Position numbers and translations under genes: made by a program. This document shows positions 1-64,000 of a stretch of DNA of 64,000 nt, one piece after another. Position 1 is the first letter of the stretch. Every line of letters begins with the position of its first letter. The stretch is taken from contig CANMOY010000005.1 of NCBI GenBank assembly GCA_947499595.1, forward strand, positions 1-64,000, written 5' to 3'. This stretch comes from an uncultured Mesonia sp. (GTDB lineage Bacteria > Bacteroidota > Bacteroidia > Flavobacteriales > Flavobacteriaceae). The notes below the pieces were generated by a model that saw nothing but the letters and a program-made list of their open reading frames with translations, made no database searches and had not been told where the DNA came from.

Positions 1-60
1 TGTATCCGACGAGCGCAGCGAGAGGAATACACCGTAAAGAAAATGAAAATTAGGACATAG
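1..60 (+). repeat. Family A repeat, 3' end (cut by window edge)
   Basis: This is the terminal part of the dispersed family A element, in the long variant that carries the palindromic GTATCC...GGAATAC module. The same sequence recurs at 16291-16350, 23199-23258 and 25316-25375. The rest of the copy lies outside the window. Confidence 0.8.
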
Positions 61-110
61 CAAGATTGATGAATTGTAAGAAAGTAAGTTATGAAAATAT
101 AAATAAGTTC

Positions 111-190
111 GTTACTTTTCGACTTGTTCTCGATACTTCACATTTTTGTTCTATCGTCCAAAAATCCGAAACTCGAACTGACAAGGCAGG
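111..190 (+). repeat. Family B hairpin repeat, copy 1
   Basis: An imperfect palindrome starts with TTTTCGACT and ends with TGACAAGGCAGG. The outer arms GTTCTCGA and TCGAAC pair, and the inner arms contain ATTTTTG and CAAAAAT. It follows a family A end at the same spacing as in the other fields. Confidence 0.7.
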
Positions 191-198
191 TTTTAAAC

Positions 199-282
199 GC
201 CCTGTTACTTCGAGTGGGCCAGCCTAGCCAACAGGCATTTTTAATGCCGCAGTTGGACTTGCTGGGTTGTATCGAGAAGTGG
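199..282 (+). repeat. Family D repeat, copy 1
   Basis: About 85 bp with a strong hairpin (CCAAC, GGCATT-ttt-AATGCC, GTTGG) and outer arms ACTTCGA/TCGAGAAGT. Near-identical copies lie at 17944-18019 and 18645-18728. Confidence 0.7.
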
Positions 283-325
283 TTTAGTTGGAACTAAAAA
301 AGTAAAGGATTAAAAAACTCAGATT

Positions 326-568
326 TTAAGGCTTGCAAACCTTACAAGCCGTATAACCCGCTGCTTTAGCTTCAGCCTTAGTGGTTTTAATCTTACTGCT
401 TTTTAAATATCTACAACCGGATTTATGGTACTTCTTACCGGTATTGGTAATATAAACTACTTCGGTAAAAGGCTGTATGCGCTCTACTTTTACCGGTAAA
501 CTGACCGCCGAAAAACTCGGACTTAAGGCACTGACTAAAAATAGTAAAAGGAATAAAAAATTTTTCAT
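326..568 (-). CDS. Small secreted protein with Ada-like Cys/His metal-binding motif
   Basis: 80 residues. Residues 1-20 form a signal peptide with a long Leu/Phe core. The mature part ends in a compact domain with H48, C52, C75 and C78 (spacing HxxxC ... CxxC), which suggests binding of one zinc ion. Similar short Cys/His domains are known as C-terminal tails of secreted nucleases and related proteins. Here the domain stands alone, so it could be a free-standing version or the remnant of a longer protein. Its start overlaps the end of the upstream acetyltransferase gene by 4 bp, so it is probably the last gene of the polysaccharide operon. The partner and function are unknown; the metal-binding role is inferred from residue spacing only. 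Confidence 0.65.
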   Translation of the reverse strand: MKNFLFLLLFLVSALSPSFSAVSLPVKVERIQPFTEVVYITNTGKKYHKSGCRYLKSSKIKTTKAEAKAAGYTACKVCKP

Positions 569-1158
569 GAGGAGTGGTCTTTTTTAATGATACGGCCTGG
601 GTTGCCCACCAGGGTTACCCCATCGGGTACGTCTTTAATAATCACGGTTCCGGCTCCAATACGGCAGTTTTTGCCGATGCTTATGCCTTGTATCACCTGC
701 GCCCCTATACCGATATGCGTTCCCGAACCTACCTCAACACCTCCGGCCAAAGCCGCATTGGGTGAAACATGAACAAAATCGCCTAAACGACAGTCGTGCT
801 CAATTACCGCAGCGGTATTGATGATGGCGTGCCGACCGATATGCGTATCGGCATTGATCACCGCAGCGGGCATCACTACCGTGCCTTCCCCTATTTGGCA
901 ACTGGGAGAGCAAATGGCACTGGGATGTATAAGCGCTGCCGCATAATCAACTGCTAAAGTCTGACTCAATCGTCTGCGGGTTTCATTATCTCCAATTCCC
1001 AAAATAAGCGGATGCGCTTTTAAACGTTCTGGACTTGGGCTATGTACAGGAAGTCCCATATGGGAAGTGATGCTTGTATTATCATCCAGTAAATACCCCA
1101 ATTGCCTCTGCTGTTGCGCATAAAGCAGATCTAAAATCACCTTGCTGTGGCCGAACAT
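565..1158 (-). CDS. NeuD/PglD-type sugar O/N-acetyltransferase, N-terminally short
   Basis: 197 residues of the left-handed beta-helix acyltransferase family that acetylates amino sugars or sialic acids from acetyl-CoA in the cytoplasm. Hexapeptide repeats run from about residue 85 to 190. The catalytic-type His is H121 in IEHDC, and GDNETRRRL (56-64) is typical of the small N-terminal domain. Family members normally begin with a beta strand and a GAGGHxK loop. Here the first codon falls inside that loop (MFGHSK), and an in-frame stop lies five codons upstream, so about eight residues are missing. Either the protein tolerates this or the gene lost its 5' end. It lies at the distal end of the polysaccharide operon, where PglC-PglD-type gene pairs are common. 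Confidence 0.8.
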   Translation of the reverse strand: MFGHSKVILDLLYAQQQRQLGYLLDDNTSITSHMGLPVHSPSPERLKAHPLILGIGDNETRRRLSQTLAVDYAAALIHPSAICSPSCQIGEGTVVMPAAVINADTHIGRHAIINTAAVIEHDCRLGDFVHVSPNAALAGGVEVGSGTHIGIGAQVIQGISIGKNCRIGAGTVIIKDVPDGVTLVGNPGRIIKKDHSS

Positions 1159-1356
1159 TGAGAAACCCGCGTATTAATCAAATAATTCAGTTGTTATTTA
1201 GTTAATTTGGATTTTTCTTGCGTAAGAAATATTGGTTTACTAGTCACTATCTACCATAATGTTAGATTACACAATATACCTTTTTTTACAGAGTTAGTTA
1301 ATTCATAATTCGAGAGCAACTATAACCCACCTCCTTCAAATATGCATTTTAGTAAC

Positions 1357-2400
1357 CTATTTAGCCCTATATAACGGAAAAAAATTCGGATAATCTTCCG
1401 GTTTTAGATTTTTCTCTGCTACTAAACTATTATAAACTTCCTCATTAACTATCAAATTCCAAACTTTAAATTGATGAAAATCTTTGGAAAAACCGGATTT
1501 AAAACGAAATAACGAATCTTCATCGCTACCACCAACGCCACCGCCTAAATTCAGATAATTTAAATTCAAATCATTGCCTAATAAGCGAGCCTCATTTATA
1601 ATCAATTTCATGGGATGATCACGCATAAAAATATTTTTTGTGCCTGATAAGTGATATTGCATGATAGTATTTGTATAAGTAAATATACCACCCACGGCAG
1701 GTTCTCCTTCTTTAAAACCCATCAGTAAAACAGAATTAAAGCACTCATTATTCAAAAAATTATGGAAATACTCAAAATCGAAATAGTAGCTCTTAGCCGC
1801 TTTCACTCTATCCATTGTTTCGTGATATATTTCCACGAAGTTTTCAATGAAATTATCATTATTTCTAATGACTTTAACCTCATACCTTTTTTTCTTCTTT
1901 AATTGATTAATTTGATTCTTAGTCGATTTCCCATATTGGCGTCTTTGAATAGTCGGATCTGCTTTTAAATTAATCCCTACGACTTTATTGAGGTTTCTTA
2001 CTACTCCAAAACCATTAAAAAATTCAAAATTATTTATATAAGGATGTAATCTTGAAAATACCGAGATTATTTTGTTTTCACGACAGTAGTTTAAAAAGCA
2101 TTTTTTAAAAAAAGTAATTATCCTTTCAGAAAGCTTACTAAAATCTTTTGAAGCTATAGGACCTCCATAACCATAAACTGAATTGGCATCAAAATAATTC
2201 GTAGAGGGAATTGGGCTAACAATTAATGGTAAGCAAATATATTCATCAAATGACCTAACGACAATTAGAATCGATTTTTCATTTTGCTTTTGTTCAATTT
2301 TATGGTAACAAGCCGTATGGTAAAAATCATAATTTACGCATCCATTTATATATTCATTCCATATTGGATTATTTACTTCAATAATTTCGAAATCAAACAT
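1357..2400 (-). CDS. FemAB/GNAT-fold acyl- or aminoacyltransferase
   Basis: 347 residues resembling the FemAB/BioF2-like (Acetyltransf_6) group. These are double GNAT-fold cytoplasmic enzymes that transfer an amino acid or acyl group to an amino sugar or peptide. The C-terminal half holds the recognisable part: HETMDRVKA, GGIFTY, QYHLSGT and a LNLGGG stretch followed by FKSGFS near residues 300-320. It overlaps the preceding gene by 8 bp, so the two are probably translationally coupled. Together with the neighbouring aminotransferase-fold and GNAT genes, it probably attaches an acyl or aminoacyl group to a sugar of the surface polysaccharide. The exact substrate cannot be read. Base composition here is more AT-rich than in wecC. 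Confidence 0.7.
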   Translation of the reverse strand: MFDFEIIEVNNPIWNEYINGCVNYDFYHTACYHKIEQKQNEKSILIVVRSFDEYICLPLIVSPIPSTNYFDANSVYGYGGPIASKDFSKLSERIITFFKKCFLNYCRENKIISVFSRLHPYINNFEFFNGFGVVRNLNKVVGINLKADPTIQRRQYGKSTKNQINQLKKKKRYEVKVIRNNDNFIENFVEIYHETMDRVKAAKSYYFDFEYFHNFLNNECFNSVLLMGFKEGEPAVGGIFTYTNTIMQYHLSGTKNIFMRDHPMKLIINEARLLGNDLNLNYLNLGGGVGGSDEDSLFRFKSGFSKDFHQFKVWNLIVNEEVYNSLVAEKNLKPEDYPNFFPLYRAK

Positions 2401-3442
2401 TTGCTGTAAAAAAATTTAATTGTTTAATTATAAAACGAACATCTTCATTATCGTATCTAAAATCGGAATGTATAAATAACATTTTTTGCTCAAAAAATCT
2501 ATCTTTTTTAGTTTTTTGGTTTGGCCATAATATTGCGGGATAGATATTGCTATCTATTAAAAACCCTTTCAAAGATTCTCTGGTTTTATGGTTATCACAT
2601 AACAACAGTAAACCCATTTCAGAATTTTGATTAGAGGAAAGCAATTTAACCTTCCTATTAGACCGCCATTTTCTTTTAGCAAGTTGTATGTTAGATTGTG
2701 TTTTCTCAAGCAAATTTTTGTAGTTAAATTGAAAAATCATTTTCTTTAATATATCGGGAATAGCACTATCCGGTTTAATTAATTCAAATAATTTTTCAGA
2801 TTCAATATATAAGCTCCTAAACATTTTTTTTTCAATATTTTCATCTTTAAGAAATTTTGATTTTAAAAGCATTGCTGTAAGCTTTTGTAAAACGATTTTA
2901 TCTGAAAGGTTATCTACTTCAAGGTCTACACTCAAGTCTTTATTAGGATCATAGCAAAACCCACCGGCGGGCAACGGCAATTGTTTACGTAGTGAACCAA
3001 AACAATAATTAGCGCTAGATGTTTTAAAGCTCAATAGATTATGTGTAATGTCTTCAATGATGATAGATTTTTTTAAAAAAGACGTATCTAACTTTGAAAT
3101 ACCAAAAAAGTTTACGCTAATAAAAACTGATTTTTCGTCGTCTTCCCAGTCTAAGCTTCTATGTATAAAAGGATTGTAATTATAATAATCAACTTCTATC
3201 GGAAGATTTCTGCAAAAATCCACTACCTCGTGACAGTAATAAGAAGGAAAACCAACCTTACACCACCCAAATTTTTCTATACCATAATTTAGTAAATTAT
3301 AAAGCGCAGCTCTGCCAGATAAAAATAAAGAAAGGTGCTCTTCATTAAATATAGAATACTCAGCATTAATTACATTACTTTGATAGTAATGAAAATCTGA
3401 ACCAAATTCTTTACTTATCATTCCAGTAGTCTGTTTTGTCAA
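2393..3442 (-). CDS. Atypical DegT/DnrJ-like PLP aminotransferase-fold protein
   Basis: 349 residues. SGRAAL (42-47) matches the cofactor-phosphate loop of sugar aminotransferases. IIIEDITHN (127-135) matches the segment whose Asp contacts the PLP ring nitrogen. YCFGSLRKQLPLPAGG (146-161) matches the segment holding the PLP lysine, here probably K153. The rest is divergent from standard DegT/PglE enzymes, so the donor and the sugar are not predictable. The first codon overlaps the upstream GNAT gene by 32 bp. A Met at residue 8 would cut the overlap to 11 bp and is a plausible true start. It sits in a block with GNAT and FemAB genes, which suggests it makes the amino group that is then acylated. 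No standard DegT gene is visible in the operon. Confidence 0.6.
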   Translation of the reverse strand: MTKQTTGMISKEFGSDFHYYQSNVINAEYSIFNEEHLSLFLSGRAALYNLLNYGIEKFGWCKVGFPSYYCHEVVDFCRNLPIEVDYYNYNPFIHRSLDWEDDEKSVFISVNFFGISKLDTSFLKKSIIIEDITHNLLSFKTSSANYCFGSLRKQLPLPAGGFCYDPNKDLSVDLEVDNLSDKIVLQKLTAMLLKSKFLKDENIEKKMFRSLYIESEKLFELIKPDSAIPDILKKMIFQFNYKNLLEKTQSNIQLAKRKWRSNRKVKLLSSNQNSEMGLLLLCDNHKTRESLKGFLIDSNIYPAILWPNQKTKKDRFFEQKMLFIHSDFRYDNEDVRFIIKQLNFFTANV

Positions 3443-3974
3443 TCAGCTTGTTATAGCCTTCTCTCGTAATACCTACAACAACCTGATCCCACCATTGATT
3501 TTTCCTAAAATAATGATTTTTTTTAACTCCTTCGACTACCCAGCCACATTTTTTTGTGTAAACTCCAATAGAGGCTTCATTATAAGAAATCATAGAACCA
3601 TTCAACCTCATTAATCCTAACTCTTCAAAGGCATATCTATTCATTGCCATGATAGAATCGACACCATAACCCTTGCCTCTAATGTCAATATCACCAAGCA
3701 ACATACCGTGAAAAGCATTCTTATTTTTCCAATCAATATCAACAAGATTGGACATACCTATTAGTCCTAAGTCGTTTGTCTCAATCGCAAATCTTTGGTT
3801 ATTAGAATTTAGAGATAAAGATTCAAACCACTTTTCCTGATCTTTCATACTAGATGGAAAATGCCACCCCCCCAACATATAATTAATATTAGGATCATTT
3901 GACCATTTATGAATCAACGTTAAATCTTCTTTTTCAATTGCCCGAAGCAACACCTTATTTCCTTTTATATTCAT
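3411..3974 (-). CDS. GNAT-family N-acetyltransferase (RimJ/RimL-like)
   Basis: 187 residues. The N-terminus (VLLRAIEKEDL...HKWSNDP) and the acetyl-CoA loop IRGKGYG (the Q/RxxGxG motif) are typical of Acetyltransf_3 enzymes, which transfer an acetyl group to an amine. In this operon the acceptor is more likely an amino sugar or its nucleotide derivative than a ribosomal protein, as in polysaccharide-linked GNATs such as PseH. It overlaps the upstream sugar transferase by 20 bp and the downstream aminotransferase-fold gene by 32 bp, which implies co-translation. The family is clear; the substrate is inferred from neighbours. Confidence 0.8.
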   Translation of the reverse strand: MNIKGNKVLLRAIEKEDLTLIHKWSNDPNINYMLGGWHFPSSMKDQEKWFESLSLNSNNQRFAIETNDLGLIGMSNLVDIDWKNKNAFHGMLLGDIDIRGKGYGVDSIMAMNRYAFEELGLMRLNGSMISYNEASIGVYTKKCGWVVEGVKKNHYFRKNQWWDQVVVGITREGYNKLIDKTDYWNDK

Positions 3975-4617
3975 TAGTTTTATTTTTAAAATGATTAGAA
4001 CTTAAATTTCTACTCAAACCTATATCGTCAACTTCATCAACCGTTTGTCCTAAGACAATATCATTTGATTTAAAAAAAATTGTTTTAATTGTCCAAATTA
4101 AAATTTTTAGGTCTAATACAAAAGATAAATTGTTAACATATATTACGTCGTTTTTCAATCGTTCACTAAACTTCAACAAATTTCTACCTTTAACTTGAGC
4201 TAAACCTGTGATTCCTGGCTTAACATCATGCCTTAATTTCTGTTTAGGCGAATAAATTTCTAAATATTCTGGCAACAAAGGTCGCGGTCCTACCAAACTC
4301 ATATCGCCTTTTAAAACATTTAGCAGTTGGGGAATTTCATCTAATGAAGTTTTTCGTACAAATTTCCCAATTCGGGTAAGACGTTCTGCATCGGGTAATA
4401 ACTTACCTCCCGCATCGCGTTTATCGTTCATCGTTTTAAATTTGATAATGCTAAAAATTCGCTCGTTCTTTCCAGGCCGCTTCTGTACGAAAAATGGTTT
4501 TCCATTGTTCGCAAGCGCTAAAGCAAGTGTTACCACGATAAAAATCGGACTCAGAATTAGCAAACCCACTAAGGCGGCGAGGAAGTCAAGAAGGGGTTTG
4601 ATTGCGTTTTTATACAT
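3955..4617 (-). CDS. Initiating sugar-phosphate transferase (PglC/WcaJ-type)
   Basis: 220 residues. This phosphoglycosyl transferase puts the first sugar-1-phosphate on undecaprenyl phosphate at the cytoplasmic membrane. An N-terminal membrane segment (about 10-38) precedes the conserved core: FFVQKRPGKN, FKTM, the catalytic Asp-Glu pair in TSLDEIPQL, then LKGDMSLVGPRPLLPEY. The size equals that of single-domain PglC-like enzymes, without the extra N-terminal helices of WcaJ. It starts the repeat unit that the downstream and upstream glycosyltransferases extend. A disrupted four-helix-bundle gene separates it from the GT4 gene upstream, yet the strand and operon direction continue. Confidence 0.92.
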   Translation of the reverse strand: MYKNAIKPLLDFLAALVGLLILSPIFIVVTLALALANNGKPFFVQKRPGKNERIFSIIKFKTMNDKRDAGGKLLPDAERLTRIGKFVRKTSLDEIPQLLNVLKGDMSLVGPRPLLPEYLEIYSPKQKLRHDVKPGITGLAQVKGRNLLKFSERLKNDVIYVNNLSFVLDLKILIWTIKTIFFKSNDIVLGQTVDEVDDIGLSRNLSSNHFKNKTNEYKRK

Positions 4618-4619
4618 GT

Positions 4620-4638
4620 TTTACTGGTTGACTGGTTT
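4620..4638 (+). repeat. 19-bp direct repeat bounding the four-helix-bundle insertion (left)
   Basis: TTTACTGGTTGACTGGTTT is identical to 5284-5302. The two copies bracket the broken four-helix-bundle gene exactly and lie just outside its coding ends. Confidence 0.75.
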
Positions 4639-4841
4639 TGGTTTTCAAAATATTTAATCAAGTTTACTAACTGCTTTCCTATTTTCTGATTCTCCTTTTT
4701 TAATTCCGTAGCTATTGCTTCAGACAAAAAATTAAGGTTTTCAGCAATAATCAGTTACGTTTCTAATTCCGAATTACTACCTAAAGCTATATATAGAAAA
4801 TGATTTCGTTCTTTAACTCCTTTTCTGGAATAACCCTCTGT

Positions 4842-5105
4842 TTAACCTGTGAAATACGATTTAAGTCTTTTTTTTAGAAACATTTTACCATAATATGCTT
4901 TGAGATATTTCTCTCTTTTTAACGCATCTTTTTGAGATAAACAAGCTTCAAAATAAATTAGCTTTAAAGGTCTGCGATTTTTTGTTGATACTACGGAACC
5001 TTTATTGTGCTCACTTAATCGTAAATTCAAATCTTTCGTATAACCAGTATAGTTTTTACCTTCAAGTTCGCTTTCCAGAATATAAACATAGAAAAAATTT
5101 TCCAT
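4842..5105 (-). CDS. Small GIY-YIG nuclease-domain protein, copy 1
   Basis: 87 residues, a single GIY-YIG domain of the UPF0213-like size. Visible motifs are FYVYIL (GIY strand), YTGYT (YIG strand), LRLSEHN with the catalytic-type Arg, and a Glu in the ALKREKYLKAYYG helix, which would be the metal ligand. No DNA-binding module is fused. The ORF lies inside a four-helix-bundle gene, and perfect 12-bp inverted repeats lie at both ends. The stop codon is at the very edge of the insert. Its residues look intact, so it may still be active. Whether it moves itself, as homing endonucleases do, is inference. Confidence 0.88.
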   Translation of the reverse strand: MENFFYVYILESELEGKNYTGYTKDLNLRLSEHNKGSVVSTKNRRPLKLIYFEACLSQKDALKREKYLKAYYGKMFLKKRLKSYFTG

Positions 5106-5130
5106 AATGATTTGAATTTATTTCACAGGT
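4842..5130 (-). mobile_element. Putative minimal GIY-YIG cassette with terminal inverted repeats
   Basis: ACCTGTGAAATA at 4845-4856 and TATTTCACAGGT at 5119-5130 are perfect 12-bp inverted repeats. They enclose almost nothing but the GIY-YIG ORF (about 290 bp in total). The host gene is cut exactly here. No transposase is present. I see no clear target-site duplication. Confidence 0.55.
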
Positions 5131-5283
5131 GAAGAGTTCGACGGAACAGAAACAGCACTTTTTCTTAATTGAGAAGTTAATCCATAACGTTCAGTAGAAA
5201 AGAAATGTTGAGTCTTTTGATAAAGTCGAGTAACAAAATTAATGCTATTCTTCCAAACATCTAAATCTTTATGTGTCTTCATA

Positions 5284-5302
5284 TTTACTGGTTGACTGGT
5301 TT
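5284..5302 (+). repeat. 19-bp direct repeat bounding the four-helix-bundle insertion (right)
   Basis: Identical to 4620-4638. It contains two tandem ACTGGTT units. With its partner it frames a 664-bp block that looks like an insertion into the polysaccharide operon. Confidence 0.75.
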
Positions 5303-5314
5303 ACTAACTACTCA

Positions 5315-6484
5315 CTACACGTTACTTATCTCCACCAACCCCTCATATTCCTCCAACAGCGCCTCCCAAACCAACTTTTGCTCATACCTTTTACAAATCA
5401 TTGGTCTTGCATTTTTTTGTAGATGGGTATAGAGGGTTCTATCGTTCATTATTTGCAACATGGCGTTTTGCAAAGCTTCTGTATTTTTTGGTGGAATGAT
5501 AAGTCCGTTTTCTTGGTTTTTGATGATTTCGTTGCTCCCGTTTATATCCGTCACTATACTTGGTAAATCCATTGCACCGGCTTGTAAAACTACATTGGGG
5601 AAGCCTTCGCGATAACTGGGAAATGCTAAGGCATCACTAATTGCAAAAAAAGATCGTACATCTTCTTGATAACCTACTGAAATGATAGCCGGGTTTGTTT
5701 CTATTTCGTGAAGTGTTGATTGTTGTAGAGGATCTAATTCTGTTTCGAATGGTCCTACTAATAACAATTTTATCTCTCGACTCCGCTCGAGAGGACATAG
5801 GTTTTTAAATGCATCTACTAATTCGTTAATTCCTTTATCGCCTACTAAGCGCCCAACAAAAACAAAAACAAAATCTTCTTGTGCTATGCCGTATTTCTTC
5901 CGTAAAGCTTGTTTTTTTATGCTGGTGACTTGCTGTGGAGAAAAGTGCTGGGTATTGATGCCACAAACGCTTCCATTAGCCAGTACTTTCAAAGGTTTGG
6001 TTGTAATTTTATAGTCTATTAAATCTTGTTTAACTCCTTCTCCCTCTGGATAAACATGGGTTGCAGCTCTACATAAAAGACGGTCCATTTGTATTAATAA
6101 CTTCTGCATTGCTCCTGCCTGCGTGGGAAAAATTAGACCAGTAAACGTATGCAAACGGAATGGCACGCCCGCAATCCTTGCCGCTAACATAGATAGCAAG
6201 CCTGCTTTAGGAGTAATAGAGTGAACTATTTGTGGCTTTTCTTTACGAAACAGCCTAATCAATTTCCATAAAGCTATTAAATCTTTAAGTGGACTGATAC
6301 CTCGCTGCATGCGAACAGCTTTTACCACAACGCCTTCTCTGCGTTCTATTTTTTGCAATAAATCCAGTGGCGGTGACGAAACACCCACAATCTCAAAGTA
6401 TGAAGACAAAAAATGCAACTGACCCTCAAGTAATTTATCAAGAGATATAGGTACAGTAGCGGTGCGGATGAGTTTAGGTTTCAT
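5315..6484 (-). CDS. GT4-family glycosyltransferase
   Basis: 389 residues with the two-Rossmann GT-B fold. The N-terminal domain has IVHSITPKAGLLSMLAAR, and the C-terminal domain has FVFVGRLVGDKG and a donor-binding region REGFPNVVLQAGAMDLP. In the usual EX7E motif the second Glu is replaced by Gln (EGFPNVVLQ). Residues around AFKNL-CPLERSRE-IKLLLVGPF contain an extra palindrome-encoded stretch (5774-5793) that looks like a small in-frame repeat insertion. The enzyme should add a sugar from a nucleotide donor to the lipid-linked repeat unit in the cytoplasm; donor and acceptor are unknown. It overlaps the upstream pyruvyltransferase-like gene by one base. Confidence 0.88.
   Translation of the reverse strand: MKPKLIRTATVPISLDKLLEGQLHFLSSYFEIVGVSSPPLDLLQKIERREGVVVKAVRMQRGISPLKDLIALWKLIRLFRKEKPQIVHSITPKAGLLSMLAARIAGVPFRLHTFTGLIFPTQAGAMQKLLIQMDRLLCRAATHVYPEGEGVKQDLIDYKITTKPLKVLANGSVCGINTQHFSPQQVTSIKKQALRKKYGIAQEDFVFVFVGRLVGDKGINELVDAFKNLCPLERSREIKLLLVGPFETELDPLQQSTLHEIETNPAIISVGYQEDVRSFFAISDALAFPSYREGFPNVVLQAGAMDLPSIVTDINGSNEIIKNQENGLIIPPKNTEALQNAMLQIMNDRTLYTHLQKNARPMICKRYEQKLVWEALLEEYEGLVEISNV
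5774..5793 (+). repeat. Small palindrome inside the GT4 coding sequence
   Basis: CTCTCGA-ctccgc-TCGAGAG is a perfect 7-bp-arm palindrome of the kind seen in the intergenic repeats (GACTnCnCTCGA). It sits in a surface loop of the glycosyltransferase without breaking the frame and encodes PLERSRE. Confidence 0.55.
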
Positions 6485-7815
6485 TATTTATAAGGGTATA
6501 AGCCTTTAATATCAGAAATTATTCTTTCTCTACTTTCATTTACTATATTTATGAAATTAGATAAAGAATCTGTAATATTATCATAATTCTCAATCGCATC
6601 ATCAAAAAGTTCAATTAAATTCACGGTAGTGACGTCTTGAATTTGAATTACGTATTTATCTAATCCAAAATCATTCATTATTCCTTTTGCTTTATTTCCT
6701 CCATAACCTATTGCAATTGATGGAACTTTAGAAGTTAAAGAGAAAATTATAGAATGAAAGCGGGTTCCCACGTAAAAATAAAAATTTGAATAAACTGCTT
6801 TAAGTACATCACAAGACAGATTCTCATTTATCCAAACGACATTTGGATGATTAAATTTTTCGAGTAAATCTAAAATTGCATTTCTATCATCTTCATGTGA
6901 ATTTGGCCCAAGTGATTGATTGCATAATGCGACTTTATATCCCTTTTCTGAGATACTCTTAACCAGGTCAGCAACAGATTTAATATAATTTTCATATAAT
7001 TCTTCTGGATTATTTAAGCCCGGGAATCTCCATGGTCGAATTGTAATTCCAACTATCTTATCTTCAACTGATAAATTATATTTCTTTAAAATTTTAAGAG
7101 CTTCAACTTGACTTCCTTTCTGTAAAAAGAAGCCTAAATCCATTTCCACAGGTATTTTTTTATTCAACAATTCACCCAGACTTTCTGCTGAAACATTTTC
7201 TCTTGCATAAATCAAATCTAACTTGTTAAAAACAGAACGTACTTGTTTTGCTACAGTTAAACCTTTAAAAGGACCAAATGAATTAGGTAAGAACACAACT
7301 TTCTTATTCATTTTTTGCGCTAAGCGCACATAAAAAAGGAAGTACCACATTAAATATGGAGCAGTTTTCTCACCATAAGCATGAATGAAGCCACCTCCTT
7401 TTACAAAAACAGCATCTGCTTCAGAAAACTCTTTTATCGTACTGTATACCTTTTTTGAAAAAAGCTTTTTAACCAGCGATAGATCATTAGCAATAGAAAT
7501 AAGAAATTTCGTGTTTAAGAAATCTAAACTCGCATTTTTAACTTGTTTTGCTAATTCAATTTTTGATTCCCGAACATGCTCGTCACTCTTATGTCTACCT
7601 CTTCGCGGGTGCTGAAGTATGTTTTCAATCATTTCATAACCGTGCTCCTTTGATTGTGAGCATAAAAGATTTTTCTCTTCTTCATTATCCCCAGAGTTAA
7701 GAATGAATATTTCATTGTAAAGACCAGTGTCTTTTACAAGTCTATGACTTTCCCATACCAGAGCTTGATCTCCTTTATTTAGGTCACTAACACCTGGAAC
7801 AATTATTGCTTTCAT
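6484..7815 (-). CDS. Polysaccharide pyruvyltransferase-family protein
   Basis: 443 residues. The N-terminal GVSDLNKGDQALVWES matches the nucleotide-binding start of the PS_pyruv_trans family. The C-terminal GTRFHSIIFSLTSKVPSIAIGYGGNK matches its conserved helix-strand block. Such enzymes transfer a pyruvate ketal from phosphoenolpyruvate to a sugar, giving an acidic group. Some members of this GT-B-like fold act instead as glycosyltransferases, so pyruvylation is likely but not certain. It overlaps both neighbours by 1-4 bp inside the operon. A second family member lies at 10903-11955. Confidence 0.83.
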   Translation of the reverse strand: MKAIIVPGVSDLNKGDQALVWESHRLVKDTGLYNEIFILNSGDNEEEKNLLCSQSKEHGYEMIENILQHPRRGRHKSDEHVRESKIELAKQVKNASLDFLNTKFLISIANDLSLVKKLFSKKVYSTIKEFSEADAVFVKGGGFIHAYGEKTAPYLMWYFLFYVRLAQKMNKKVVFLPNSFGPFKGLTVAKQVRSVFNKLDLIYARENVSAESLGELLNKKIPVEMDLGFFLQKGSQVEALKILKKYNLSVEDKIVGITIRPWRFPGLNNPEELYENYIKSVADLVKSISEKGYKVALCNQSLGPNSHEDDRNAILDLLEKFNHPNVVWINENLSCDVLKAVYSNFYFYVGTRFHSIIFSLTSKVPSIAIGYGGNKAKGIMNDFGLDKYVIQIQDVTTVNLIELFDDAIENYDNITDSLSNFINIVNESRERIISDIKGLYPYK

Positions 7816-8717
7816 TTTTTATTTAGTTTAGTATTTATACTCGTCTTTTTGGTGGCAGTTAGGTATAGCTTTAATAGAACCCCAAAGGGTATAGCAAAAA
7901 ATGTGGTTAACTTAGCAGGGTTTTCTTTAAACAATCTATAATTTCTGGCCATCAACATGGAGGAAACATAATGAATGGCGTTTTTAAACTTCATTTTAAA
8001 ATTTAATGCAAATTTCATTCTTGTTTTACGATAATGTGCGAATGATTTCGGACTTTGCTTATACTGATTTATCAAATTGTTTGACAAACCATCTTCTTGA
8101 TATTCTACTACACAAAGCACTTCGTTAAATGCCAAATACCTATGGTCTTGCTCGATATAGAAATATAAAAAACTTGTAATGGGAAACTTTTCACCCTCAA
8201 ATTTTGGATAGGGTAAATATTTATTAAATACTGATCTATTATGAACAAACTTTTTATCCCCATATATTGCATTTGCTTCGAGATCGGAGAACTTACAATT
8301 CCAATTATCATTCGGAAATTTATCGCCAACAATTTCGCCATTAGGATATTGATCCAAGCCAATTAAACCAGCACAATTATCTGACCCGTATTTGTGCCAT
8401 AATATACTTATTTTTTCAATTGCATCAAGAGGCATATAGTCGTCGGAATCTATACAAACACAAAGCGGAGTATTCATGAGATGATGAGCAGTATTGTGAG
8501 CCGCAACCATACCTTGATTTTCTTGTGAATGGTAATCAATATTAATTTTACTTTCAGTTTTCCATTTTTTTACAAGGTTAAAAGTATCATCCGTTGAGCC
8601 GTCATCTATAATAAGCCAAGTGAAGTTTTTTAGGGTTTGCTCACACAAGCTGGCATAAAGTTGAGGCAATAAGTGAGCTCTATTAAAGGTTGGCGTGAAT
8701 ACGGTAATCAAACTCAT
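7812..8717 (-). CDS. GT2-family glycosyltransferase
   Basis: 301 residues with an N-terminal GT-A domain: VFTPTFNRAHLLPQLYASL, the nucleotide-binding DDGSTDDT and the DxD-type metal site CIDSDDYM. The C-terminal third is basic and amphipathic (about 245-290) and may sit on the membrane. It should add one sugar to the undecaprenyl-linked intermediate in the cytoplasm. It overlaps the upstream polymerase and downstream pyruvyltransferase-like gene by 4 bp each. The sugar specificity is not readable. Confidence 0.88.
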   Translation of the reverse strand: MSLITVFTPTFNRAHLLPQLYASLCEQTLKNFTWLIIDDGSTDDTFNLVKKWKTESKINIDYHSQENQGMVAAHNTAHHLMNTPLCVCIDSDDYMPLDAIEKISILWHKYGSDNCAGLIGLDQYPNGEIVGDKFPNDNWNCKFSDLEANAIYGDKKFVHNRSVFNKYLPYPKFEGEKFPITSFLYFYIEQDHRYLAFNEVLCVVEYQEDGLSNNLINQYKQSPKSFAHYRKTRMKFALNFKMKFKNAIHYVSSMLMARNYRLFKENPAKLTTFFAIPFGVLLKLYLTATKKTSINTKLNKK

Positions 8718-9802
8718 AAAATTACATTTAAAGTATAGGTAAATAAAAAATATAGTAATATAATATGCGCTATTAGCTTTGACCTTACAGCGTTATCCAT
8801 TGAGTACTTTAGAATAGGATAGATGACAATAACTCCCATTAGAAACCAAGATAAATATGCAAATCGATTAGAGAAACTAGCTTCAATGATAAGAATCCAA
8901 ACGCCATTTGCGACAAGGTAGGTCTTATATAATTTTTCAAATTGCTGATTCTGCCATTTTTTTCTAATTAAAAAATACCACCCAACAATTACAGGTATGG
9001 CACTGTAAAACAAAAAATCCCAACGAAAACCACTACTGCTAAAAAGTTGATCAAAACGATCATCTGTCAAATAACTCAATCTTTCATCGAAACCTAAATT
9101 TGCGAACAAGTTTTCAAAAAAATTACCCCCAACAAGCGAAAGAGGTATACATAAAACCCAAAAGTACAATAGTTTCCTACTCGTAATTTTAGAGTAAGCA
9201 AATAGATAACCAAACGTAGGTAGTAACATAGATTTATGAAAACCTATCGCTATGATTAAAAACAAAATTTGGTGCCAAAATTTGTTTCTAGTTAAAGCGA
9301 AAATGAAGATAGCACTAGCTAAACCGTTTCTTATACCATTTGTGCCGTAACTCCAAAATGAAAACGAAACAATAAGCATCAAAAATGCGTAAAACCAGTA
9401 ATTACCAAACCATTTCTTAGAAAGTTTATAGAGCGGGTAAACATAGATAAGGGTACAAATAAAAAAATAACCCGTTAAATTTGTAATCTGTGAACAAATT
9501 AATGTAAATAATTCAAATAAGTAATCCGAACCTTTTTCTAATCGTACGAAGTTCCCATGTTGATATTTTGTAAAATTAAATCCATATCCACGCATATCTA
9601 CGAAGACAGCATGATTAGGCCTCAAACCCATATAAAGCAAAACAAACATCAAATTAAAAATACCAAAGTATTTTAAAAAAATGATATTTCTTCTATTATT
9701 ATAACCAAACGAAAAAAGATGCAATAAAACCAAAAGTACATTTACGAACATCAAGTGATAATACAACGGTGTATATTGCTGTATGGGTATAAAATCAAAC
9801 AT
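8714..9802 (-). CDS. EpsG/Wzy-like polysaccharide polymerase (membrane)
   Basis: 362 residues with about ten hydrophobic membrane segments and no soluble domain. The periplasmic-loop region near residues 65-85 (LRPNHAVFVDMRGYGF) and the SYGTNGIRNGLASAIFIFALTRNKFWHQ segment are typical of the EpsG group of Wzy-like polymerases, which join flipped repeat units on the periplasmic face. It is the only candidate polymerase in the operon. It overlaps the upstream GT4 gene by 8 bp and the downstream GT2 gene by 4 bp. Confidence 0.8.
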   Translation of the reverse strand: MFDFIPIQQYTPLYYHLMFVNVLLVLLHLFSFGYNNRRNIIFLKYFGIFNLMFVLLYMGLRPNHAVFVDMRGYGFNFTKYQHGNFVRLEKGSDYLFELFTLICSQITNLTGYFFICTLIYVYPLYKLSKKWFGNYWFYAFLMLIVSFSFWSYGTNGIRNGLASAIFIFALTRNKFWHQILFLIIAIGFHKSMLLPTFGYLFAYSKITSRKLLYFWVLCIPLSLVGGNFFENLFANLGFDERLSYLTDDRFDQLFSSSGFRWDFLFYSAIPVIVGWYFLIRKKWQNQQFEKLYKTYLVANGVWILIIEASFSNRFAYLSWFLMGVIVIYPILKYSMDNAVRSKLIAHIILLYFLFTYTLNVIL

Positions 9803-10901
9803 GAGAAAAACTTAAGTAAAGGTCACTTAAAAGCTTAGCACTTGCCTCTATATCGTAACCGGTCTTTTCAATTTTTATTAATCTTTCATCGTCTGTGTAG
9901 CTGTTATCCTTATTTTTCACTTCTAGACATTTCTCTACCCACAGGTTTAATGATTTGTCTCCTGTTATAGGTAATCTATTTATTAATTCCAGCCCGAGAT
10001 CTACTTCATCAGTTACAGTATTAGAAATTATTGCAGGTAACCCAATCGCTTGCGCTTCAATTAAACTAACTGGCAAGCCTTCAAAAAGAGAAGGCATAAT
10101 TAAGACATCGGCTTTTACCATTAGTTCTGGTATATCGGTACGTAAACCTAATAGTTTTACCTCATTACCAAGGTTATAATTAATAATATTTTCTTGTATT
10201 TCATTCTTCAAGCTTCCTTTTCCAGCAAAGTTCATAGTGAAATCAAAACCTTCTTTCTTTAGTTGTTTGGCAAGTGCCAATGAAAAGGCATAGTTTTTAA
10301 CTTCCTCAAGACGTCCCACTTGAAGTATATTTAATTTTGAGTCAGATGTATTATTAGTAATTTCTTTCTTTTTTATAGCTAAAAACGCTTTAACATCAAC
10401 AGCATTTGGCAGGTATAATATTTTCTCATTGGTTTTGAATAAATACTTTGCCGCACTTCGACTGCATCCAATACGGTAGTTAGCAAAATTGGCTATTAAA
10501 AACAACATGGAAGCCTCATAAATTTTATGTCGTAAACCAGTGTTATCACCATTTCTTATACTATGCGCATGAGCGATGCGATTAGGGACACCAGCCAATT
10601 TGGCTGCAAAAAGATTGAGCCCGCTATTCAATAAAGTATGACTATGCACAATTTTATACCCTCTATTTAACTTAAAAAAGGTAACGAGTTGCCTGAACTG
10701 TTGAATGGGATTGGAGGCTAAAATGCGATGTATCTTACCCCCATATTTTAAAATTTCTTTCTCATAATCACTTTCCTTCGTTGTAAAAAAAATAAAATCA
10801 AATTGAAATTTACTTCTATCTATATTCCTATACAAATTCATGATCATAGTCTCAGCTCCGCCACGATCCATACTACCAGTAATGTGCAGAATACGTTGCA
10901 T
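9795..10901 (-). CDS. GT4-family glycosyltransferase
   Basis: 368 residues, GT-B fold. ITGSMDRGGAETMIMNLYR at the N-terminus is the classic acceptor-domain start of Bacteroidota GT4 enzymes. ILQVGRLEEVKN opens the donor domain, and SLFEGLPVSLIEAQAIGLP contains an intact EX7E motif. It should use a nucleotide sugar to extend the lipid-linked oligosaccharide. Only one base separates it from the upstream pyruvyltransferase-like gene. Donor and linkage are unknown. Confidence 0.9.
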   Translation of the reverse strand: MQRILHITGSMDRGGAETMIMNLYRNIDRSKFQFDFIFFTTKESDYEKEILKYGGKIHRILASNPIQQFRQLVTFFKLNRGYKIVHSHTLLNSGLNLFAAKLAGVPNRIAHAHSIRNGDNTGLRHKIYEASMLFLIANFANYRIGCSRSAAKYLFKTNEKILYLPNAVDVKAFLAIKKKEITNNTSDSKLNILQVGRLEEVKNYAFSLALAKQLKKEGFDFTMNFAGKGSLKNEIQENIINYNLGNEVKLLGLRTDIPELMVKADVLIMPSLFEGLPVSLIEAQAIGLPAIISNTVTDEVDLGLELINRLPITGDKSLNLWVEKCLEVKNKDNSYTDDERLIKIEKTGYDIEASAKLLSDLYLSFSHV

Positions 10902-10902
10902 A

Positions 10903-11955
10903 CTATAAAACTTCCTTTATTGGTTGGTATTTATGTGATAAATCGGAAATAACACCTACATCGAAGTTATGTTGCGCTAAAAAATCTATTATTGCACTCT
11001 CAGAAAATGAATCAATTAAATTGATGTTCTTATTTTCTTTAATCCAATCATAAGTCTCTCTCACTTTATGATTGTTATTCTGAAAAACCAAGCACGGTGT
11101 ATTGGTAATATAGCAAAAAATCATTCCATGTAAGCGATCGGTAACCACTAGCTCTGCGCCCTTAAAGGCATCCCATATCTTATTTAATTCTAACTCTCTT
11201 TCTTTAACACTTAACTTATTTCGTTTTATATGCGTATCATAAAAAGTAACCTGAGTAAACCTCTCCTTAATACTATTTAAAATAAAATTAGATTGTTCAG
11301 TATTTAAATTTTTCTCTTTATCGCTACGCATGCAAATTACAGCACCTTCCCTAGTCATTTTAGGGTGTTCTTTATTTAAGCTGATGACAATGTCTGGTGT
11401 CAACATTACATTGGCTTCGCTAAAATGTTTTTTCATTAGTGCAGAAGAAGTTTTCTCCCTAGCAATGAAGTGTAAATCGGGATGCTTGTTGTAGACCTCT
11501 TTTGCTACTTTCAATGCCTCCTGCCCTCTTTTATTTTCACCGAAATCAAAGGTTTGAGGAAATGAAATAAATCTATTTTTTGGAAAAAAACTTACGGCTA
11601 GCTGGCGAATAAACTCAATTTGATCGTATAGATCTCCTAAATTTCCACCACCTACACTTGTTACTATATCACCAGGTTTAATGTTCTGTTTAACAAAATG
11701 TAAACCTTCTAGACTTTGACTGATGGGAATTTCAACTACTTTAAAATCAGCTCTTAAATTTTCCCTTAAAAATTTTGTTTGGGCGTAAGTTATCGCTACA
11801 TCACCCAGATTACCGTAATCTGCAGCTAAGAAAATAAAAGCATACTTTTTATTTTCTGAAAGTTGCGTCCCCTTAAAATAATCAAGCGGCTTAAATTTTT
11901 GAAAAAATAAGCGAATACGGTATTTAATTCTGAAGTTTACTAATTTTTTCAACAT
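10903..11955 (-). CDS. Polysaccharide pyruvyltransferase-family protein (EpsO/PssK-like)
   Basis: 350 residues. AADYGNLGDVAITYAQ near residues 44-59 and DRLHGMIFCYITNTPCLVF near the C-terminus are the two signature blocks of the pyruvyltransferase family. The short form resembles exopolysaccharide EpsO/PssK-type enzymes more than the 443-residue neighbour at 6484-7815. It probably ketalises a sugar with pyruvate from PEP. Having two family members suggests either two pyruvylated sugars or that one acts as a glycosyltransferase. Gene ends are 1-2 bases from both neighbours. Confidence 0.82.
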   Translation of the reverse strand: MLKKLVNFRIKYRIRLFFQKFKPLDYFKGTQLSENKKYAFIFLAADYGNLGDVAITYAQTKFLRENLRADFKVVEIPISQSLEGLHFVKQNIKPGDIVTSVGGGNLGDLYDQIEFIRQLAVSFFPKNRFISFPQTFDFGENKRGQEALKVAKEVYNKHPDLHFIAREKTSSALMKKHFSEANVMLTPDIVISLNKEHPKMTREGAVICMRSDKEKNLNTEQSNFILNSIKERFTQVTFYDTHIKRNKLSVKERELELNKIWDAFKGAELVVTDRLHGMIFCYITNTPCLVFQNNNHKVRETYDWIKENKNINLIDSFSESAIIDFLAQHNFDVGVISDLSHKYQPIKEVL

Positions 11956-11957
11956 AA

Positions 11958-12950
11958 TTATTTTATTAACCGGGATAAAAGAGCAAGTAAATATGCTTGT
12001 TTATACTTTATAAGAAATTTAATAACTAAATCTTTCTTGTTTTTGGGGTCAAAATTAGTTATATTTTCTTTCGTAAAGGAGTGATAAAGCATTTCTTTAA
12101 TAAGATTCTTTTTTTCTAGGAAAGTTAAATTATTTTGATAATAGAACATATTATGTATACAATACCTTATACCGCTGATATGGCTTTTAGCAAGAATAGC
12201 TTTGCTATTTTTAAAATTCCATTCTCTAAATAAATCTTGAAGTACGTAATTTCGTCTTAATTTTAATGCGAAGGATTCAGAGTGATATTGCTTAATTAAG
12301 GTAGCGCTAGGGCGGTTAAGATAATGATAGTATGCCTTATTTAAAAAATGAATCTCATCCAGCTTATGATATAGCTGCGTATTAAATAAAATATCTTCAA
12401 TCAAAGATGTACCTTTTTCGAAAATAATATTATTAGAGGTTAAAAAGTCTCTCCTATACATTTTATTCCATGCATAACCTAATAAACCTAAAATATTGGC
12501 GTTTAGTTCAAGATTGGATTGTGATTTTCTTATAATATCGGTGTTTGGCAACACATCAAAAGAATTCAAAATACCTCCATTAATATCTTCATTATCTTGG
12601 GTATAGCCAAAAATCACAAGGTTGATTTTCTTATATTCCAAAAAAGATATACCATCTTTTAACAAATCAGGTTCAATCCAATCATCACTATCCATAAAGT
12701 AGATAAATTCTCCCTTGGCCCTTTCCATACCATAATTACGCGCATCTGAAAGCCCTCCATTTGTTTTCTCAAATATTTGGATCCGCGAATCGTCAAAACT
12801 CTCGGCAATGCCTTTGCTGTTATCTGGGGAACCATCAATTATAATCAACAATTCAAAATCTTTAAAACTTTGATCTAGAACAGACTGAATACTTTTAGCA
12901 ACGTATTTTTCTACATTATAACAAGGAAGGATTATTGAAACTTTAGGCAC
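11958..12950 (-). CDS. GT2-family glycosyltransferase
   Basis: 330 residues. The GT-A domain occupies roughly residues 1-210: VSIILPCYNVEKYVAKSIQSVL, DGSPDNS, GGLSDARNYG and the metal site FMDSDDW. The C-terminal part is Lys/Tyr-rich with a short amphipathic end (YKQAYLLALLSRL). It should add one sugar during repeat-unit assembly at the inner face of the membrane. It lies between the flippase and the short pyruvyltransferase-like gene in an unbroken operon. Specificity is unknown. Confidence 0.9.
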   Translation of the reverse strand: MPKVSIILPCYNVEKYVAKSIQSVLDQSFKDFELLIIIDGSPDNSKGIAESFDDSRIQIFEKTNGGLSDARNYGMERAKGEFIYFMDSDDWIEPDLLKDGISFLEYKKINLVIFGYTQDNEDINGGILNSFDVLPNTDIIRKSQSNLELNANILGLLGYAWNKMYRRDFLTSNNIIFEKGTSLIEDILFNTQLYHKLDEIHFLNKAYYHYLNRPSATLIKQYHSESFALKLRRNYVLQDLFREWNFKNSKAILAKSHISGIRYCIHNMFYYQNNLTFLEKKNLIKEMLYHSFTKENITNFDPKNKKDLVIKFLIKYKQAYLLALLSRLIK

Positions 12951-12967
12951 TTTTGAAATGATAATTA

Positions 12968-14521
12968 TTAACGATTTATAAGTTTTTTCCCTAATGTTAT
13001 TAGGCTGTTTTTTTCCGTTTTTGTAAACCCAAAAAACCAGATAGCTGTACTTAATACCAATACACTGGCTGCACTAGAAAATACAAGTACTGCATAATCA
13101 CTATCCTGAGTAAAATATTGATTCTTTAAAATGTATAGCAAACATGCTATTATCGAGATAATCAATATGGTCCCGTAATAAAGATTGTGCTTTTGGGGTA
13201 AAACACCCGTTTTGTTCAGAACATATTTAATTCGATAAATATATCCCAAAAAATTCAAAACCACCTTGACTAGCATAACATATACAGGACTATAATCTAA
13301 ATACAATATTAAATAGGCAAAAGGTAAATTTAATAAAAGAATAACCCCTATTACAATTTGATAATTTTTAATATTTCCGATAGCATTTGCAGACATCCAA
13401 AAAGGTCCAGCCAAGGCATCAATCAAAGCAAAAACTAAAATCAATTTACTAAATTCAATCGCATATTCAGGCACTACTCCTAGCCAAATATTGAGCACTT
13501 GTTCCATATTCATCAATAATGGTAACACCAGAACTAAAAGTAGAAAGTAAGAAACTTTAGAGGTTTGAAAAAGAAAATTAATATGAGCTTGAATATTTCC
13601 GCTTGCATAGGACTGGATAGCCTGAGGTTTAAATGCAATTTGAAGGTTAGATATAAAAGTAAACAGGGCAGCATTAATTTGATTAGCGATACCCATCGTG
13701 GCGTTTATAAAAACACCCAAAAACAAATTCAAAACTATAGCAACTCCCTGATTAGATGACAATAAAGCTACATTACCAAACAAACTCCAACCCGAAAATG
13801 ATGCCATTTCCCTCCATAAATTTTTATCTTTTTGAAAGTAAAAAAGAACATCTTCGTTAAAGTTTCGCTTGGCATATTTATAATTAAATAAAAGTATTAA
13901 TCCTGCTAAAAAACAGAGTAAAACGGCATACATTATAAGCTTGTCTGCACCAAAATAAGAGAGAGAAAACACCAAGGCTAGTTTTAAAACAACCTCGATT
14001 ACACTTAAAATGGCGAAAAACCTCATCCGTTCATAAGCAATTATCATTGCGTTAAACGGTATTTTTAAAAAATTTAAAACTGTTATAAGTAGGGTAAATT
14101 GATAAACATAGTTTGCGGCTTTAATTCTAGAAGCTGGTATATTTAATTTATAGTTTAAAAACCAAAGTCCTATACTCTCGGCTAAAACCAGAAATAATAT
14201 AATTAATAGAAATTGGATTTGTAAACTTGCACTAAACAACTTACTAAGAGTTCCATTTTTATTCTTAGCTAATTCAACATTAAAAAATCGTTGAATAGTG
14301 CTATTCATAGCGTTGTTTAGGAAAGTAAACATAATTACCACCCCTGCAATGAGATTAAAAATACCAAAGTCTTCTATCCCTAATTGTTGCAGAATAATTC
14401 TCGAAGTATAAAGTGATACCCCCAATACCAGAATCATTCTTACATACAAGAAGAAAGTATTATGTGCGATGGTTCTAGTATTTATCAAATCTATAAAACT
14501 CCTTACTCCCTCACCCCACAA
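12968..14521 (-). CDS. Wzx-like oligosaccharide flippase (MOP/MATE superfamily)
   Basis: 517 residues with 12-14 hydrophobic segments across the whole length, for example LYTSRIILQQLGIEDFGIFNLIAGVV near the N-terminus, which is typical of the polysaccharide-transport branch of the MOP superfamily. It should flip the undecaprenyl-linked repeat unit across the inner membrane before polymerisation by the EpsG-like protein. The start overlaps wecC by 19 bp; an internal Met at residue 29 is a less likely alternative because the MWGEGVRSF start keeps translational coupling. Confidence 0.88.
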   Translation of the reverse strand: MWGEGVRSFIDLINTRTIAHNTFFLYVRMILVLGVSLYTSRIILQQLGIEDFGIFNLIAGVVIMFTFLNNAMNSTIQRFFNVELAKNKNGTLSKLFSASLQIQFLLIILFLVLAESIGLWFLNYKLNIPASRIKAANYVYQFTLLITVLNFLKIPFNAMIIAYERMRFFAILSVIEVVLKLALVFSLSYFGADKLIMYAVLLCFLAGLILLFNYKYAKRNFNEDVLFYFQKDKNLWREMASFSGWSLFGNVALLSSNQGVAIVLNLFLGVFINATMGIANQINAALFTFISNLQIAFKPQAIQSYASGNIQAHINFLFQTSKVSYFLLLVLVLPLLMNMEQVLNIWLGVVPEYAIEFSKLILVFALIDALAGPFWMSANAIGNIKNYQIVIGVILLLNLPFAYLILYLDYSPVYVMLVKVVLNFLGYIYRIKYVLNKTGVLPQKHNLYYGTILIISIIACLLYILKNQYFTQDSDYAVLVFSSAASVLVLSTAIWFFGFTKTEKNSLITLGKKLINR

Positions 14522-15711
14522 AAATCCAATACCACTTGTTGGGGGTTAAGGTTTAGGTTTTTAAATTCTTGATGTGCCACCAGTAGGGCGACGATATCGG
14601 CTTGTTGGGCAGCCGTTTGGTAGTCGGTTATTTTAAATACCTGGTGGTCTTTTATATTGGGTTCTACAATAAAGTAGGTTTCGTCTTGGGCTTCTTGCAA
14701 TACCTTTTGTACAATGTACTTGGCCGGTGACTCCCGCAGGTCGTCTATATTAGGTTTAAACGCCAGTCCCATTAAAGCGATGGCCGGTTGACGCCCGTGC
14801 TTTAGCTGAAAGTCGTGCTTGGCTTGTTTGATTTGCTGGGCACACCAGAAGCTTTTATAATTGTTGATCTCCCGGGCTTTGCCTATGATTTGCGATTCCA
14901 TAGGAAACTCGGAGGTAATAAAATACGGGTCTACGGCAATACAGTGTCCGCCTACCCCACAGCCGGGTTGCAAAATATTCACCCTAGGGTGTTTATTGGC
15001 CAGTTGTATGAGTTCCCACACGTTGATATCGGCTTTATCACAAATCAGCGAAAGCTCATTAGCAAAAGCGATTTGCACATCGCGGCTAGCATTTTCGGTG
15101 AGTTTACACATTTCGGCCGTACGTGCGTTGGTCGCATGCAAGTCTCCTTTCACAAACTGCCGATAAAAAGCCATGGCTTTTTGGGTACTCGCCTCATCTA
15201 CCCCACCAATCACGCGGTCGTTGTGTACCAACTCGTGCATCACATTGCCCGGCAGTACGCGTTCGGGACAGTAAGCGATATGTAGGCTCTGCGCCAGTTC
15301 GGGACGCTCGGCGATGATGAGCTGCTGCATTTTTTCGGTTGTTCCCACCGGTGAAGTGGACTCGATGATATACAAGTCGCCCGGTTTAAGCAGCGGAATA
15401 ATACTACGGGTAGCTGCTTCTACATATGAGATATCGGGTTCGTGATTCCCTTTAAAAGGCGTAGGCACCACAACGAGGTAGGTATCGGCTGCTTGAGCTT
15501 GGGTACCGGCTTTAAAATAGCCGCTGTGCACTGCCTGTTCTAGCACCTCTTGCAAGCTAGGTTCTACAATATGTATTTTCCCTTGGTTGAGGGTTTCTAC
15601 CACCTTGGGATTGATATCCACGCCCCATACGGGGATTTGATTTTGAGCGATCAAAGCCGAGGTAGGCAGGCCGATATAGCCCAAACCGATTGTGGTTACA
15701 GCAGGTTTCAC
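14503..15711 (-). CDS. wecC: UDP-N-acetyl-D-mannosamine dehydrogenase
   Basis: 402 residues, starting at GTG. It oxidises UDP-ManNAc to UDP-ManNAcA with two NAD. GLGYIGLP (9-16) is the NAD loop, ESTSPVGTTE (117-126) and YCPERVLPGN (148-156) are conserved substrate contacts, and GCGVGGHCIAVDPYF holds the catalytic C257. Length and motifs fit WecC better than UDP-Glc dehydrogenase. The matching 2-epimerase (WecB) is not in the window. It is the first gene of the 15-kb minus-strand operon and has higher GC than the genes that follow. A weak -7-like TATCTTAG lies upstream on the minus strand near 15745. Confidence 0.9.
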   Translation of the reverse strand: MKPAVTTIGLGYIGLPTSALIAQNQIPVWGVDINPKVVETLNQGKIHIVEPSLQEVLEQAVHSGYFKAGTQAQAADTYLVVVPTPFKGNHEPDISYVEAATRSIIPLLKPGDLYIIESTSPVGTTEKMQQLIIAERPELAQSLHIAYCPERVLPGNVMHELVHNDRVIGGVDEASTQKAMAFYRQFVKGDLHATNARTAEMCKLTENASRDVQIAFANELSLICDKADINVWELIQLANKHPRVNILQPGCGVGGHCIAVDPYFITSEFPMESQIIGKAREINNYKSFWCAQQIKQAKHDFQLKHGRQPAIALMGLAFKPNIDDLRESPAKYIVQKVLQEAQDETYFIVEPNIKDHQVFKITDYQTAAQQADIVALLVAHQEFKNLNLNPQQVVLDFCGVRE

Positions 15712-15835
15712 AAATAGGGTGTTTTTGGTTTATTTTCAGGCTGCTAAGATAGTAGGTTTAAAGGAAATCGAAAGTGTTTTTTCGGCTTTTCTGTTTAACG
15801 GTAGTGATTAGGTTTTTAATTGAAAATAAATCCCT

Positions 15836-15911
15836 AACTTTTCGACTGCACCTCGATACTTCGCATTTTTGTTCTATCGCCCAAAAATCCGAAACTCGGT
15901 GTGACAAGGCG
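15836..15911 (+). repeat. Family B hairpin repeat, copy 2
   Basis: Outer arms CACCTCGA and TCGGTGTG pair; inner arms are ATTTTTG and CAAAAAT. It ends in the common GTGACAAGGC. Confidence 0.7.
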
Positions 15912-16026
15912 TGGCTATTTTATAAAAGAATAAATAGGCATACCATTTTAAATCGGCCTATCGAAAATAGCGCGTAAAATTGGCAGTGCAGTTCCATTAG
16001 TTTACATTGCAACAGATAAGAAGAGT

Positions 16027-16350
16027 AATATCCAGCAGCCCACGTAAAAAAGCGATTCAAAGCAGGGCTTTGTAATCTTTTTCTTCAGTATAACTTGTGT
16101 TTTGCGTAGACATTAGGCAGGACAATAGAATTAAAGATAAATTATATACTGCTATCTACTTAGCGCGACCCTTAGGGAGTCCCGAGTATTCGGGAAAGCC
16201 TTGGAGCCAATTTAGCAAAATACAAGTGGTTTTCAGCAAAGCTGAAAAATACCTCAGAAAAAGTGTACTTTCTTTTGTTTCGTTTTCTCCTGTATCCGAC
16301 GAGCGCAGCGAGAGGAATACACCGTAAAGAAAATGAAAATTAGGACATAG
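16027..16350 (+). repeat. Family A structured repeat, copy 1 (interrupted)
   Basis: It begins ATATCCAGCAGCCCACG and ends GGACATAG. The first hairpin is CAAAGC-AGG-GCTTTG. About 95 bp of foreign sequence, including a family E palindrome (TCCCGAGTATTCGGGA), replaces the middle after TTTTGCGT. The long 3' variant with GTATCC...GGAATAC is present. Confidence 0.75.
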
Positions 16351-16399
16351 TAAGATTGATGAATTGTTAGGATGTAGGTTTTGAAAAAGAAAATAAACT

Positions 16400-16473
16400 C
16401 ACTACTTTTCGACTTTACCTCGATACAAGAGTTTTTGCCTATCGTCAAAAACTCCCACTCGGTATGACAAGGC
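16400..16473 (+). repeat. Family B hairpin repeat, copy 3
   Basis: Inner stem GAGTTTTTG-cctatcgt-CAAAAACTC; outer arms TACCTCGA and TCGGTA pair. Confidence 0.7.
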
Positions 16474-16506
16474 TTGGTTTTATACTACTACGTACTTAGT
16501 GTGACC

Positions 16507-16589
16507 TTTTGGGAGTCCCGAGTATTCGGGGCTTCGATACACGGGTGTTTGCCTATCGCCAAAACCCGCACTCAGCGTGACAAGGCAGG
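16507..16589 (+). repeat. Family E palindrome fused to family B hairpin copy 4
   Basis: The family E sequence CTTTTGGGAGTCCCGAGTATTCGGG (16516-16531 core palindrome) runs straight into a B element with stem CGGGTGTTTG/CAAAACCCG. Other E copies are near 16166, 17917 and 26247. Confidence 0.6.
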
Positions 16590-16719
16590 TTTTTTCACCA
16601 AAAGAATAAATAGAAATACAATCCAAACTCGGCCTTATTCTTTAGCCTAATTCTAAGTAAGAACAGTTTCTTCAAGCCTATATAAAACATTTTTACTTGT
16701 TCTTGATTGATTTATAGCG

Positions 16720-16824
16720 CTATTTCACTCCTTTGGTCCATTCAGACATTGCTTTATAATCACCTGAATACCAGTCAGTAGGGAATCTTGCGAGTAAACT
16801 CGGAAGATTTTCGGGTAGACGCAT
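16720..16824 (-). other. 34-codon ORF, possible gene fragment
   Basis: Reading from 16824 gives MRLPENLPSLLARFPTDWYS followed by GDYKAMSEWTKGVK and a stop. The composition looks like real protein (Trp, Asp and Gly spacing) rather than repeat translation, and the block 16600-16930 is otherwise free of known repeats. I do not recognise it. It may be the tail of a lost gene. Confidence 0.25.
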
Positions 16825-17002
16825 AAAATTCTGTTTAAAACTCAATGAATTCTGCTTTAAACTCGTAAAATTTAAACCGGTATTCTTTGCTTAAGTCTCT
16901 AGTTTAGCGCTAAGTAAATAAAAAAGAAATAGGATGACTTAGCTTTAGAACAACCACCGAGAGACCGAGTAAGAAGCAGTTTCGACCTTTGCTGCCACCA
17001 CA

Positions 17003-17019
17003 GCTTACCAACGGTAAGC
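17003..17019 (+). promoter_or_regulatory. Hairpin in the HU-like gene leader
   Basis: GCTTACC-aac-GGTAAGC is a perfect 7-bp stem with a 3-base loop, 48 bases before the HU-like start codon. A second palindrome (TGTATTTTAATTAAAACACA, one mismatch) lies at 17040-17059. Both would be in the 5' untranslated region. Confidence 0.4.
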
Positions 17020-17066
17020 GCTCTCCCGACCGCAAAAGGTGTATTTTAATTAAAACACATTTTATT

Positions 17067-17462
17067 ATGAGTAAAAATATACTCGCAAAATTAAAAATTA
17101 GAACACGTAAGAACCCTCAAGATCCAACGGCTGCGCCGCTGTATTATCTACAGGCCGTAAGCACTGGTACCTGTGATCTTGACCGACTTGCGTATCTAAT
17201 TTCCAATCAGTCAACCGTGCGTGAACCCGATTGCTTAGCCGTTTTACACGCTTTTGTACATAATATGCTCGATGAGTTAGAGCAAGGGCGTATTGTAGAA
17301 TTAGGACGCTTGGGCAATTTTCAAATTGGCGTAGGCTCAACCGGTAGTGTTTTAGCCGAAGACGTAAGTTTAAGCAATATCAAGCGTATAGCTTTAAACT
17401 ACCGTCCCAGCAAACATGTGAAAAAGCGCATTAACAGTATGGACTTCAGTCTAACCGAATAA
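17067..17462 (+). CDS. HU-like DNA-binding protein (Bacteroidota type)
   Basis: 131 residues when started at the ATG at 17067 (MSKNILAKLKIRTRKNP). An upstream in-frame ATG at 16989 would add 26 unlikely residues. The body LDRLAYLISNQSTVREPDCLAVLHAFVHNMLDEL, then GRIVELGRLGNFQIGV, is the HU/IHF fold with a long N-terminal arm, as in the TIGR01201 group of Bacteroidales/Flavobacteriales proteins. It should bend or wrap DNA. Such HU genes often lie beside capsule loci in this phylum, and this one sits just upstream of the wecC operon on the opposite strand, so a regulatory role for the polysaccharide locus is possible but inferred. Confidence 0.85.
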   Translation: MSKNILAKLKIRTRKNPQDPTAAPLYYLQAVSTGTCDLDRLAYLISNQSTVREPDCLAVLHAFVHNMLDELEQGRIVELGRLGNFQIGVGSTGSVLAEDVSLSNIKRIALNYRPSKHVKKRINSMDFSLTE

Positions 17463-17489
17463 AGCGCTCACCGCAGCAAGCGGAAGTTG

Positions 17490-17528
17490 AATAAACCGCT
17501 TGGTCCAGCTTGGATCAAGCGGTTTATT
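17490..17528 (+). terminator. Strong hairpin after the HU-like gene
   Basis: AATAAACCGCTTG and CAAGCGGTTTATT form a perfect 13-bp stem, extended by GTCC/GGAT. There is no long T run, so termination is probable but not textbook. Confidence 0.6.
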
Positions 17529-17547
17529 TGGTCAAAAAAGCCAAATT

Positions 17548-17652
17548 TCATCAGCATGATTCATGCAAATCATGCGCATGATTCATGAAAAACATGCTGA
17601 AGAATTAAAAAATCATGCTGATGATTTGCATGAACCTTCAGCATGATTTTTA
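17548..17652 (+). promoter_or_regulatory. Cluster of overlapping inverted repeats
   Basis: Three perfect inverted repeats interlock: TCATCAGCATGATT (17549-17562) with 17611-17624; TTCATGCAAATCAT (17560-17573) with 17621-17634; CATGCTGAAG (17593-17602) with 17636-17645. The arms overlap in a non-nested order, so the first two helices cannot form together. The function is unknown. Confidence 0.5.
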
Positions 17653-17943
17653 AAAACCACTTCTTTCAATTTTTTTTACATTTTCACCCTCCAAAACAAG
17701 CTTTTTCAAGCCCAAAACGGCCTCAAAACCCTAAAAAACCGACTGTTTTTGCTCAAAAAAGCACTAAAACGCTAGCAAACACCCCAAAAAAGCAGGATAA
17801 AAAACAAATTCAACCGATGAAATACAGTTGCTCTTCTCTCGAAATGTCGGTTTTTACCTCCAAAAATCAACAAAACCGTAGGTGAAACGGCAGGTTTTAA
17901 ACCGAATTAGTGCGACCTTTTGGGAGTCCCGAGTATTCGGGAT

Positions 17944-18019
17944 TACTTCGAGTGGGCCAGCCTAGCCAACAGGCATTTTTAATGCCGTAGTTGGACTTGC
18001 TGGGTTGTATCGAGAAGTG
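17944..18019 (+). repeat. Family D repeat, copy 2
   Basis: Same hairpin as at 199-282, directly preceded by a family E palindrome (17917-17941). Confidence 0.65.
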
Positions 18020-18042
18020 AATGAAACTACACCCCTCACTCC

Positions 18043-18264
18043 CAATCAAAATCCAACTTCAAACCAAATGCTACAAATTCTTTCTGTTCATTTTTGCTTG
18101 ATCAAAAACGAACCAAAAAATCAAGAATAGTTGAGGAAATTGCTTAAAGCTGAATCCTTCAGCTTTAAGCATCTCTCGTTCCTTATCGCTGCATGCTCTT
18201 TTTCGCTATCGCGAAACGCACTTCCGCTTGTCACTCGCTATTTCTGAAACTATTCGGGTTTTTA
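18043..18264 (+). repeat. Family C repeat, copy 1
   Basis: About 220 bp, nearly identical to 24796-25020. It contains the palindromes GCTTAAAGCTGAA...TTCAGCTTTAAGC and CGCTATCGCGAAA. No credible ORF. Confidence 0.75.
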
Positions 18265-18290
18265 TTTAAAAAATAATAAGTAGAGTTACT

Positions 18291-18511
18291 AATATCCAGC
18301 AGCCCACATCAAAAAGCGTTTCAAAGCAGAGCTTTGCAATCTTTTTCTTCAGTATAACTTGTGTTTTGCGTGAAGAATTGGCGAAGCCTTGGAGCCAATT
18401 TAGCAAAATACAAGTGGTTTTCAGCTTGCCTGAAAAATACCTCAGAAAAAGTGTACTTTCTTTTGTTTCGTTTTCTTTATACAAGTAAAGAAAATGAAAA
18501 TTAGGACATAG
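18291..18511 (+). repeat. Family A structured repeat, copy 2
   Basis: Full copy with the short 3' variant (CTTTATACAAGTAAAG). The hairpins CAAAGC-AGA-GCTTTG, the nested ACTTGT/AATTGG stem and TTTCAG-CTTGC-CTGAAA are all intact. Confidence 0.8.
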
Positions 18512-18560
18512 AAATATCTATGTTTTGTAAAAAAGTAGGTTATGAAAAAGAAAATAAACT

Positions 18561-18637
18561 CGTTACTTTTCGACTGCACCTCGATACAAGGGTATTTGCC
18601 TATCGGCAAAAACTCCCACTCGGTGTGACAAGGCAGG
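18561..18637 (+). repeat. Family B hairpin repeat, copy 5
   Basis: Outer arms CACCTCGA and TCGGTGTG; inner region AAGGGTATTTGCC paired to GGCAAAAACTCC with mismatches. Confidence 0.65.
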
Positions 18638-18644
18638 TTTTAAA

Positions 18645-18728
18645 CGCCCTGTCACTTCGAGTGGCGCTGCTTAGCCAACAGGCATTTTTAATGCCGTAGT
18701 TGGACTTGCTGCGTTGTATCGAGAAGTG
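18645..18728 (+). repeat. Family D repeat, copy 3
   Basis: Same GGCATT-ttt-AATGCC hairpin and CACTTCGA/TCGAGAAGTG outer arms as the other D copies. Confidence 0.65.
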
Positions 18729-18751
18729 AATGGATTGAAACTATAAAAGTA

Positions 18752-18834
18752 CTCACTACTTTTCGACTCCACCTCGATACTTCGCATTTTTGTTCTATCG
18801 CCCAAAAATCCGAAACTCGACATGACAAGGTAGG
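18752..18834 (+). repeat. Family B hairpin repeat, copy 6
   Basis: Inner ATTTTTG/CAAAAAT; the outer arms (CCACCTCGA and TCGACATG) are partly mismatched, so this copy looks degenerate. Confidence 0.6.
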
Positions 18835-19025
18835 TTATAAAAGCCTGATTACAAAGTCTTAACGACTTTTAACAAGTGTTAGCTTATTTTGTTAAAAGCA
18901 GCCCAAATAAGAATTTATTAAGAATAACGCAAGTATTGTATTTGTACTTTAGTCAAAGATTAAAGCAATGACGTCAATTTTTTTTAATCTGTAAATCAAT
19001 TAACACAAACTAAAAACTGAATATT

Positions 19026-19187
19026 ATGATACGTTGGATTGTTATTTTTTTAATTATCGCCTTAGTTGCGGCTGTTCTAGGTTTTGGAGGTATTGCCGAA
19101 GGAGCTGCTGATATTGCCCAAATCATCTTCTATATATTTATAGTACTGCTAGTAATTTCGCTGGTGATGCGCCTATTGCGTAAATAA
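19026..19187 (+). CDS. DUF1328-family small membrane protein
   Basis: 53 residues: two hydrophobic helices (about 3-21 and 32-50) around the conserved [19 protein letters not shown] segment, ending in RLLRK. This is the pattern of the DUF1328/YtjA family of tiny inner-membrane proteins found widely in bacteria, often linked to envelope or osmotic stress; the actual role is not known. It stands alone after a repeat field and faces the CPXCG gene tail to tail. Confidence 0.85.
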
Positions 19188-19199
19188 TAAATCATATCG

Positions 19200-19229
19200 G
19201 GTGCTAATAGTATTCTATTGGCATCCCTT
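19200..19229 (+). terminator. Bidirectional terminator between convergent small genes
   Basis: GGGTGCTAATAG pairs with CTATTGGCATCCC through one bulge and G-U pairs, followed by TTTTATT on the plus strand. Confidence 0.5.
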
Positions 19230-19409
19230 TTATTGCTCGATACTACGGGCATTGAGTTGCACTACCTGCTGATTTTCACAGCTAACCGATAATTCTATAG
19301 GGTTGCAGCAGATCTCACAATCTTCAATATAAGTCTGACTCTGTGAAGGGTCTACCAACATACTGATTTCTTCCCAACAATACGGACATTGAAAAAAATG
19401 TTCTTCCAT
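19230..19409 (-). CDS. CPXCG-motif cysteine-rich small protein
   Basis: 59 residues beginning MEEHFFQCPYCWEEISMLVDP and containing DCEICCNPI. The CPYC and CEICC clusters are the zinc-ribbon-like pairs of the CPXCG family (usually CPxC ... CxxCC.P). This is a soluble, probably zinc-binding protein of unknown role. It ends before the DUF1328 terminator and begins 11 bp downstream of the ABC-F gene end, so it may be co-transcribed with it on the minus strand. Confidence 0.8.
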   Translation of the reverse strand: MEEHFFQCPYCWEEISMLVDPSQSQTYIEDCEICCNPIELSVSCENQQVVQLNARSIEQ

Positions 19410-19419
19410 TACTTAGGTG

Positions 19420-21345
19420 TTAATCGCCTTGTTTTTCGTCTATTTCTAGTTGCACCGCTTCCCAATCGTTCATCAAAGCTTGCAAGCGTTTTTTCTTTTT
19501 TTCATACCGGTCAAAAAACTGCGTATCTGCCACGGTTTGGTCATAATCGGTTGCTAAAGCCACATCGTCTTCTTTGATCTCCCGCTCCAATTGGTTGATC
19601 TTAGATTCTATATTACTCAATTTATTTTGTAATGACTTTAATTGCTTTTGCTCAGCATAGCTTAATTTTTCTTTTGAGGCTACCGCTTGCGCGGATTTTT
19701 TCTCGGGCTGACTTTTCTTTTCTACTTCACGAAGGTTTTCTACCTTACGTTCAGCCAAATAATCGTCTATATCGCCCAAATATTCTTTGATCTGATGGTC
19801 TTTAAACTCCAATACTCGCTGGGTGAGTCCTTGCAAGAAATCTCTATCGTGCGAAATTACAATCAGCGTACCTTCAAATTGAATCAGCGCTTCTTTAAGC
19901 ACCTGTTTCGATTGTATATCCAAGTGGTTGGTCGGCTCATCCATTACCAGCACATTGAGCGGTTGCAACAACATTTTGGCTAAAGCCAAACGGTTACGCT
20001 CTCCACCCGAAAGTACCTTTACCTTTTTTTCGATATCATCACCACGAAACAAAAAGGCTCCTAGAATATCGCGTACGCGGGTGCGGTTTTTCTCGTTGGC
20101 CGCATCGATCATAGTTTGGTGTACGCTAATATCACCATCTAGGTATTCGGCTTGGTTCTGGGCAAAGTAACCGATTTGCACATTGTGTCCCAGTTTGAGT
20201 TCGCCCTCATAATCGATTTCTCCCACAATGATTTTGGCTAAAGTGGATTTTCCCTGACCGTTTTGGCCTACAAAAGCCGTTTTACTATTGCGCTCTACAA
20301 TCATTGAGAAGTCTTTAAAAACTTGATTATCGCCATAAGACTTGCCCAATTGCTTGGCTTCTAAAATGATTTTACCCGGATTTACCGATACCGGAAACTG
20401 CAGGTTCATCACACTATGGTCGTCTTGATCTACTTCAATCCGATCGATTTTGTCGAGTTTCTTGATAAGCGACTGCGCCATAGAAGCTTTGGAGGCTTTG
20501 GCTCTAAACTTTTCGATCAGTTTTTCGGTTTGCTCGATTTCCTTTTGCTGATTTTTTTGTGCTGCCAACTGCTGCTCTTTGCGTTCGGCGCGTAGTTTAA
20601 GGTATTGGGTGTAAGGCTTGTTATAATCGTAGATACTGCCTAAACTGATTTCGATGGTACGGTTGGTCACATTATCTAAGAACATCTTATCGTGCGAAAC
20701 AATCACCACGCATCCGCTAGTGGTTTTTAAAAAGTCTTCTAACCACAAAATGCTTTCGATATCCAAGTGGTTGGTCGGCTCATCCAATAGCAACACATCG
20801 TTGTTCTGCAAAAGCAATTTAGCCAGTTCTATACGCATACGCCAACCTCCACTAAAGCTTTCGGTAGGTTTATCGAAATCGCTTCGGCTAAAGCCCAGCC
20901 CCTGCAACACTCTTTCGGTATCGCCTTGGTAATTGTAACCGCCTAGCATTTCGTATTGCTGCTGCACGTCGTTCACCGCCACCATCAGCTCGTGATATTC
21001 TTCGCTCTCATAATCGGTGCGTGTAGCCAATTGGTGGTTGATTTCTTCCTGTTGGCGCTCTAGGGCTTTGATTTTAGTAAACGCCTGGTAGGCCTCTTCA
21101 AGTACACTGCGTCCCGCCTCAAAATCTATATCCTGTCGCAAGAAACCGATTTGTAAATCTTTGGTTTTAGCCAGTTGGCCCTCACTGGGTTCTAAATCGC
21201 CAGCCAAAACTTTGAGCATAGTCGATTTCCCAGCTCCGTTTTTACCGACTAGACCCACGCGATCGCCGGCATTTAAACGATAGGAAATGGACTCAAATAG
21301 GTATTCCCCCTGAAAACTGACACTTAATTGATGGATATTTAGCAT
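19420..21345 (-). CDS. ABC-F family ATPase
   Basis: 641 residues from the ATG at 21345 (MLNIHQLSVSF). An in-frame ATG at 21453 would add 36 residues unlike the family and overlap the divergent gene. Two ABC domains lie in tandem with no membrane region: Walker A GKNGAGKS (35-42) and GQNGQGKS (about 360), signatures SGGWRMR and SGGERNR, and Walker B LLLDEPTNHLD and LVMDEPTNHLD. A charged linker lies between them (about 240-300), and a coiled-coil tail follows (about 540-641). Members act on the ribosome (Uup, EttA, YbiT-like). The C-terminal coiled coil resembles Uup/YdiF-type proteins. Confidence 0.92.
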   Translation of the reverse strand: MLNIHQLSVSFQGEYLFESISYRLNAGDRVGLVGKNGAGKSTMLKVLAGDLEPSEGQLAKTKDLQIGFLRQDIDFEAGRSVLEEAYQAFTKIKALERQQEEINHQLATRTDYESEEYHELMVAVNDVQQQYEMLGGYNYQGDTERVLQGLGFSRSDFDKPTESFSGGWRMRIELAKLLLQNNDVLLLDEPTNHLDIESILWLEDFLKTTSGCVVIVSHDKMFLDNVTNRTIEISLGSIYDYNKPYTQYLKLRAERKEQQLAAQKNQQKEIEQTEKLIEKFRAKASKASMAQSLIKKLDKIDRIEVDQDDHSVMNLQFPVSVNPGKIILEAKQLGKSYGDNQVFKDFSMIVERNSKTAFVGQNGQGKSTLAKIIVGEIDYEGELKLGHNVQIGYFAQNQAEYLDGDISVHQTMIDAANEKNRTRVRDILGAFLFRGDDIEKKVKVLSGGERNRLALAKMLLQPLNVLVMDEPTNHLDIQSKQVLKEALIQFEGTLIVISHDRDFLQGLTQRVLEFKDHQIKEYLGDIDDYLAERKVENLREVEKKSQPEKKSAQAVASKEKLSYAEQKQLKSLQNKLSNIESKINQLEREIKEDDVALATDYDQTVADTQFFDRYEKKKKRLQALMNDWEAVQLEIDEKQGD

Positions 21346-21412
21346 TTGTGTAACCTTTGTAACCTTAATTATGGCAAAGATGACTAATTTTGTAGTGCAA
21401 AAAAAGAAAGCT

Positions 21413-21814
21413 ATGAAATTTCTAAAAGGATCGAAGCTGTACAGCATATTCACGGGTACCTGCCCGGTGTGCCAAGAAGAAAGTATGTATAAAGATAGTA
21501 ACCCCTATCATTTAAACAAGGTTTTTGAAATGCAGGAGCATTGTGGGCACTGCGGAACTAAATACAAAATAGAGCCTTCGTTTTTTTATGGTGCCATGTA
21601 TGTGAGTTATGCTTTGGGAGTAGCCTTTTCTGTAGCTGCTTTTATCATCAGCTATGTGTTTATCGGCAGCAGCCTGATGACCAGTTTTTACGTGATAATA
21701 GGTACGCTAATTGTCCTGATGCCGATTATTATGCGTTGGTCGCGCAATATTTGGATCAATTTCTTTTTAAGCTATGACCCTAAGGCTGTCGAGAAGCATA
21801 AAAACGCTCAATAG
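21413..21814 (+). CDS. DUF983 membrane protein with zinc-ribbon-like N-terminus
   Basis: 133 residues from ATG 21413 (MKFLKGSKLYSIFTG). An in-frame ATG at 21371 is possible, but a promoter-like TAATTTTG (21385-21392) lies between the two. CPVC and CGHC pairs (about 19-22 and 44-47) suggest a metal-binding knuckle, followed by two or three membrane helices (IEPSFFYGAMYVSYALGV, FIISYVFIG, IGTLIVLMPIIM). DUF983 is common in Bacteroidota and alphaproteobacteria, role unknown. The last 35 bp overlap the convergent oxidoreductase gene. Confidence 0.8.
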   Translation: MKFLKGSKLYSIFTGTCPVCQEESMYKDSNPYHLNKVFEMQEHCGHCGTKYKIEPSFFYGAMYVSYALGVAFSVAAFIISYVFIGSSLMTSFYVIIGTLIVLMPIIMRWSRNIWINFFLSYDPKAVEKHKNAQ

Positions 21815-22826
21815 CCAATTCGCTAGGTAGGGGCTGTTGTTTTTCGCTATAGGCCACTAACATACGTCCCATTTCGGGTGCGTACAAAATTCCACGGCTG
21901 CCAAAACCATTGAGCACATACAATTGCTCGTGCTTTTGATGCCTACCCATAACGGGTTTTCGGTCGCCCAATGTAGGACGTACGCCTGCCAGCTGATCGA
22001 CAACCTTAAAATCGCAGTTTATAATTTGCTTTAGCTTTTTTATGATTTCGCTTTTTGCGGATGCGCTGGGTTGCTCATCTTCAAATTTACGCGCATAAGT
22101 AGCCCCCACTTTATAGCGATTATCGCCTAAGGGAATGATAAAATACCCGGCCTTTACCACTTGCTCTAATTGCAATTGCGGAGAATGGATAATCAAATAC
22201 TCGCCCTTATTGGGTACAATAGGTAAATCTTTGAAATAGGGATTGTTCTTGATTTGTGCCCCTTCACAAAACACCAGTTTATCGGCTTTTATATTAGCAT
22301 ATTGCACTCCGTCTTCGCGGATTGCTAACTGCTGGTAATCGAAGCTGGCAGCCGTATAAGCCTTTTGTTGCTGCAATTCATTTTTTTGATTTTGGAGTAA
22401 CTGAGCGATATTCAATAAACCCGTGCCTTGGGTTTGGCCCGCTTGGTGTTCCGCTTGTAGACTGTTAGGCAAGATTTTGACCAACTCACTAGCCAGAAAA
22501 GCTTTGGCTTTTGGGCGTTCACAAGCCATAAACCAATCGTTTTGCTCTTGTTTATTTTTAAAAGGCCTCAAGAACGGCATAGGAGTAAACGGATTCGGTT
22601 CGAAAGACTGGTACACTTTAATTGCCTGCTCATACCAGTACTCCCCTTTCCAACTCATATTGAATTTCTTTAATACAATCGGATTTACGAGTCCGCCAGC
22701 CACCAAGGAAGCCGGATTTTTAGCTGCATCGATTACGTGAAACGACCGCTTTGCTTCTTTAAGCGCTTGATGTACGGCAAAACCTGCCAGGCCGTAGCCT
22801 ACAATGAGGTAGTTTACTTTTTTCAT
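21780..22826 (-). CDS. FAD-dependent oxidoreductase (DAO family, MnmC C-domain-like)
   Basis: 348 residues. YLIVGYGLAGFAVHQAL at the N-terminus is the FAD dinucleotide loop. The C-terminal block VLNGFGSRGILYAPEMGRML is typical of the D-amino-acid/glycine oxidase family and particularly like the FAD domain of the tRNA-modification enzyme MnmC. It probably oxidises a secondary amine. Whether it acts on tRNA or on a small amino acid (ThiO-like) cannot be decided here; no MnmC methyltransferase domain is fused. It lies alone on the minus strand between DUF983 and a repeat field. Confidence 0.82.
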   Translation of the reverse strand: MKKVNYLIVGYGLAGFAVHQALKEAKRSFHVIDAAKNPASLVAGGLVNPIVLKKFNMSWKGEYWYEQAIKVYQSFEPNPFTPMPFLRPFKNKQEQNDWFMACERPKAKAFLASELVKILPNSLQAEHQAGQTQGTGLLNIAQLLQNQKNELQQQKAYTAASFDYQQLAIREDGVQYANIKADKLVFCEGAQIKNNPYFKDLPIVPNKGEYLIIHSPQLQLEQVVKAGYFIIPLGDNRYKVGATYARKFEDEQPSASAKSEIIKKLKQIINCDFKVVDQLAGVRPTLGDRKPVMGRHQKHEQLYVLNGFGSRGILYAPEMGRMLVAYSEKQQPLPSELAIERFYASRQP

Positions 22827-23010
22827 AGGACAAAGGTAGGATTTTGTCTTGATTATTATGCGTTCTTATTAATCAGGGATTTTGTTAATAGTTTTTTGAT
22901 TCAAAGAATATAAAAACAACAAGCAGGTTTATATTTATTAAACACGGCCTAACTAAAATAGCGCGTAAAATTGGCAGTGCTTTTTTTATTCACGTAGATT
23001 CAGAATTAAC

Positions 23011-23258
23011 AATATCCAGCAGCCCACGTCAAAAAGCGTTTCAAAGCAGAGCTTTGCAATCTTTTTCTTCAGTATAACTTGTGTTTTGCGTGAAGAATTG
23101 GTGAAGCCTTGGAGCCAATTTAGCAAAATACAAGTGGTTTTCAGCTTGCCTGAAAAATACCTCAGAAAAAGTGTACTTTCTTTTGTTTCGTTTTCTCCTG
23201 TATCCGACGAGCGCAGCGAGAGGAATACACCGTAAAGAAAATGAAAATTAGGACATAG
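23011..23258 (+). repeat. Family A structured repeat, copy 3 (long variant)
   Basis: All four hairpins are present, and the 3' part carries the GTATCC...GGAATAC module. It starts the first A-B tandem array (23011-23987). Confidence 0.8.
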
Positions 23259-23307
23259 AAAGATTGATGAATTGTAAGAAAGTAGGTTATGAAACAATGA
23301 ATAAATT

Positions 23308-23387
23308 CGCTACTTTTCGACTTGTTCTCGATACTTCGCATTTTTGGTTTACCACCAAAAATGCGAAACTCGAACTGACAAGGCAGG
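23308..23387 (+). repeat. Family B hairpin repeat, copy 7
   Basis: The strongest version: TTCGCATTTTTGGT-ttacc-ACCAAAAATGCGAA is a perfect 14-bp stem, with outer arms GTTCTCGA/TCGAAC. Confidence 0.8.
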
Positions 23388-23405
23388 TTTTAGAATTATT
23401 TTACC

Positions 23406-23622
23406 CACCAGCAGCCTAATTCAAAAGCGTTTCAAAGCAGCGCTTTGCAATCTTTTTCTTCAGTATAACTTGTGTTTTGCGTGAAGAATTGGCGAAGCCT
23501 TGGAGCCAATTTAGCGAAATACAAGTGGTTTTCAGCTTGCCTGAAAAATACCTCAGAAAAAGTGTACTTTCTTTTGTTTCGTTTTCTTTATATAAGTAAA
23601 GAAAATGAAAATTAGAACATAG
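23406..23622 (+). repeat. Family A structured repeat, copy 4
   Basis: Short 3' variant. First hairpin loop AGC instead of AGA. Starts 395 bp after copy 3. Confidence 0.8.
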
Positions 23623-23671
23623 AAAGATTGATGAATTGTAAGAAAGTAGGTTATGAAACAATGAATAAATT

Positions 23672-23751
23672 CGCTACTTTTCGACTTGTTCTCGATACTT
23701 CGCATTTTTGGTTTACCACCAAAAATGCGAAACTCGAACTGACAAGGTGGG
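23672..23751 (+). repeat. Family B hairpin repeat, copy 8
   Basis: Practically identical to copy 7, including the perfect 14-bp stem. Confidence 0.8.
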
Positions 23752-23769
23752 TTTTAGAGTTATTTTATA

Positions 23770-23987
23770 CACCAGCAGCCCACGTAAAAAAGCGTTTCAA
23801 AGCAGAGCTTTGCAATCTTTTTCTTCAGTATAACTTGTGTTTTGCGTGAAGAATTGGTGAAGCCTTGGAACCAATTTAGCAAAATACAAGTGGTTTTCAG
23901 CTTGCCTGAAAAATACCTCAGAAAAAGTGTACTTTCTTTTGTTTCGTTTTCTTTATACAAGTAAAGAAAATGAAAATTAGGACATAG
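23770..23987 (+). repeat. Family A structured repeat, copy 5
   Basis: Short variant, 364 bp after copy 4. It closes the first array; the next 1 kb holds the toxin-antitoxin relic and repeats F and C. Confidence 0.8.
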
Positions 23988-24057
23988 TATTTTCAATGAA
24001 TTGTTAGGGTGTAACTATTGAAAACAAGTTAGATCAAGTAAATATCGGTTGTTTTAG

Positions 24058-24108
24058 TCCCTTGCTAGTGCGCAATTGCATCGCGTTTTCTTAACCACAT
24101 TGCAATCA
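24058..24108 (+). repeat. Family F repeat, copy 1
   Basis: CCTTGCTAGTGCGCAATTGC and following bases match 24692-24745, which cuts the toxin gene. The core CGCAATTGCATCGCG is palindromic. The stretch 24110-24344 after it shows no gene or repeat that I recognise. Confidence 0.5.
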
Positions 24109-24344
24109 ATGCCTAAATCTTCACTTCATCATTCAAGTATAAAACTAAAACTCACAAAATAAAGCCCTTCTGCATCTCGAACTTGTAATTACGGCTCCTA
24201 TTTTAAAAATAGTATTTTTTTATCAACCTGCTAATAGGTAGAAGACCACAGGCGGCAATCGTGCGGGAACGTAGGGAAAGCATTGCAACAGTAAAAAATA
24301 ATATAAAAATTAAAGAATAGGATTTAATTCGTAACTTTGATATT

Positions 24345-24578
24345 ATGGATTTAAGTTTAGAAAATAAAAAAATTGAATTGATTCAATGGTTGTCCACATT
24401 AAACGACAAGTCTTTGATTGATCAACTAATGAAAATAAGGGATAAAGAAAAAACCGATTGGTGGAATGAAATTTCTGCTGCTGAAAAAAATTCTATTGAA
24501 AAAGGAATTCAAGATGCAGACAATGCAAAATTAACTTCTCACCATAAGGTGAAAGATATATATGAAAAGTGGTTATAA
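24345..24578 (+). CDS. Antitoxin-like protein of a decayed ParE-type system
   Basis: 77 residues: MDLSLENKKIELIQWLSTLN, then LIDQLMKIRDKEKTDWWNEI, then EKNSIEKGIQDADNAKLTSH and a VKDIYEKWL end. This is the pattern of short Bacteroidota antitoxins (addiction-module component type) encoded just before RelE/ParE toxins: an N-terminal helical part and a C-terminal toxin-wrapping tail. The ORF itself is intact. It overlaps the truncated toxin by 17 bp, the normal coupling for such pairs. With its toxin broken, it may be neutral or may counter a related toxin elsewhere. Confidence 0.65.
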   Translation: MDLSLENKKIELIQWLSTLNDKSLIDQLMKIRDKEKTDWWNEISAAEKNSIEKGIQDADNAKLTSHHKVKDIYEKWL

Positions 24579-24768
24579 AATTCTATGGACCGATCACGCC
24601 ATTTCTGAACTTAAAGCAACCATAGAATATCTTGAAGCGAATTGGACTGAGAGAGAACTAAGAAAATTTGCCGCAAAATTAGATCACACTATCCCCCTCG
24701 CTGGTGCGCGATTGCATCGCGTTCTCCTTACCCCATTTCAATCAATTGCTTACATTTTCAATTCCTAA
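24562..24768 (+). pseudogene. Truncated ParE/RelE-like toxin
   Basis: The first 45 codons read MKSGYKILWTDHAISELKAT and on to KFAAKLDHTI, which is the N-terminal half of a ParE-type toxin (start strand, then helices with A-x-x-E-L and I-x-Y-L). From about 24692 the frame runs into a family F repeat (CGCTGGTGCGCGATTGCATC) and ends after 68 residues. The normal C-terminal strands are absent, so a gyrase- or ribosome-targeting activity is very unlikely. Confidence 0.7.
24692..24745 (+). repeat. Family F repeat, copy 2
   Basis: It replaces the 3' half of the ParE-like gene and contains the palindrome CGCGA-TTGCA-TCGCG. Confidence 0.5.
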
Positions 24769-24795
24769 ATCAACAAAAAAATTAACACCTCGTTT

Positions 24796-25020
24796 CCAAT
24801 CAAAATCCAACTTCAAACCAAAAGCTACAAATTCTTTCTGTTCATTTTTGCTTGATCAAAAACGAACCAAAAAATCAAGAATAGTTGAGGAAATTGCTTA
24901 AAGCTGAAGGTGTTCAACTTTAAGCATCTCTCGTTCCTTTTCGCTGCATGCTCTTTTTCGCTATCGCGAAAAGCACTTCCGCTTGTCACTCGCTATTTCT
25001 GAAACTATTCGGGTTTTTAA
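24796..25020 (+). repeat. Family C repeat, copy 2
   Basis: Near-identical to 18043-18264 over its whole length. It marks the right side of the block inserted between the two A-B arrays. Confidence 0.75.
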
Positions 25021-25031
25021 TTAAAAATAAA

Positions 25032-25110
25032 TTCGCTACTTTTCGACTTGTTCTCGATACTTCGCATTTTTGGTTTACCCCAAAAAAGCGAAACTCGAAC
25101 TGACAGGGCG
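25032..25110 (+). repeat. Family B hairpin repeat, copy 9
   Basis: Outer arms GTTCTCGA/TCGAAC; inner stem slightly shortened (TTCGCATTTTTGG with CCAAAAAAGCGAA). Confidence 0.75.
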
Positions 25111-25127
25111 TGTTTTGGAATTATTTT

Positions 25128-25375
25128 ACACACCAACAGCCCAATTCAAAAAGCGTTTCAAAGCAGCGCTTTGCAATCTTTTTCTTCAGTATAACTTGTG
25201 TTTTGCGTGAAGAATTGGTGAAGCCTTGGAGCCAATTTAGCGAAATACAAGTGGTTTTCAGCAAAGCTGAAAAATACCTCAGAAAAAGTGTACTTTCTTT
25301 TGTTTCGTTTTCTCCTGTATCCGACGAGCGCAGCGAGAGGAATACACCGTAAAGAAAATGAAAATTAGGACATAG
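25128..25375 (+). repeat. Family A structured repeat, copy 6 (long variant)
   Basis: First loop AGC; third hairpin TTTCAG-CAAAG-CTGAAA; 3' GTATCC...GGAATAC module. First A of the second array. Confidence 0.8.
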
Positions 25376-25422
25376 AAAGATTGATGAATTGTTAAGATGT
25401 AGGTTTTGAAAAAGTAAATAAA

Positions 25423-25501
25423 CTCACTACTTTTCGACTGCACTTCGATACACGGGTGTTTGCCTATCGTCAAAAACCCGCACTCAGTGTGACAAGGCAG
25501 G
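25423..25501 (+). repeat. Family B hairpin repeat, copy 10
   Basis: Inner stem CGGGTGTTTG...CAAAAACCCG; right arm CAGTGTGACAAGG. Confidence 0.7.
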
Positions 25502-25519
25502 TTTTAGAGTTATTTTACA

Positions 25520-25737
25520 CACCAGCAGCCCACGTCAAAAAACGTTTCAAAGCAGAGCTTTGCAATCTTTTTCTTCAGTATAACTTGTGTTTTGCGTAAA
25601 GAATTGGTGAAGCCTTGGAGCCAATTTAGCAAAATACAAGTGGTTTTCAGCTTGCCTGAAAAATACCTCAGAAAAAGTGTACTTTCTTTTGTTTCGTTTT
25701 CTTTATACAAGTAAAGAAAATGAAAATTAGGACATAG
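25520..25737 (+). repeat. Family A structured repeat, copy 7 (reference copy)
   Basis: Hairpins: CAAAGC-AGA-GCTTTG at 25548-25562; ACTTGTGTTTTGC (25583-25595) with GCAAAATACAAGT (25629-25641), enclosing AATTGG/CCAATT (25602-25607 and 25621-25626); TTTCAG-CTTGC-CTGAAA at 25645-25661; CTTTA...TAAAG at 25701-25716. Confidence 0.8.
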
Positions 25738-25785
25738 TATTATTTATGAATTGTTATCATGTAGGTTTGGAAAAAGAAAATAAAC

Positions 25786-25863
25786 TCGCTACTTTTCGAC
25801 TAGCTCTCGATACACGTTCTTATGGCTCTCGCCATAAAATCGCACTCGAGCTGACAAGGCAGG
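25786..25863 (+). repeat. Family B hairpin repeat, copy 11
   Basis: Outer arms AGCTCTCGA and TCGAGCT pair; inner stem TTATGG-ctctcg-CCATAA. Confidence 0.75.
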
Positions 25864-25880
25864 TTTTAGAATTATTTTAC

Positions 25881-26098
25881 CCACCAGCAGCCTAATTCAA
25901 AAGCGTTCCAAAGCAGAGCTTTGCAATCTTTTTCTTCAGTATAACTTGTGTTTTGCGTAAAGAATTGGTGAAGCCTTGGAGCCAATTTAGCGAAATACAA
26001 GTGGTTTTCAGCAAAGCTGAAAAATACCTCAGAAAAAGTGTACTTTCTTTTGTTTCGTTTTCTTTATACAAGTAAAGAAAATGAAAATTAGGACATAG
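25881..26098 (+). repeat. Family A structured repeat, copy 8
   Basis: Third hairpin loop CAAAG; short 3' variant. 361 bp after copy 7. Confidence 0.8.
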
Positions 26099-26146
26099 AA
26101 AGATTGATGAATTGTTAAGATGTAGGTTTTGAAAAAGTAAATAAAC

Positions 26147-26224
26147 TCACTACTTTTCGACTAGCTCTCGATACACGTTCTTATGGCTCTCGCCAAAAAC
26201 CCCCACTTGGTGTGACAAGGCAGG
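26147..26224 (+). repeat. Family B hairpin repeat, copy 12 (chimeric)
   Basis: The left half matches copy 11 (TAGCTCTCGATACACGTTCT), while the right half is of the other type (CAAAAACCCCCACTTGGTGTG), so the stem no longer pairs. Confidence 0.7.
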
Positions 26225-26246
26225 TATTAAACTACTAAGTACCTAG

Positions 26247-26343
26247 TGCTACCTTTTGAGAGTCCCGAGAATTCGGGATCTCGATACTTCGCATTTTAGT
26301 TCTATCGCCCAAAAATCCAAAACTCAAATGATGACAAGGCGTG
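26247..26343 (+). repeat. Family E palindrome and family B copy 13
   Basis: CCCGAGAATTCGGG followed by a degenerate B hairpin with ATTTTAG/CAAAAAT. End of the repeat field. Confidence 0.55.
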
Positions 26344-26377
26344 GTTTCAAAACAATTTAAAGACTTAAGTACGTATC

Positions 26378-26414
26378 AAAAAAAAAGCATCCGCGTTGGC
26401 GGATGCTTTTTTTT
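26378..26414 (-). terminator. Terminator of the gldKLMN operon
   Basis: AGCATCCGC-gttg-GCGGATGCT flanked by A and T runs, directly after gldN in the minus direction. Confidence 0.85.
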
Positions 26415-26428
26415 ATTTTAGAAACGGA

Positions 26429-27328
26429 TTAGTAATTCCACATATCCGATTCAAAGTTACGTATAGACTCTTTGATACGATTTGATTCTAGCAACTGCAT
26501 CAAGGTATTGTCTGCAATGTACTCATCTACTTCACGGTCACCATAAACGTTATCTTCTTTGTAAACCATGGCGTCGAAACGTCTTGAGTTTAACAAATGA
26601 TCAAAGGTAAGCGGGTGTGCTGTGTTTTTAGCATTGAATACATAATTGCTATGCAACTGCTTTCTGATTTCGGGATAGTATACCCAGAACAATTCTACGG
26701 GTACCACCTCTAAATCTGGATTCTCCTGCTGCTGCAATTTGTTTTGAGCAGAGATTACCACTGGAGCGATAGCCAACAAGCGGTATTTTAACTCGCCTTG
26801 TCTTTTATCGAAATACCAGTATCCTCTAATCTTATAAGCGTGAACATCAGCTGGCTTGATTTCGGCCATTGAGTAATGCCACTCTTCTAAAGGCTCTCCT
26901 GCATTTTCGGCTGCGATACCCGCATCGTTCAATACCTTTACAGACAAGTTGGTCTCCAACTGGTCCATCGGATATTTCTGATGAAAGTAAGAATCCATAT
27001 ACATGGTTACCTGGTCGGTTTTCACCGCGTCGATAATCACCTCAAACAAAGATTTTCTTCCTTGGCTGGTCTTATCTAAAGGATAAAGCAAAGGGAAGTT
27101 CACTCGCTGATTCAAATCTATGTATTCCCAAGTTGTTTTTGCCCACAAGATATCTCTATCGTCTACATAACCGTAGTCTAAAGGTTCCTGGTTGGCATCA
27201 TTCTGCACTTGAGCCTGACTTTTCTTCCCGATCTCTTCTGGTGATTCTGCATTTAGGATGTTCAGCTGCGCAAAACTCGCAAAGCTAAATCCTAGTGCAG
27301 CTAACATAAATAAACAACTCTTCTTCAT
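26429..27328 (-). CDS. gldN: Gliding motility / type IX secretion protein GldN
   Basis: 299 residues. A signal peptide (1-20, ending FASFAQ) exports it to the periplasm, where GldN (PorN) forms a ring with GldK under the outer membrane in the type IX secretion system. The body has the usual features: DDRDILWAKTTWEYIDLNQRVNFPLLYP near 55-82, an FEVIIDAV stretch and a Trp-Tyr-rich region VELFWVYYPEIRKQL. Length matches GldN of Flavobacteriia. It is the last gene of gldK-gldL-gldM-gldN, 19 bp after gldM, and a strong terminator follows. No second gldN/gldO copy is visible. Confidence 0.95.
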   Translation of the reverse strand: MKKSCLFMLAALGFSFASFAQLNILNAESPEEIGKKSQAQVQNDANQEPLDYGYVDDRDILWAKTTWEYIDLNQRVNFPLLYPLDKTSQGRKSLFEVIIDAVKTDQVTMYMDSYFHQKYPMDQLETNLSVKVLNDAGIAAENAGEPLEEWHYSMAEIKPADVHAYKIRGYWYFDKRQGELKYRLLAIAPVVISAQNKLQQQENPDLEVVPVELFWVYYPEIRKQLHSNYVFNAKNTAHPLTFDHLLNSRRFDAMVYKEDNVYGDREVDEYIADNTLMQLLESNRIKESIRNFESDMWNY

Positions 27329-27347
27329 ATACGTTTTTAATTTAATA

Positions 27348-28904
27348 TTAATCTTGTAGTTCTATAATTAATGGATTTACTCGTTGTAATTTATACTTCG
27401 AGTTACCGGCTACTTTAGCCTGGATATCAAAAATCTGAACTACCGAACCTCTTTTTGCCGAGTTCAAGGCTGCTTTTGCAGCGGCATTTAAACGGTTACC
27501 GTTAACTTGTACTACTGGTTTACCCATTACCTGGAATTTAAATCCAGATACATTTAAATTCAAGTCGAAATCAAAGTCTGGTAATTTGGCTGCGATCGGT
27601 GATACTTCAACCGCACGCTTACTCATACGAATAGCACCATTACCACCATCTTTAGCTCCGATAACTCCTAATGGACGTGGAATTTCTTTGATACGGAAAA
27701 CCTTGCTAGAAGATACTGATTTACCTCCTGGTAAAGTTCCAGACACGTTAATTTTAACCTCTCTTGCTTTTACGTTGGTTACATCCATCACATAAGCTCC
27801 AGCTCCGCTTGCTGGAGATAAACCAGGTGCTTGAGCATTTACCTGTGGTACACCAGGAATAGAGATGGTCATTGGGTTTTTAACTCCACGGTAAACCACG
27901 TTCATCTTATCGGCTGAAATCACAGCTGAGTTAGGTTCAGGAATTACGGTATAAGCGCTCTTTACAGGAATGCTTACAATCGAATCTCCTTCTTTAAACT
28001 GCAACTCTCCTTTGATTTCTTGCTGCCCTACATTTCCGGCTGGGAATTCTAATTCTACCTGACCGGTTTGGTTTTCTAATTCTTTGTTGTTGATTACTAC
28101 TTTATCAAAAGTAAGTGAGTTATCAAAACGACCCAATACTACTTTACCTTTAAAGCTCTCTCCACTGAAGAATGCTGTTTTCTCGGGTACCACAATTGCC
28201 TCGTAATTACTCATCGATAATTGCGAAGTCATTTGACCTTGCAACATAGCCGATAATACTTGGCTTTCTGTAGTTTTAATATCCGCTTGAATCTTAGTTA
28301 ATTTAGTTACCGATGCGATTAATGGGAAACCAACATAGTGGTAGTTTACCCAGTGCTTCTTAATTCCGTCACGTGTAGCCACTTTATTATCGTCACCACC
28401 GGTTGAGAATTTATCGGCAACATCTTTTTTGATATCGTCATAACCTTCTCCTAATTCTCCTATAACCGTTTGGCGATAAGCGATGATTTTATTCATCAAC
28501 TCCTCCCCTTTAGGTTGTAGTTTTCCACCTTTCCAGAACAACTCATCGAAATAAGCTGTTTTGTCCATAGTTTCGTAATCTTTAGGATCTTTTACTCCTT
28601 CTAATGCACCGGCTTTTAATTCACCGATGAAGTTATACAAGTCTGATGAAGCTGCGCTAATTTTAGCCGCTTTTTCTTGTAAAGGCTTGTATTGTTTAGG
28701 TTGTTCTGAAGCTTTTTCGGCTAGACCGGCCATAAAGTTGGCATTACGAGCGGTAGCCGCTGTATTGGCCTCATTAAAGCTTTCATTGATTGAACCAAAA
28801 GCAGACAATACTTCTTTTGACATATTTAGGGCCATCATTGCGATGAAAACCAAATACATCAAGTTAATCATCTTCTGCCTTGGGGTTTGTTTTCCTCCTG
28901 CCAT
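27348..28904 (-). CDS. gldM: Gliding motility / type IX secretion protein GldM
   Basis: 518 residues. MAGGKQTPRQKMINLMYLVFIAMMALNMSKEVLSAF is the conserved cytoplasmic tip plus the single membrane helix (about 12-32) that with GldL makes the proton-driven rotary motor of the type IX system. The periplasmic part has a helical first domain (D1, about 40-220) and then three beta-rich domains ending with the typical NPLIIELQD. All regions of full-length GldM are present. It lies between gldL and gldN in the conserved order. Confidence 0.96.
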   Translation of the reverse strand: MAGGKQTPRQKMINLMYLVFIAMMALNMSKEVLSAFGSINESFNEANTAATARNANFMAGLAEKASEQPKQYKPLQEKAAKISAASSDLYNFIGELKAGALEGVKDPKDYETMDKTAYFDELFWKGGKLQPKGEELMNKIIAYRQTVIGELGEGYDDIKKDVADKFSTGGDDNKVATRDGIKKHWVNYHYVGFPLIASVTKLTKIQADIKTTESQVLSAMLQGQMTSQLSMSNYEAIVVPEKTAFFSGESFKGKVVLGRFDNSLTFDKVVINNKELENQTGQVELEFPAGNVGQQEIKGELQFKEGDSIVSIPVKSAYTVIPEPNSAVISADKMNVVYRGVKNPMTISIPGVPQVNAQAPGLSPASGAGAYVMDVTNVKAREVKINVSGTLPGGKSVSSSKVFRIKEIPRPLGVIGAKDGGNGAIRMSKRAVEVSPIAAKLPDFDFDLNLNVSGFKFQVMGKPVVQVNGNRLNAAAKAALNSAKRGSVVQIFDIQAKVAGNSKYKLQRVNPLIIELQD

Positions 28905-28941
28905 AGTTAAATTTTGTAAATATTAATAATTCAATTTGGAC

Positions 28942-29589
28942 TTAGGCGTTAGGACGCATTGCCGTTAACATTCCTCCGTAAACATTGTTTAAGTTTGATA
29001 GGTTGCTAGTTAAGCTTTCCATTTCAGACTTTAACTTCACCGCGTTATCTGCTACCGCTTGGTTTACTTCGGCTTGCTTGCTAGTAGATTCTAATTGTAC
29101 TTTGTAAAGGTTGTTTAAAGATTCCATTTGAGATGCCGCTAAGGTCATTTCTTCGCTGTATTTCTTTTGCGAAGCAATAGCGTCTACTGTTGGAGCCATA
29201 TTTTTTGCCGCACCTTCGAAGTTTTTAATGCTTTCTCCTAAGCTTGCCATTAAAGCTCCATCTATCTTAGCTTCTTTCAACATATCGTCTAATTTCTTAG
29301 AAAGTGCACCTTGCGCATCTTTAGGATCTTCTACTAAGGTATTTCGCTTAGAACCTGAAGAAGCACCTCCTGCCAATTCTGGGTAAACCAAAGACCAATC
29401 TAATTCATCATCTACTGGTTCGAAAGCTGAAATAGCGAATACTAATGCCTCTACTACAAGACCAAGGATTAACATCTCGTTTCCAAAAGGCCAGTGCATA
29501 ATTTTAAATAGTGCTCCTAAGATTACTACCGCTGCTCCTAGACCATAAACCATATTCATGATTTTCTTTCCTTTTTTTGACTTTGCCAT
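28942..29589 (-). CDS. gldL: Gliding motility / type IX secretion protein GldL
   Basis: 215 residues. Two membrane helices near the N-terminus (about 9-29 and 34-56: MVYGLGAAVVILGALFKIMH, WPFGNEMLILGLVVEALVFA) hold the Lys/His and Glu residues implicated in the GldL-GldM proton channel. The rest is a long cytoplasmic coiled-coil tail (about 95-215). Together with GldM it powers secretion and gliding. Located 37 bp before gldM on the same strand. Confidence 0.95.
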   Translation of the reverse strand: MAKSKKGKKIMNMVYGLGAAVVILGALFKIMHWPFGNEMLILGLVVEALVFAISAFEPVDDELDWSLVYPELAGGASSGSKRNTLVEDPKDAQGALSKKLDDMLKEAKIDGALMASLGESIKNFEGAAKNMAPTVDAIASQKKYSEEMTLAASQMESLNNLYKVQLESTSKQAEVNQAVADNAVKLKSEMESLTSNLSNLNNVYGGMLTAMRPNA

Positions 29590-29651
29590 AATTTAAATTT
29601 TAGTTGTTTAAGTTAAGTTTAATTAAAATTGAGTTTGTTGTTTGTTTGTTC

Positions 29652-31031
29652 TTATCTCGGTGGCTGATTCAAGTCTAAATCATTACCTAAATAATCTTGT
29701 ACTGTTCTGAAACCGATATAACTTCTTGCCGAATCTGCATACTCGTAATCTCTCGAGCTTACTTGTAGGAAATAGGCTACATCTTTCCAAGAACCTCCGC
29801 GTACTACTTTACGCTTGTTGTTTTTATCGTTTACGTTCGGGTTCATCGACGAGTAGTAGTCGTATGAATCGTCTGAGTAAGATGAGTTTACCCACTCGGC
29901 CACGTTACCGGCCATATTGTATAAGTTAAAATCGTTTGGCTCAAATGACTTGGCTTCTACGGTATATAGCGCCTGGTCTGCTGCATAATCTCCACGCAAA
30001 GGCTTGAAGTTTGCCAAGAAGCATCCGCGATCGTCTTTTGCATACGGCCCACCCCAAGGGTAAGTAGCCGATTCAATTCCGCCTCGAGCAGCATATTCCC
30101 ACTCCGATTCAATTGGCAATCTATAGGTATTCACGTTATGCAAACCTTTTTCTTTACGGTAAGCATTATGCTTTAAAGTTCTCCAGTCACAAAATGCTTT
30201 GGCTTGTTTCCAAGAAACACCCACTACTGGATACTCATCATAAGCCGCGTGCCAGAAATAATCGTTATGCATAGGCTCGTTATACGAGTAGCTAAAGTCA
30301 CGGATCCATACTGTGGTATCTGGATACACCTCAACTTCTTCGGTTTGAATGAAGTTGGAACGGTCGCCACGAGAACGGGCCGCAGCATCCATATCCATAG
30401 TTTTATAGCTGTATTTGAATTTAGTTACATCCATAAGACGCTCGCCGTTGTACGACTGGTCTTGAGGCAAGTACATTTCGTCCATTACATAAACGTAAGA
30501 CTCGTCTGGATACTCATCGGTTTTCCAGATGATATCTACATCCCAGTTCAAACGCTGGTTATTAGGGTCGTAGTGTTTTGAATACTGCTGGTAAGGCGTT
30601 TCTTGTGCCTGACCTCCTTTTTTATTGTTGGCATTTGCCGAACCTTTAAAGGCGAAATCGGCAATACTCGCGGTTTTACCACCTTGGCCACCGCCGCCAC
30701 CGCCGGCTAGCTCTGCCTCCTCGGCAAGTCGTTGTCTGATGATCGAATCTCTTACCCAATGTACAAATTCACGGTATTCTGAGTTCGTAATTTCGGTTTC
30801 GTCCATATAAAAGGATCGAACGGTAACCGTTTTGGTTGGGGCATTGTTCAAGCCAGCCACATCATCGTCAGATTTACCCATAATGAATGAACCACCGGGT
30901 ACCAGTGTCATTCCGTAGGGCTTCTCTGCATGCCACTGCTTTCCTTTTACTCCAACTAATTGACCTTTGTCTCCTCCGCCACAGCTGGCTAAGAATGAAA
31001 CTAAAGCAAGAACTGAAAAAACTTTCTTCAT
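29652..31031 (-). CDS. gldK: Gliding motility / type IX secretion lipoprotein GldK
   Basis: 459 residues. The signal peptide ends in a lipobox with C17 (FLASC-GGG), so the protein is an outer-membrane lipoprotein facing the periplasm. The body is the FGE-sulfatase fold: MTLVPGGSFIMGKSDDD, TITNSEYREFVHWV-like, then LPIESEWEYAARGG, NMAGNVAEWVNSSY and VVRGGSW. GldK with GldN forms the large periplasmic ring. A glycine-rich insertion (about 110-135) is a local feature. It is the first gene of the operon; a promoter-like TTG-N20-TAGGTTTA lies upstream on the minus strand around 31050-31085. Confidence 0.95.
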   Translation of the reverse strand: MKKVFSVLALVSFLASCGGGDKGQLVGVKGKQWHAEKPYGMTLVPGGSFIMGKSDDDVAGLNNAPTKTVTVRSFYMDETEITNSEYREFVHWVRDSIIRQRLAEEAELAGGGGGGQGGKTASIADFAFKGSANANNKKGGQAQETPYQQYSKHYDPNNQRLNWDVDIIWKTDEYPDESYVYVMDEMYLPQDQSYNGERLMDVTKFKYSYKTMDMDAAARSRGDRSNFIQTEEVEVYPDTTVWIRDFSYSYNEPMHNDYFWHAAYDEYPVVGVSWKQAKAFCDWRTLKHNAYRKEKGLHNVNTYRLPIESEWEYAARGGIESATYPWGGPYAKDDRGCFLANFKPLRGDYAADQALYTVEAKSFEPNDFNLYNMAGNVAEWVNSSYSDDSYDYYSSMNPNVNDKNNKRKVVRGGSWKDVAYFLQVSSRDYEYADSARSYIGFRTVQDYLGNDLDLNQPPR

Positions 31032-31142
31032 AACTATATCAGGTTAAGATAATCTAATTTTAAGGGCGTAAACCTATTTAATAATTTCCAAAAAAACAAT
31101 TTTTTATTTAAAAAAAAGTTAAAATTGGTGACAAATTGCTGA

Positions 31143-32303
31143 CTATAACTCGTTTTTTATTCTTGCTTTCCACCAAATGGCTGGTAATTTTTGGTTGCAA
31201 GCGCTCTCATAGTCTTCATAAGTACATGGCAATAACGTCGTATTTTCTAATTTATTGTTAATTTTTTTTGCAATTGGTACCTCAAGCCACCATCTACCGG
31301 TAAGCTGACTCTTATAAAACGTTAAAACATCGGTATCTACCGGGACTTGGTACTTGATAAAATCTTTTTTAGCGCTGGGTGAATTTTCATCCTTTCGGTA
31401 CACCACCCCTTCGATAAAATACCACATAATTTGGGCTACAAGGGTATTGGCCGCTTGGCAATTGGGCAAATCGTCTAAATGGTAAAGCCCCATACTCGAA
31501 ACTTGATCTCCCAAACCAGCGTAGCGGGCAATGGCGCAAATCTCCCGACCGTTAAAGCCGTTGGCCGTCATATTGGGCGCTGCCAAATGAGCGGGCTCGA
31601 TGGCATTTACATCGATACTAGCCATACTTGCGTTTCTAAATACCGGCTCTACTCGCTCGATTTGTTTACAGACCTCTCCTAAGCGATAGGTATCAAAATA
31701 AAGCTTCTCTAGCAAGTTGATCTCCTCTTGTGCATTGTAAAAGGTTTGGTAACCTATATTGGAATAATGATACAAGTTGAAAGGCTCTTCAACCACCATC
31801 TTTCCTACATAAGAATAGGGCCCAATAGGGGCGGCGGTATCACCCAAGTCGAATTTTGCATCTACATTCACATAATGCACCATTTGCCCATGGTTGTCAT
31901 AAGCTCGGTATTGGGCATAGGCCAAATCTTGGCTACCGCCTAATATCAAAAGAATGGTGTTTTGTTCTAGGCAATGCGCTAAACATTCTCGCAAGGCAAA
32001 ATAGGTATCTTGGGGTGTGGCACCGGCTCGAATATTACCCAAATCGGCTAGTTGTAGGGGCCAATTGCCACGGTGCATATGGTAAAAAGCTTTACGGATG
32101 GCTTCCCAGTTTTCAAAATCTGGGTTTTGCGCTTGTGTAGTGCGCGAATCTTTTACACCCAAAATAGCCACTTGCACATTTTCTAAATCGGGAAAAGCGC
32201 CAGCCTCCCGATAGGCCTGTATTTGCAAGCCTATACTCCCCTCGCCCAAATCTAAGGTTTCAAAAAAAGTTTCGGGCAAGGGAGTAAAAAATGATGTATT
32301 CAT
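31143..32303 (-). CDS. Arginase/formimidoylglutamase-fold protein with lost metal ligands
   Basis: 386 residues with the ureohydrolase fold. The three metal motifs are recognisable but altered: ILGGSQDLA (usual GGDHS; His replaced by Q125), VDAKFD (usual DAHxD; His replaced by K150), and SIDVNAIEPAHL (usual SxDxDxxDP; D231 kept, N233 and E236 substituted). Three of the six manganese ligands are therefore missing, so normal hydrolysis of arginine, agmatine or formimidoylglutamate is doubtful. It lies between topA and gldK on the same strand. The N- and C-terminal extensions (1-40, 300-386) are longer than in plain arginases. It could be a pseudoenzyme with a structural or regulatory role. Confidence 0.75.
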   Translation of the reverse strand: MNTSFFTPLPETFFETLDLGEGSIGLQIQAYREAGAFPDLENVQVAILGVKDSRTTQAQNPDFENWEAIRKAFYHMHRGNWPLQLADLGNIRAGATPQDTYFALRECLAHCLEQNTILLILGGSQDLAYAQYRAYDNHGQMVHYVNVDAKFDLGDTAAPIGPYSYVGKMVVEEPFNLYHYSNIGYQTFYNAQEEINLLEKLYFDTYRLGEVCKQIERVEPVFRNASMASIDVNAIEPAHLAAPNMTANGFNGREICAIARYAGLGDQVSSMGLYHLDDLPNCQAANTLVAQIMWYFIEGVVYRKDENSPSAKKDFIKYQVPVDTDVLTFYKSQLTGRWWLEVPIAKKINNKLENTTLLPCTYEDYESACNQKLPAIWWKARIKNEL

Positions 32304-32318
32304 AAATTATTAATCGGC

Positions 32319-34874
32319 TTAAGATTTTTTGGTCGTCTTCTTTGTCGTCGTTTTTTTCTTGGCCGTAGTTTTCTTTTTGGTAGCGGTTTTCTTTTTAGCT
32401 GGAGCCTTCTTTTTTGTAGTCTTTTTCTTTCCACCTGCCTTCTCAAGCATCGCCTTCACTTCTTCTAAAGTAAGGTTTTCGGCATCGGTGGTTTTAGGTA
32501 ATTCTACTTTGGTCTTTCCTTGGCTTAGTTTAAAACGACCCCATCTGGCTTTCTCTACCTTTATTCCTTCTTCTTCCCAGTGGTGAATCAGCTTATCGCG
32601 TTCTTTTTTCTTTTTGTCTTCGATTAGCTCGATAATATCGGATTCACTCAGGTTATCGAAATCGTATTTCTTATTTACATTGATAAAAATATTGTTCCAT
32701 TTGATATACGGACCAAAACGACCTACTCCTTTTTGCACGTCTTTACCCTCATAAGTATAAATAGGCGCATCGGCTTTTTCTTTAGCCTTGATCAATTCCA
32801 TCGCACGTTCAAACGTCACATCTAGCGGATCTTCGCCTTTGTCTAGCGAAACAAACTTTTTCCCATAACGCACATACGGACCGTAGCGACCGTTATTCAC
32901 CTCAACCGCTTCTTCTTGGTATTCACCCAATTTCTTAGGCAACTCAAACAAGGCCATAGCCTCTTCAAAGGTAATACTGTTTAAGGTCTGATCGGGTCCT
33001 AGGCTTGCAAATTGCGGTTTCTCCTCATCTTCAACCGAACCGATTTGCACCATGGGTCCGAATCTTCCTAATCGAGCACTTACAGGTTTACCCGTTTTGG
33101 GGTCTTTACCCAGTACGCGTTCTCCTACTTCGCGTTCGGCATTTTCGGCTACATCTTTTACGGTAGGATGAAACTCCTGATAAAAAGCCTGCATCATCTC
33201 CGTCCACTTCTCATTACCTTCGGCAATATCATCAAAATCCTGCTCTACTTTAGCGGTGAAATTATAATCTAAAATATTACTAAAGTGCTGTACTAAAAAG
33301 TCGTTCACCACCATACCTACATCGGTAGGGATAAGCTTACCTTTATCTGATCCTACCATTTCGGTTAGGCTTTTTTCGCTGTACTTGTCTTTTTTCAGCA
33401 CCAGCTTGGCATAGGCACGTTCTCTACCCTCTATACTTCCCTTCTCAATATACTTTCGGTTTTGGATAGTCGATATGGTGGGCGCATAAGTTGAAGGTCT
33501 ACCAATACCCAATTCTTCTAGTTTTTTAACCAATGAAGCCTCGGTATAGCGGGCGGGTGGGCGGGTAAATCTTTCTGTTGCGCTGATGTAGTTATTTTCG
33601 AGTTCATCGTTTACCTTCATCGCTGGTAAAAGACCTGCTTGCTCTTCTTCTTCATCATCGGTTCCCTCTAAATAAACTTTTAAGAATCCGTCAAATATCA
33701 AGATCTCACCATTCGCCGTAAATTGCTTATCGTGCTTATCGGCATCGATTTTCACCACAGTACGCTCCAATTTAGCATCGCTCATTTGCGAGGCAATGGC
33801 ACGTTTCCAAATGAGTTCGTATAAACGTTGTTGGTCTCTTTCTGCCGGTACGCTATGGTTTTCAAAATGCGTAGGTCTTATCGCCTCGTGCGCCTCTTGA
33901 GCACCTTTGGCTTTACCTTTATAATTACGCGGTTCTAAATATTCTTTACCGTAGGCGCTTTGAATCTCTTTTGCAGCCCCTTTTTTAGCCTCATCAGACA
34001 GGTTTACGCTATCGGTTCTCATATAAGTAATATGTCCGGCTTCGTATAAACGCTGCGCCATATTCATGGTTTTACTCACCGAAAAATACAATTTACGCGC
34101 GGCTTCCTGCTGCAAGGTAGAAGTGGTAAATGGCGGTGCTGGTTTTTTCTTGGCAGGCTTTTTAGTGAGGTCGGCTACCACATACTCAGCGCCGATATTT
34201 TGTTTTAAAAAGGCCTCGGCCTCTTCCTTGGTGTCAAAGTTTTTCGGGATTTTGGCTTTAAAGCTTTTGCCTTCTAGGGTTGCGAATTCCGCATCGATAC
34301 GGTAACTGGCTTTGGTTTTGAAATCGATGATTTCGCGTTCGCGTTCTACGATCAAACGTACCGAAACCGATTGCACACGTCCGGCCGAAAGTCCTCCCTT
34401 TACCTTGCGCCACAATACAGGCGAGAGCTCATAGCCCACTAACCGATCGAGCACCCTTCTTGCTTGTTGGGCATTCACCAGGTTGTAATCGATTTCTCTA
34501 GGGTTCTCTATAGCTTTGAGAATAGCATTTTTAGTAATTTCGTGAAAAACAATACGCTTGGTCTTACTCGGCTTTAAATCCAATTCCTCTGCCAGGTGCC
34601 AAGCAATAGCCTCTCCTTCGCGGTCTTCATCACTTGCGAGCCAAACGGTTTCTGAAGCCTCGGCTAGTTTTTTCAAGTTGCGCACCACATCTTTCTTATC
34701 TTTGTTAACCACATATTTGGGCTTGAAGTCTTTTTCTACATCTACCCCCAATTCTTTGGTAGGCAAATCGGCAATATGCCCGAAACTAGAAGCTACTTTA
34801 TAGTCTTTACCCAAAAACTTTTCAATGGTTTTGGCCTTCGCTGGTGACTCTACTATTACTAAATTTTTCGCCAT
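32319..34874 (-). CDS. topA: DNA topoisomerase I
   Basis: 851 residues from ATG 34874 (MAKNLVIVESPAKAKTIEKF); an ATG eight codons upstream is less likely. It relaxes negative supercoils by single-strand passage. The Toprim domain holds VIVESPAKAK and ASDEDREGEAIAWHL. The active-site Tyr is in HITYMRTDSVNLS (about 300). The zinc fingers of the E. coli enzyme are replaced by several TopA C-terminal repeats of the GRYGPYVRYG / GRFGPYIKW type. The tail (about 820-851) is a pure Lys/Thr/Ala run (KKKTTAKKK), probably for DNA binding. A -7-like TACTTTTG lies on the minus strand at 34896-34903. Confidence 0.95.
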   Translation of the reverse strand: MAKNLVIVESPAKAKTIEKFLGKDYKVASSFGHIADLPTKELGVDVEKDFKPKYVVNKDKKDVVRNLKKLAEASETVWLASDEDREGEAIAWHLAEELDLKPSKTKRIVFHEITKNAILKAIENPREIDYNLVNAQQARRVLDRLVGYELSPVLWRKVKGGLSAGRVQSVSVRLIVEREREIIDFKTKASYRIDAEFATLEGKSFKAKIPKNFDTKEEAEAFLKQNIGAEYVVADLTKKPAKKKPAPPFTTSTLQQEAARKLYFSVSKTMNMAQRLYEAGHITYMRTDSVNLSDEAKKGAAKEIQSAYGKEYLEPRNYKGKAKGAQEAHEAIRPTHFENHSVPAERDQQRLYELIWKRAIASQMSDAKLERTVVKIDADKHDKQFTANGEILIFDGFLKVYLEGTDDEEEEQAGLLPAMKVNDELENNYISATERFTRPPARYTEASLVKKLEELGIGRPSTYAPTISTIQNRKYIEKGSIEGRERAYAKLVLKKDKYSEKSLTEMVGSDKGKLIPTDVGMVVNDFLVQHFSNILDYNFTAKVEQDFDDIAEGNEKWTEMMQAFYQEFHPTVKDVAENAEREVGERVLGKDPKTGKPVSARLGRFGPMVQIGSVEDEEKPQFASLGPDQTLNSITFEEAMALFELPKKLGEYQEEAVEVNNGRYGPYVRYGKKFVSLDKGEDPLDVTFERAMELIKAKEKADAPIYTYEGKDVQKGVGRFGPYIKWNNIFINVNKKYDFDNLSESDIIELIEDKKKKERDKLIHHWEEEGIKVEKARWGRFKLSQGKTKVELPKTTDAENLTLEEVKAMLEKAGGKKKTTKKKAPAKKKTATKKKTTAKKKTTTKKTTKKS

Positions 34875-35075
34875 GCTTTCGTTTATTTGTATTTGCAAAA
34901 GTAGGAGAAATTTTTGATTTCTTTTTTCTTTACCGATTTTTAGTCCGCTTAAAGCGAAATAGAAACCAGTCTCATACGCCTTATCACAAAGCTTTTCGGC
35001 CTCAAAAAGAAATAAAAGCGCTTACTTGAATTTGACTGGAGGATGGTGGAATTGCATTTTATTTATTGCTGCCAG

Positions 35076-35107
35076 TTTGTCAGTAAATGAATTTACCCGT
35101 ATCTTTG
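35076..35107 (+). promoter_or_regulatory. Bacteroidota-type promoter of miaB
   Basis: TTTG at 35076-35079, 20-base spacer, TATCTTTG at 35100-35107, about 22 bp before the expected start of the leader of miaB (ATG at 35137). Confidence 0.65.
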
Positions 35108-35136
35108 GCGTTCAAATTTGATTAATAGCATAGAAT

Positions 35137-36582
35137 ATGGAGAAGGTGATCGACGAAACCCAGCAAGGCAGCGCCTTGGTTATGGAGCCCAACAAAGATA
35201 ACAGCCGAAAACTTTTTATTGAAAGTTACGGTTGCCAGATGAATTTTAGCGATAGTGAGATTGTAGCTTCCATCTTAGCCAAAGAAGGTTTTAACACCAC
35301 CGATAAATTAGAAGATGCCGATTTGGTATTGGTGAACACCTGCTCGATTCGAGAGAAAGCAGAGCAAACCGTGCGCAAACGTCTTGAAAAATACAACGCG
35401 GTAAAACGTCATAATCCCAGTATGAAAGTAGGGGTTTTAGGTTGTATGGCCGAGCGCTTAAAGAGCAAATTCTTAGAAGAAGAAAAAATAGTAGACCTGG
35501 TGGTAGGTCCAGATGCCTATAAAGACCTACCCAACCTCATTGAAGAAGTGGAGGCCGGCCGCAATGCCGTAAATGTAATTTTAAGCAAAGAAGAAACCTA
35601 TGCCGATGTTTCACCGGTGCGCTTGCAAAGCAACGGGGTTTCTGCTTTTGTATCGATTACCCGTGGTTGTGATAATATGTGTACCTTCTGTGTGGTGCCT
35701 TTTACCCGTGGTAGAGAACGTAGCCGTGACCCTCAAAGTATACTCGAAGAGGTAAACGACCTAGCGGCACGCGGTTTTAAAGAAATCACTTTACTAGGCC
35801 AGAATGTAGATAGTTATTTGTGGTATGGTGGTGGTCTAAAAAAAGATTTTGACAAAGCCAGTGAAATGCAAAAGGCTACAGCCGTAAACTTTGCCGGATT
35901 ATTAGATCAGGTAGCGAAGGCTCAGCCTAAGATGCGTATCCGCTTTTCTACCTCTAATCCGCAGGATATGACTTTAGATGTTATTGAGACCATGGCTAAA
36001 CACCAAAATATTTGTAAGTACATTCACCTGCCCGTACAAAGCGGTAGCGATCGTATTTTGAAAAAGATGAACCGTTTGCATACACGCGAAGAGTATTTTA
36101 CTTTGATTGATAATATTAGAAAAATCATACCCGATTGTGCGATTTCTCAGGATATGATTGCGGGATTCCCAACTGAAACCGAAGAAGATCATCAAGATAC
36201 GCTTTCGCTGATGGAATATGTGAAATACGATTTTGGTTTTATGTTTGCTTACTCGGAGCGCCCCGGAACGATGGCAGGTAGAAAGATGGAAGATGATGTA
36301 CCCGAGCCAGTAAAAAAACGAAGACTTCAAGAAATCATCGAGTTGCAACGCGAACATTCGTTGCACCGTACCCAACAACATTTGGGTAAGATAGAAGAAG
36401 TGCTTATCGAAAAGGAGTCTAAAAAATCTGACTTACATTGGAGTGGTAGAAACACCCAAAACACTATGGTGGTTTTTCCTAAAGATAATTATAAAGTAGG
36501 CGACTTTGTAAAGGTAAAGATTGAAGATTGTACCAGTGCCACCTTATTAGGAACCCCAGTTGGATATTCTGACAACAATTAA
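35137..36582 (+). CDS. miaB: tRNA-2-methylthio-N6-dimethylallyladenosine synthase
   Basis: 481 residues. This radical-SAM methylthiotransferase adds the 2-methylthio group to i6A37 of tRNAs. The N-terminal UPF0004 domain carries the three Cys of the auxiliary cluster ([27 protein letters not shown]). The radical SAM cluster is [10 protein letters not shown] (Cx3Cx2C). A TRAM domain ends the protein (about 410-478, [10 protein letters not shown]). The set of motifs matches MiaB rather than RimO or MtaB. It is monocistronic or leads into the sigma-54-type activator 94 bp downstream. Confidence 0.95.
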
Positions 36583-36588
36583 AAATCG

Positions 36589-36609
36589 GGTACTCGCCTG
36601 CCGAGTACC
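36589..36609 (+). terminator. Hairpin between miaB and the activator gene
   Basis: GGTACTCG-cctgc-CGAGTACC, perfect 8-bp stem; only a weak T-rich tail follows, so it may be an attenuating rather than a full terminator. Confidence 0.45.
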
Positions 36610-36676
36610 TTATTCAATTTTGCCTCAAAGGCCTATCTTATTGGCGGTTTTTACCACCGATTTAATACCTTAAAAA

Positions 36677-37951
36677 ATGGAATCATTACAAGCAACCAAA
36701 CAGCGTTTTGAAATAATCGGCAACGATGCCGGGCTCAACCGAGCTATAGAAAAGGCTATGCAGGTAGCTCCTACCGATATTTCGGTATTGGTAACCGGTG
36801 AAAGCGGTGTAGGTAAAGAGAGTATTCCAAAAATCATACACTCGCTTTCTCATCGTAAACACGGTAAGTATATCGCCGTAAACTGTGGAGCCATACCCGA
36901 AGGAACAATTGACAGTGAGCTATTTGGTCACGAGAAGGGTGCCTTTACAGGGGCAACCCAAACCCGTAGCGGTTATTTTGAAGAAGCCGACGGCGGGACC
37001 ATCTTTTTAGACGAAGTAGGCGAATTGCCTTTGACCACCCAGGTGCGCTTATTGCGCGTACTCGAAAATGGTGAATTCATTAAAGTGGGTTCTTCTAAGG
37101 TGCAAAAAACCAATGTACGCATTGTAGCAGCAACCAATGTGAATATGTTTGAAGCCATTAAAAAAGAAAAGTTTCGGGAAGACCTGTATTATCGTTTGAG
37201 CACGATTGAGATTCACCTTCCCCCTTTGAGGGAAAGAAAAGGCGATATTCATTTATTGTTTAGAAAATTCGCTTCCGATTTTGCTTTAAAATATAAAATG
37301 CCCAGCATACGCTTAGATGAGGCTGCTGTAAATACTTTAGTCAAATATCGCTGGAGCGGAAATATACGTCAGTTGCGCAATGTAGCCGAACAAATATCGG
37401 TATTAGAACAAAACCGAAGCATCGATGCGCAAACCTTGGCAGAATACTTACCTCAAGCAGGAAGCAACCTTCCTGCCGTGGTAGAAAACAAAAAAAGCGA
37501 AAGCGACTTTAGTAACGAACGAGAGATTTTATATAAAATCTTGTTTGATATGAAGAGCGATTTAAACGACTTAAAAAAGCTTACCTTAGAACTCATGCAG
37601 AGCGGTAATAGCGCCGATTTAAAAGATGAGCACGAAGGGCTTATCAATAAAATATACGGTCAAAGCAAAGAGCAAGAAGCTTACGAGGAAGAGTTTGATG
37701 AGCAGATGGAGATATTGCAATTGGGAAATGAAAGCAACAAAACTCCGACAGAACCGGTAAATACAGCACCCGATCCTTATGATTTTGCCGAAGAGATTGA
37801 AGAAGAGGAAACCCTGTCTTTACAAGAAAAAGAAATCGAACTGATTAGAAAGTCGCTCGAACGTCATGACGGTAAGCGCAAAGCTGCGGCTGAAGAATTA
37901 GGCATTAGCGAACGCACCTTGTACCGCAAAATAAAACAATATAAATTGTAA
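36677..37951 (+). CDS. Sigma-54-dependent transcriptional activator (AAA+)
   Basis: 424 residues without a receiver or sensor domain at the N-terminus. The AAA+ core begins at once: Walker A GESGVGKE (41-48), the sigma-54 contact loop GAFTGA (88-93), Walker B GGTIFLDE (106-113), and an Arg-rich RKGDIHLLFRKF segment. A long acidic linker (about 270-385, rich in Glu/Asp) separates it from the Fis-type helix-turn-helix at the end (RKAAAEELGISERTLYRKIK). It should remodel RpoN-RNA polymerase at distant enhancers. Its stop overlaps the start of lptE by one base, so envelope genes may be under its operon. The signal it responds to is unknown. Confidence 0.9.
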   Translation: MESLQATKQRFEIIGNDAGLNRAIEKAMQVAPTDISVLVTGESGVGKESIPKIIHSLSHRKHGKYIAVNCGAIPEGTIDSELFGHEKGAFTGATQTRSGYFEEADGGTIFLDEVGELPLTTQVRLLRVLENGEFIKVGSSKVQKTNVRIVAATNVNMFEAIKKEKFREDLYYRLSTIEIHLPPLRERKGDIHLLFRKFASDFALKYKMPSIRLDEAAVNTLVKYRWSGNIRQLRNVAEQISVLEQNRSIDAQTLAEYLPQAGSNLPAVVENKKSESDFSNEREILYKILFDMKSDLNDLKKLTLELMQSGNSADLKDEHEGLINKIYGQSKEQEAYEEEFDEQMEILQLGNESNKTPTEPVNTAPDPYDFAEEIEEEETLSLQEKEIELIRKSLERHDGKRKAAAEELGISERTLYRKIKQYKL

Positions 37952-38460
37952 TGATGCAGAAATTTTTAAAGCTTTGTTTGGTATGTGCAAGTCTGTTGAC
38001 TTTGCAAGCCTGTGGTATTTATAGTTTTACGGGTGCCGATACCGGAGATGCCGAAAGCTTTCAGGTAAATTTATTCCAAAACACTGCCAGTTTGGTAGAG
38101 CCTGGAATAGAACGAAGTTTTACCAATGCGCTACAAGACCGTATTCAAAACCAAACCAGCTTGAGTTTAACCAATACGGGAGGAGATTTGGTATATGAAG
38201 GAGAAATCACACAATATTATATTGCACCGATGACGGCTACCAGTAGCAATACCGCTGCCGAAAACCGACTGACCATTGCGGTTAACGTACGTTTTTATAA
38301 TAACTTAGACCCAGAGAAAGATTTTGAAAAGCAATTCTCTTTCTATTGGGATTATCCTGCCAACCAACAATTGGTAGGAAGCACCTTGGATACCGCACTC
38401 GATGAAATCTTTTTAAGGCTTACTCAAGATGTGTTTAATGCCTCCTTAACCAATTGGTAA
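37951..38460 (+). CDS. lptE: LPS-assembly lipoprotein LptE
   Basis: 169 residues. Signal peptide and lipobox LTLQAC with C21, followed by GIYSFTGAD, the typical start of LptE in Bacteroidota. The alpha/beta body (about 35-165) contains NLFQNTASLVEPGIERSFTNALQD and NRLTIAVNVRFYNNLDPEKDFE. LptE plugs the LptD barrel that inserts LPS into the outer membrane. It is co-directional and overlapping with the activator and 6 bp before the next gene. Confidence 0.88.
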   Translation: MMQKFLKLCLVCASLLTLQACGIYSFTGADTGDAESFQVNLFQNTASLVEPGIERSFTNALQDRIQNQTSLSLTNTGGDLVYEGEITQYYIAPMTATSSNTAAENRLTIAVNVRFYNNLDPEKDFEKQFSFYWDYPANQQLVGSTLDTALDEIFLRLTQDVFNASLTNW

Positions 38461-38466
38461 TCGAAA

Positions 38467-39318
38467 ATGATAGATAAGGCTACTTTTAATGCACAATTAG
38501 AAAAAGAAACTACCGATAGTCTCCCTTCTAGTCAATATGCCGAGCTATTGGAAGAATACCCTTATTTTCAAGCTGCACGTGCTTTGTACCTAAAGGCTCT
38601 TAAAAAGGAAAATAGTTTTAGCTATAACCATGCTTTAAAAGTCACAGCAGCTTATACCGAAGACCGAGGTGTTTTATTCGACTATATCACCTCACCGGTT
38701 TTTAAGCAATTGGAAAAGGCGCGACAGATCAAAATCCGCTTAAGCGAAGAACTGGAATCAGATTTATCGCTAGCCCCCGAAGAAGCCAGCAAGGTATTTG
38801 ATCCCGATCTATTTCAACCCGAGAAGGCAGAAGAGCCTAAAGCAAGCGAGCTGGAGGACTCAAACGCCGCAGATCAAAACCAAGCTCCTGTTACAGAAGA
38901 TGTATTGGAAAGCGGACGCCCACTAACTTTTGACCGCCAAGAGACCCATAGCTTTAGCGAGTGGTTGAAACTCACTCAAGCTCAACCTATTGATAGAGCT
39001 GCTGCCAAAGCAGAAGTGTCAGCCAGCAGCGAATCATCGACTGTACCTCCTAAGAAATTTGAATTGATCGATAAATTTATTGCGAGTAACCCAAAAATAA
39101 TTCCGTCTAAAGAACCGGTAGGAAAGCCCGAAGGCCTGCAGACTACCCCTTTAAATACGGACTTAATGACTGAAACTTTGGCGCGAGTTTACTTGGAACA
39201 AAAAAATTATTCTAAAGCAATTCAAGCTTTTAAAATATTAATTTTGAAAAATCCCGAAAAAAGTAGTTTATTTGCAGACCAGATTCGAGCAATCGAAAAA
39301 TTACAAGAAAAACATTAG
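38467..39318 (+). CDS. TPR-like hypothetical protein
   Basis: 283 residues, soluble, no signal peptide. The N-terminal 90 residues are helical (YAELLEEYPYFQAARALYLKAL) and look like a degenerate TPR region. The middle is an acidic, low-complexity linker (about 100-190), and a single recognisable TPR closes the protein (LARVYLEQKNYSKAIQAFKILILKNPEKSS). No function can be assigned. Its fixed place between lptE and secG is typical of Flavobacteriia and suggests a role at the envelope or secretion machinery, which is inference. Confidence 0.75.
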   Translation: MIDKATFNAQLEKETTDSLPSSQYAELLEEYPYFQAARALYLKALKKENSFSYNHALKVTAAYTEDRGVLFDYITSPVFKQLEKARQIKIRLSEELESDLSLAPEEASKVFDPDLFQPEKAEEPKASELEDSNAADQNQAPVTEDVLESGRPLTFDRQETHSFSEWLKLTQAQPIDRAAAKAEVSASSESSTVPPKKFELIDKFIASNPKIIPSKEPVGKPEGLQTTPLNTDLMTETLARVYLEQKNYSKAIQAFKILILKNPEKSSLFADQIRAIEKLQEKH

Positions 39319-39320
39319 AT

Positions 39321-39674
39321 ATGAGCACATTTGGAATATTTTTAGTTTTAATCGTTATCGTAGCCTTTTTATTGGTAGTTGTTATTATGGTACAAAACCC
39401 TAAGGGAGGCGGACTTTCTTCTTCTTTTGGAGGCGGTGGCGGCCAGCAAATGGGTGGTGTTAAGAAAACCACTGATTTTTTAGATAAGAGTACGTGGACA
39501 TTAGCTACGGTTTTATTGGTGCTTATCTTACTTTCTAACGTAACCATTATGGGTACAGGAAGTGCCGAAGAATCTAGAATCATAGGCGGCGATCAAGAAG
39601 CTACTCCAATTGAAGCTCCTGTTCCTAACCCGACTACACCAACTACAGAAAACACCACAGGCGAGCAGAACTAA
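39321..39674 (+). CDS. secG: Protein-export membrane protein SecG
   Basis: 117 residues with two membrane helices (about 4-24 and 56-74) joined by the diagnostic glycine-rich cytoplasmic loop [21 protein letters not shown]. It stabilises SecYE during translocation. The tail (about 85-117) is Pro/Thr-rich and acidic, common in this phylum. Start 3 bp after the previous stop; a terminator follows. Confidence 0.93.
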
Positions 39675-39696
39675 GCCTTACTTTATAAAGTTTACC

Positions 39697-39740
39697 AATG
39701 CCATCTGTCACTTAAAAATGACAAGATGGCATTTTTTTTT
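39697..39740 (+). terminator. Terminator of the activator-lptE-secG operon
   Basis: AATGCCATCTGTCA pairs with TGACAAGATGGCATT (one bulge), followed by nine T. The T run also supplies the -33 element of groES. Confidence 0.85.
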
Positions 39741-39766
39741 GCCCTTATTAGACTGGCATACTTTTG
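39738..39766 (+). promoter_or_regulatory. Promoter of groES-groEL
   Basis: TTTG (39738-39741), 17-base spacer, TACTTTTG (39759-39766). Matches the Bacteroidota primary-sigma consensus; no CIRCE operator is visible before groES. Confidence 0.6.
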
Positions 39767-39810
39767 GGAATAATGCTGAGCAGAAATTAATAACATTAAA
39801 ACAAATACAT

Positions 39811-40086
39811 ATGGCATTAACATTTAAACCCTTAGCAGACCGCGTGGTGATAGAGCCCGTAGCTGCCGAAACGAAAACCGCTTCTGGTATTTACATTCCT
39901 GACTCTGCAAAAGAGAAACCACAGCAAGGAAAAGTAATCGCTGTAGGAAAGGGAACCAAAGAACATGATATGACCGTTGCAGAAGGCGATATGGTTCTTT
40001 ACGGAAAGTTTTCTGGAACCGAATTAAAGCTTGACGGTAAGGATTATTTAATTATGCGTGAGACTGAAATTTTAGGAATACTCTAA
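39811..40086 (+). CDS. groES: Co-chaperonin GroES
   Basis: 91 residues from ATG 39811 ([16 protein letters not shown]). The longer open frame beginning at 39610 overlaps secG and the terminator and is not real. [19 protein letters not shown] is the mobile loop that binds Gro[11 protein letters not shown] and [10 protein letters not shown] are core strands. It caps the GroEL ring as a heptamer. 50 bp before groEL. Confidence 0.96.
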
Positions 40087-40124
40087 TCTGTTCACCTCTT
40101 TAAAACTTGTATTGAAACAATTAA

Positions 40125-41777
<1,653 letters not shown>

Positions 41778-41803
41778 ACCAATTATCATATCTTATAATA
41801 CTC

Positions 41804-41837
41804 AAAACAGCTCGTCTTTCGACGGGCTGTTTTTTTT
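41804..41837 (+). terminator. groEL terminator
   Basis: ACAGCTCGTC-tttc-GACGGGCTGT followed by T run. Confidence 0.85.
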
Positions 41838-41839
41838 AT

Positions 41840-42060
41840 GCCTCGACCTTTTGAGCCTAATATAATTTTAACCTTGTACCAAAACGAATCTGACCAATAT
41901 AATGCAAGAAAGTGGCAGCTTTTCTATCCTTAATCCGCAGTAATCGAGCAATTGATGCACTTCTTTTGGGTGTGCCGTGGTTAAATCGTTTAACTCTTCT
42001 TCAATAAACTAGGTAAATCAGTTAAACTTTATTTAGATATAAATGCAGGTTCAAAATCAT
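41840..42060 (-). other. Gene-free stretch, possible short coding relic
   Basis: No intact ORF. On the minus strand one frame reads EEELNDLTTAHPKEVHQLLD followed by YCGLRIEKLPLSC, which looks protein-like, perhaps the C-terminal part of a lost gene (a sulfotransferase-like DL..xPxxxxxxLLDYCGL pattern), but too little remains to name it. Confidence 0.25.
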
Positions 42061-42063
42061 AGG

Positions 42064-42094
42064 CAAAAAAAAATTCCCCTTGTGAGGGGAATTT
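42064..42094 (-). terminator. Terminator of the export operon
   Basis: AAATTCCCC-ttgt-GAGGGGAATTT with a T run on the minus strand, 28 bp after the kinase stop. Confidence 0.85.
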
Positions 42095-42121
42095 AAAGTA
42101 TACTTGGTAGGATTAAGGAAA

Positions 42122-44509
42122 TTAAAACAAGCCCCACTTTTTCTTTTTGGCCACTTCTTCGGCGTGGTAACCATAACCGTAGCCGTAATTATAACCATAG
42201 GCTCCATCGGCTTTTACATCGTTAAGTACCAGACCCATATTCTTAATTTTATCATTGCGTTTTAATTCCTCTATATGTTGAATCAATTTACTATCGGTAT
42301 AATTGGCACGGATCATATACAAGGTAGCATCGGCATGTTCGGCTATCAATAAAGTATCGGTAACTAAAATGGTAGGTGCGGTGTCTACTACGATATAGTC
42401 ATACTTTTGCCTGGCTTCGTCTAACAGACTTTCAAAACGCCCGTTAAGCAATAGTTCAGCCGGGTTTGGTGGAATCTCTCCAGACAACACCAAATCTAAG
42501 TTGGCATGTTCAAAAGCATTTTTCTGAACCAATTCTGCTAAACTAATATCTTTGCGGTATAAATAATCGGTTGTACCGGCCAGGTTTTTCTTCAAATTGA
42601 TATAGGCATGCAACTGCGGATTCCGTAAATCACAACCCAGCAACAACACCTTTTTACCTGTAGAGGCCATTGAAATGGCTAAATTAATCGCCACAAAGGT
42701 CTTCCCTTCTCCTTTAGTGGTCGAGGTGGTAAACACTACTTTACCGCCTTCCTGCTCCCGCTCCACAAAGAAGTTTAAATTGGTTCTTAAAATCCTAAAA
42801 GCTTCAGCCAACACACTATGATCGTTCTTTTGAATGAGTCGGTCAGCGGTTTTTAACAAAGTAGGCACTTCACCTACAATTGGTATTTGTGGTAACAAGC
42901 GCTTCACTTGGTTTTTATGGTGAATTTTGGTATCCAATAAAAACAAAACGTATAAAATACCAAAAGGCAATAAGAGTCCTAACACCAATGCCCCCAACAA
43001 AATAATTTGCTTTTTAGGCGCTACCGGTTGGGGTTGAGTATATGCCCAATCTACTACCTTAATCACCGGCGAAGTAATAGCATAACTCAAGGCCGCCTCT
43101 TCTCTACGCTGTAATAAAAACAAGTAAAGTCTTTCTTTAATTTCACGCTGACGGGTGATGTCTCTGATTTGTTTCTCTTTCTCAGGAATACTCCCTAGCT
43201 GCCCAGCCGAAACGCTTTCACGTTGCCTAATGCTGCGCAAAGCGGTTTCTAGCGAACGGATATAAGCATTTACACTTCCGTTTAGATTGCCACGCAACTG
43301 ATTGATTTGCTGGTTTAAGTTAACCACCATAGGGTTTTCTTCGGTTCCTGAAACCAAATAGCGTTGGCGCTCGGTCACCAAACTGTTGTACTGCTGGGTA
43401 AGCGCATTTACATTTTCATTGTCTATTCCAATATTGGCAGGTAATAAATCAAAAGCCGACTGATTTTGCAGTGTTTCTTGGAAATCACGCGCTACCAGCA
43501 ACTGGGTTTCCATCTCGTAACGTTTTTGTTCGGCCCCAGCTTCTTTACCAAATAATTGCTCGGCACTAGACTCTACGGTTACCACATTATTATCGCGTTT
43601 GAAATTTACCAGACCCGACTCAACTGTATCTAACTCTCCTTCTAAAAACACCAAACGCCGTTCAACAAAATCCTGAGTACGTTTTGAAACCAAGCGCTTG
43701 TCTTCTATACCATCTTGATTGAATACTTGAATTAGCCGATCTAATATGGCTTTATTCAACTCTTGATTAGCGCCTTTGATGCCTAGTTGCAATACGTGAC
43801 TCTTATCGCCTACTGGCTCTATACTGATTTGCTGGGCTAGGTTTTTTACTTTATGGTTCATCGCCGTGTGCCAAAAAGACATGTTGGCAATGGGTTTGGG
43901 ATCTTCTCCTACGCGCTTATCAGTGATTAACAAAGTGAAATCGCCGTACTGGAGGGTATCACCAAAGCGCCCCTTTTGTTCGCCTATAGATTCTGCACTC
44001 AGCTTAAACTCATTATTCCCTAGGCTCGCTAATTGTATGCTTGGGGAGTTACCTACCTCCTGCTGAGTACTATCGGGAATCCAATTAACGTGAAAAGGTG
44101 CATCTGGACCAAAAACCAGAAAAGACTTGATGGTTCCTTTGGATTGGTAAGTGGTATTAAGATCAAGACTTTTAACCACTTGCTCTAGAATACGTCTCGA
44201 TTTAAAAATTTGCATTTCATTTTCGAGATTTACCTTGGTCATATTAAACAAGGTACGCGAGCCCGAAAGTCCGGAAAGGTCGAGCCCACCATCATCGTTT
44301 TCATCGAGTACTTTAACCTTGGCCGTAGTTTGGTAAATACTAGTTGAATACCGCAAATAAATGAAAGCCCCAATTACAAAGACTAACACGCTGGCCAGGA
44401 ACCAAGGCCAGTAACGCAAGTATTGAAAAATAATCGCCTTGATATCTTCACCGTTTTCCAGATTCGGATCTGTAGCTTGATTTTCTTGAAAAGCTTGAGG
44501 TTCTTTCAT
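42122..44509 (-). CDS. Polysaccharide co-polymerase / BY-tyrosine autokinase (Wzc-like)
   Basis: 795 residues. Two membrane helices (about 35-53 and 505-525) frame a periplasmic Wzz-type domain with long coiled coils (about 260-470). The cytoplasmic kinase follows: Walker A STTKGEGKTFVAINLA, Walker A' VLLLGCDLRNP, Walker B DYIVVDTAP. The C-terminal tail is the Tyr cluster YGYNYGYGYGYH, whose phosphorylation state controls oligomerisation. It regulates chain length and couples to the Wza-like exporter encoded just upstream (1 bp apart). It probably serves the polysaccharide built by the operon at 0.5-15.7 kb. Confidence 0.93.
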   Translation of the reverse strand: MKEPQAFQENQATDPNLENGEDIKAIIFQYLRYWPWFLASVLVFVIGAFIYLRYSTSIYQTTAKVKVLDENDDGGLDLSGLSGSRTLFNMTKVNLENEMQIFKSRRILEQVVKSLDLNTTYQSKGTIKSFLVFGPDAPFHVNWIPDSTQQEVGNSPSIQLASLGNNEFKLSAESIGEQKGRFGDTLQYGDFTLLITDKRVGEDPKPIANMSFWHTAMNHKVKNLAQQISIEPVGDKSHVLQLGIKGANQELNKAILDRLIQVFNQDGIEDKRLVSKRTQDFVERRLVFLEGELDTVESGLVNFKRDNNVVTVESSAEQLFGKEAGAEQKRYEMETQLLVARDFQETLQNQSAFDLLPANIGIDNENVNALTQQYNSLVTERQRYLVSGTEENPMVVNLNQQINQLRGNLNGSVNAYIRSLETALRSIRQRESVSAGQLGSIPEKEKQIRDITRQREIKERLYLFLLQRREEAALSYAITSPVIKVVDWAYTQPQPVAPKKQIILLGALVLGLLLPFGILYVLFLLDTKIHHKNQVKRLLPQIPIVGEVPTLLKTADRLIQKNDHSVLAEAFRILRTNLNFFVEREQEGGKVVFTTSTTKGEGKTFVAINLAISMASTGKKVLLLGCDLRNPQLHAYINLKKNLAGTTDYLYRKDISLAELVQKNAFEHANLDLVLSGEIPPNPAELLLNGRFESLLDEARQKYDYIVVDTAPTILVTDTLLIAEHADATLYMIRANYTDSKLIQHIEELKRNDKIKNMGLVLNDVKADGAYGYNYGYGYGYHAEEVAKKKKWGLF

Positions 44510-44510
44510 C

Positions 44511-45278
44511 TTATCTAAATATTAATACCGCTGAACTTAAGAGAATTGAAAACACAGAAAGCAGGGTTCCTAAATTACCTACTATACCAGCCGATTTTAC
44601 TTTGGCGGTATTTGGGGTAACATAAAGAATGTCGTTTTGTTTTAGGAAGTAATAAGGCGAGTTCATCCAATCGGTTTGAGTTAAGTCGATGCGTTGATGC
44701 ACACGCTCGCCATTGATTTCGCGGACCAATAAAATATGGTTACGATCGGCTTGGATGGTTAAGTCACCCGCCATCCCTAATGCTTGTGGAATACTGATGT
44801 TTTCATCGGTAATACTGTAAGTCCCTGGAGCTTTAACCTCACCTAAAACGGTGAACTTAAAGTTAACCAAGCGTACCTTCACCTGTGCATCTCGCACAAA
44901 TTTTTGCAAACGCAACTCAATCACCTCTTTAAGTTCTTGGGTGGTGAGACCAGCTGCCTGAATATTCCCTAAACCGGGGTAATCAATGGCTCCATCTTTA
45001 TTCACCAAATAACCCTCTAGCAATACGGCCGGACCGTTTAAATTGGTTGCGCCCATAGCTTGAGTTTTCTTAAACTTAAAAGGGGTTAAACTTTCTTCGT
45101 TTAAAGCGGTTACATCGATCTTTAAAATATCGTTTACTTGGATGTATTTTTCGGTATATAAATCCAAGGTTTGCGCAGGTGTATGCTGGTCTATATTCTG
45201 CATATATAAGATGTCCTTTTTACTGGTACAAGCGGTCAAGCAGAGAACCCCAACAAAGAGTAGTAGTAATTTCTTCAT
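44511..45278 (-). CDS. Wza-like polysaccharide export lipoprotein
   Basis: 255 residues. Lipobox LCLTAC with C17 gives an outer-membrane lipoprotein. The Poly_export domain (about 45-140: YIQVNDILKIDVTAL, GYLVNKDGAIDYPGLGNI) and an SLBB domain (KFTVLGEVKAPGTY) form the periplasmic body of the channel. A C-terminal hydrophobic helix (about 233-253) crosses the outer membrane or anchors it. It exports the finished polysaccharide, with the adjacent Wzc-like kinase. A -7 box lies almost on top of the start codon. Confidence 0.92.
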   Translation of the reverse strand: MKKLLLLFVGVLCLTACTSKKDILYMQNIDQHTPAQTLDLYTEKYIQVNDILKIDVTALNEESLTPFKFKKTQAMGATNLNGPAVLLEGYLVNKDGAIDYPGLGNIQAAGLTTQELKEVIELRLQKFVRDAQVKVRLVNFKFTVLGEVKAPGTYSITDENISIPQALGMAGDLTIQADRNHILLVREINGERVHQRIDLTQTDWMNSPYYFLKQNDILYVTPNTAKVKSAGIVGNLGTLLSVFSILLSSAVLIFR

Positions 45279-45283
45279 GCGTG

Positions 45284-45291
45284 CAAAGATA
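45284..45291 (-). promoter_or_regulatory. -7 box of the export operon, next to the start codon
   Basis: Minus-strand TATCTTTG ends only five bases before the ATG at 45278. If used, the transcript would start at or within a few bases of the ATG. No convincing -33 TTTG is seen. Confidence 0.4.
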
Positions 45292-45525
45292 ATTAAGTTT
45301 TGCTACTATAAAATTAAGAGCACTTATTATTTACAAACGCTCAATTTATAAAAACTTTTAGTATTATTTGTATTTTCATCAAGATTAAACCTATTTTTGT
45401 CCCATAAATCAATTCGATTAACCTAAGAAAACGAGCAGGTTAGCTTGTTTTTTTTTGAAGGATAAACAAATTTTAGCCATACATAAGAAACAAAAAGTGC
45501 TTTTCCTTAGCAACGCCCTCTTTAT

Positions 45526-47451
45526 ATGAGAACACTTTTACCCAAAATAAAAATCAAGCTGCTACGGCTGTTAAAACCTCTAGTGCAAAATTATGTGCCC
45601 AGGCGGTACATTTTATTTATTGACAGCCTATTGGCTTTCATCGCATTAGAATGCTCGTTCTTTCTAATCAACAGCGTTCAAGGCAATACCCAAGTTCGAT
45701 TTGTTTTATCTTGGGAGTTAGCGGTGATGCTAGGAGTTCAAATACTTAGCTTTATCTTACTAAAGTCCTATTTTGGATTGGTTCGTTTTTCTAGCTTTCG
45801 CGATGTCATCACCCAATTAAAAGTAACGGCATTAGCGGTATTTACCATTTTGATCATCAACCGTATTTATTACTATTATGACGCTCAAAAACTCATTTTA
45901 GATGCAGGGGTAATCGTTTACGGGTTTATCAGTTTTTCTCTATTGTTTTTCTTTCGCGTATTGGTAAAGCAAGTATATAAAAGCATATATCCAAGCAAAA
46001 AGAATAGCGTCAAAGCCTTCATATACGGTACCGATTTAAAAACCTTAACCACCACCGAGGGTTTATTATCAGACCACTCTGAGCATTTTCGTATTGCGGG
46101 ATTCATTCATTCGGGAAAAGGTGCCTTGGTCAATCGCATTCATAACCTCCCCATTTACAGTCTAGCTGAATTGAAGCAGATTTCAAAAGAAGCTTCTGCT
46201 TTAATTATTACCGAAGAAAAGCTGAAAAAACTGCAGCTGCGTCGTCCGCATTTGGTAGATGAATTGCTCGAATTGCAATTGACCATTTACAAAATAGCAC
46301 CGCCACAGAATCTAGAAGACCGTGTAGATTTTAAAAACTTAAAGGAAGTAAAAATAGAAGATTTACTGCAGCGTAATCCTATTAAAATCAACAATCCCAA
46401 ACTCAAAGAACGCTATACTGGAAAAACAATTTTAGTAACAGGAGCGGCCGGTTCTATTGGTAGTGAAATTGTGCGACAGCTCATTCCGTTTAACCCAGGA
46501 CACATTGTTCTGTTAGATCAAGCTGAGACCCCTTTGCATGAAATTTCTTTAGAACTTAAAAAAAATCACCCACAACTCAGTTTTAGTCAGGTGATTGCCA
46601 ATGTGCGCAATCAAGCCCGATTAGCCGAAGTTTTTTCACAATACAAACCTCAAGTGGTTTTTCATGGGGCAGCCTATAAGCACGTACCCATGATGGAAAA
46701 CAATCCTATTGAAGCGCTTTCGGTAAATTTCTGCGGCACTTGCAATTTAGCCAATTTAGCTGGCGAATACCAAGTAGAGCGTTTTGTATTTGTAAGTACA
46801 GACAAGGCGGTTAACCCTACCAATATTATGGGTGCTTCAAAACGATCGGCCGAAATTTATATTCAGGCGCAAGCCAAAAAACAAAAACAAACCACCTTTA
46901 TTATTACCCGATTTGGTAATGTATTAGGTTCAAACGGTTCGGTAATACCACACTTTAAAAAACAAATAGCCGCCGGTGGCCCCGTAACGGTCACCCATCC
47001 TGAAATCACCCGTTACTTTATGACGATTGATGAAGCATGTCAATTGGTGTTGGAAGCTGGAGCTATGGGTAATGGCGGAGAGATCTATGTATTTGATATG
47101 GGAAAACCCATTAAAATTATCAACCTAGCCAAGCAAATGATTCGCTTAAGCGGATTGGTGCCCAATGAAGATATCGCCATCACCTATACCGGATTAAGAC
47201 CAGGAGAAAAACTTTACGAAGAATTGCTTGCTGATAAAGAAACTACATTGCCCACACACCACGAGAAAATACTCATTGCCGAAGACACCAATTATTTTAA
47301 CAAAACCAGTGGAGTAATGCTACAAAAATTTAGTCAGCATATTATTTCTAATGATATTCACCTTGCATTTACAACGCTTAAAAGCTTGGTACCCGAATAT
47401 GAATGCCATCAACAAGAAGAGCAGCTGAACAAAAAACAACAAGCCAGTTAA
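45526..47451 (+). CDS. WbpM/CapD-like nucleotide-sugar 4,6-dehydratase
   Basis: 641 residues. Four or five membrane helices at the N-terminus (about 28-135), then a degenerate first Rossmann domain (about 150-290) and the catalytic SDR domain: TGAAGSIGSEIVRQL binds NADP, and FVSTDKAVNPTNIMGASKR carries the S-M-K triad that replaces the usual S-Y-K in this family. WbpM-type enzymes convert UDP-GlcNAc to the 4-keto-6-deoxy sugar that feeds bacillosamine, QuiNAc or FucNAc synthesis. This fits the PglC-like transferase and acetyltransferases in the first locus. Divergent from the export operon. Confidence 0.9.
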   Translation: MRTLLPKIKIKLLRLLKPLVQNYVPRRYILFIDSLLAFIALECSFFLINSVQGNTQVRFVLSWELAVMLGVQILSFILLKSYFGLVRFSSFRDVITQLKVTALAVFTILIINRIYYYYDAQKLILDAGVIVYGFISFSLLFFFRVLVKQVYKSIYPSKKNSVKAFIYGTDLKTLTTTEGLLSDHSEHFRIAGFIHSGKGALVNRIHNLPIYSLAELKQISKEASALIITEEKLKKLQLRRPHLVDELLELQLTIYKIAPPQNLEDRVDFKNLKEVKIEDLLQRNPIKINNPKLKERYTGKTILVTGAAGSIGSEIVRQLIPFNPGHIVLLDQAETPLHEISLELKKNHPQLSFSQVIANVRNQARLAEVFSQYKPQVVFHGAAYKHVPMMENNPIEALSVNFCGTCNLANLAGEYQVERFVFVSTDKAVNPTNIMGASKRSAEIYIQAQAKKQKQTTFIITRFGNVLGSNGSVIPHFKKQIAAGGPVTVTHPEITRYFMTIDEACQLVLEAGAMGNGGEIYVFDMGKPIKIINLAKQMIRLSGLVPNEDIAITYTGLRPGEKLYEELLADKETTLPTHHEKILIAEDTNYFNKTSGVMLQKFSQHIISNDIHLAFTTLKSLVPEYECHQQEEQLNKKQQAS

Positions 47452-47650
47452 AAGTATTTTTTATTCTATTTAAGCACGCCTAGCGTATTAGGCCTAAGCC
47501 TTGGCTTATGCTATCATCCTTGAATTAAGTATGTATTAACGCGGCGCATAGAACTTACTTTTTTGTTTATAAAAAATTGCTTTATTTTTTTTCGAAGCCC
47601 ATAAATAAATGTAAGTTTAAGCCAAGATTTTAGCTCTCAACACCACCGCT

Positions 47651-50600
47651 ATGTATTTAATTTTTGATACCGAAACAACCGGTTTACCCAAACGCTGGGA
47701 TGCCCCCATAACCGATACCGACAATTGGCCTAGAGCCATACAGATCGCGTGGCAATTGCACGATGAACGCGGGAATCTAATTGAACAAGAAGACTTTTTA
47801 ATACAACCCGATGGATTTGACATTCCGTTTGATGCAGAAAAAATTCACGGGATTTCTACTCTACTTGCCCAAGATCAAGGAATCGAGCTAGAAGAAGGAT
47901 TAAAACGTTTTCAAACAGCACTCGGGCAAACCAAATTTTTGGTGGGTCAAAATGTGGGTTTTGACATCAATATTATGGGAGCCGAGTTTCATCGCCTAGG
48001 CATAGAAACACAGCTTACTCAACTTCCGGTTTTAGATACCTGTACCGAAAAAACAGCTCAATTGTGTCAAATTCCAGGCGGACGTGGAGGAAAGTTTAAA
48101 CTTCCTACTTTAACCGAATTGCATGAGCATTTATTTGGAGAAGCCTTTAACGAGGCACATAATGCAACAGCCGATGTTGAAGCTACCACACGTTGTTTTT
48201 TAGAATTAATACGACTCAAGCAATATAGCCTTGATGAGTTGCATGCCCAACCAGGGTATTTTGAAGCTTATACCACCGCCAATCCACAGCCAATAAAAGG
48301 TATTGGTTTAAAGCATGTAAATTTAAAAAAGGCTTCGGCTCAATTGCGCAAGCAGCAAAAACAGCAATCACCCGATGCCGGTATTAGTCAGGCTCAAATC
48401 AAAGAAAACCTAGCCGAGCTAGAGGCCGTTTCTTTTACCCACCTACACAACCACAGTCAGTTTTCTATTTTGCAATCGACCATGAGTGTGCAAGACTTGG
48501 TAAAAGCAGCAGCCAAAGAAAATATGCCTGCGGTTGCCCTAACCGATCACGCCAATATGATGGGGGCCTTTCATTTTGTAACGGCTATAGAGAATCATAA
48601 CGCCAAAATAGCGGCAGAAGCATCCGGCGAAAGCCAAGAAAAACCCTTAAAACCTATTGTAGGCTGTGAATTCTTTGTTTGCGAAGACCACTTAGATAAG
48701 AGTAGAAAAGATAACGGTTACCAAATTGTTTTGCTTGCCAAAAACAAAAACGGTTACCACAATTTAGCCAAGCTATCTTCTATTGCGTACACCCAAGGGT
48801 TTTACTATGTCCCGCGAATCGATAAAAAGATAATAGAGCAATACAAAGAAGATGTTATGGTACTTTCGGGTAACCTTTACGGAGAGGTGCCCGGAAAAAT
48901 ACTAAATGTAGGTGAAAAACAAGCCGAAGAAGCTCTTATTTGGTGGAAAGAAACTTTTGGAGAAGATTTTTATATTGAGGTAATGCGCCACGGACAAGAG
49001 GATGAAAACCGTGTAAACGATATTTTAATCCCTATGGCCAAGCGTCACGATGTAAAGCTTGTAGCCACCAACAACACTTATTATGAAAAGAAAGAAGATG
49101 CTAATGCTCACGATATATTACTTTGTGTAAAAGATGGTGAAAAACAATCGACCCCCATAGGTCGAGGACGTGGCTATAGGTATGGTTTGCCCAACCAAGA
49201 ATATTATTTTAAGAGCGCCGAAGAGATGAAAGCCCTCTTTAAAGATATACCCGAAGCCATAAGCAACACCCAAGAGATTGTAGATAAGGTAACCCCCTTT
49301 GGTTTAGCTCGAGACGTATTGTTACCTGCTTTTGATATTCCCGATGAATTCAAAGATCCACAAGATGAGATAGATCATAAAAAACGTGGAGAAAATGCTT
49401 ATTTGCGTCACCTCACCTACCAAGGCGCCAAAGAACGTTATGGTGAAATTACCGAATCAATAAGCGAGCGACTTGATTTTGAACTATCGGTAATTGAAAA
49501 AACCGGTTATCCCGGATATTTCTTAATTGTAGAAGATTTTATTCGTGAGGCCCGAAACATGGACGTTTCGGTGGGCCCGGGACGAGGTTCGGCAGCCGGT
49601 AGTGCAGTAGCATACTGCCTGAAAATTACTAATATAGACCCTATTAAATACGACTTGCTTTTTGAGCGTTTCCTAAACCCTGATCGAGTGAGTATGCCCG
49701 ATATTGATATTGATTTTGATGATGAGGGTCGCGGTCGTGTGATGGACTATGTAATCAATAAATACGGTGCCAACCAAGTTGCGCAAATAATCACTTACGG
49801 TACTATGGCCGCCAAATCGTCTATTCGAGATACAGCAAGGGTATTGGATTTACCTTTATCTGAAGCCGATAGAATTGCCAAGCTGGTACCCGATATGTCT
49901 AAGCTGTATAAAATATTCGCTTTAGACGAAAAGGGAGTTGCTAAAAAATACCGCAGTGAGGATGTAGAAAAAATAAAATCGCTCTTTGATATTGCCGCCG
50001 GTAACGACTTAGAGGCCGAAACCGTAAACCTAGCGCGCACCTTAGAAGGATCGGTTAGAAACACCGGTATTCACGCTTGTGGGGTTATTATCACCCCAAG
50101 TGATATCACCAATCACGTTCCCGTTTCGCTAGCCAAAGATTCCGATTTATATGTCACCCAATTTGATAACTCGGTGGTTGAAGATGCTGGCTTATTGAAG
50201 ATGGATTTCTTGGGATTAAAGACGCTTACGCTGATCAAAGACACGGTAAAAATTGTAAAAGGAAGACACAATATAGATCTCGATCCAGAAAATTTTCCGC
50301 TTGACGACCAAAAAACCTATGAACTGTTTCAACGCGGAGAAACCATTGGGGTGTTTCAATATGAATCGCCTGGGATGCAAAAGCATATGAAGAACTTGAA
50401 ACCCACAGTGTTTGAAGATCTCATTGCCATGAACGCTTTGTACCGCCCAGGACCTATGGAGTACATCCCTGATTTTATCGACCGTAAGCACGGGCGGCAG
50501 GAAATTACTTATGACCTGCCCGATATGGAAGAGTACCTGCAAGAAACCTACGGAATTACGGTTTACCAAGAGCAGGTGATGTTGCTCTCGCAAAAACTAG

Positions 50601-52024
50601 CCAACTTCTCTAAAGGTGAAGCCGATAAATTGCGAAAGGCGATGGGGAAAAAGATTTTTGCCCAACTCGAACTCCTAAAGCCTAAATTTATGGAGGGCGG
50701 TGCATCTAATGGACATCCGCAAAAAACGCTTGAGAAAATTTGGAAAGACTGGGAAGCCTTCGCTAGTTACGCCTTTAACAAGTCGCACTCTACTTGCTAT
50801 GCCTGGATCGCTTACCAAACGGCCTATCTGAAAGCGCATTACCCGGCCGAATATATGGCAGCGGTTTTATCTAATAATATGAATAACATCAAAGACGTAA
50901 CCTTCTTTATGGAAGAATGTCAGCGTATGAAATTAGCCGTATTGGGTCCAGATGTTAATGAATCCTACTATAAGTTTTCGGTAAACAAACAAAACGCAAT
51001 TCGCTTTGGCATGGGAGCTGTAAAAGGAGTAGGCGCCGGAGCGGTAAAAACCATTGTAGACAACCGTAAAAAAGATGGTGCTTATAGATCTATTTTTGAT
51101 ATGGCCAAACGCATCGATTTACGAGCAGCCAATAAAAAAGCCTTTGAGAACCTAGCCTTGGCTGGTGGGTTTGACAGTTTTGGCGGCACGCATAGAGCAC
51201 AATATTTTCACGACCCAGGAGACGGTATTAGTTTTTTAGAAAAGGTTATTAAATACGCTGCCAAGTTTCAAGAAAATCAAAATTCTGCTCAGGTGAGTCT
51301 GTTTGGTGAAGCCAGCGAAGTACAGATTCCCGAGCCTGAGGTGCCGCCATGCGAACCTTGGGGTACCATGGAGAAATTGAAAAAAGAACGCGAGGTGGTG
51401 GGAATTTACATTTCGGGACACCCACTAGATGATTTTAAGTGGGAATTAAAATATTTTTGTAATGCTTCGCTGAACAAATTAGAACACTTAGAATATTATG
51501 TAAATAAAGAACTCTGCATAGGTGGAATTGTAAGTGGCGAAGTTCAACATCGCACAAGTAAGACAGGTAAAGGTTGGGGTATTTTTACCATTGAAGATTA
51601 TGACGGTTCTTATGAATTCAAAATATTTGGTGAGGAATATCTTAAGTTCAGGCATTTTTTACTACCCAATAACTTTGTGTTCATCCGTCTGTTTGTAAAA
51701 GAAGGCTGGACCAATCGGGAAACCGGAAAAAAGGGAGATCCGCGAATACAATTTAATATGTTTAAACAGCTTCAAGACGTATTGCCCGATTTATCAAAGA
51801 AAATTAGCATACAGCTTGACATCGATCAGTTAAACAAAAATACCATCGACTATTTAGATCAACTCACCACGACCTATGTTGGTGACAAGCATATTAATTT
51901 CATCGTTTATGAACTGAAAGAAAAAATTAAATTACAAATGCCCAGTCGGAGTCGAAAGCTAAGCATCAATAGAGAATTGCTTGACAGTTTAAAGACAAAA
52001 GATATGCATTTTAAAGTGCATTAG
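47651..52024 (+). CDS. dnaE: DNA polymerase III alpha subunit with fused DnaQ-type exonuclease
   Basis: 1457 residues. The N-terminal ~190 residues are a DEDDh exonuclease: FDTETTGLP with D6 and E8, VGQNVGFDINIM, and HNATADVEAT. The polymerase follows: PHP domain (FTHLHNHSQFSILQS, about 270), palm with GPGRGSAAGS (about 641) and PDIDIDFDD (about 682-690) holding the catalytic Asp residues, finger and beta-clamp regions, HhH and OB-fold (about 1290-1370). Replicative chain elongation plus proofreading. The fusion is known in Flavobacteriia and makes a separate DnaQ less necessary. It is single and monocistronic. Confidence 0.95.
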   Translation: MYLIFDTETTGLPKRWDAPITDTDNWPRAIQIAWQLHDERGNLIEQEDFLIQPDGFDIPFDAEKIHGISTLLAQDQGIELEEGLKRFQTALGQTKFLVGQNVGFDINIMGAEFHRLGIETQLTQLPVLDTCTEKTAQLCQIPGGRGGKFKLPTLTELHEHLFGEAFNEAHNATADVEATTRCFLELIRLKQYSLDELHAQPGYFEAYTTANPQPIKGIGLKHVNLKKASAQLRKQQKQQSPDAGISQAQIKENLAELEAVSFTHLHNHSQFSILQSTMSVQDLVKAAAKENMPAVALTDHANMMGAFHFVTAIENHNAKIAAEASGESQEKPLKPIVGCEFFVCEDHLDKSRKDNGYQIVLLAKNKNGYHNLAKLSSIAYTQGFYYVPRIDKKIIEQYKEDVMVLSGNLYGEVPGKILNVGEKQAEEALIWWKETFGEDFYIEVMRHGQEDENRVNDILIPMAKRHDVKLVATNNTYYEKKEDANAHDILLCVKDGEKQSTPIGRGRGYRYGLPNQEYYFKSAEEMKALFKDIPEAISNTQEIVDKVTPFGLARDVLLPAFDIPDEFKDPQDEIDHKKRGENAYLRHLTYQGAKERYGEITESISERLDFELSVIEKTGYPGYFLIVEDFIREARNMDVSVGPGRGSAAGSAVAYCLKITNIDPIKYDLLFERFLNPDRVSMPDIDIDFDDEGRGRVMDYVINKYGANQVAQIITYGTMAAKSSIRDTARVLDLPLSEADRIAKLVPDMSKLYKIFALDEKGVAKKYRSEDVEKIKSLFDIAAGNDLEAETVNLARTLEGSVRNTGIHACGVIITPSDITNHVPVSLAKDSDLYVTQFDNSVVEDAGLLKMDFLGLKTLTLIKDTVKIVKGRHNIDLDPENFPLDDQKTYELFQRGETIGVFQYESPGMQKHMKNLKPTVFEDLIAMNALYRPGPMEYIPDFIDRKHGRQEITYDLPDMEEYLQETYGITVYQEQVMLLSQKLANFSKGEADKLRKAMGKKIFAQLELLKPKFMEGGASNGHPQKTLEKIWKDWEAFASYAFNKSHSTCYAWIAYQTAYLKAHYPAEYMAAVLSNNMNNIKDVTFFMEECQRMKLAVLGPDVNESYYKFSVNKQNAIRFGMGAVKGVGAGAVKTIVDNRKKDGAYRSIFDMAKRIDLRAANKKAFENLALAGGFDSFGGTHRAQYFHDPGDGISFLEKVIKYAAKFQENQNSAQVSLFGEASEVQIPEPEVPPCEPWGTMEKLKKEREVVGIYISGHPLDDFKWELKYFCNASLNKLEHLEYYVNKELCIGGIVSGEVQHRTSKTGKGWGIFTIEDYDGSYEFKIFGEEYLKFRHFLLPNNFVFIRLFVKEGWTNRETGKKGDPRIQFNMFKQLQDVLPDLSKKISIQLDIDQLNKNTIDYLDQLTTTYVGDKHINFIVYELKEKIKLQMPSRSRKLSINRELLDSLKTKDMHFKVH

Positions 52025-52166
52025 CAGTCAAGCTGATTTACTTTGAACAAAAAGATATAAAACTCCGCCTATGGCTTTGTCCTTCAGCTTTTGAGTATTG
52101 ATAAAGCATATACGACTATTGGAAAATCTAATTTAGAAGGTGTAGGGAAAACATAAAAATATTGAC

Positions 52167-52174
52167 TAAATTTG
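52167..52174 (+). promoter_or_regulatory. -7 box of trxA
   Basis: TAAATTTG, 23 bp before the trxA start; the -33 region is weak. Confidence 0.45.
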
Positions 52175-52196
52175 TAGAACAACAAAAATATAAATT

Positions 52197-52514
52197 ATGG
52201 CATTAGAACTTACAGACGCAAATTTTGAAGAAAAAGTATTAAATAGCGACAAGCCCGTATTAGTTGATTTCTGGGCAGCATGGTGTGGACCTTGTAGAAT
52301 GGTTGGACCTGTAATTGATGAAATCAGTAAAGAATATGAAGGGAAAGCAGTTGTTGGAAAGGTAGACGTAGATGCAAATACAGAGTTTGCTGCTAAGTAT
52401 GGTGTAAGAAATATACCTACCGTTTTAGTTTTTAACAAAGGGGAATTAGTAGGAAGACAAGTAGGAGTTTCTCCAAAAGATACTTACACTAAAGCAATTG
52501 ACGAGCTTTTATAA
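52197..52514 (+). CDS. trxA: Thioredoxin
   Basis: 105 residues with the complete fold: FWAAWCGPCRM with the redox pair C30/C33, PVIDEISKEYEGK, and the cis-Pro loop NIPTVLVFNKGE. Cytoplasmic disulfide reductant. Own promoter and terminator, so a single-gene unit between dnaE and the DUF58 gene. Confidence 0.97.
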   Translation: MALELTDANFEEKVLNSDKPVLVDFWAAWCGPCRMVGPVIDEISKEYEGKAVVGKVDVDANTEFAAKYGVRNIPTVLVFNKGELVGRQVGVSPKDTYTKAIDELL

Positions 52515-52532
52515 TTTTTATCTTTAATTCAT

Positions 52533-52566
52533 AAAAAAGGTTTAGCTTATCGGCTAAACCTTTTTT
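52533..52566 (+). terminator. trxA terminator
   Basis: AAGGTTTAGC-ttatcg-GCTAAACCTT flanked by A and T runs. Confidence 0.9.
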
Positions 52567-52588
52567 ATTTTTATTAAATTGTTGGGCT

Positions 52589-53518
52589 ATGAATTTACAA
52601 GAACAGATACAAAACGGGCCCGGTTTTGGGCGTCTAGATTTGCTGGCTAAAAAAGTAGTTGAAGGCTTTATATCGGGGCTACATGCGAGTCCGTTTCACG
52701 GCTTTTCAGCCGAGTTTGCAGAACATACGCTTTACCATCCTGGGCAGAGTACGAAGCACATTGATTGGAAACTCTATGCCAAAACCGATAGGTTATACAC
52801 CAAAAAGTATGAAGAAGAGACCAATTTGCGTTGTCACGTAATCATTGATCAATCGAGCTCCATGCACTATCCGACTTTAAAAAAGCAAAGTTTAAGCGAG
52901 TACAACAAAATTGGTTTTGCAGCCTTAGCCACGGCATCTTTAATGCAATTATTCAAAAAACAACGCGACGCTATGGGGCTTAGTCTTTACAGCGATGCCT
53001 ACGATTTTTACCTGCCTGAGAAAGGAAGTGAACGGCATTTTCAACTGCTTTTACATCAATTGGAGCAAATGCTTACCCCTAGCTCAAGCCGCAAAAAAAC
53101 CGCCACCTATGAGGTTTTACATCAAATTGCCGAAAAGGTAAAACGTCGTTCCTTGATATTTCTCTTTACCGATTTATTACAAGCCCACGAAGATCAAGAA
53201 CAACTCCTGGCTGCTTTACGGCATTTGAATCACAATAAACATGAACTCGTTGTGTTTCATACTTTAGAAGCCTCAAAAGAAATGGATTTTGATTTTGAAG
53301 ATACTCCTAAGAAATTTACCGATGTAGAAACCGGTGAGGAATTGGCGGTTTACCCCTCTCAATTACAGGAAGCCTATCGCCAACAGATGAAAAGTTACCA
53401 GAATCTGTTTAAACAAATGTGTTTAAAAAACAAGATACAGTACCAAACTGTAGATATTCAAAAAGATCTGCATAAAATACTGATTACTTATTTAATTGAA
53501 CGACAAGGCTTTAAATGA
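52589..53518 (+). CDS. DUF58-domain protein
   Basis: 309 residues, no membrane segment. HPGQSTKHIDWKLYAKTDRLYTKKYEEETNLRC (about 50-82) is the DUF58 signature, and HVIIDQSSSMHYP (about 85-97) is a von Willebrand-A-like metal site (DxSxS). Such proteins are usually encoded with MoxR ATPases and aerotolerance (Bat) genes and may act as adaptors in their assembly. No MoxR gene is next to it here, which is unusual. Function inferred from family only. Confidence 0.85.
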   Translation: MNLQEQIQNGPGFGRLDLLAKKVVEGFISGLHASPFHGFSAEFAEHTLYHPGQSTKHIDWKLYAKTDRLYTKKYEEETNLRCHVIIDQSSSMHYPTLKKQSLSEYNKIGFAALATASLMQLFKKQRDAMGLSLYSDAYDFYLPEKGSERHFQLLLHQLEQMLTPSSSRKKTATYEVLHQIAEKVKRRSLIFLFTDLLQAHEDQEQLLAALRHLNHNKHELVVFHTLEASKEMDFDFEDTPKKFTDVETGEELAVYPSQLQEAYRQQMKSYQNLFKQMCLKNKIQYQTVDIQKDLHKILITYLIERQGFK

Positions 53519-53555
53519 TTTTATTGAAAAAAATACAAAAAAAGCTGTGTTTTTT

Positions 53556-53586
53556 TTTGCACGAACCATAAAAGCACTTATATTTG
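53556..53586 (+). promoter_or_regulatory. Promoter of tRNA-Asp
   Basis: TTTG (53556-53559), 19-base spacer, TATATTTG (53579-53586). The best match to the consensus in the window; predicted leader of about 60 bases before the tRNA. Confidence 0.75.
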
Positions 53587-53655
53587 CACTCGCAATTGCG
53601 CTGAAGCTTTGAAGAAGCGCAATACAGACAAGACAAAGTCTAAAAAATGAGTTAC

Positions 53656-53729
53656 GGTCTGGTAGTTCAGTTGGTTAGAATACCTGCCTGTCACGCAGGG
53701 GGTCGCGAGTTCGAGTCTCGTCCAGACCG
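53656..53729 (+). tRNA. tRNA-Asp (GTC)
   Basis: 74 bases. Acceptor GGTCTGG/CCAGACC with discriminator G, anticodon stem CCTGC/GCAGG with loop CTGTCAC (anticodon GTC), T arm with GTTCGAGTC. CCA is not encoded. A T-run terminator follows. Confidence 0.97.
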
Positions 53730-53733
53730 CAAT

Positions 53734-53768
53734 AAAAAAAGCTTCAATTTTCATTGAGGCTTTTTTTT
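53734..53768 (+). terminator. tRNA-Asp terminator (copy 1)
   Basis: AAGCTTCAA-ttttca-TTGAGGCTT with A and T runs. An identical copy lies at 54212-54246. Confidence 0.85.
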
Positions 53769-53829
53769 GCGAAGTTGTGTTGTGTATGTCAAGCGATTGT
53801 TTGGCATCTCGGTTTAAGTAGTTAAACCA

Positions 53830-53870
53830 ATGAAGAGCTTTTCCTTTCTTTTAAGGAGAGGCTTTTTTTA
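53830..53870 (+). terminator. Second hairpin of the tRNA-Asp flank (copy 1)
   Basis: AGCTTTTCCTT-tctt-AAGGAGAGGCTT with G-U pairs and a T run. The same sequence is repeated at 54474-54511. No gene lies between it and the tRNA terminator. Confidence 0.6.
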
Positions 53871-53876
53871 GTTTTT

Positions 53877-54140
53877 ATGATCAAATATTTTGTTTATATA
53901 ATCTACTCGAAGTCCTATGATAGCTACTATCGTGGATATTCAACGCAACCAGAAAAACGTCTAAACCAACACAACGAAAACAAAGGCCGATTCACCAAAA
54001 ATAAAGGACCCTGGGTTTTAGTTTTTCTACAATCTTTTTCTACTAAACGAGAAGCTTTGATTCGAGAAAGAAAAATCAAGAAGTACAGTAAATCTCAAAA
54101 CATACAATTAATAGCATCAACAAAAAATGAACTGATATAG
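53877..54140 (+). CDS. Small GIY-YIG nuclease-domain protein, copy 2
   Basis: 87 residues, the same size as the ORF at 4842-5105 but clearly diverged from it. Motifs: YFVYIIYS, YYRGYST, EKRLNQHN with Arg, and REALIRERKIKKYS with the metal-ligand Glu. It starts 7 bp after a terminator-like hairpin. Its TAG stop coincides with the point where similarity to the tRNA-Asp sequence resumes (tAGAATACCTGCC). This suggests the ORF was inserted into or against a second tRNA-Asp copy. Intact and potentially active; mobility is inferred. Confidence 0.85.
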   Translation: MIKYFVYIIYSKSYDSYYRGYSTQPEKRLNQHNENKGRFTKNKGPWVLVFLQSFSTKREALIRERKIKKYSKSQNIQLIASTKNELI

Positions 54141-54207
54141 AATACCTGCCGGTCATCCCCAAGTAAACTTGGGGACGAGTTCGAGTCTTCCCCTAAAGAT
54201 TTGGCGA
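54138..54207 (+). pseudogene. Wrecked tRNA-Asp copy
   Basis: TAGAATACCTGCC and CGAGTTCGAGTC match the D-loop/anticodon stem and T arm of the tRNA at 53656. The anticodon loop is replaced by a CCCCAAGT-aaa-CTTGGGG hairpin, the acceptor end does not match, and the 5' third is absent. Immediately after it the flank identical to that of the real tRNA resumes. Confidence 0.7.
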
Positions 54208-54211
54208 CAAT

Positions 54212-54246
54212 AAAAAAAGCTTCAATTTTCATTGAGGCTTTTTTTT
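54212..54246 (+). terminator. tRNA-Asp terminator (copy 2)
   Basis: Same hairpin and T run as at 53734-53768, now behind the wrecked tRNA copy. Confidence 0.8.
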
Positions 54247-54300
54247 GCGAAGTTGTGTTGCGTATGTCAAGCGATTGTTTGGCATCTCGGTTTAAGTAGT

Positions 54301-54462
54301 ATACCAATTTAATTTTATAATGTTTTCCAGAAAACGCAGTTGCTTTTTTGTTCTATGACGCTATGAATGATTTGCATAGCTTTTGCTATGGAAATTATGA
54401 ATAAGAAAATAGAACGGAAAATGAACAAGTTTGAAGATGACATTATATTGTTTAATTGGTAT
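54301..54462 (+). mobile_element. MITE-like element with ATACCAATT ends
   Basis: 162 bp starting ATACCAATT and ending AATTGGTAT, with further inverted similarity inside (TATAATG near both ends, GTTCTAT/ATAGAAC). No ORF. The paralogous flank at 53811-53836 lacks it (AAGTAGTTAAACCAATG), so the insertion is visible directly. Confidence 0.65.
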
Positions 54463-54674
54463 GTAACCAATGAAGAGCTTTTCCTTTCTTTTAAGGAGAG
54501 GCTTTTTTTAGTTTAGGGCTGATAAAGTTAAAAGTCAACTTTTAAGGGGATCAAGGACATTTTGGATCAAGAACATTTTCAGGGTTTTTAAGCAAATAAT
54601 TTTTCGAGACGAAATAAGAAAAATTCGAGTTTTCTTACTCTTGTTAATTATACTTTTCAGACTATTATAAACAC

Positions 54675-54702
54675 AAAAAAAACCTCCAAATGGAGGTTTT
54701 TT
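54675..54702 (-). terminator. Terminator of the lipoprotein gene
   Basis: AACCTCCA-aa-TGGAGGTT between A and T runs, after the stop at 54726 on the minus strand. Confidence 0.85.
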
Positions 54703-54725
54703 AATTTTTATAAATGTGCAGTATT

Positions 54726-55397
54726 TTACTGAGCCGAACAAGGCAGCGCATCAATTTTATCTTGAATACTACCATCTTCATCCCCACAAGCTGCTTTTTC
54801 TTGCTCTAAGGCCACCGCATACTGTTGGCAAATGGCGGAGTAATTTGGATTATTAGGGTTGGTGTTTTCAAATAACACCCTAGATTGGTTTGATGTGGTT
54901 TGCGCTTCTTCGCAGGTAACGCTAGGTTCTGGACCTGGCTCTTCTCCTCCTCCTACACTAGTAAAAGGAACCTCAAAGAAATAACCCTTAGAAAAGTTTA
55001 GCGTATCCCCATCTATTTCAGAAATGGCATTGAAGTAAAACTCACCAGATACACTTCCATTTTCGTTACGGGTAATGCTAATCATTCCCTCACCGTTAGC
55101 TTCTGAGGTGGTAAAGAACTCTCCGTCAAAAGTCATAAAACTAGCCGAATTTCTACCTTCTGGTGTTATCAAGTAATTACCAACTTTAAAATTCTCTGTG
55201 TTTAAAGTAATGGTTTCATCGGCTGTGTTCCCCACAATTTGCAGTGAATTATCGGTAGCTACATCAGCATAAGAAGTAGAGGTTCTAAAAAAGACGCCTT
55301 CTAATTCTCCTTGAATAGAGGGAGCATTAGATTCTACATCATCGCCACAGCTCACTAAAAACAAAGCCATTAAATTAAGTAAGAAAAATTTTTTCAT
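54726..55397 (-). CDS. Hypothetical lipoprotein (DUF6252-like)
   Basis: 223 residues. Lipobox LVSC with C17 followed by GDD, typical for Bacteroidota surface or outer-membrane lipoproteins. The body (about 30-145) is beta-rich with LEGVFFRTST and NGSVSGEFYFNAI, resembling DUF6252 proteins. After a Gly/Glu/Pro linker (GGGEEPGPEP, about 150-160) comes a helical tail with four Cys (TCEEAQ, ICQQY, ACGDED, PCSAQ) that may form disulfides. Function unknown. Monocistronic. Confidence 0.75.
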   Translation of the reverse strand: MKKFFLLNLMALFLVSCGDDVESNAPSIQGELEGVFFRTSTSYADVATDNSLQIVGNTADETITLNTENFKVGNYLITPEGRNSASFMTFDGEFFTTSEANGEGMISITRNENGSVSGEFYFNAISEIDGDTLNFSKGYFFEVPFTSVGGGEEPGPEPSVTCEEAQTTSNQSRVLFENTNPNNPNYSAICQQYAVALEQEKAACGDEDGSIQDKIDALPCSAQ

Positions 55398-55477
55398 AAG
55401 TTTAAAGTTATTGGGTACACCTGCAAATTTATAATAAAAATTAAGAACTAAATTAATCGCAGAAAAAAAATATCTCG

Positions 55478-55485
55478 TATCTTTG
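55478..55485 (+). promoter_or_regulatory. -7 box of rpsP-rimM
   Basis: TATCTTTG, 46 bp before the rpsP start. Confidence 0.5.
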
Positions 55486-55531
55486 CCAAATTATTAATAA
55501 TCGAGGTCGAGAACCTCAAAATTTAATTTTT

Positions 55532-56074
55532 ATGTCAGTAAAAATAAGATTACAAAGACACGGTAAAAAAGGTAAGCCTTTTTACTGGATCGTTGCAGCA
55601 GATGCACGTGCTAAAAGAGATGGTAAATACTTAGAAAAAATTGGTATTTACAACCCGGTTTCTAATCCGGCTACTATCGAATTAAACGTAGACAAAGCTG
55701 TAGAGTGGCTTCAAAACGGAGCTCAACCCACAAGCACAGCAAGAAACATTCTTTCTTACAAAGGTGCTTTATTAAAAAACCATTTAATGGTAGGTGTTCG
55801 TAAAGGTGCTTTAACCGAAGAAGAAGCAGAGAAGAAATTCAACGCTTGGTTAGAAGATAAAGCAAACCGTATCGATGCCAAAAAAGATTCTATCTCAAAA
55901 GCCGACCAAGAAGCTAAAGCTCAAGCGCTTGCTGCAGAAAAAGAGGTAAATGAGAAGCGCGAAGCAGAAGCAAAAGCCGCTGTAGATGAAGCCGAAGCTG
56001 CCGCAAAGGCTGCCGAAGCAGAAGCTCAGGCCGAAGAAGCTAGCGAAGAAACAGAAGAGACTAAAGAAGATTAA
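55532..56074 (+). CDS. rpsP: 30S ribosomal protein S16, extended
   Basis: 180 residues. The first ~85 are canonical S16 (MSVKIRLQRHGKKGKPFYWI, LEKIGIYNP, EWLQNGAQPTSTARNIL). The remainder is a family-typical extension in Bacteroidota that ends in an Ala/Glu/Lys-rich helical tail (about 125-180, KAAVDEAEAAAKAAEAEA). About twice the length of the E. coli protein. First gene of rpsP-rimM-trmN6. Confidence 0.96.
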   Translation: MSVKIRLQRHGKKGKPFYWIVAADARAKRDGKYLEKIGIYNPVSNPATIELNVDKAVEWLQNGAQPTSTARNILSYKGALLKNHLMVGVRKGALTEEEAEKKFNAWLEDKANRIDAKKDSISKADQEAKAQALAAEKEVNEKREAEAKAAVDEAEAAAKAAEAEAQAEEASEETEETKED

Positions 56075-56091
56075 TTTTACTTGCTTACGGT

Positions 56092-56616
56092 ATGCGTAAA
56101 GAAGATTGTTTTTATGTAGGCAAAATCGTAAGTAAATTTAGTTTTAAGGGAGAGGTACTGGTTAAACTAGACACCGATGATCCCGAAAGTTTTCTTGAAA
56201 TGGAATCAATCCTTGTAGAAAAACACAAGCGATTGATTCCATTTTTTATTGAAAAATCCTCCCTACAAAAAAGTCAGCTGCTACGCCTCAAATTAGAAGA
56301 CGTGAATAACGAGGAAGATGCCGATGCCTTACTAAAAAAAGAAGTTTACCTCCCTCTAAATTTTTTACCCGAATTAAAAGAGGACCAGTTTTACTATCAC
56401 GAAATCATTGGTTTTGAGGTAATCGACAATCAATTAGGGCCTATTGGTAAGATTACGGGTGTAAATGATACCACCGCTCAAGCCCTGTTCGAGATCTCCT
56501 TTCAAGGTAAAGAAATCTTAGTTCCTATTCACGATCATTTCTTGAAGCAGGTAGACAAAGTCAATAAAAAAATACATCTAGAAACTCCTCCCGGTTTATT
56601 AGATTTGTATTTGTAA
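56092..56616 (+). CDS. rimM: 16S rRNA processing protein RimM
   Basis: 174 residues. N-terminal RimM domain (CFYVGKIVSKFSFKGEVLVK) and C-terminal PRC barrel (YHEIIGFEVIDNQLGPIGKI, ILVPIHDHFLKQVD). Helps mature the 30S head around S19. 17 bp after rpsP, the usual pairing. Confidence 0.95.
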   Translation: MRKEDCFYVGKIVSKFSFKGEVLVKLDTDDPESFLEMESILVEKHKRLIPFFIEKSSLQKSQLLRLKLEDVNNEEDADALLKKEVYLPLNFLPELKEDQFYYHEIIGFEVIDNQLGPIGKITGVNDTTAQALFEISFQGKEILVPIHDHFLKQVDKVNKKIHLETPPGLLDLYL

Positions 56617-56655
56617 TTCGCTTTAAGCGGATTTATTAACTTAACCGCAAAGCGT

Positions 56656-57378
56656 ATGAACCCCGAAAGAGCATTTAAATTTAAAGCATTTAGTGTAGCG
56701 CAAGACCGCTGTGCTATGAAAATTGGCACAGATGGCGTATTGCTGGGTGCTTGGGCAAGCATTTCCCAAAATCCTTTTTCTGTACTCGATATTGGGGCAG
56801 GAACTGGTGTCATCGCTTTGATGCTAGCACAACGAAGCAACGCAGAAATCATAGACGCCATTGAAATCGAAGCAAATGCTTATGAGCAATGTGTCGATAA
56901 TTTTGAAGCCAGTGACTGGAACGACCGACTTTTTTGTTATCACGCTAGCTTAGATGAATTTGCAGCCGAAATAGAAGACACCTATGATTTAATTGTGAGT
57001 AATCCACCGTTTTATGAAGAAAACTACAAATCAAAAAATACCTCGCGCAACCAAGCCCGTTTTACAGATGCTCTTCCTTTTCAAGAGTTATTAAAACACA
57101 CTTCCCAATTACTTTCAGAAGAGGGTATTTTTTGCACCATTATTCCGTTTAAACATTTTGATGCTTTCCTCGCTTTCGCGGAATCAGAGCAACTGCATCT
57201 ACAAAAAGTAACTTTTGTAAAAGGCAATAAAGACAGTCCCATCAAACGCTGTTTGCTACAGTTTGGTTTCACCTCAGAGCAAACACCAGAAAAAGACGAG
57301 TTGACTATAGAGACCAAAAGGCATCAGTACACCCAAGCCTATAAAAAGCTAGTACAAGATTTTTATTTGAAAATGTAA
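56656..57378 (+). CDS. trmN6: tRNA1(Val) A37-N6-methyltransferase
   Basis: 240 residues. SAM-dependent methyltransferase: KIGTDGVLLGAW (22-33), motif I LDIGAGTG (44-51), catalytic NPPF (116-119) in IVSNPPFYEE, which marks amino-methylation of adenine. The order matches TrmN6/YfiC, which modifies A37 of tRNA-Val. Third gene after rimM, 39 bp downstream. Confidence 0.88.
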   Translation: MNPERAFKFKAFSVAQDRCAMKIGTDGVLLGAWASISQNPFSVLDIGAGTGVIALMLAQRSNAEIIDAIEIEANAYEQCVDNFEASDWNDRLFCYHASLDEFAAEIEDTYDLIVSNPPFYEENYKSKNTSRNQARFTDALPFQELLKHTSQLLSEEGIFCTIIPFKHFDAFLAFAESEQLHLQKVTFVKGNKDSPIKRCLLQFGFTSEQTPEKDELTIETKRHQYTQAYKKLVQDFYLKM

Positions 57379-57461
57379 GGCAAGAGAAGTTTAGTTTACT
57401 GTTTTGTGTTTTATATGGCAGATTTATTTGATTTATTTGCTGTTAAATAAAGATTCTTTAT

Positions 57462-58333
57462 ATGCGTTTTATAACAAATTACTTTAGAAGCAAAAAATGA
57501 ATTTGGTTATTGCTTCTGGCAGGAATACTTTTCTGTCAGTTTTTTATAATAAAGGCAATATGGCTTAATATGGGTAAAAGCTACCTTTATGATTTTGAAA
57601 TTATAAAATCAAACCTAGATTTTCGCCTATGTTCTTCTTATACCTATATTTGAAGAGCTAGCATTTTGCGGGACATTGATCAAAAACAAGTATATTAAGG
57701 CAATTAGTCTTCTATGCTTTTTGATTCTAATGGTTATCCTATTTCATGAAAGTCTCTACGATTGATTCACGTGGTTGTTCTTCACTTTAATGCTGTCGAT
57801 ATATTTATCACCTAATTTTAAAGCAAAATATTCTGCTAATTTTCAAATCGCAATCTTCGCCTTAATCAATAGCCTTTTATTTGCATTTCTTCATTTTGCT
57901 GATGACATTTTGAATTGGGAGAATTTATTTATTAGCTACAGTTTTTTTGCTTAGTTGGTTAACCCTTAATTATTCTATTACTCTTGCTATTTTATTTAAC
58001 ATATTAAACAATATAAAAGCCACCTTAAGTGATGTTTCCTTTACAAATCATGAAGTAAAAGCAAGAGAGTATAAAAACAACACCTCGGTAAAATGGCGTG
58101 AAAAATCACTTTTTAATATCGATTACCCCTAGGCTAAGGTTAACGATACAAGCTATATTTATAATGCTGCAGAGATTAATTCTTTTACCCAAGAAGATTC
58201 TTTGAAAAAATACATTCCACCAAAAGAATTAGGTAAATATAAAATTGAAATTACAAGTGACACCCTTATTGCCAATGAGCTTTTCTTTGAAGTTATGACT
58301 GATCTTAATATACTTAAAAAAATAAAAGATTAA
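57462..58333 (+). pseudogene. CPBP-family intramembrane protease, decayed
   Basis: Starting at ATG 57462 the reading is MRFITNYFRSKK then TGA (57498). It continues as a membrane segment, shifts frame near 57640 to PIFEELAFCGTLIKN (the EExxx motif), hits TGA near 57763, then LLFAFLHFADDILNW (the FxxxH motif), shifts frame near 57948 to LNYSITLAILFNILNN, and has TAG at 58130 before the tail ends at 58333. Two stops, two frameshifts and a third stop make it dead. The intact ancestor would have been a membrane protease of about 290 residues. Confidence 0.85.
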
Positions 58334-58567
58334 CTAAAAATGGTTTGGTTTTCCCCTAGCGGATTTCCTAAAATAACCCATAAGCAAAGAATTTTCTTTC
58401 TTAAAGTCAAAATTTTAATACAACTTATAGCGAATTAAGATTGGTCTGGAAAGAGCACATTCGCTTAAATACCTTTACTGCAAAGCACTAATTTATTCAA
58501 CCCATTTTATTGCCCAGTCGGCTTGATTTGGTTAACTTTACGGCTACCAAAAAAACAAAATAAACCT

Positions 58568-59746
58568 ATGAAACCCGATTTATTTCAAGCCCCTGATTAT
58601 TACCAAATAGATGATTTGCTTAGCGACGAACACAAAATGGTACGTACTGCCGCCCGAGACTGGGTTAAAAAAGAGGTGTCGCCAATTATAGAAGATGCCG
58701 CTCAAAAGGCAGAATTCCCAAAATCAATTATTAAAGGTCTAGCCGAAATTGGTGCTTTTGGTCCTTATATTCCGGCTGAGTATGGCGGTGCGGGCTTAGA
58801 TCAAATTTCATACGGCTTAATCATGCAAGAAATTGAACGAGGAGACAGTGGTGTGCGTTCTACGGCCTCGGTGCAATCTTCTTTGGTGATGTACCCTATT
58901 TTTAAATACGGTACCGAAGAGCAACGTCAAAAGTATTTACCCAAATTGGCCAGTGGCGAATGGATGGGAAGTTTTGGTCTTACTGAACCTGACCACGGAT
59001 CTAACCCTGGAGGGATGACTACCAACTACAAAGATATGGGCGACCATTATTTATTAAATGGAGCCAAAATGTGGATTTCTAACTCGCCATTTTGTGACGT
59101 AGCCGTAGTATGGGCTAAAAATGAAGAAGGCCGCATTCACGGACTTATAGTAGAGCGTGGTATGGAAGGCTTTAGTACTCCCGAAACACATAATAAATGG
59201 TCGCTTCGTGCATCTGCCACCGGAGAGCTTATATTTCAAGACGTAAAAGTACCTAAAGAGAATTTATTACCCAATAAATCTGGTTTAGGGGCTCCACTTG
59301 GTTGTTTAGATTCTGCTCGATACGGAATTTCGTGGGGCGCAATTGGTGCCGCAATGGATTGCTATGATACGGCTTTGCGCTATGCCAAAGAGCGTATACA
59401 ATTTGGTAAACCTATTGCCAGCTTTCAGTTGCAACAAAAGAAGCTTGCCGAAATGATTACCGAAATTACCAAGGCTCAACTAATGGCTTTGCGTTTGGGA
59501 CAACTTAAAAACGAAGATCGAGCGACTACAGCGCAAATATCAATGGCCAAAAGAAACAATGTTGAAATGGCTATTAATATTGCACGTGAAGCTAGACAAA
59601 TGCTAGGTGGCATGGGAATAACAGGAGAATACAGCATAATGCGTCATATGATGAATTTAGAAAGTGTTATCACCTACGAAGGAACGCACGATATTCACCT
59701 TTTAATTACCGGTGCCGATATAACAGGAATCCCAGCTTTTAAATAG
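58568..59746 (+). CDS. Acyl-CoA dehydrogenase, probably glutaryl-CoA dehydrogenase
   Basis: 392 residues from ATG 58568 (MKPDLFQAPDYYQIDDLLSD); an earlier ATG at 58523 would add 15 unrelated residues. FAD enzyme with the conserved GSFGLTEPDHGSNPGGM loop, typical of the glutaryl-CoA branch, and the catalytic base Glu in TYEGTHDIHLL near the end, ILGRQ-like GGMGITGEYSIMRHMMNLE before it. Likely step: glutaryl-CoA to crotonyl-CoA in lysine/tryptophan breakdown. A -7-like TAACTTTA lies about 45 bp upstream. Confidence 0.9.
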   Translation: MKPDLFQAPDYYQIDDLLSDEHKMVRTAARDWVKKEVSPIIEDAAQKAEFPKSIIKGLAEIGAFGPYIPAEYGGAGLDQISYGLIMQEIERGDSGVRSTASVQSSLVMYPIFKYGTEEQRQKYLPKLASGEWMGSFGLTEPDHGSNPGGMTTNYKDMGDHYLLNGAKMWISNSPFCDVAVVWAKNEEGRIHGLIVERGMEGFSTPETHNKWSLRASATGELIFQDVKVPKENLLPNKSGLGAPLGCLDSARYGISWGAIGAAMDCYDTALRYAKERIQFGKPIASFQLQQKKLAEMITEITKAQLMALRLGQLKNEDRATTAQISMAKRNNVEMAINIAREARQMLGGMGITGEYSIMRHMMNLESVITYEGTHDIHLLITGADITGIPAFK

Positions 59747-59770
59747 TCGAATCTTACATAAAACCTAAAT

Positions 59771-59803
59771 AAAGAGGCAAGGCTGAAACCCTTGCCTCTT
59801 GTT
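59771..59803 (+). terminator. Acyl-CoA dehydrogenase terminator
   Basis: GAGGCAAGG-ctgaaac-CCTTGCCTC. Confidence 0.8.
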
Positions 59804-59885
59804 TATGTGCTTATTGGTGGAAATATAATTTAATAGAGCAGCTGATAAAATATAGAAGAATCACTTTTTAGGTCTCCATAAAATA

Positions 59886-59920
59886 AAAAGGTCGTTATTT
59901 TTTAATAACGACCTTTATAA
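59886..59920 (-). terminator. Bidirectional terminator before the ferredoxin gene end
   Basis: AAAGGTCGTTATT-ttttt-AATAACGACCTTT, a perfect stem of 12 bp with A/T flanks. Confidence 0.8.
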
Positions 59921-59962
59921 AATTCCATATTTATTTCAGTCAATCACCAACAAAAGTGGTAG

Positions 59963-60298
59963 TTAAGACTCTGGTGCTAATTCTATTTCTAATCCCTCCA
60001 TCTCTGGAGTAAGTTGTATTTGACAACCCAAACGGCTGTTTTCTTTCGTATAAAATGCTTCCGAGAGCATGGCTTCTTCATCATCCTGCATATCTGGCAA
60101 CTCAATTTGAGGCGTTAAAATATAGCATTGGCAAGAGGCACACATGGCCATTCCTCCGCAAACACCAATAGTACCTTCAGGAGCCAACTCATACGAACGA
60201 ACTAGCTCCATAATGTTCATATTCATATCGGTTGGGGCTACCACTTCGTGTTTTTGACCCTCACGATCTGTAATAATTATATTTATATCTGGATTCAT
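59963..60298 (-). CDS. [2Fe-2S] ferredoxin
   Basis: 111 residues with the adrenodoxin-type cluster motif C47-x5-C53-x2-C56 and C92 (CGGMAMCASCQC ... LGCQ). Acidic surface, soluble. Electron carrier, most likely the partner of the reductase encoded 3 bp upstream. The end ELAPES and length fit bacterial Isc/adrenodoxin-like ferredoxins. Confidence 0.92.
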   Translation of the reverse strand: MNPDINIIITDREGQKHEVVAPTDMNMNIMELVRSYELAPEGTIGVCGGMAMCASCQCYILTPQIELPDMQDDEEAMLSEAFYTKENSRLGCQIQLTPEMEGLEIELAPES

Positions 60299-60301
60299 AA
60301 C

Positions 60302-61363
60302 TTAATTTATTGCCTTTACTACAGCTTTGGGGGCTTCTTTTTTGCTACCATCAAAACCAGTAACTCCTCCTACAGTTGTATATTTCATTACGTATTTTTT
60401 ATCGGGAAAAATACGTTGGTATGCACTTTGGCACATTAGAGTAGCTTCGTGAAAACCACAAAGAATCAGTTTTAATTTACCAGGATAGGTATTTACATCG
60501 CCAATAGCGTATATACCAGGAATATTGGTTTGGTAATCGAGGCTATTGTCAACCTTAATCGCATTTTTCTCTATTTCTAATCCCCAATCAGCTATAGGTC
60601 CAAGTTTTGGAGACAAGCCAAAGAGAGGAATAAACTCATCTACTGGCAACCAAAATTCTTCTTTCGCCTCGTTGCTTTTTCTTATAAGTACCGCCTCGAG
60701 ATGGTTTTCACCTTCCAACTGTACAATTTCGGCTGGGGTAATCAAATTGATTTTTCCCAAATCTTTTAATTCCTTCACCTTATCAACAGAATCTAAAGCC
60801 CCTCTAAATTCATTTCTTCGGTGCACTAAAGTCACCTCTTCTGCCACATCGGCTAAGAAGATACACCAATCTAAAGCCGAATCGCCACCCCCTGCGATGA
60901 CTACTTTTTTATCACGGTAAAACTCGGGGTCTTTAATCATATAGCGAACGCCTTTATCTTCGTAATGCCCTAAATTTTCAATCAAGGGTTTACGAGGCTC
61001 AAAACTACCTAGACCACCTGCAATAGCCACCACGGGAGCGTGGTGTTTTGTACCTTTATTGGTTGTTACGATAAAAGTACCATCGTCTAATTTTTCGATG
61101 GTATCTGCACGTTCTCCCAGCGTAAAACCGGGTTCAAAAGGTTTGATTTGCTCCATCAAGTTATCTACTAAATCTCCGGCTAAAACCTCGGGAAAAGCTG
61201 GAATATCGTAAATAGGTTTTTTGGGATATATTTCTGCACATTGCCCGCCAGGCTGTGGCAAAGCATCTATCAAGTGGCATTTTAATTTGAGTAAACCGGC
61301 TTCAAATACGGTAAAAAGTCCGGTTGGACCTGCACCGATTATAAGAATATCTGTTTTAATCAT
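60302..61363 (-). CDS. Ferredoxin-NADP reductase (thioredoxin-reductase-like type)
   Basis: 353 residues. FAD loop IIGAGPTGLFTVFEAG (N-terminus), NAD(P) loop VIAGGGDSALDW with the following HRRNEFRGA, and the FAD ribose contact YAIGDVNTYPGKLKLI. No CxxC, so it is an FNR of the YumC/TrxB-like type, not a thioredoxin reductase. It moves electrons between NADPH and ferredoxin. Same strand and 3 bp from its ferredoxin. Confidence 0.92.
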   Translation of the reverse strand: MIKTDILIIGAGPTGLFTVFEAGLLKLKCHLIDALPQPGGQCAEIYPKKPIYDIPAFPEVLAGDLVDNLMEQIKPFEPGFTLGERADTIEKLDDGTFIVTTNKGTKHHAPVVAIAGGLGSFEPRKPLIENLGHYEDKGVRYMIKDPEFYRDKKVVIAGGGDSALDWCIFLADVAEEVTLVHRRNEFRGALDSVDKVKELKDLGKINLITPAEIVQLEGENHLEAVLIRKSNEAKEEFWLPVDEFIPLFGLSPKLGPIADWGLEIEKNAIKVDNSLDYQTNIPGIYAIGDVNTYPGKLKLILCGFHEATLMCQSAYQRIFPDKKYVMKYTTVGGVTGFDGSKKEAPKAVVKAIN

Positions 61364-61391
61364 AGCTTATTTAATCGCTTAGTACTTTATA

Positions 61392-61419
61392 CAAAATTAG
61401 CGGTTATAGATTTGACAAA
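61392..61419 (-). promoter_or_regulatory. Promoter of the reductase-ferredoxin operon
   Basis: Minus strand: TTTG (61419-61416), 16-base spacer, TAATTTTG (61399-61392), 28 bp before the reductase start. Confidence 0.5.
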
Positions 61420-61431
61420 GAATGACAATTA

Positions 61432-61686
61432 TCAATTTGATAATTCGGGAGCAACGTTGATTACTTTATCAATTTGCGGAGCATATTTTTTGATGGTCAT
61501 TTCTACTCCAGATTTTAAAGTCATTTGATTTACACTACAACCCACGCAAGCTCCTTCAAGTTGCACGCGCACTATATTTTCTTTTTCGTCGATATCAAGC
61601 AAAGAAATATCTCCCCCGTCATTCTTTAAGAAAGGTCTAATTTCTTCTAGTGCCTTTTCTACCTTTTTCCTAAGTTCTAAATTCAT
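61432..61686 (-). CDS. NifU-like Fe-S scaffold protein
   Basis: 84 residues from ATG 61686 (MNLELRKKVEKALEEIRPFL); a start at 61716 would overlap the mrp end more. The single NifU C-terminal domain: RPFLKNDGGDISLLD and GACVGCSVNQMTLKSGVE with C47/C50 binding an Fe-S cluster. It assembles or carries Fe-S clusters. It follows the Mrp-type ATPase, which has a similar job. Confidence 0.92.
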   Translation of the reverse strand: MNLELRKKVEKALEEIRPFLKNDGGDISLLDIDEKENIVRVQLEGACVGCSVNQMTLKSGVEMTIKKYAPQIDKVINVAPELSN

Positions 61687-61694
61687 TCTCTTTC

Positions 61695-62828
61695 CTATTT
61701 TTTTACAGCACTGCAACCTGCCATAGTGGTTATTTTGATAGCTTCGGTAGGTGGCAATCCTTCGTTTCTTGCTACGGTTTCTTGCACTACCTGCTTGGTA
61801 ATAGCCTCAATTGCTTGAGCGCTTGGCGTTTCTTTCTGTAACGCAGCCGGTCTACCTATGTCGCCAGCTTCACGAATACTTTGCACCAACGGAAGTTCTC
61901 CTAAAAAAGGAATTTCTAGGTCTTCTGCTAAGTTTTTAGCTCCGTGTTTTCCGAAGATGTAATATTTATTGTCTGGTAATTCTTCAGGCGTAAAATAGGC
62001 CATATTTTCAACTATACCGATAACAGGAACATTGATACTTTCTTGTCTGAACATCGCCACACCCTTTTTTGCATCGGCCAATGCTACATTTTGCGGTGTG
62101 CTTACCATTACTGCTCCTGTAATAGGTAAAGATTGCATGATAGACAAGTGGATATCTCCTGTACCTGGAGGCAAATCGATTAAAAGAAAATCAAGCTCAC
62201 CCCAATCGGCATCAAAGATCATTTGGTTTAAAGCTTTCGCCGCCATAGGTCCGCGCCAGATTACCGCTTGGTTGGGTTGGGTAAAAAATCCTATTGAAAG
62301 AATTTTTACTCCGTGATTTTCAACTGGCTTCATCTTAGATTTACCATTGACTTGTACAGACAGCGGTCTTTCGCGTTCTACGTCAAACATAATGGTTGCC
62401 GAAGGGCCATAAATATCCGCGTCAAGCAGACCCACTTTAAATCCTTTACTGGCTAAACTAACCGCTAGGTTAGCGGTAACAGTAGATTTACCTACCCCAC
62501 CTTTACCAGATGCCACCGCAACAATATTTTTAATACCGGGTATAGGTTTACCTTTAATTTCATTTTTTGGTTTAGAAGGAGCGTTTACTTTCACGTTCAC
62601 TTTTACCTTAGCTTTGGCATACACATGTTCATGAATTGCCTTCATCACATCTACCTCTGCTCGTTTTTTTATGTGCAAAGCCGGTGTGGTCAACTCAAGA
62701 TCGACCACAACCTCATCACCAAAAGTAACGATGTTCTTTACTGCACCACTCTCTACCATATTTTGGCCTTCACCAGAAACGCTTATTTTTTCTAGGGCCT
62801 TATAAATATCTTGTTTATTTAATTTCAT
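61695..62828 (-). CDS. Mrp/ApbC-family Fe-S cluster carrier ATPase
   Basis: 377 residues. N-terminal MIP18/DUF59 domain (1-85), then deviant Walker A SGKGGVGKST (107-116), DADIYGPS, and DLPPGTGDIHLS. The C-terminal GCSAVKK is conserved in this phylum. It transfers Fe-S clusters using ATP. In an apparent pair with the NifU-like gene; a -7-like TATATTTG lies upstream on the minus strand at 62879-62886. Confidence 0.93.
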   Translation of the reverse strand: MKLNKQDIYKALEKISVSGEGQNMVESGAVKNIVTFGDEVVVDLELTTPALHIKKRAEVDVMKAIHEHVYAKAKVKVNVKVNAPSKPKNEIKGKPIPGIKNIVAVASGKGGVGKSTVTANLAVSLASKGFKVGLLDADIYGPSATIMFDVERERPLSVQVNGKSKMKPVENHGVKILSIGFFTQPNQAVIWRGPMAAKALNQMIFDADWGELDFLLIDLPPGTGDIHLSIMQSLPITGAVMVSTPQNVALADAKKGVAMFRQESINVPVIGIVENMAYFTPEELPDNKYYIFGKHGAKNLAEDLEIPFLGELPLVQSIREAGDIGRPAALQKETPSAQAIEAITKQVVQETVARNEGLPPTEAIKITTMAGCSAVKK

Positions 62829-62928
62829 GAAGTATATCTATTTTATAATGAGCACTTAATTTGGATTAAGTCTAAATGCAAATATAAGATTTAAGCTTCT
62901 AACTATAAAGCCCTTTAAGAGGCATTTA

Positions 62929-63264
62929 TTAATTATCTAAAGACAACATAGGAGGCTGCCAAAAATACTTTTGAAAGTTATGCACTTGGTTGTTTTTAAC
63001 GCTAATTCCTTCTGCTTCAAGCTGGGCTTGCATGGCTTGAGAACCCATAAAATGAGCTTTACCTGTGAGCATTCCGTTTCTATTGACTACACGATGAGCT
63101 GGAATATCTATATTGCCGGCACTGGCATTTAAAGCATAACCTACCACCCGAGCACTTTTAGGCGAACCAATAGCTTTGGCTATGGCGCCATAGGAGGTTA
63201 CTCGCCCGTAGGGTATTTGACGAGTCATATGGTAAACGCGTTCATAAAAATCGCTTTGCGCCAT
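62929..63264 (-). CDS. Alkyltransferase-like protein (MGMT family without Cys)
   Basis: 111 residues. The MGMT DNA-binding fold is clear (VYHMTRQIPYGRVTSYGAIAKAIG, ARVVGYALNA). The active-site motif PCHR is PAHR (residues 55-58), so the acceptor cysteine is replaced by alanine. As in known ATL proteins (PWHR in E. coli), it should bind O6-alkylguanine and hand the lesion to nucleotide-excision repair instead of demethylating it. 10 bp after the LysE-like gene. Confidence 0.85.
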   Translation of the reverse strand: MAQSDFYERVYHMTRQIPYGRVTSYGAIAKAIGSPKSARVVGYALNASAGNIDIPAHRVVNRNGMLTGKAHFMGSQAMQAQLEAEGISVKNNQVHNFQKYFWQPPMLSLDN

Positions 63265-63274
63265 AGTTTTTTAC

Positions 63275-63895
63275 TTAATAAAAAATTCGGAGTAAAGTAA
63301 TTACGACCAAAATAAACATTAATCCAGCCATAAAGTAATTGCTGTATTTAGAGAAAGACTGATTGTGTTTTTCTATTTTCATAAAAGAAACCACATACAT
63401 ATACAAAGTAGTGAAAGTTCCTAAACTGGCAGCTAAAGCAAAAAGAACTATGGTCGTACGGCTAAAATTAAAATCATCTGCGTGAAAGGCGGCACTTATG
63501 GTTACAAAATAGGGTATAGGAAACACGTTTACAGCAGCAATCATCATACCTTTTACCAGATTGCGGGTTGATTCTTGTTTTTTAAGGGCTACCTTTTTAT
63601 TGGGTTTGCGTGCGGCTATAAAAAAATAAACGCCCATAATCAAGAAAACCACTAGACCTGCTCGCAAAATCATCTTTTGAACATAAGGATGATTAAATAT
63701 GTATTTGGCCATTAGAATGGCTACCAAAGCTTGAAAAAAAACAACTAAGGAAGCTCCCACAGCTACCCGTAAACCACTGCGTTTACCTTTGTTAACACAA
63801 GTTTTTGCCACCGTCATATTAACTAATCCCGGAGGAATAACGCCCACCATGGCAGCAAAATAAGTGATTACAATAAATTGGGCCGTGTCTAACAA
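63275..63895 (-). CDS. LysE/RhtB-type amino-acid exporter
   Basis: 206 residues with six predicted membrane helices and the family start FAAMVGVIPPGLVNMTVAKT. The start codon is TTG (63895), two codons after the in-frame stop of trmB, so translation may restart after that gene. An ATG at codon 16 lies inside the first helix and is less likely. It probably exports amino acids or a related metabolite; the substrate is unknown. Confidence 0.82.
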   Translation of the reverse strand: MLDTAQFIVITYFAAMVGVIPPGLVNMTVAKTCVNKGKRSGLRVAVGASLVVFFQALVAILMAKYIFNHPYVQKMILRAGLVVFLIMGVYFFIAARKPNKKVALKKQESTRNLVKGMMIAAVNVFPIPYFVTISAAFHADDFNFSRTTIVLFALAASLGTFTTLYMYVVSFMKIEKHNQSFSKYSNYFMAGLMFILVVITLLRIFY

Positions 63896-63898
63896 ATC

Positions 63899-64000
63899 TT
63901 AGTTTATCTTAAATCGAATATACGTAATTGGTTTGTTTTTTTCAAGATATTGTTTTTCATAGAAGGTCTGTATACCTACCACTTCTGGTGCACTGTATTC
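63899..64000 (-). CDS. trmB: tRNA (guanosine-N7)-methyltransferase, C-terminal end (partial)
   Basis: 34 in-frame codons enter from the window edge: EYSAPEVVGIQTFYEKQYLE, then KNKPITYIRFKIN and a stop. The TxYE...KxIxYxRF ending is typical of TrmB, which methylates G46 of tRNA. The rest lies beyond the window. Confidence 0.7.
   Translation of the reverse strand, partial: EYSAPEVVGIQTFYEKQYLEKNKPITYIRFKIN

Follow-up and report, generated by a model that had tools for sequence, protein, structure and literature searches.

How does a nuclease gene of 87 codons come to lie inside the reading frame of an unrelated gene, and what becomes of the gene that receives it? This question is raised by a locus within a stretch of 64,000 nucleotides from an uncultured Mesonia sp., referred to in the following as the window, in which the two halves of a four-helix-bundle gene of the IVP type are found on either side of a small GIY-YIG ORF.

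The split IVP gene and its empty counterpart

Flanked by two long ORFs (6484-5315 and 4617-3955), which have been judged by eye to encode a glycosyltransferase and a sugar transferase, the split gene is encoded on the minus strand, and its parts are arranged as follows.

4841-5134, (-): inserted element of ~294 bp, with limits inferred against the empty site L177 and good to a few bases
4842-5105, (-): GIY-YIG nuclease gene P0001, 87 codons plus stop (PF01541, 8.9e-17)
5119-5130: inverted end on the 5' side of the nuclease gene (extended 5119-5133, 14/15 bp)
4845-4856: inverted end on the 3' side, within the final codons of the nuclease gene (extended 4842-4856)
5136-5282, (-): N-terminal half of the IVP gene, 49 codons up to SN (PF05635; 88% identity to L177)
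4638-4840, (-): C-terminal half of the IVP gene, starting CA GAG GGT (67 residues; 85% identity to L177)
4755-4757, (-): in-frame TAA of the C-terminal half, where L177 has CAA
4620-4638: 19-bp direct repeat, copy 1, part of the IVP surroundings
5284-5302: 19-bp direct repeat, copy 2, part of the IVP surroundings and not an end of the nuclease element

The initial annotation had described a single-domain GIY-YIG ORF of 87 codons that splits a four-helix-bundle gene, which has been borne out by the profile matches of the nuclease gene and of ORF 5282-5118(-) (23S_rRNA_IVP four-helix bundle, PF05635, 2.8e-13); the GIY-YIG gene is the only gene of the element. The perfect 12-bp inverted repeats that had been placed at the edges of the cassette are indeed exact (ACCTGTGAAATA at 4845-4856 and TATTTCACAGGT at 5119-5130), with the 3' arm forming part of the nuclease ORF at its 3' end, and in the extended pair (4842-4856 / 5119-5133) 14 of 15 bp match. 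A predicted RNA fold pairs these ends (z -3.2). The element end supplies the ORF of the IVP N-terminal half with its stop (SN-SSPVK*), and directly past the nuclease TAA the IVP frame restarts, as had been claimed for the host frame, with the qualification that the resumed half soon runs into the TAA at 4755-4757. Since the C-terminal half carries this stop as well, the IVP gene of the window is dead as judged from its reading frames, and no other IVP gene of this kind has been found in the window's genome at E up to 1e-8. Both halves directly adjoin the element, and a second 5' end or rescue piece is absent from the window copy.

With the IVP N-terminal half alone as the query, a search of 60 related genomes has yielded an uninterrupted ortholog of 118 residues in a genome of the same genus (L177 in genome G012; PF05635 at 125 bits, TIGR02436 four helix bundle), and the DNA after this gene is similar to the window's downstream ORF. 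The native junction AAT TTA GCA GAA GGT reads AAC T[element]CA GAG GGT in the window, i.e., ~294 bp have been gained and ~3 bp lost at the conserved SN-x-AEG codons of the IVP gene. Short ACCAGTC-type repeats bracket the IVP gene in the window and at the empty locus alike. The outer 19-bp direct repeats have been rejected as element ends, as similar ACCAGT-type repeats flank the empty L177 on both sides, and the IVP genes may themselves be mobile.

Relatives, targets and inverted ends

The GIY-YIG match covers residues 5-74 of the nuclease, and no separate DNA-binding domain has been found within its 87 residues. Its profile matches UPF0213-type structures (1zg2, 2.9e-10; 1ywl, 2.1e-8), and the I-TevI domain 1mk0 only at E 0.18. 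Among 52 sequences, purifying selection is evident from a median dN/dS of 0.17 (largest 0.40, 178 pairs), and the residues of the GIY, YIG, Arg and Glu positions, which we take to be the catalytic ones of a GIY-YIG nuclease, have been kept almost throughout (Y8 in 49/52, Y19 in 52/52, R29 in 51/52, E65 in 51/52); four of the 52 genes contain stops (L060, L070, L082, L111). On a nuclease tree of 52 rows and 87 columns, in which 20 of 49 inner branches are unresolved, the target type is strongly clustered, as five target labels require 10 changes compared to a shuffled mean of 28.4, and none of 200 shufflings has been as low. The window falls into a clade of five IVP elements (support 98/91), and all nine start-codon rows are found in one clade (support 99/99).

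The SN/DN-x-AEG motif is occupied at nine distinct loci in IVP genes of two subfamilies (the window, L105, which equals L007 and L037, L036, L106, L008, L038, L051, L076 and L082). Five nucleases that are 74-84% identical to that of the window sit at the same motif in divergent IVP genes, the N-terminal halves of which are 25-64% and the C-terminal halves 25-45% identical to the window's. The element of L036 (Psychroflexus halocasei) shares 88% DNA identity over 301 bp with that of the window (nuclease 84%), and is inserted in an IVP gene of another subfamily with halves only 27% and 35% identical. The L105 locus resembles the window locus over 1.25 kb at 80% identity, and from this resemblance the two insertions may be one shared event and not two; the IVP gene of the window is far closer to the empty L177 (88%/85%) than to that of L105 (64%/45%). 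Two further elements, L040 and L050, are located at a second IVP motif, with their flanks read by eye. The family is patchy, with relatives in 12 of 397 same-family genomes at E<=1e-27 and in 49 of 395 class genomes at E<=1e-20, a threshold that also admits tRNA-side genes. Carriage by phages or plasmids has been rejected, as no relative has been found in viral contigs at the sensitivity used, and the database records comprise five from phages, at 42-44% identity, and one from a plasmid. The copies in L053, L078 and L080 interrupt, as seen by eye, RAYT-like, tyrosine-recombinase-like and IS-transposase-like genes of other mobile elements.

The inverted ends have been compared between 59 distinct relatives (at least 50% identity and enough flank) and 41 GIY-YIG genes below 50% identity. 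A pair scoring at least 9 is present in 41/59 of the former versus 6/41 of the latter; the pairs of the close relatives reach a median score of 11 at a shuffle mean of 6.2, 35 of them beat all 40 of their own shuffles, and the inverted ends are more than chance. Ends resembling ACC(C/T)GTGAAATA are common to relatives, and the end sequence varies with the nuclease clade, yet both ends stay matched. Eighteen of the 59 fall below the threshold. In 13 of these, all of the epimerase type, the pair contains a mismatch or additional DNA precedes the right end; a strong pair is lacking in L063, L065, L066, L086 and L087, of which L063 reaches 9 with wider flanks. The mobile element of little besides a nuclease gene that had been suggested from the window alone, together with the proposal to look for empty sites and for common terminal repeats, has thus gained support from the ortholog L177 and from the shared ends, those of other clades being matched pairs of their own.

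Short hairpins that share the ends of the element but lack an ORF have been encountered among the loci examined only in L009 (identical to L116), L043 and L076, the last with a 52-nt hairpin inside the IVP C-terminal half; a 98-nt stretch in L063 comes besides these. A family of ORF-less CCYTGTGAAATAA-ended hairpins has been rejected, given their small number among the loci examined and their occurrence in 0/149 class genomes, a sample that did not include the genome of L076.

Relatives that rebuild their targets

In genes for sugar-nucleotide epimerases/dehydratases, the insertion falls in the NAD-binding Gly-loop, and the element carries with it a substitute 5' end. All 21 loci of an epimerase-type set picked by eye have, behind the nuclease, a start codon and an N-terminus that reaches as far as the Gly-loop and continues into the gene body; a left remnant reaching to the same Gly-loop has been retained in 17, with a stop 9-26 nt before the nuclease. 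Left copies are also present in L009 and L060; L010 and L074 are either degraded or truncated. In 9 of 18 loci checked, the offset of the rebuilt start relative to the nuclease stop is -14 to +5 nt. In L114 (1492-2842, reverse strand) the nuclease and the rebuilt dehydratase gene form a single open frame of 450 codons, and in L039, L044 and L060 two units lie in tandem at one epimerase-type gene.

Galbibacter sp. EGI 63066 has two copies in two different enzyme genes, one of which encodes a dTDP-glucose 4,6-dehydratase (L048; TIGR01181 at 471 bits, above the cut-off) and the other another member of the epimerase family (L045; PF01370). The two copies are 91.7% identical over 408 bp. Since this match extends to the Gly-loop at either end and no further, the rebuilt 5' end belongs to the unit that moves. 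The right 5' end of either gene is more similar to that of the other gene than to its own left end. Across 19 epimerase loci, the right piece is closest to the right piece of another genome in 13, in a comparison of the best of 18 versus one that is biased in favour of this outcome, and closest to its own left remnant in 6.

An N-terminus profile has been derived from 26 natives with leave-one-out scores of 20.6-68.0 (24/26 at 47.8 or above). Five rebuilt N-termini score 31.6-42.9, with their shorter length also lowering the values, and on this measure the profile supports a probable foreign origin of the right end in these five loci. Only L110 has a clearly native left end (64.1 bits, right 32.9); the left N-terminus of L108 has the YH-x-DLS motif, yet scores 41.3, under its right copy (42.9), and those of L107, L109 and L112 (28.2-34.4) are no more native than their rights. 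One may tentatively postulate earlier rounds of insertion for these four left ends. The junction Phe codon is TTC in 14/21 rebuilt genes versus 12/57 natives (p=3e-4, post hoc and uncorrected for relatedness), and in 8/18 left remnants.

Relatives in Patescibacteria sit at start codons and recreate the ATG (topA, dnaG, gmd). For 12 start-codon loci, mostly from Patescibacteria and treated in one script, which did not parse L059, a (T)ATG directly after the right end has been found in 10, with ORFs that range from 111 to at least 659 residues in length; no such ATG is seen for L071 in the script's frame. The nuclease frame opens at an ATG before the left end (M-P-...) in 9/12, including L071, does not do so in L058, and was misread by the script in L069. 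Among the downstream genes, topA, dnaG and gmd exceed the NCBIfam cut-offs, and the Pfam cut-offs are exceeded by MreC-like and RNase H-like proteins. The left flank of L069 ends in an apparent older right end (AACTGGGTATG), as though the start codon into which the element inserted had itself been created by a previous one.

ARAGORN and blastn have also been applied to 42 loci, several of them from one genus, whose GIY-YIG genes are more distant. A tRNA gene is found at 29 of them, and in 19, by a raw hand count, a partial tRNA copy of at least 13 nt lies beyond the nuclease gene, on the side away from the tRNA gene. One such locus is located in the window itself.

53877-54140, (+): second GIY-YIG gene of the window, one of the tRNA-side loci
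53656-53730: intact tRNA-Asp beside the second GIY-YIG gene

Between 53656 and 54300, pieces of the tRNA-Asp lie beyond the second GIY-YIG gene with a hairpin between them, and the sequence that follows the tRNA-Asp occurs again. The distant GIY-YIG genes at tRNA genes appear to follow a similar logic.

A homing-type reading, its rivals and known systems

We propose that the insert is a minimal, splicing-free homing-type element, i.e., a single-domain GIY-YIG gene between short inverted ends, and assign this reading a probability of about two in three. The nuclease would cut its target gene family at a conserved codon motif (SN-x-AEG for the IVP genes here), and the cell would mend the break by copying the element in. 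An occupied site would no longer be a target, and a corresponding immunity of rebuilt sites is suggested by the TTC excess at the junction, itself a post hoc observation. In epimerase/dehydratase targets the moving unit also holds the replacement 5' end up to the Gly-loop, by which the gene is rebuilt, and at start-codon targets in Patescibacteria the start codon is recreated by the element. As far as DNA comparison reaches, insertion, site specificity, the movement of relatives between genes, purifying selection and the rebuilding of targets in relatives have been shown. Several observations have to be counted against homing. Break repair needs no inverted ends, yet these are conserved and vary with the clade; the nuclease is a single domain without a separate one for DNA binding; the insertion cost the IVP site ~3 bp, and a rescue piece is missing from the window copy; 4/52 nucleases have stops and 18/59 relatives lie under the end threshold; the window and L105 are possibly one insertion, and 6/19 rebuilt ends are closest to their own left remnant.

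The chief rival would be an IS-like transposon, in which the inverted ends serve as substrates for the GIY-YIG protein in the role of a transposase, with the motifs reflecting no more than its insertion preference. The matched ends that change with the nuclease clade would fit such a system, as would the ATG or TATG on both sides of the element at Patescibacteria start codons, which is like a short target duplication, and the ORF-less hairpins in L009, L043 and the IVP C-terminal half of L076. However, a target duplication is absent at the window's IVP site, where bases are lost instead, the epimerase-type moving unit extends past the inverted ends to the Gly-loop, and the target type clusters on the nuclease tree. 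Moreover, CCYTGTGAAATAA-ended hairpins are missing from all 149 class genomes sampled (that of L076 lies outside), and no known transposase is present, the only gene being the GIY-YIG gene. Considering both sides, we regard the transposon as unlikely, at perhaps a quarter of the weight.

The remaining rivals are less probable still. The doubled epimerase 5' ends could be plain duplications that arose at insertion and diverged later, with nothing carried in; in this sense, left and right copies are most alike each other in L009 (97% over 78 bp), L043, L044 and L060, and the tandem units of L044, L060 and L039 point in the same direction. The right ends in Galbibacter, which are closer to each other than to their own lefts, the 13/19 right pieces closest to another genome's (biased as stated above) and L110 with its native left and non-native right end speak against this, and we consider it improbable. 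An intron-like element removed from RNA would agree with the paired ends in the predicted fold and with a base loss that preserves the frame at the IVP site. This has been rejected and is hardly credible to us, as no Rfam family has been detected in window 4500-5400 at E up to 1, no match at gathering score in eight relatives, the rebuilt 5' ends would be superfluous if the RNA were spliced, and the IVP C-terminal half of the window carries a stop. Least probable of all is a UPF0213-like gene with a normal housekeeping function, standing alone and found within a decayed IVP gene only by coincidence: the resemblance to structurally characterized UPF0213 proteins (1zg2, 2.9e-10) would favor it, whereas it already fails against the empty ortholog L177, and the same site and ends recur in several genera.

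Whether the homing-type elements amount to a bacterial class of their own, hitherto undescribed, is evenly balanced in our estimate. Such elements of 300-400 bp would have a single-domain GIY-YIG nuclease that homes to conserved codon motifs, start codons or tRNA genes and would persist by rebuilding the target; with the same even weighting, N-termini would have been moved between paralogous enzymes and a recoded target left behind. If true, selfish elements of ~300 bp in bacterial chromosomes would carry a spare part instead of splicing, which would be their answer to the problem that insertion into a needed gene poses. It would also give a role to many small GIY-YIG ORFs near tRNA and sugar-epimerase genes and open a route for N-terminus swaps between paralogous enzymes, and it raises the puzzle of how a codon motif is read by an 87-residue nuclease that lacks a separate DNA-binding domain. 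A literature search, with most subscription papers and preprints outside its reach, has found no such bacterial element.

GIY-YIG homing endonucleases occur both free-standing and intron-borne, as exemplified by I-TevI and the phage Seg proteins. The element described here shares with them the catalytic domain and the site-specific occupation of a conserved sequence, and differs in that it has inverted ends and a single domain of 87 residues and lies inside a coding frame, with no intron or intein. REP/RAYT systems likewise combine palindromic ends with a single nuclease gene; RAYTs, however, are HUH/Y1 enzymes, and ORF-less copies are rare for the elements here. UPF0213-type proteins (1zg2, 1ywl) are similar in size and in their single GIY-YIG domain, but have been annotated as stand-alone, whereas the gene here is the cargo of a mobile element. 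The nearest precedent is formed by the fungal mitochondrial mORFs that carry foreign gene ends. In the sections of PMC3630166 devoted to them, mORFs are inserted in atp6, atp9, cox2 and nad3 with a foreign C-terminus (the Allomyces atp6 case being cited there), so that a nuclease gene plus a replacement gene end yields a hybrid gene and the native end becomes a remnant; the atp9 mORF is a GIY-YIG. A replacement end that moves with the nuclease is likewise true of the epimerase-type relatives, though not of the window copy. According to the same sections, mORFs are mitochondrial, mostly LAGLIDADG, and replace the C-terminus, after which they lie (PMC3630166), in contrast to the elements here, which reside in bacterial chromosomes, measure ~300-400 bp, have inverted ends and replace the N-terminus. 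Engineered home-and-rescue gene drives are man-made, Cas9-based and used in Drosophila, and equally combine a nuclease element, inserted in a needed gene, with a piece by which this gene is kept functional (PMC7968924); for drives of this rescue type, the elements described here would, if the proposed reading holds, be a natural model and counterpart.
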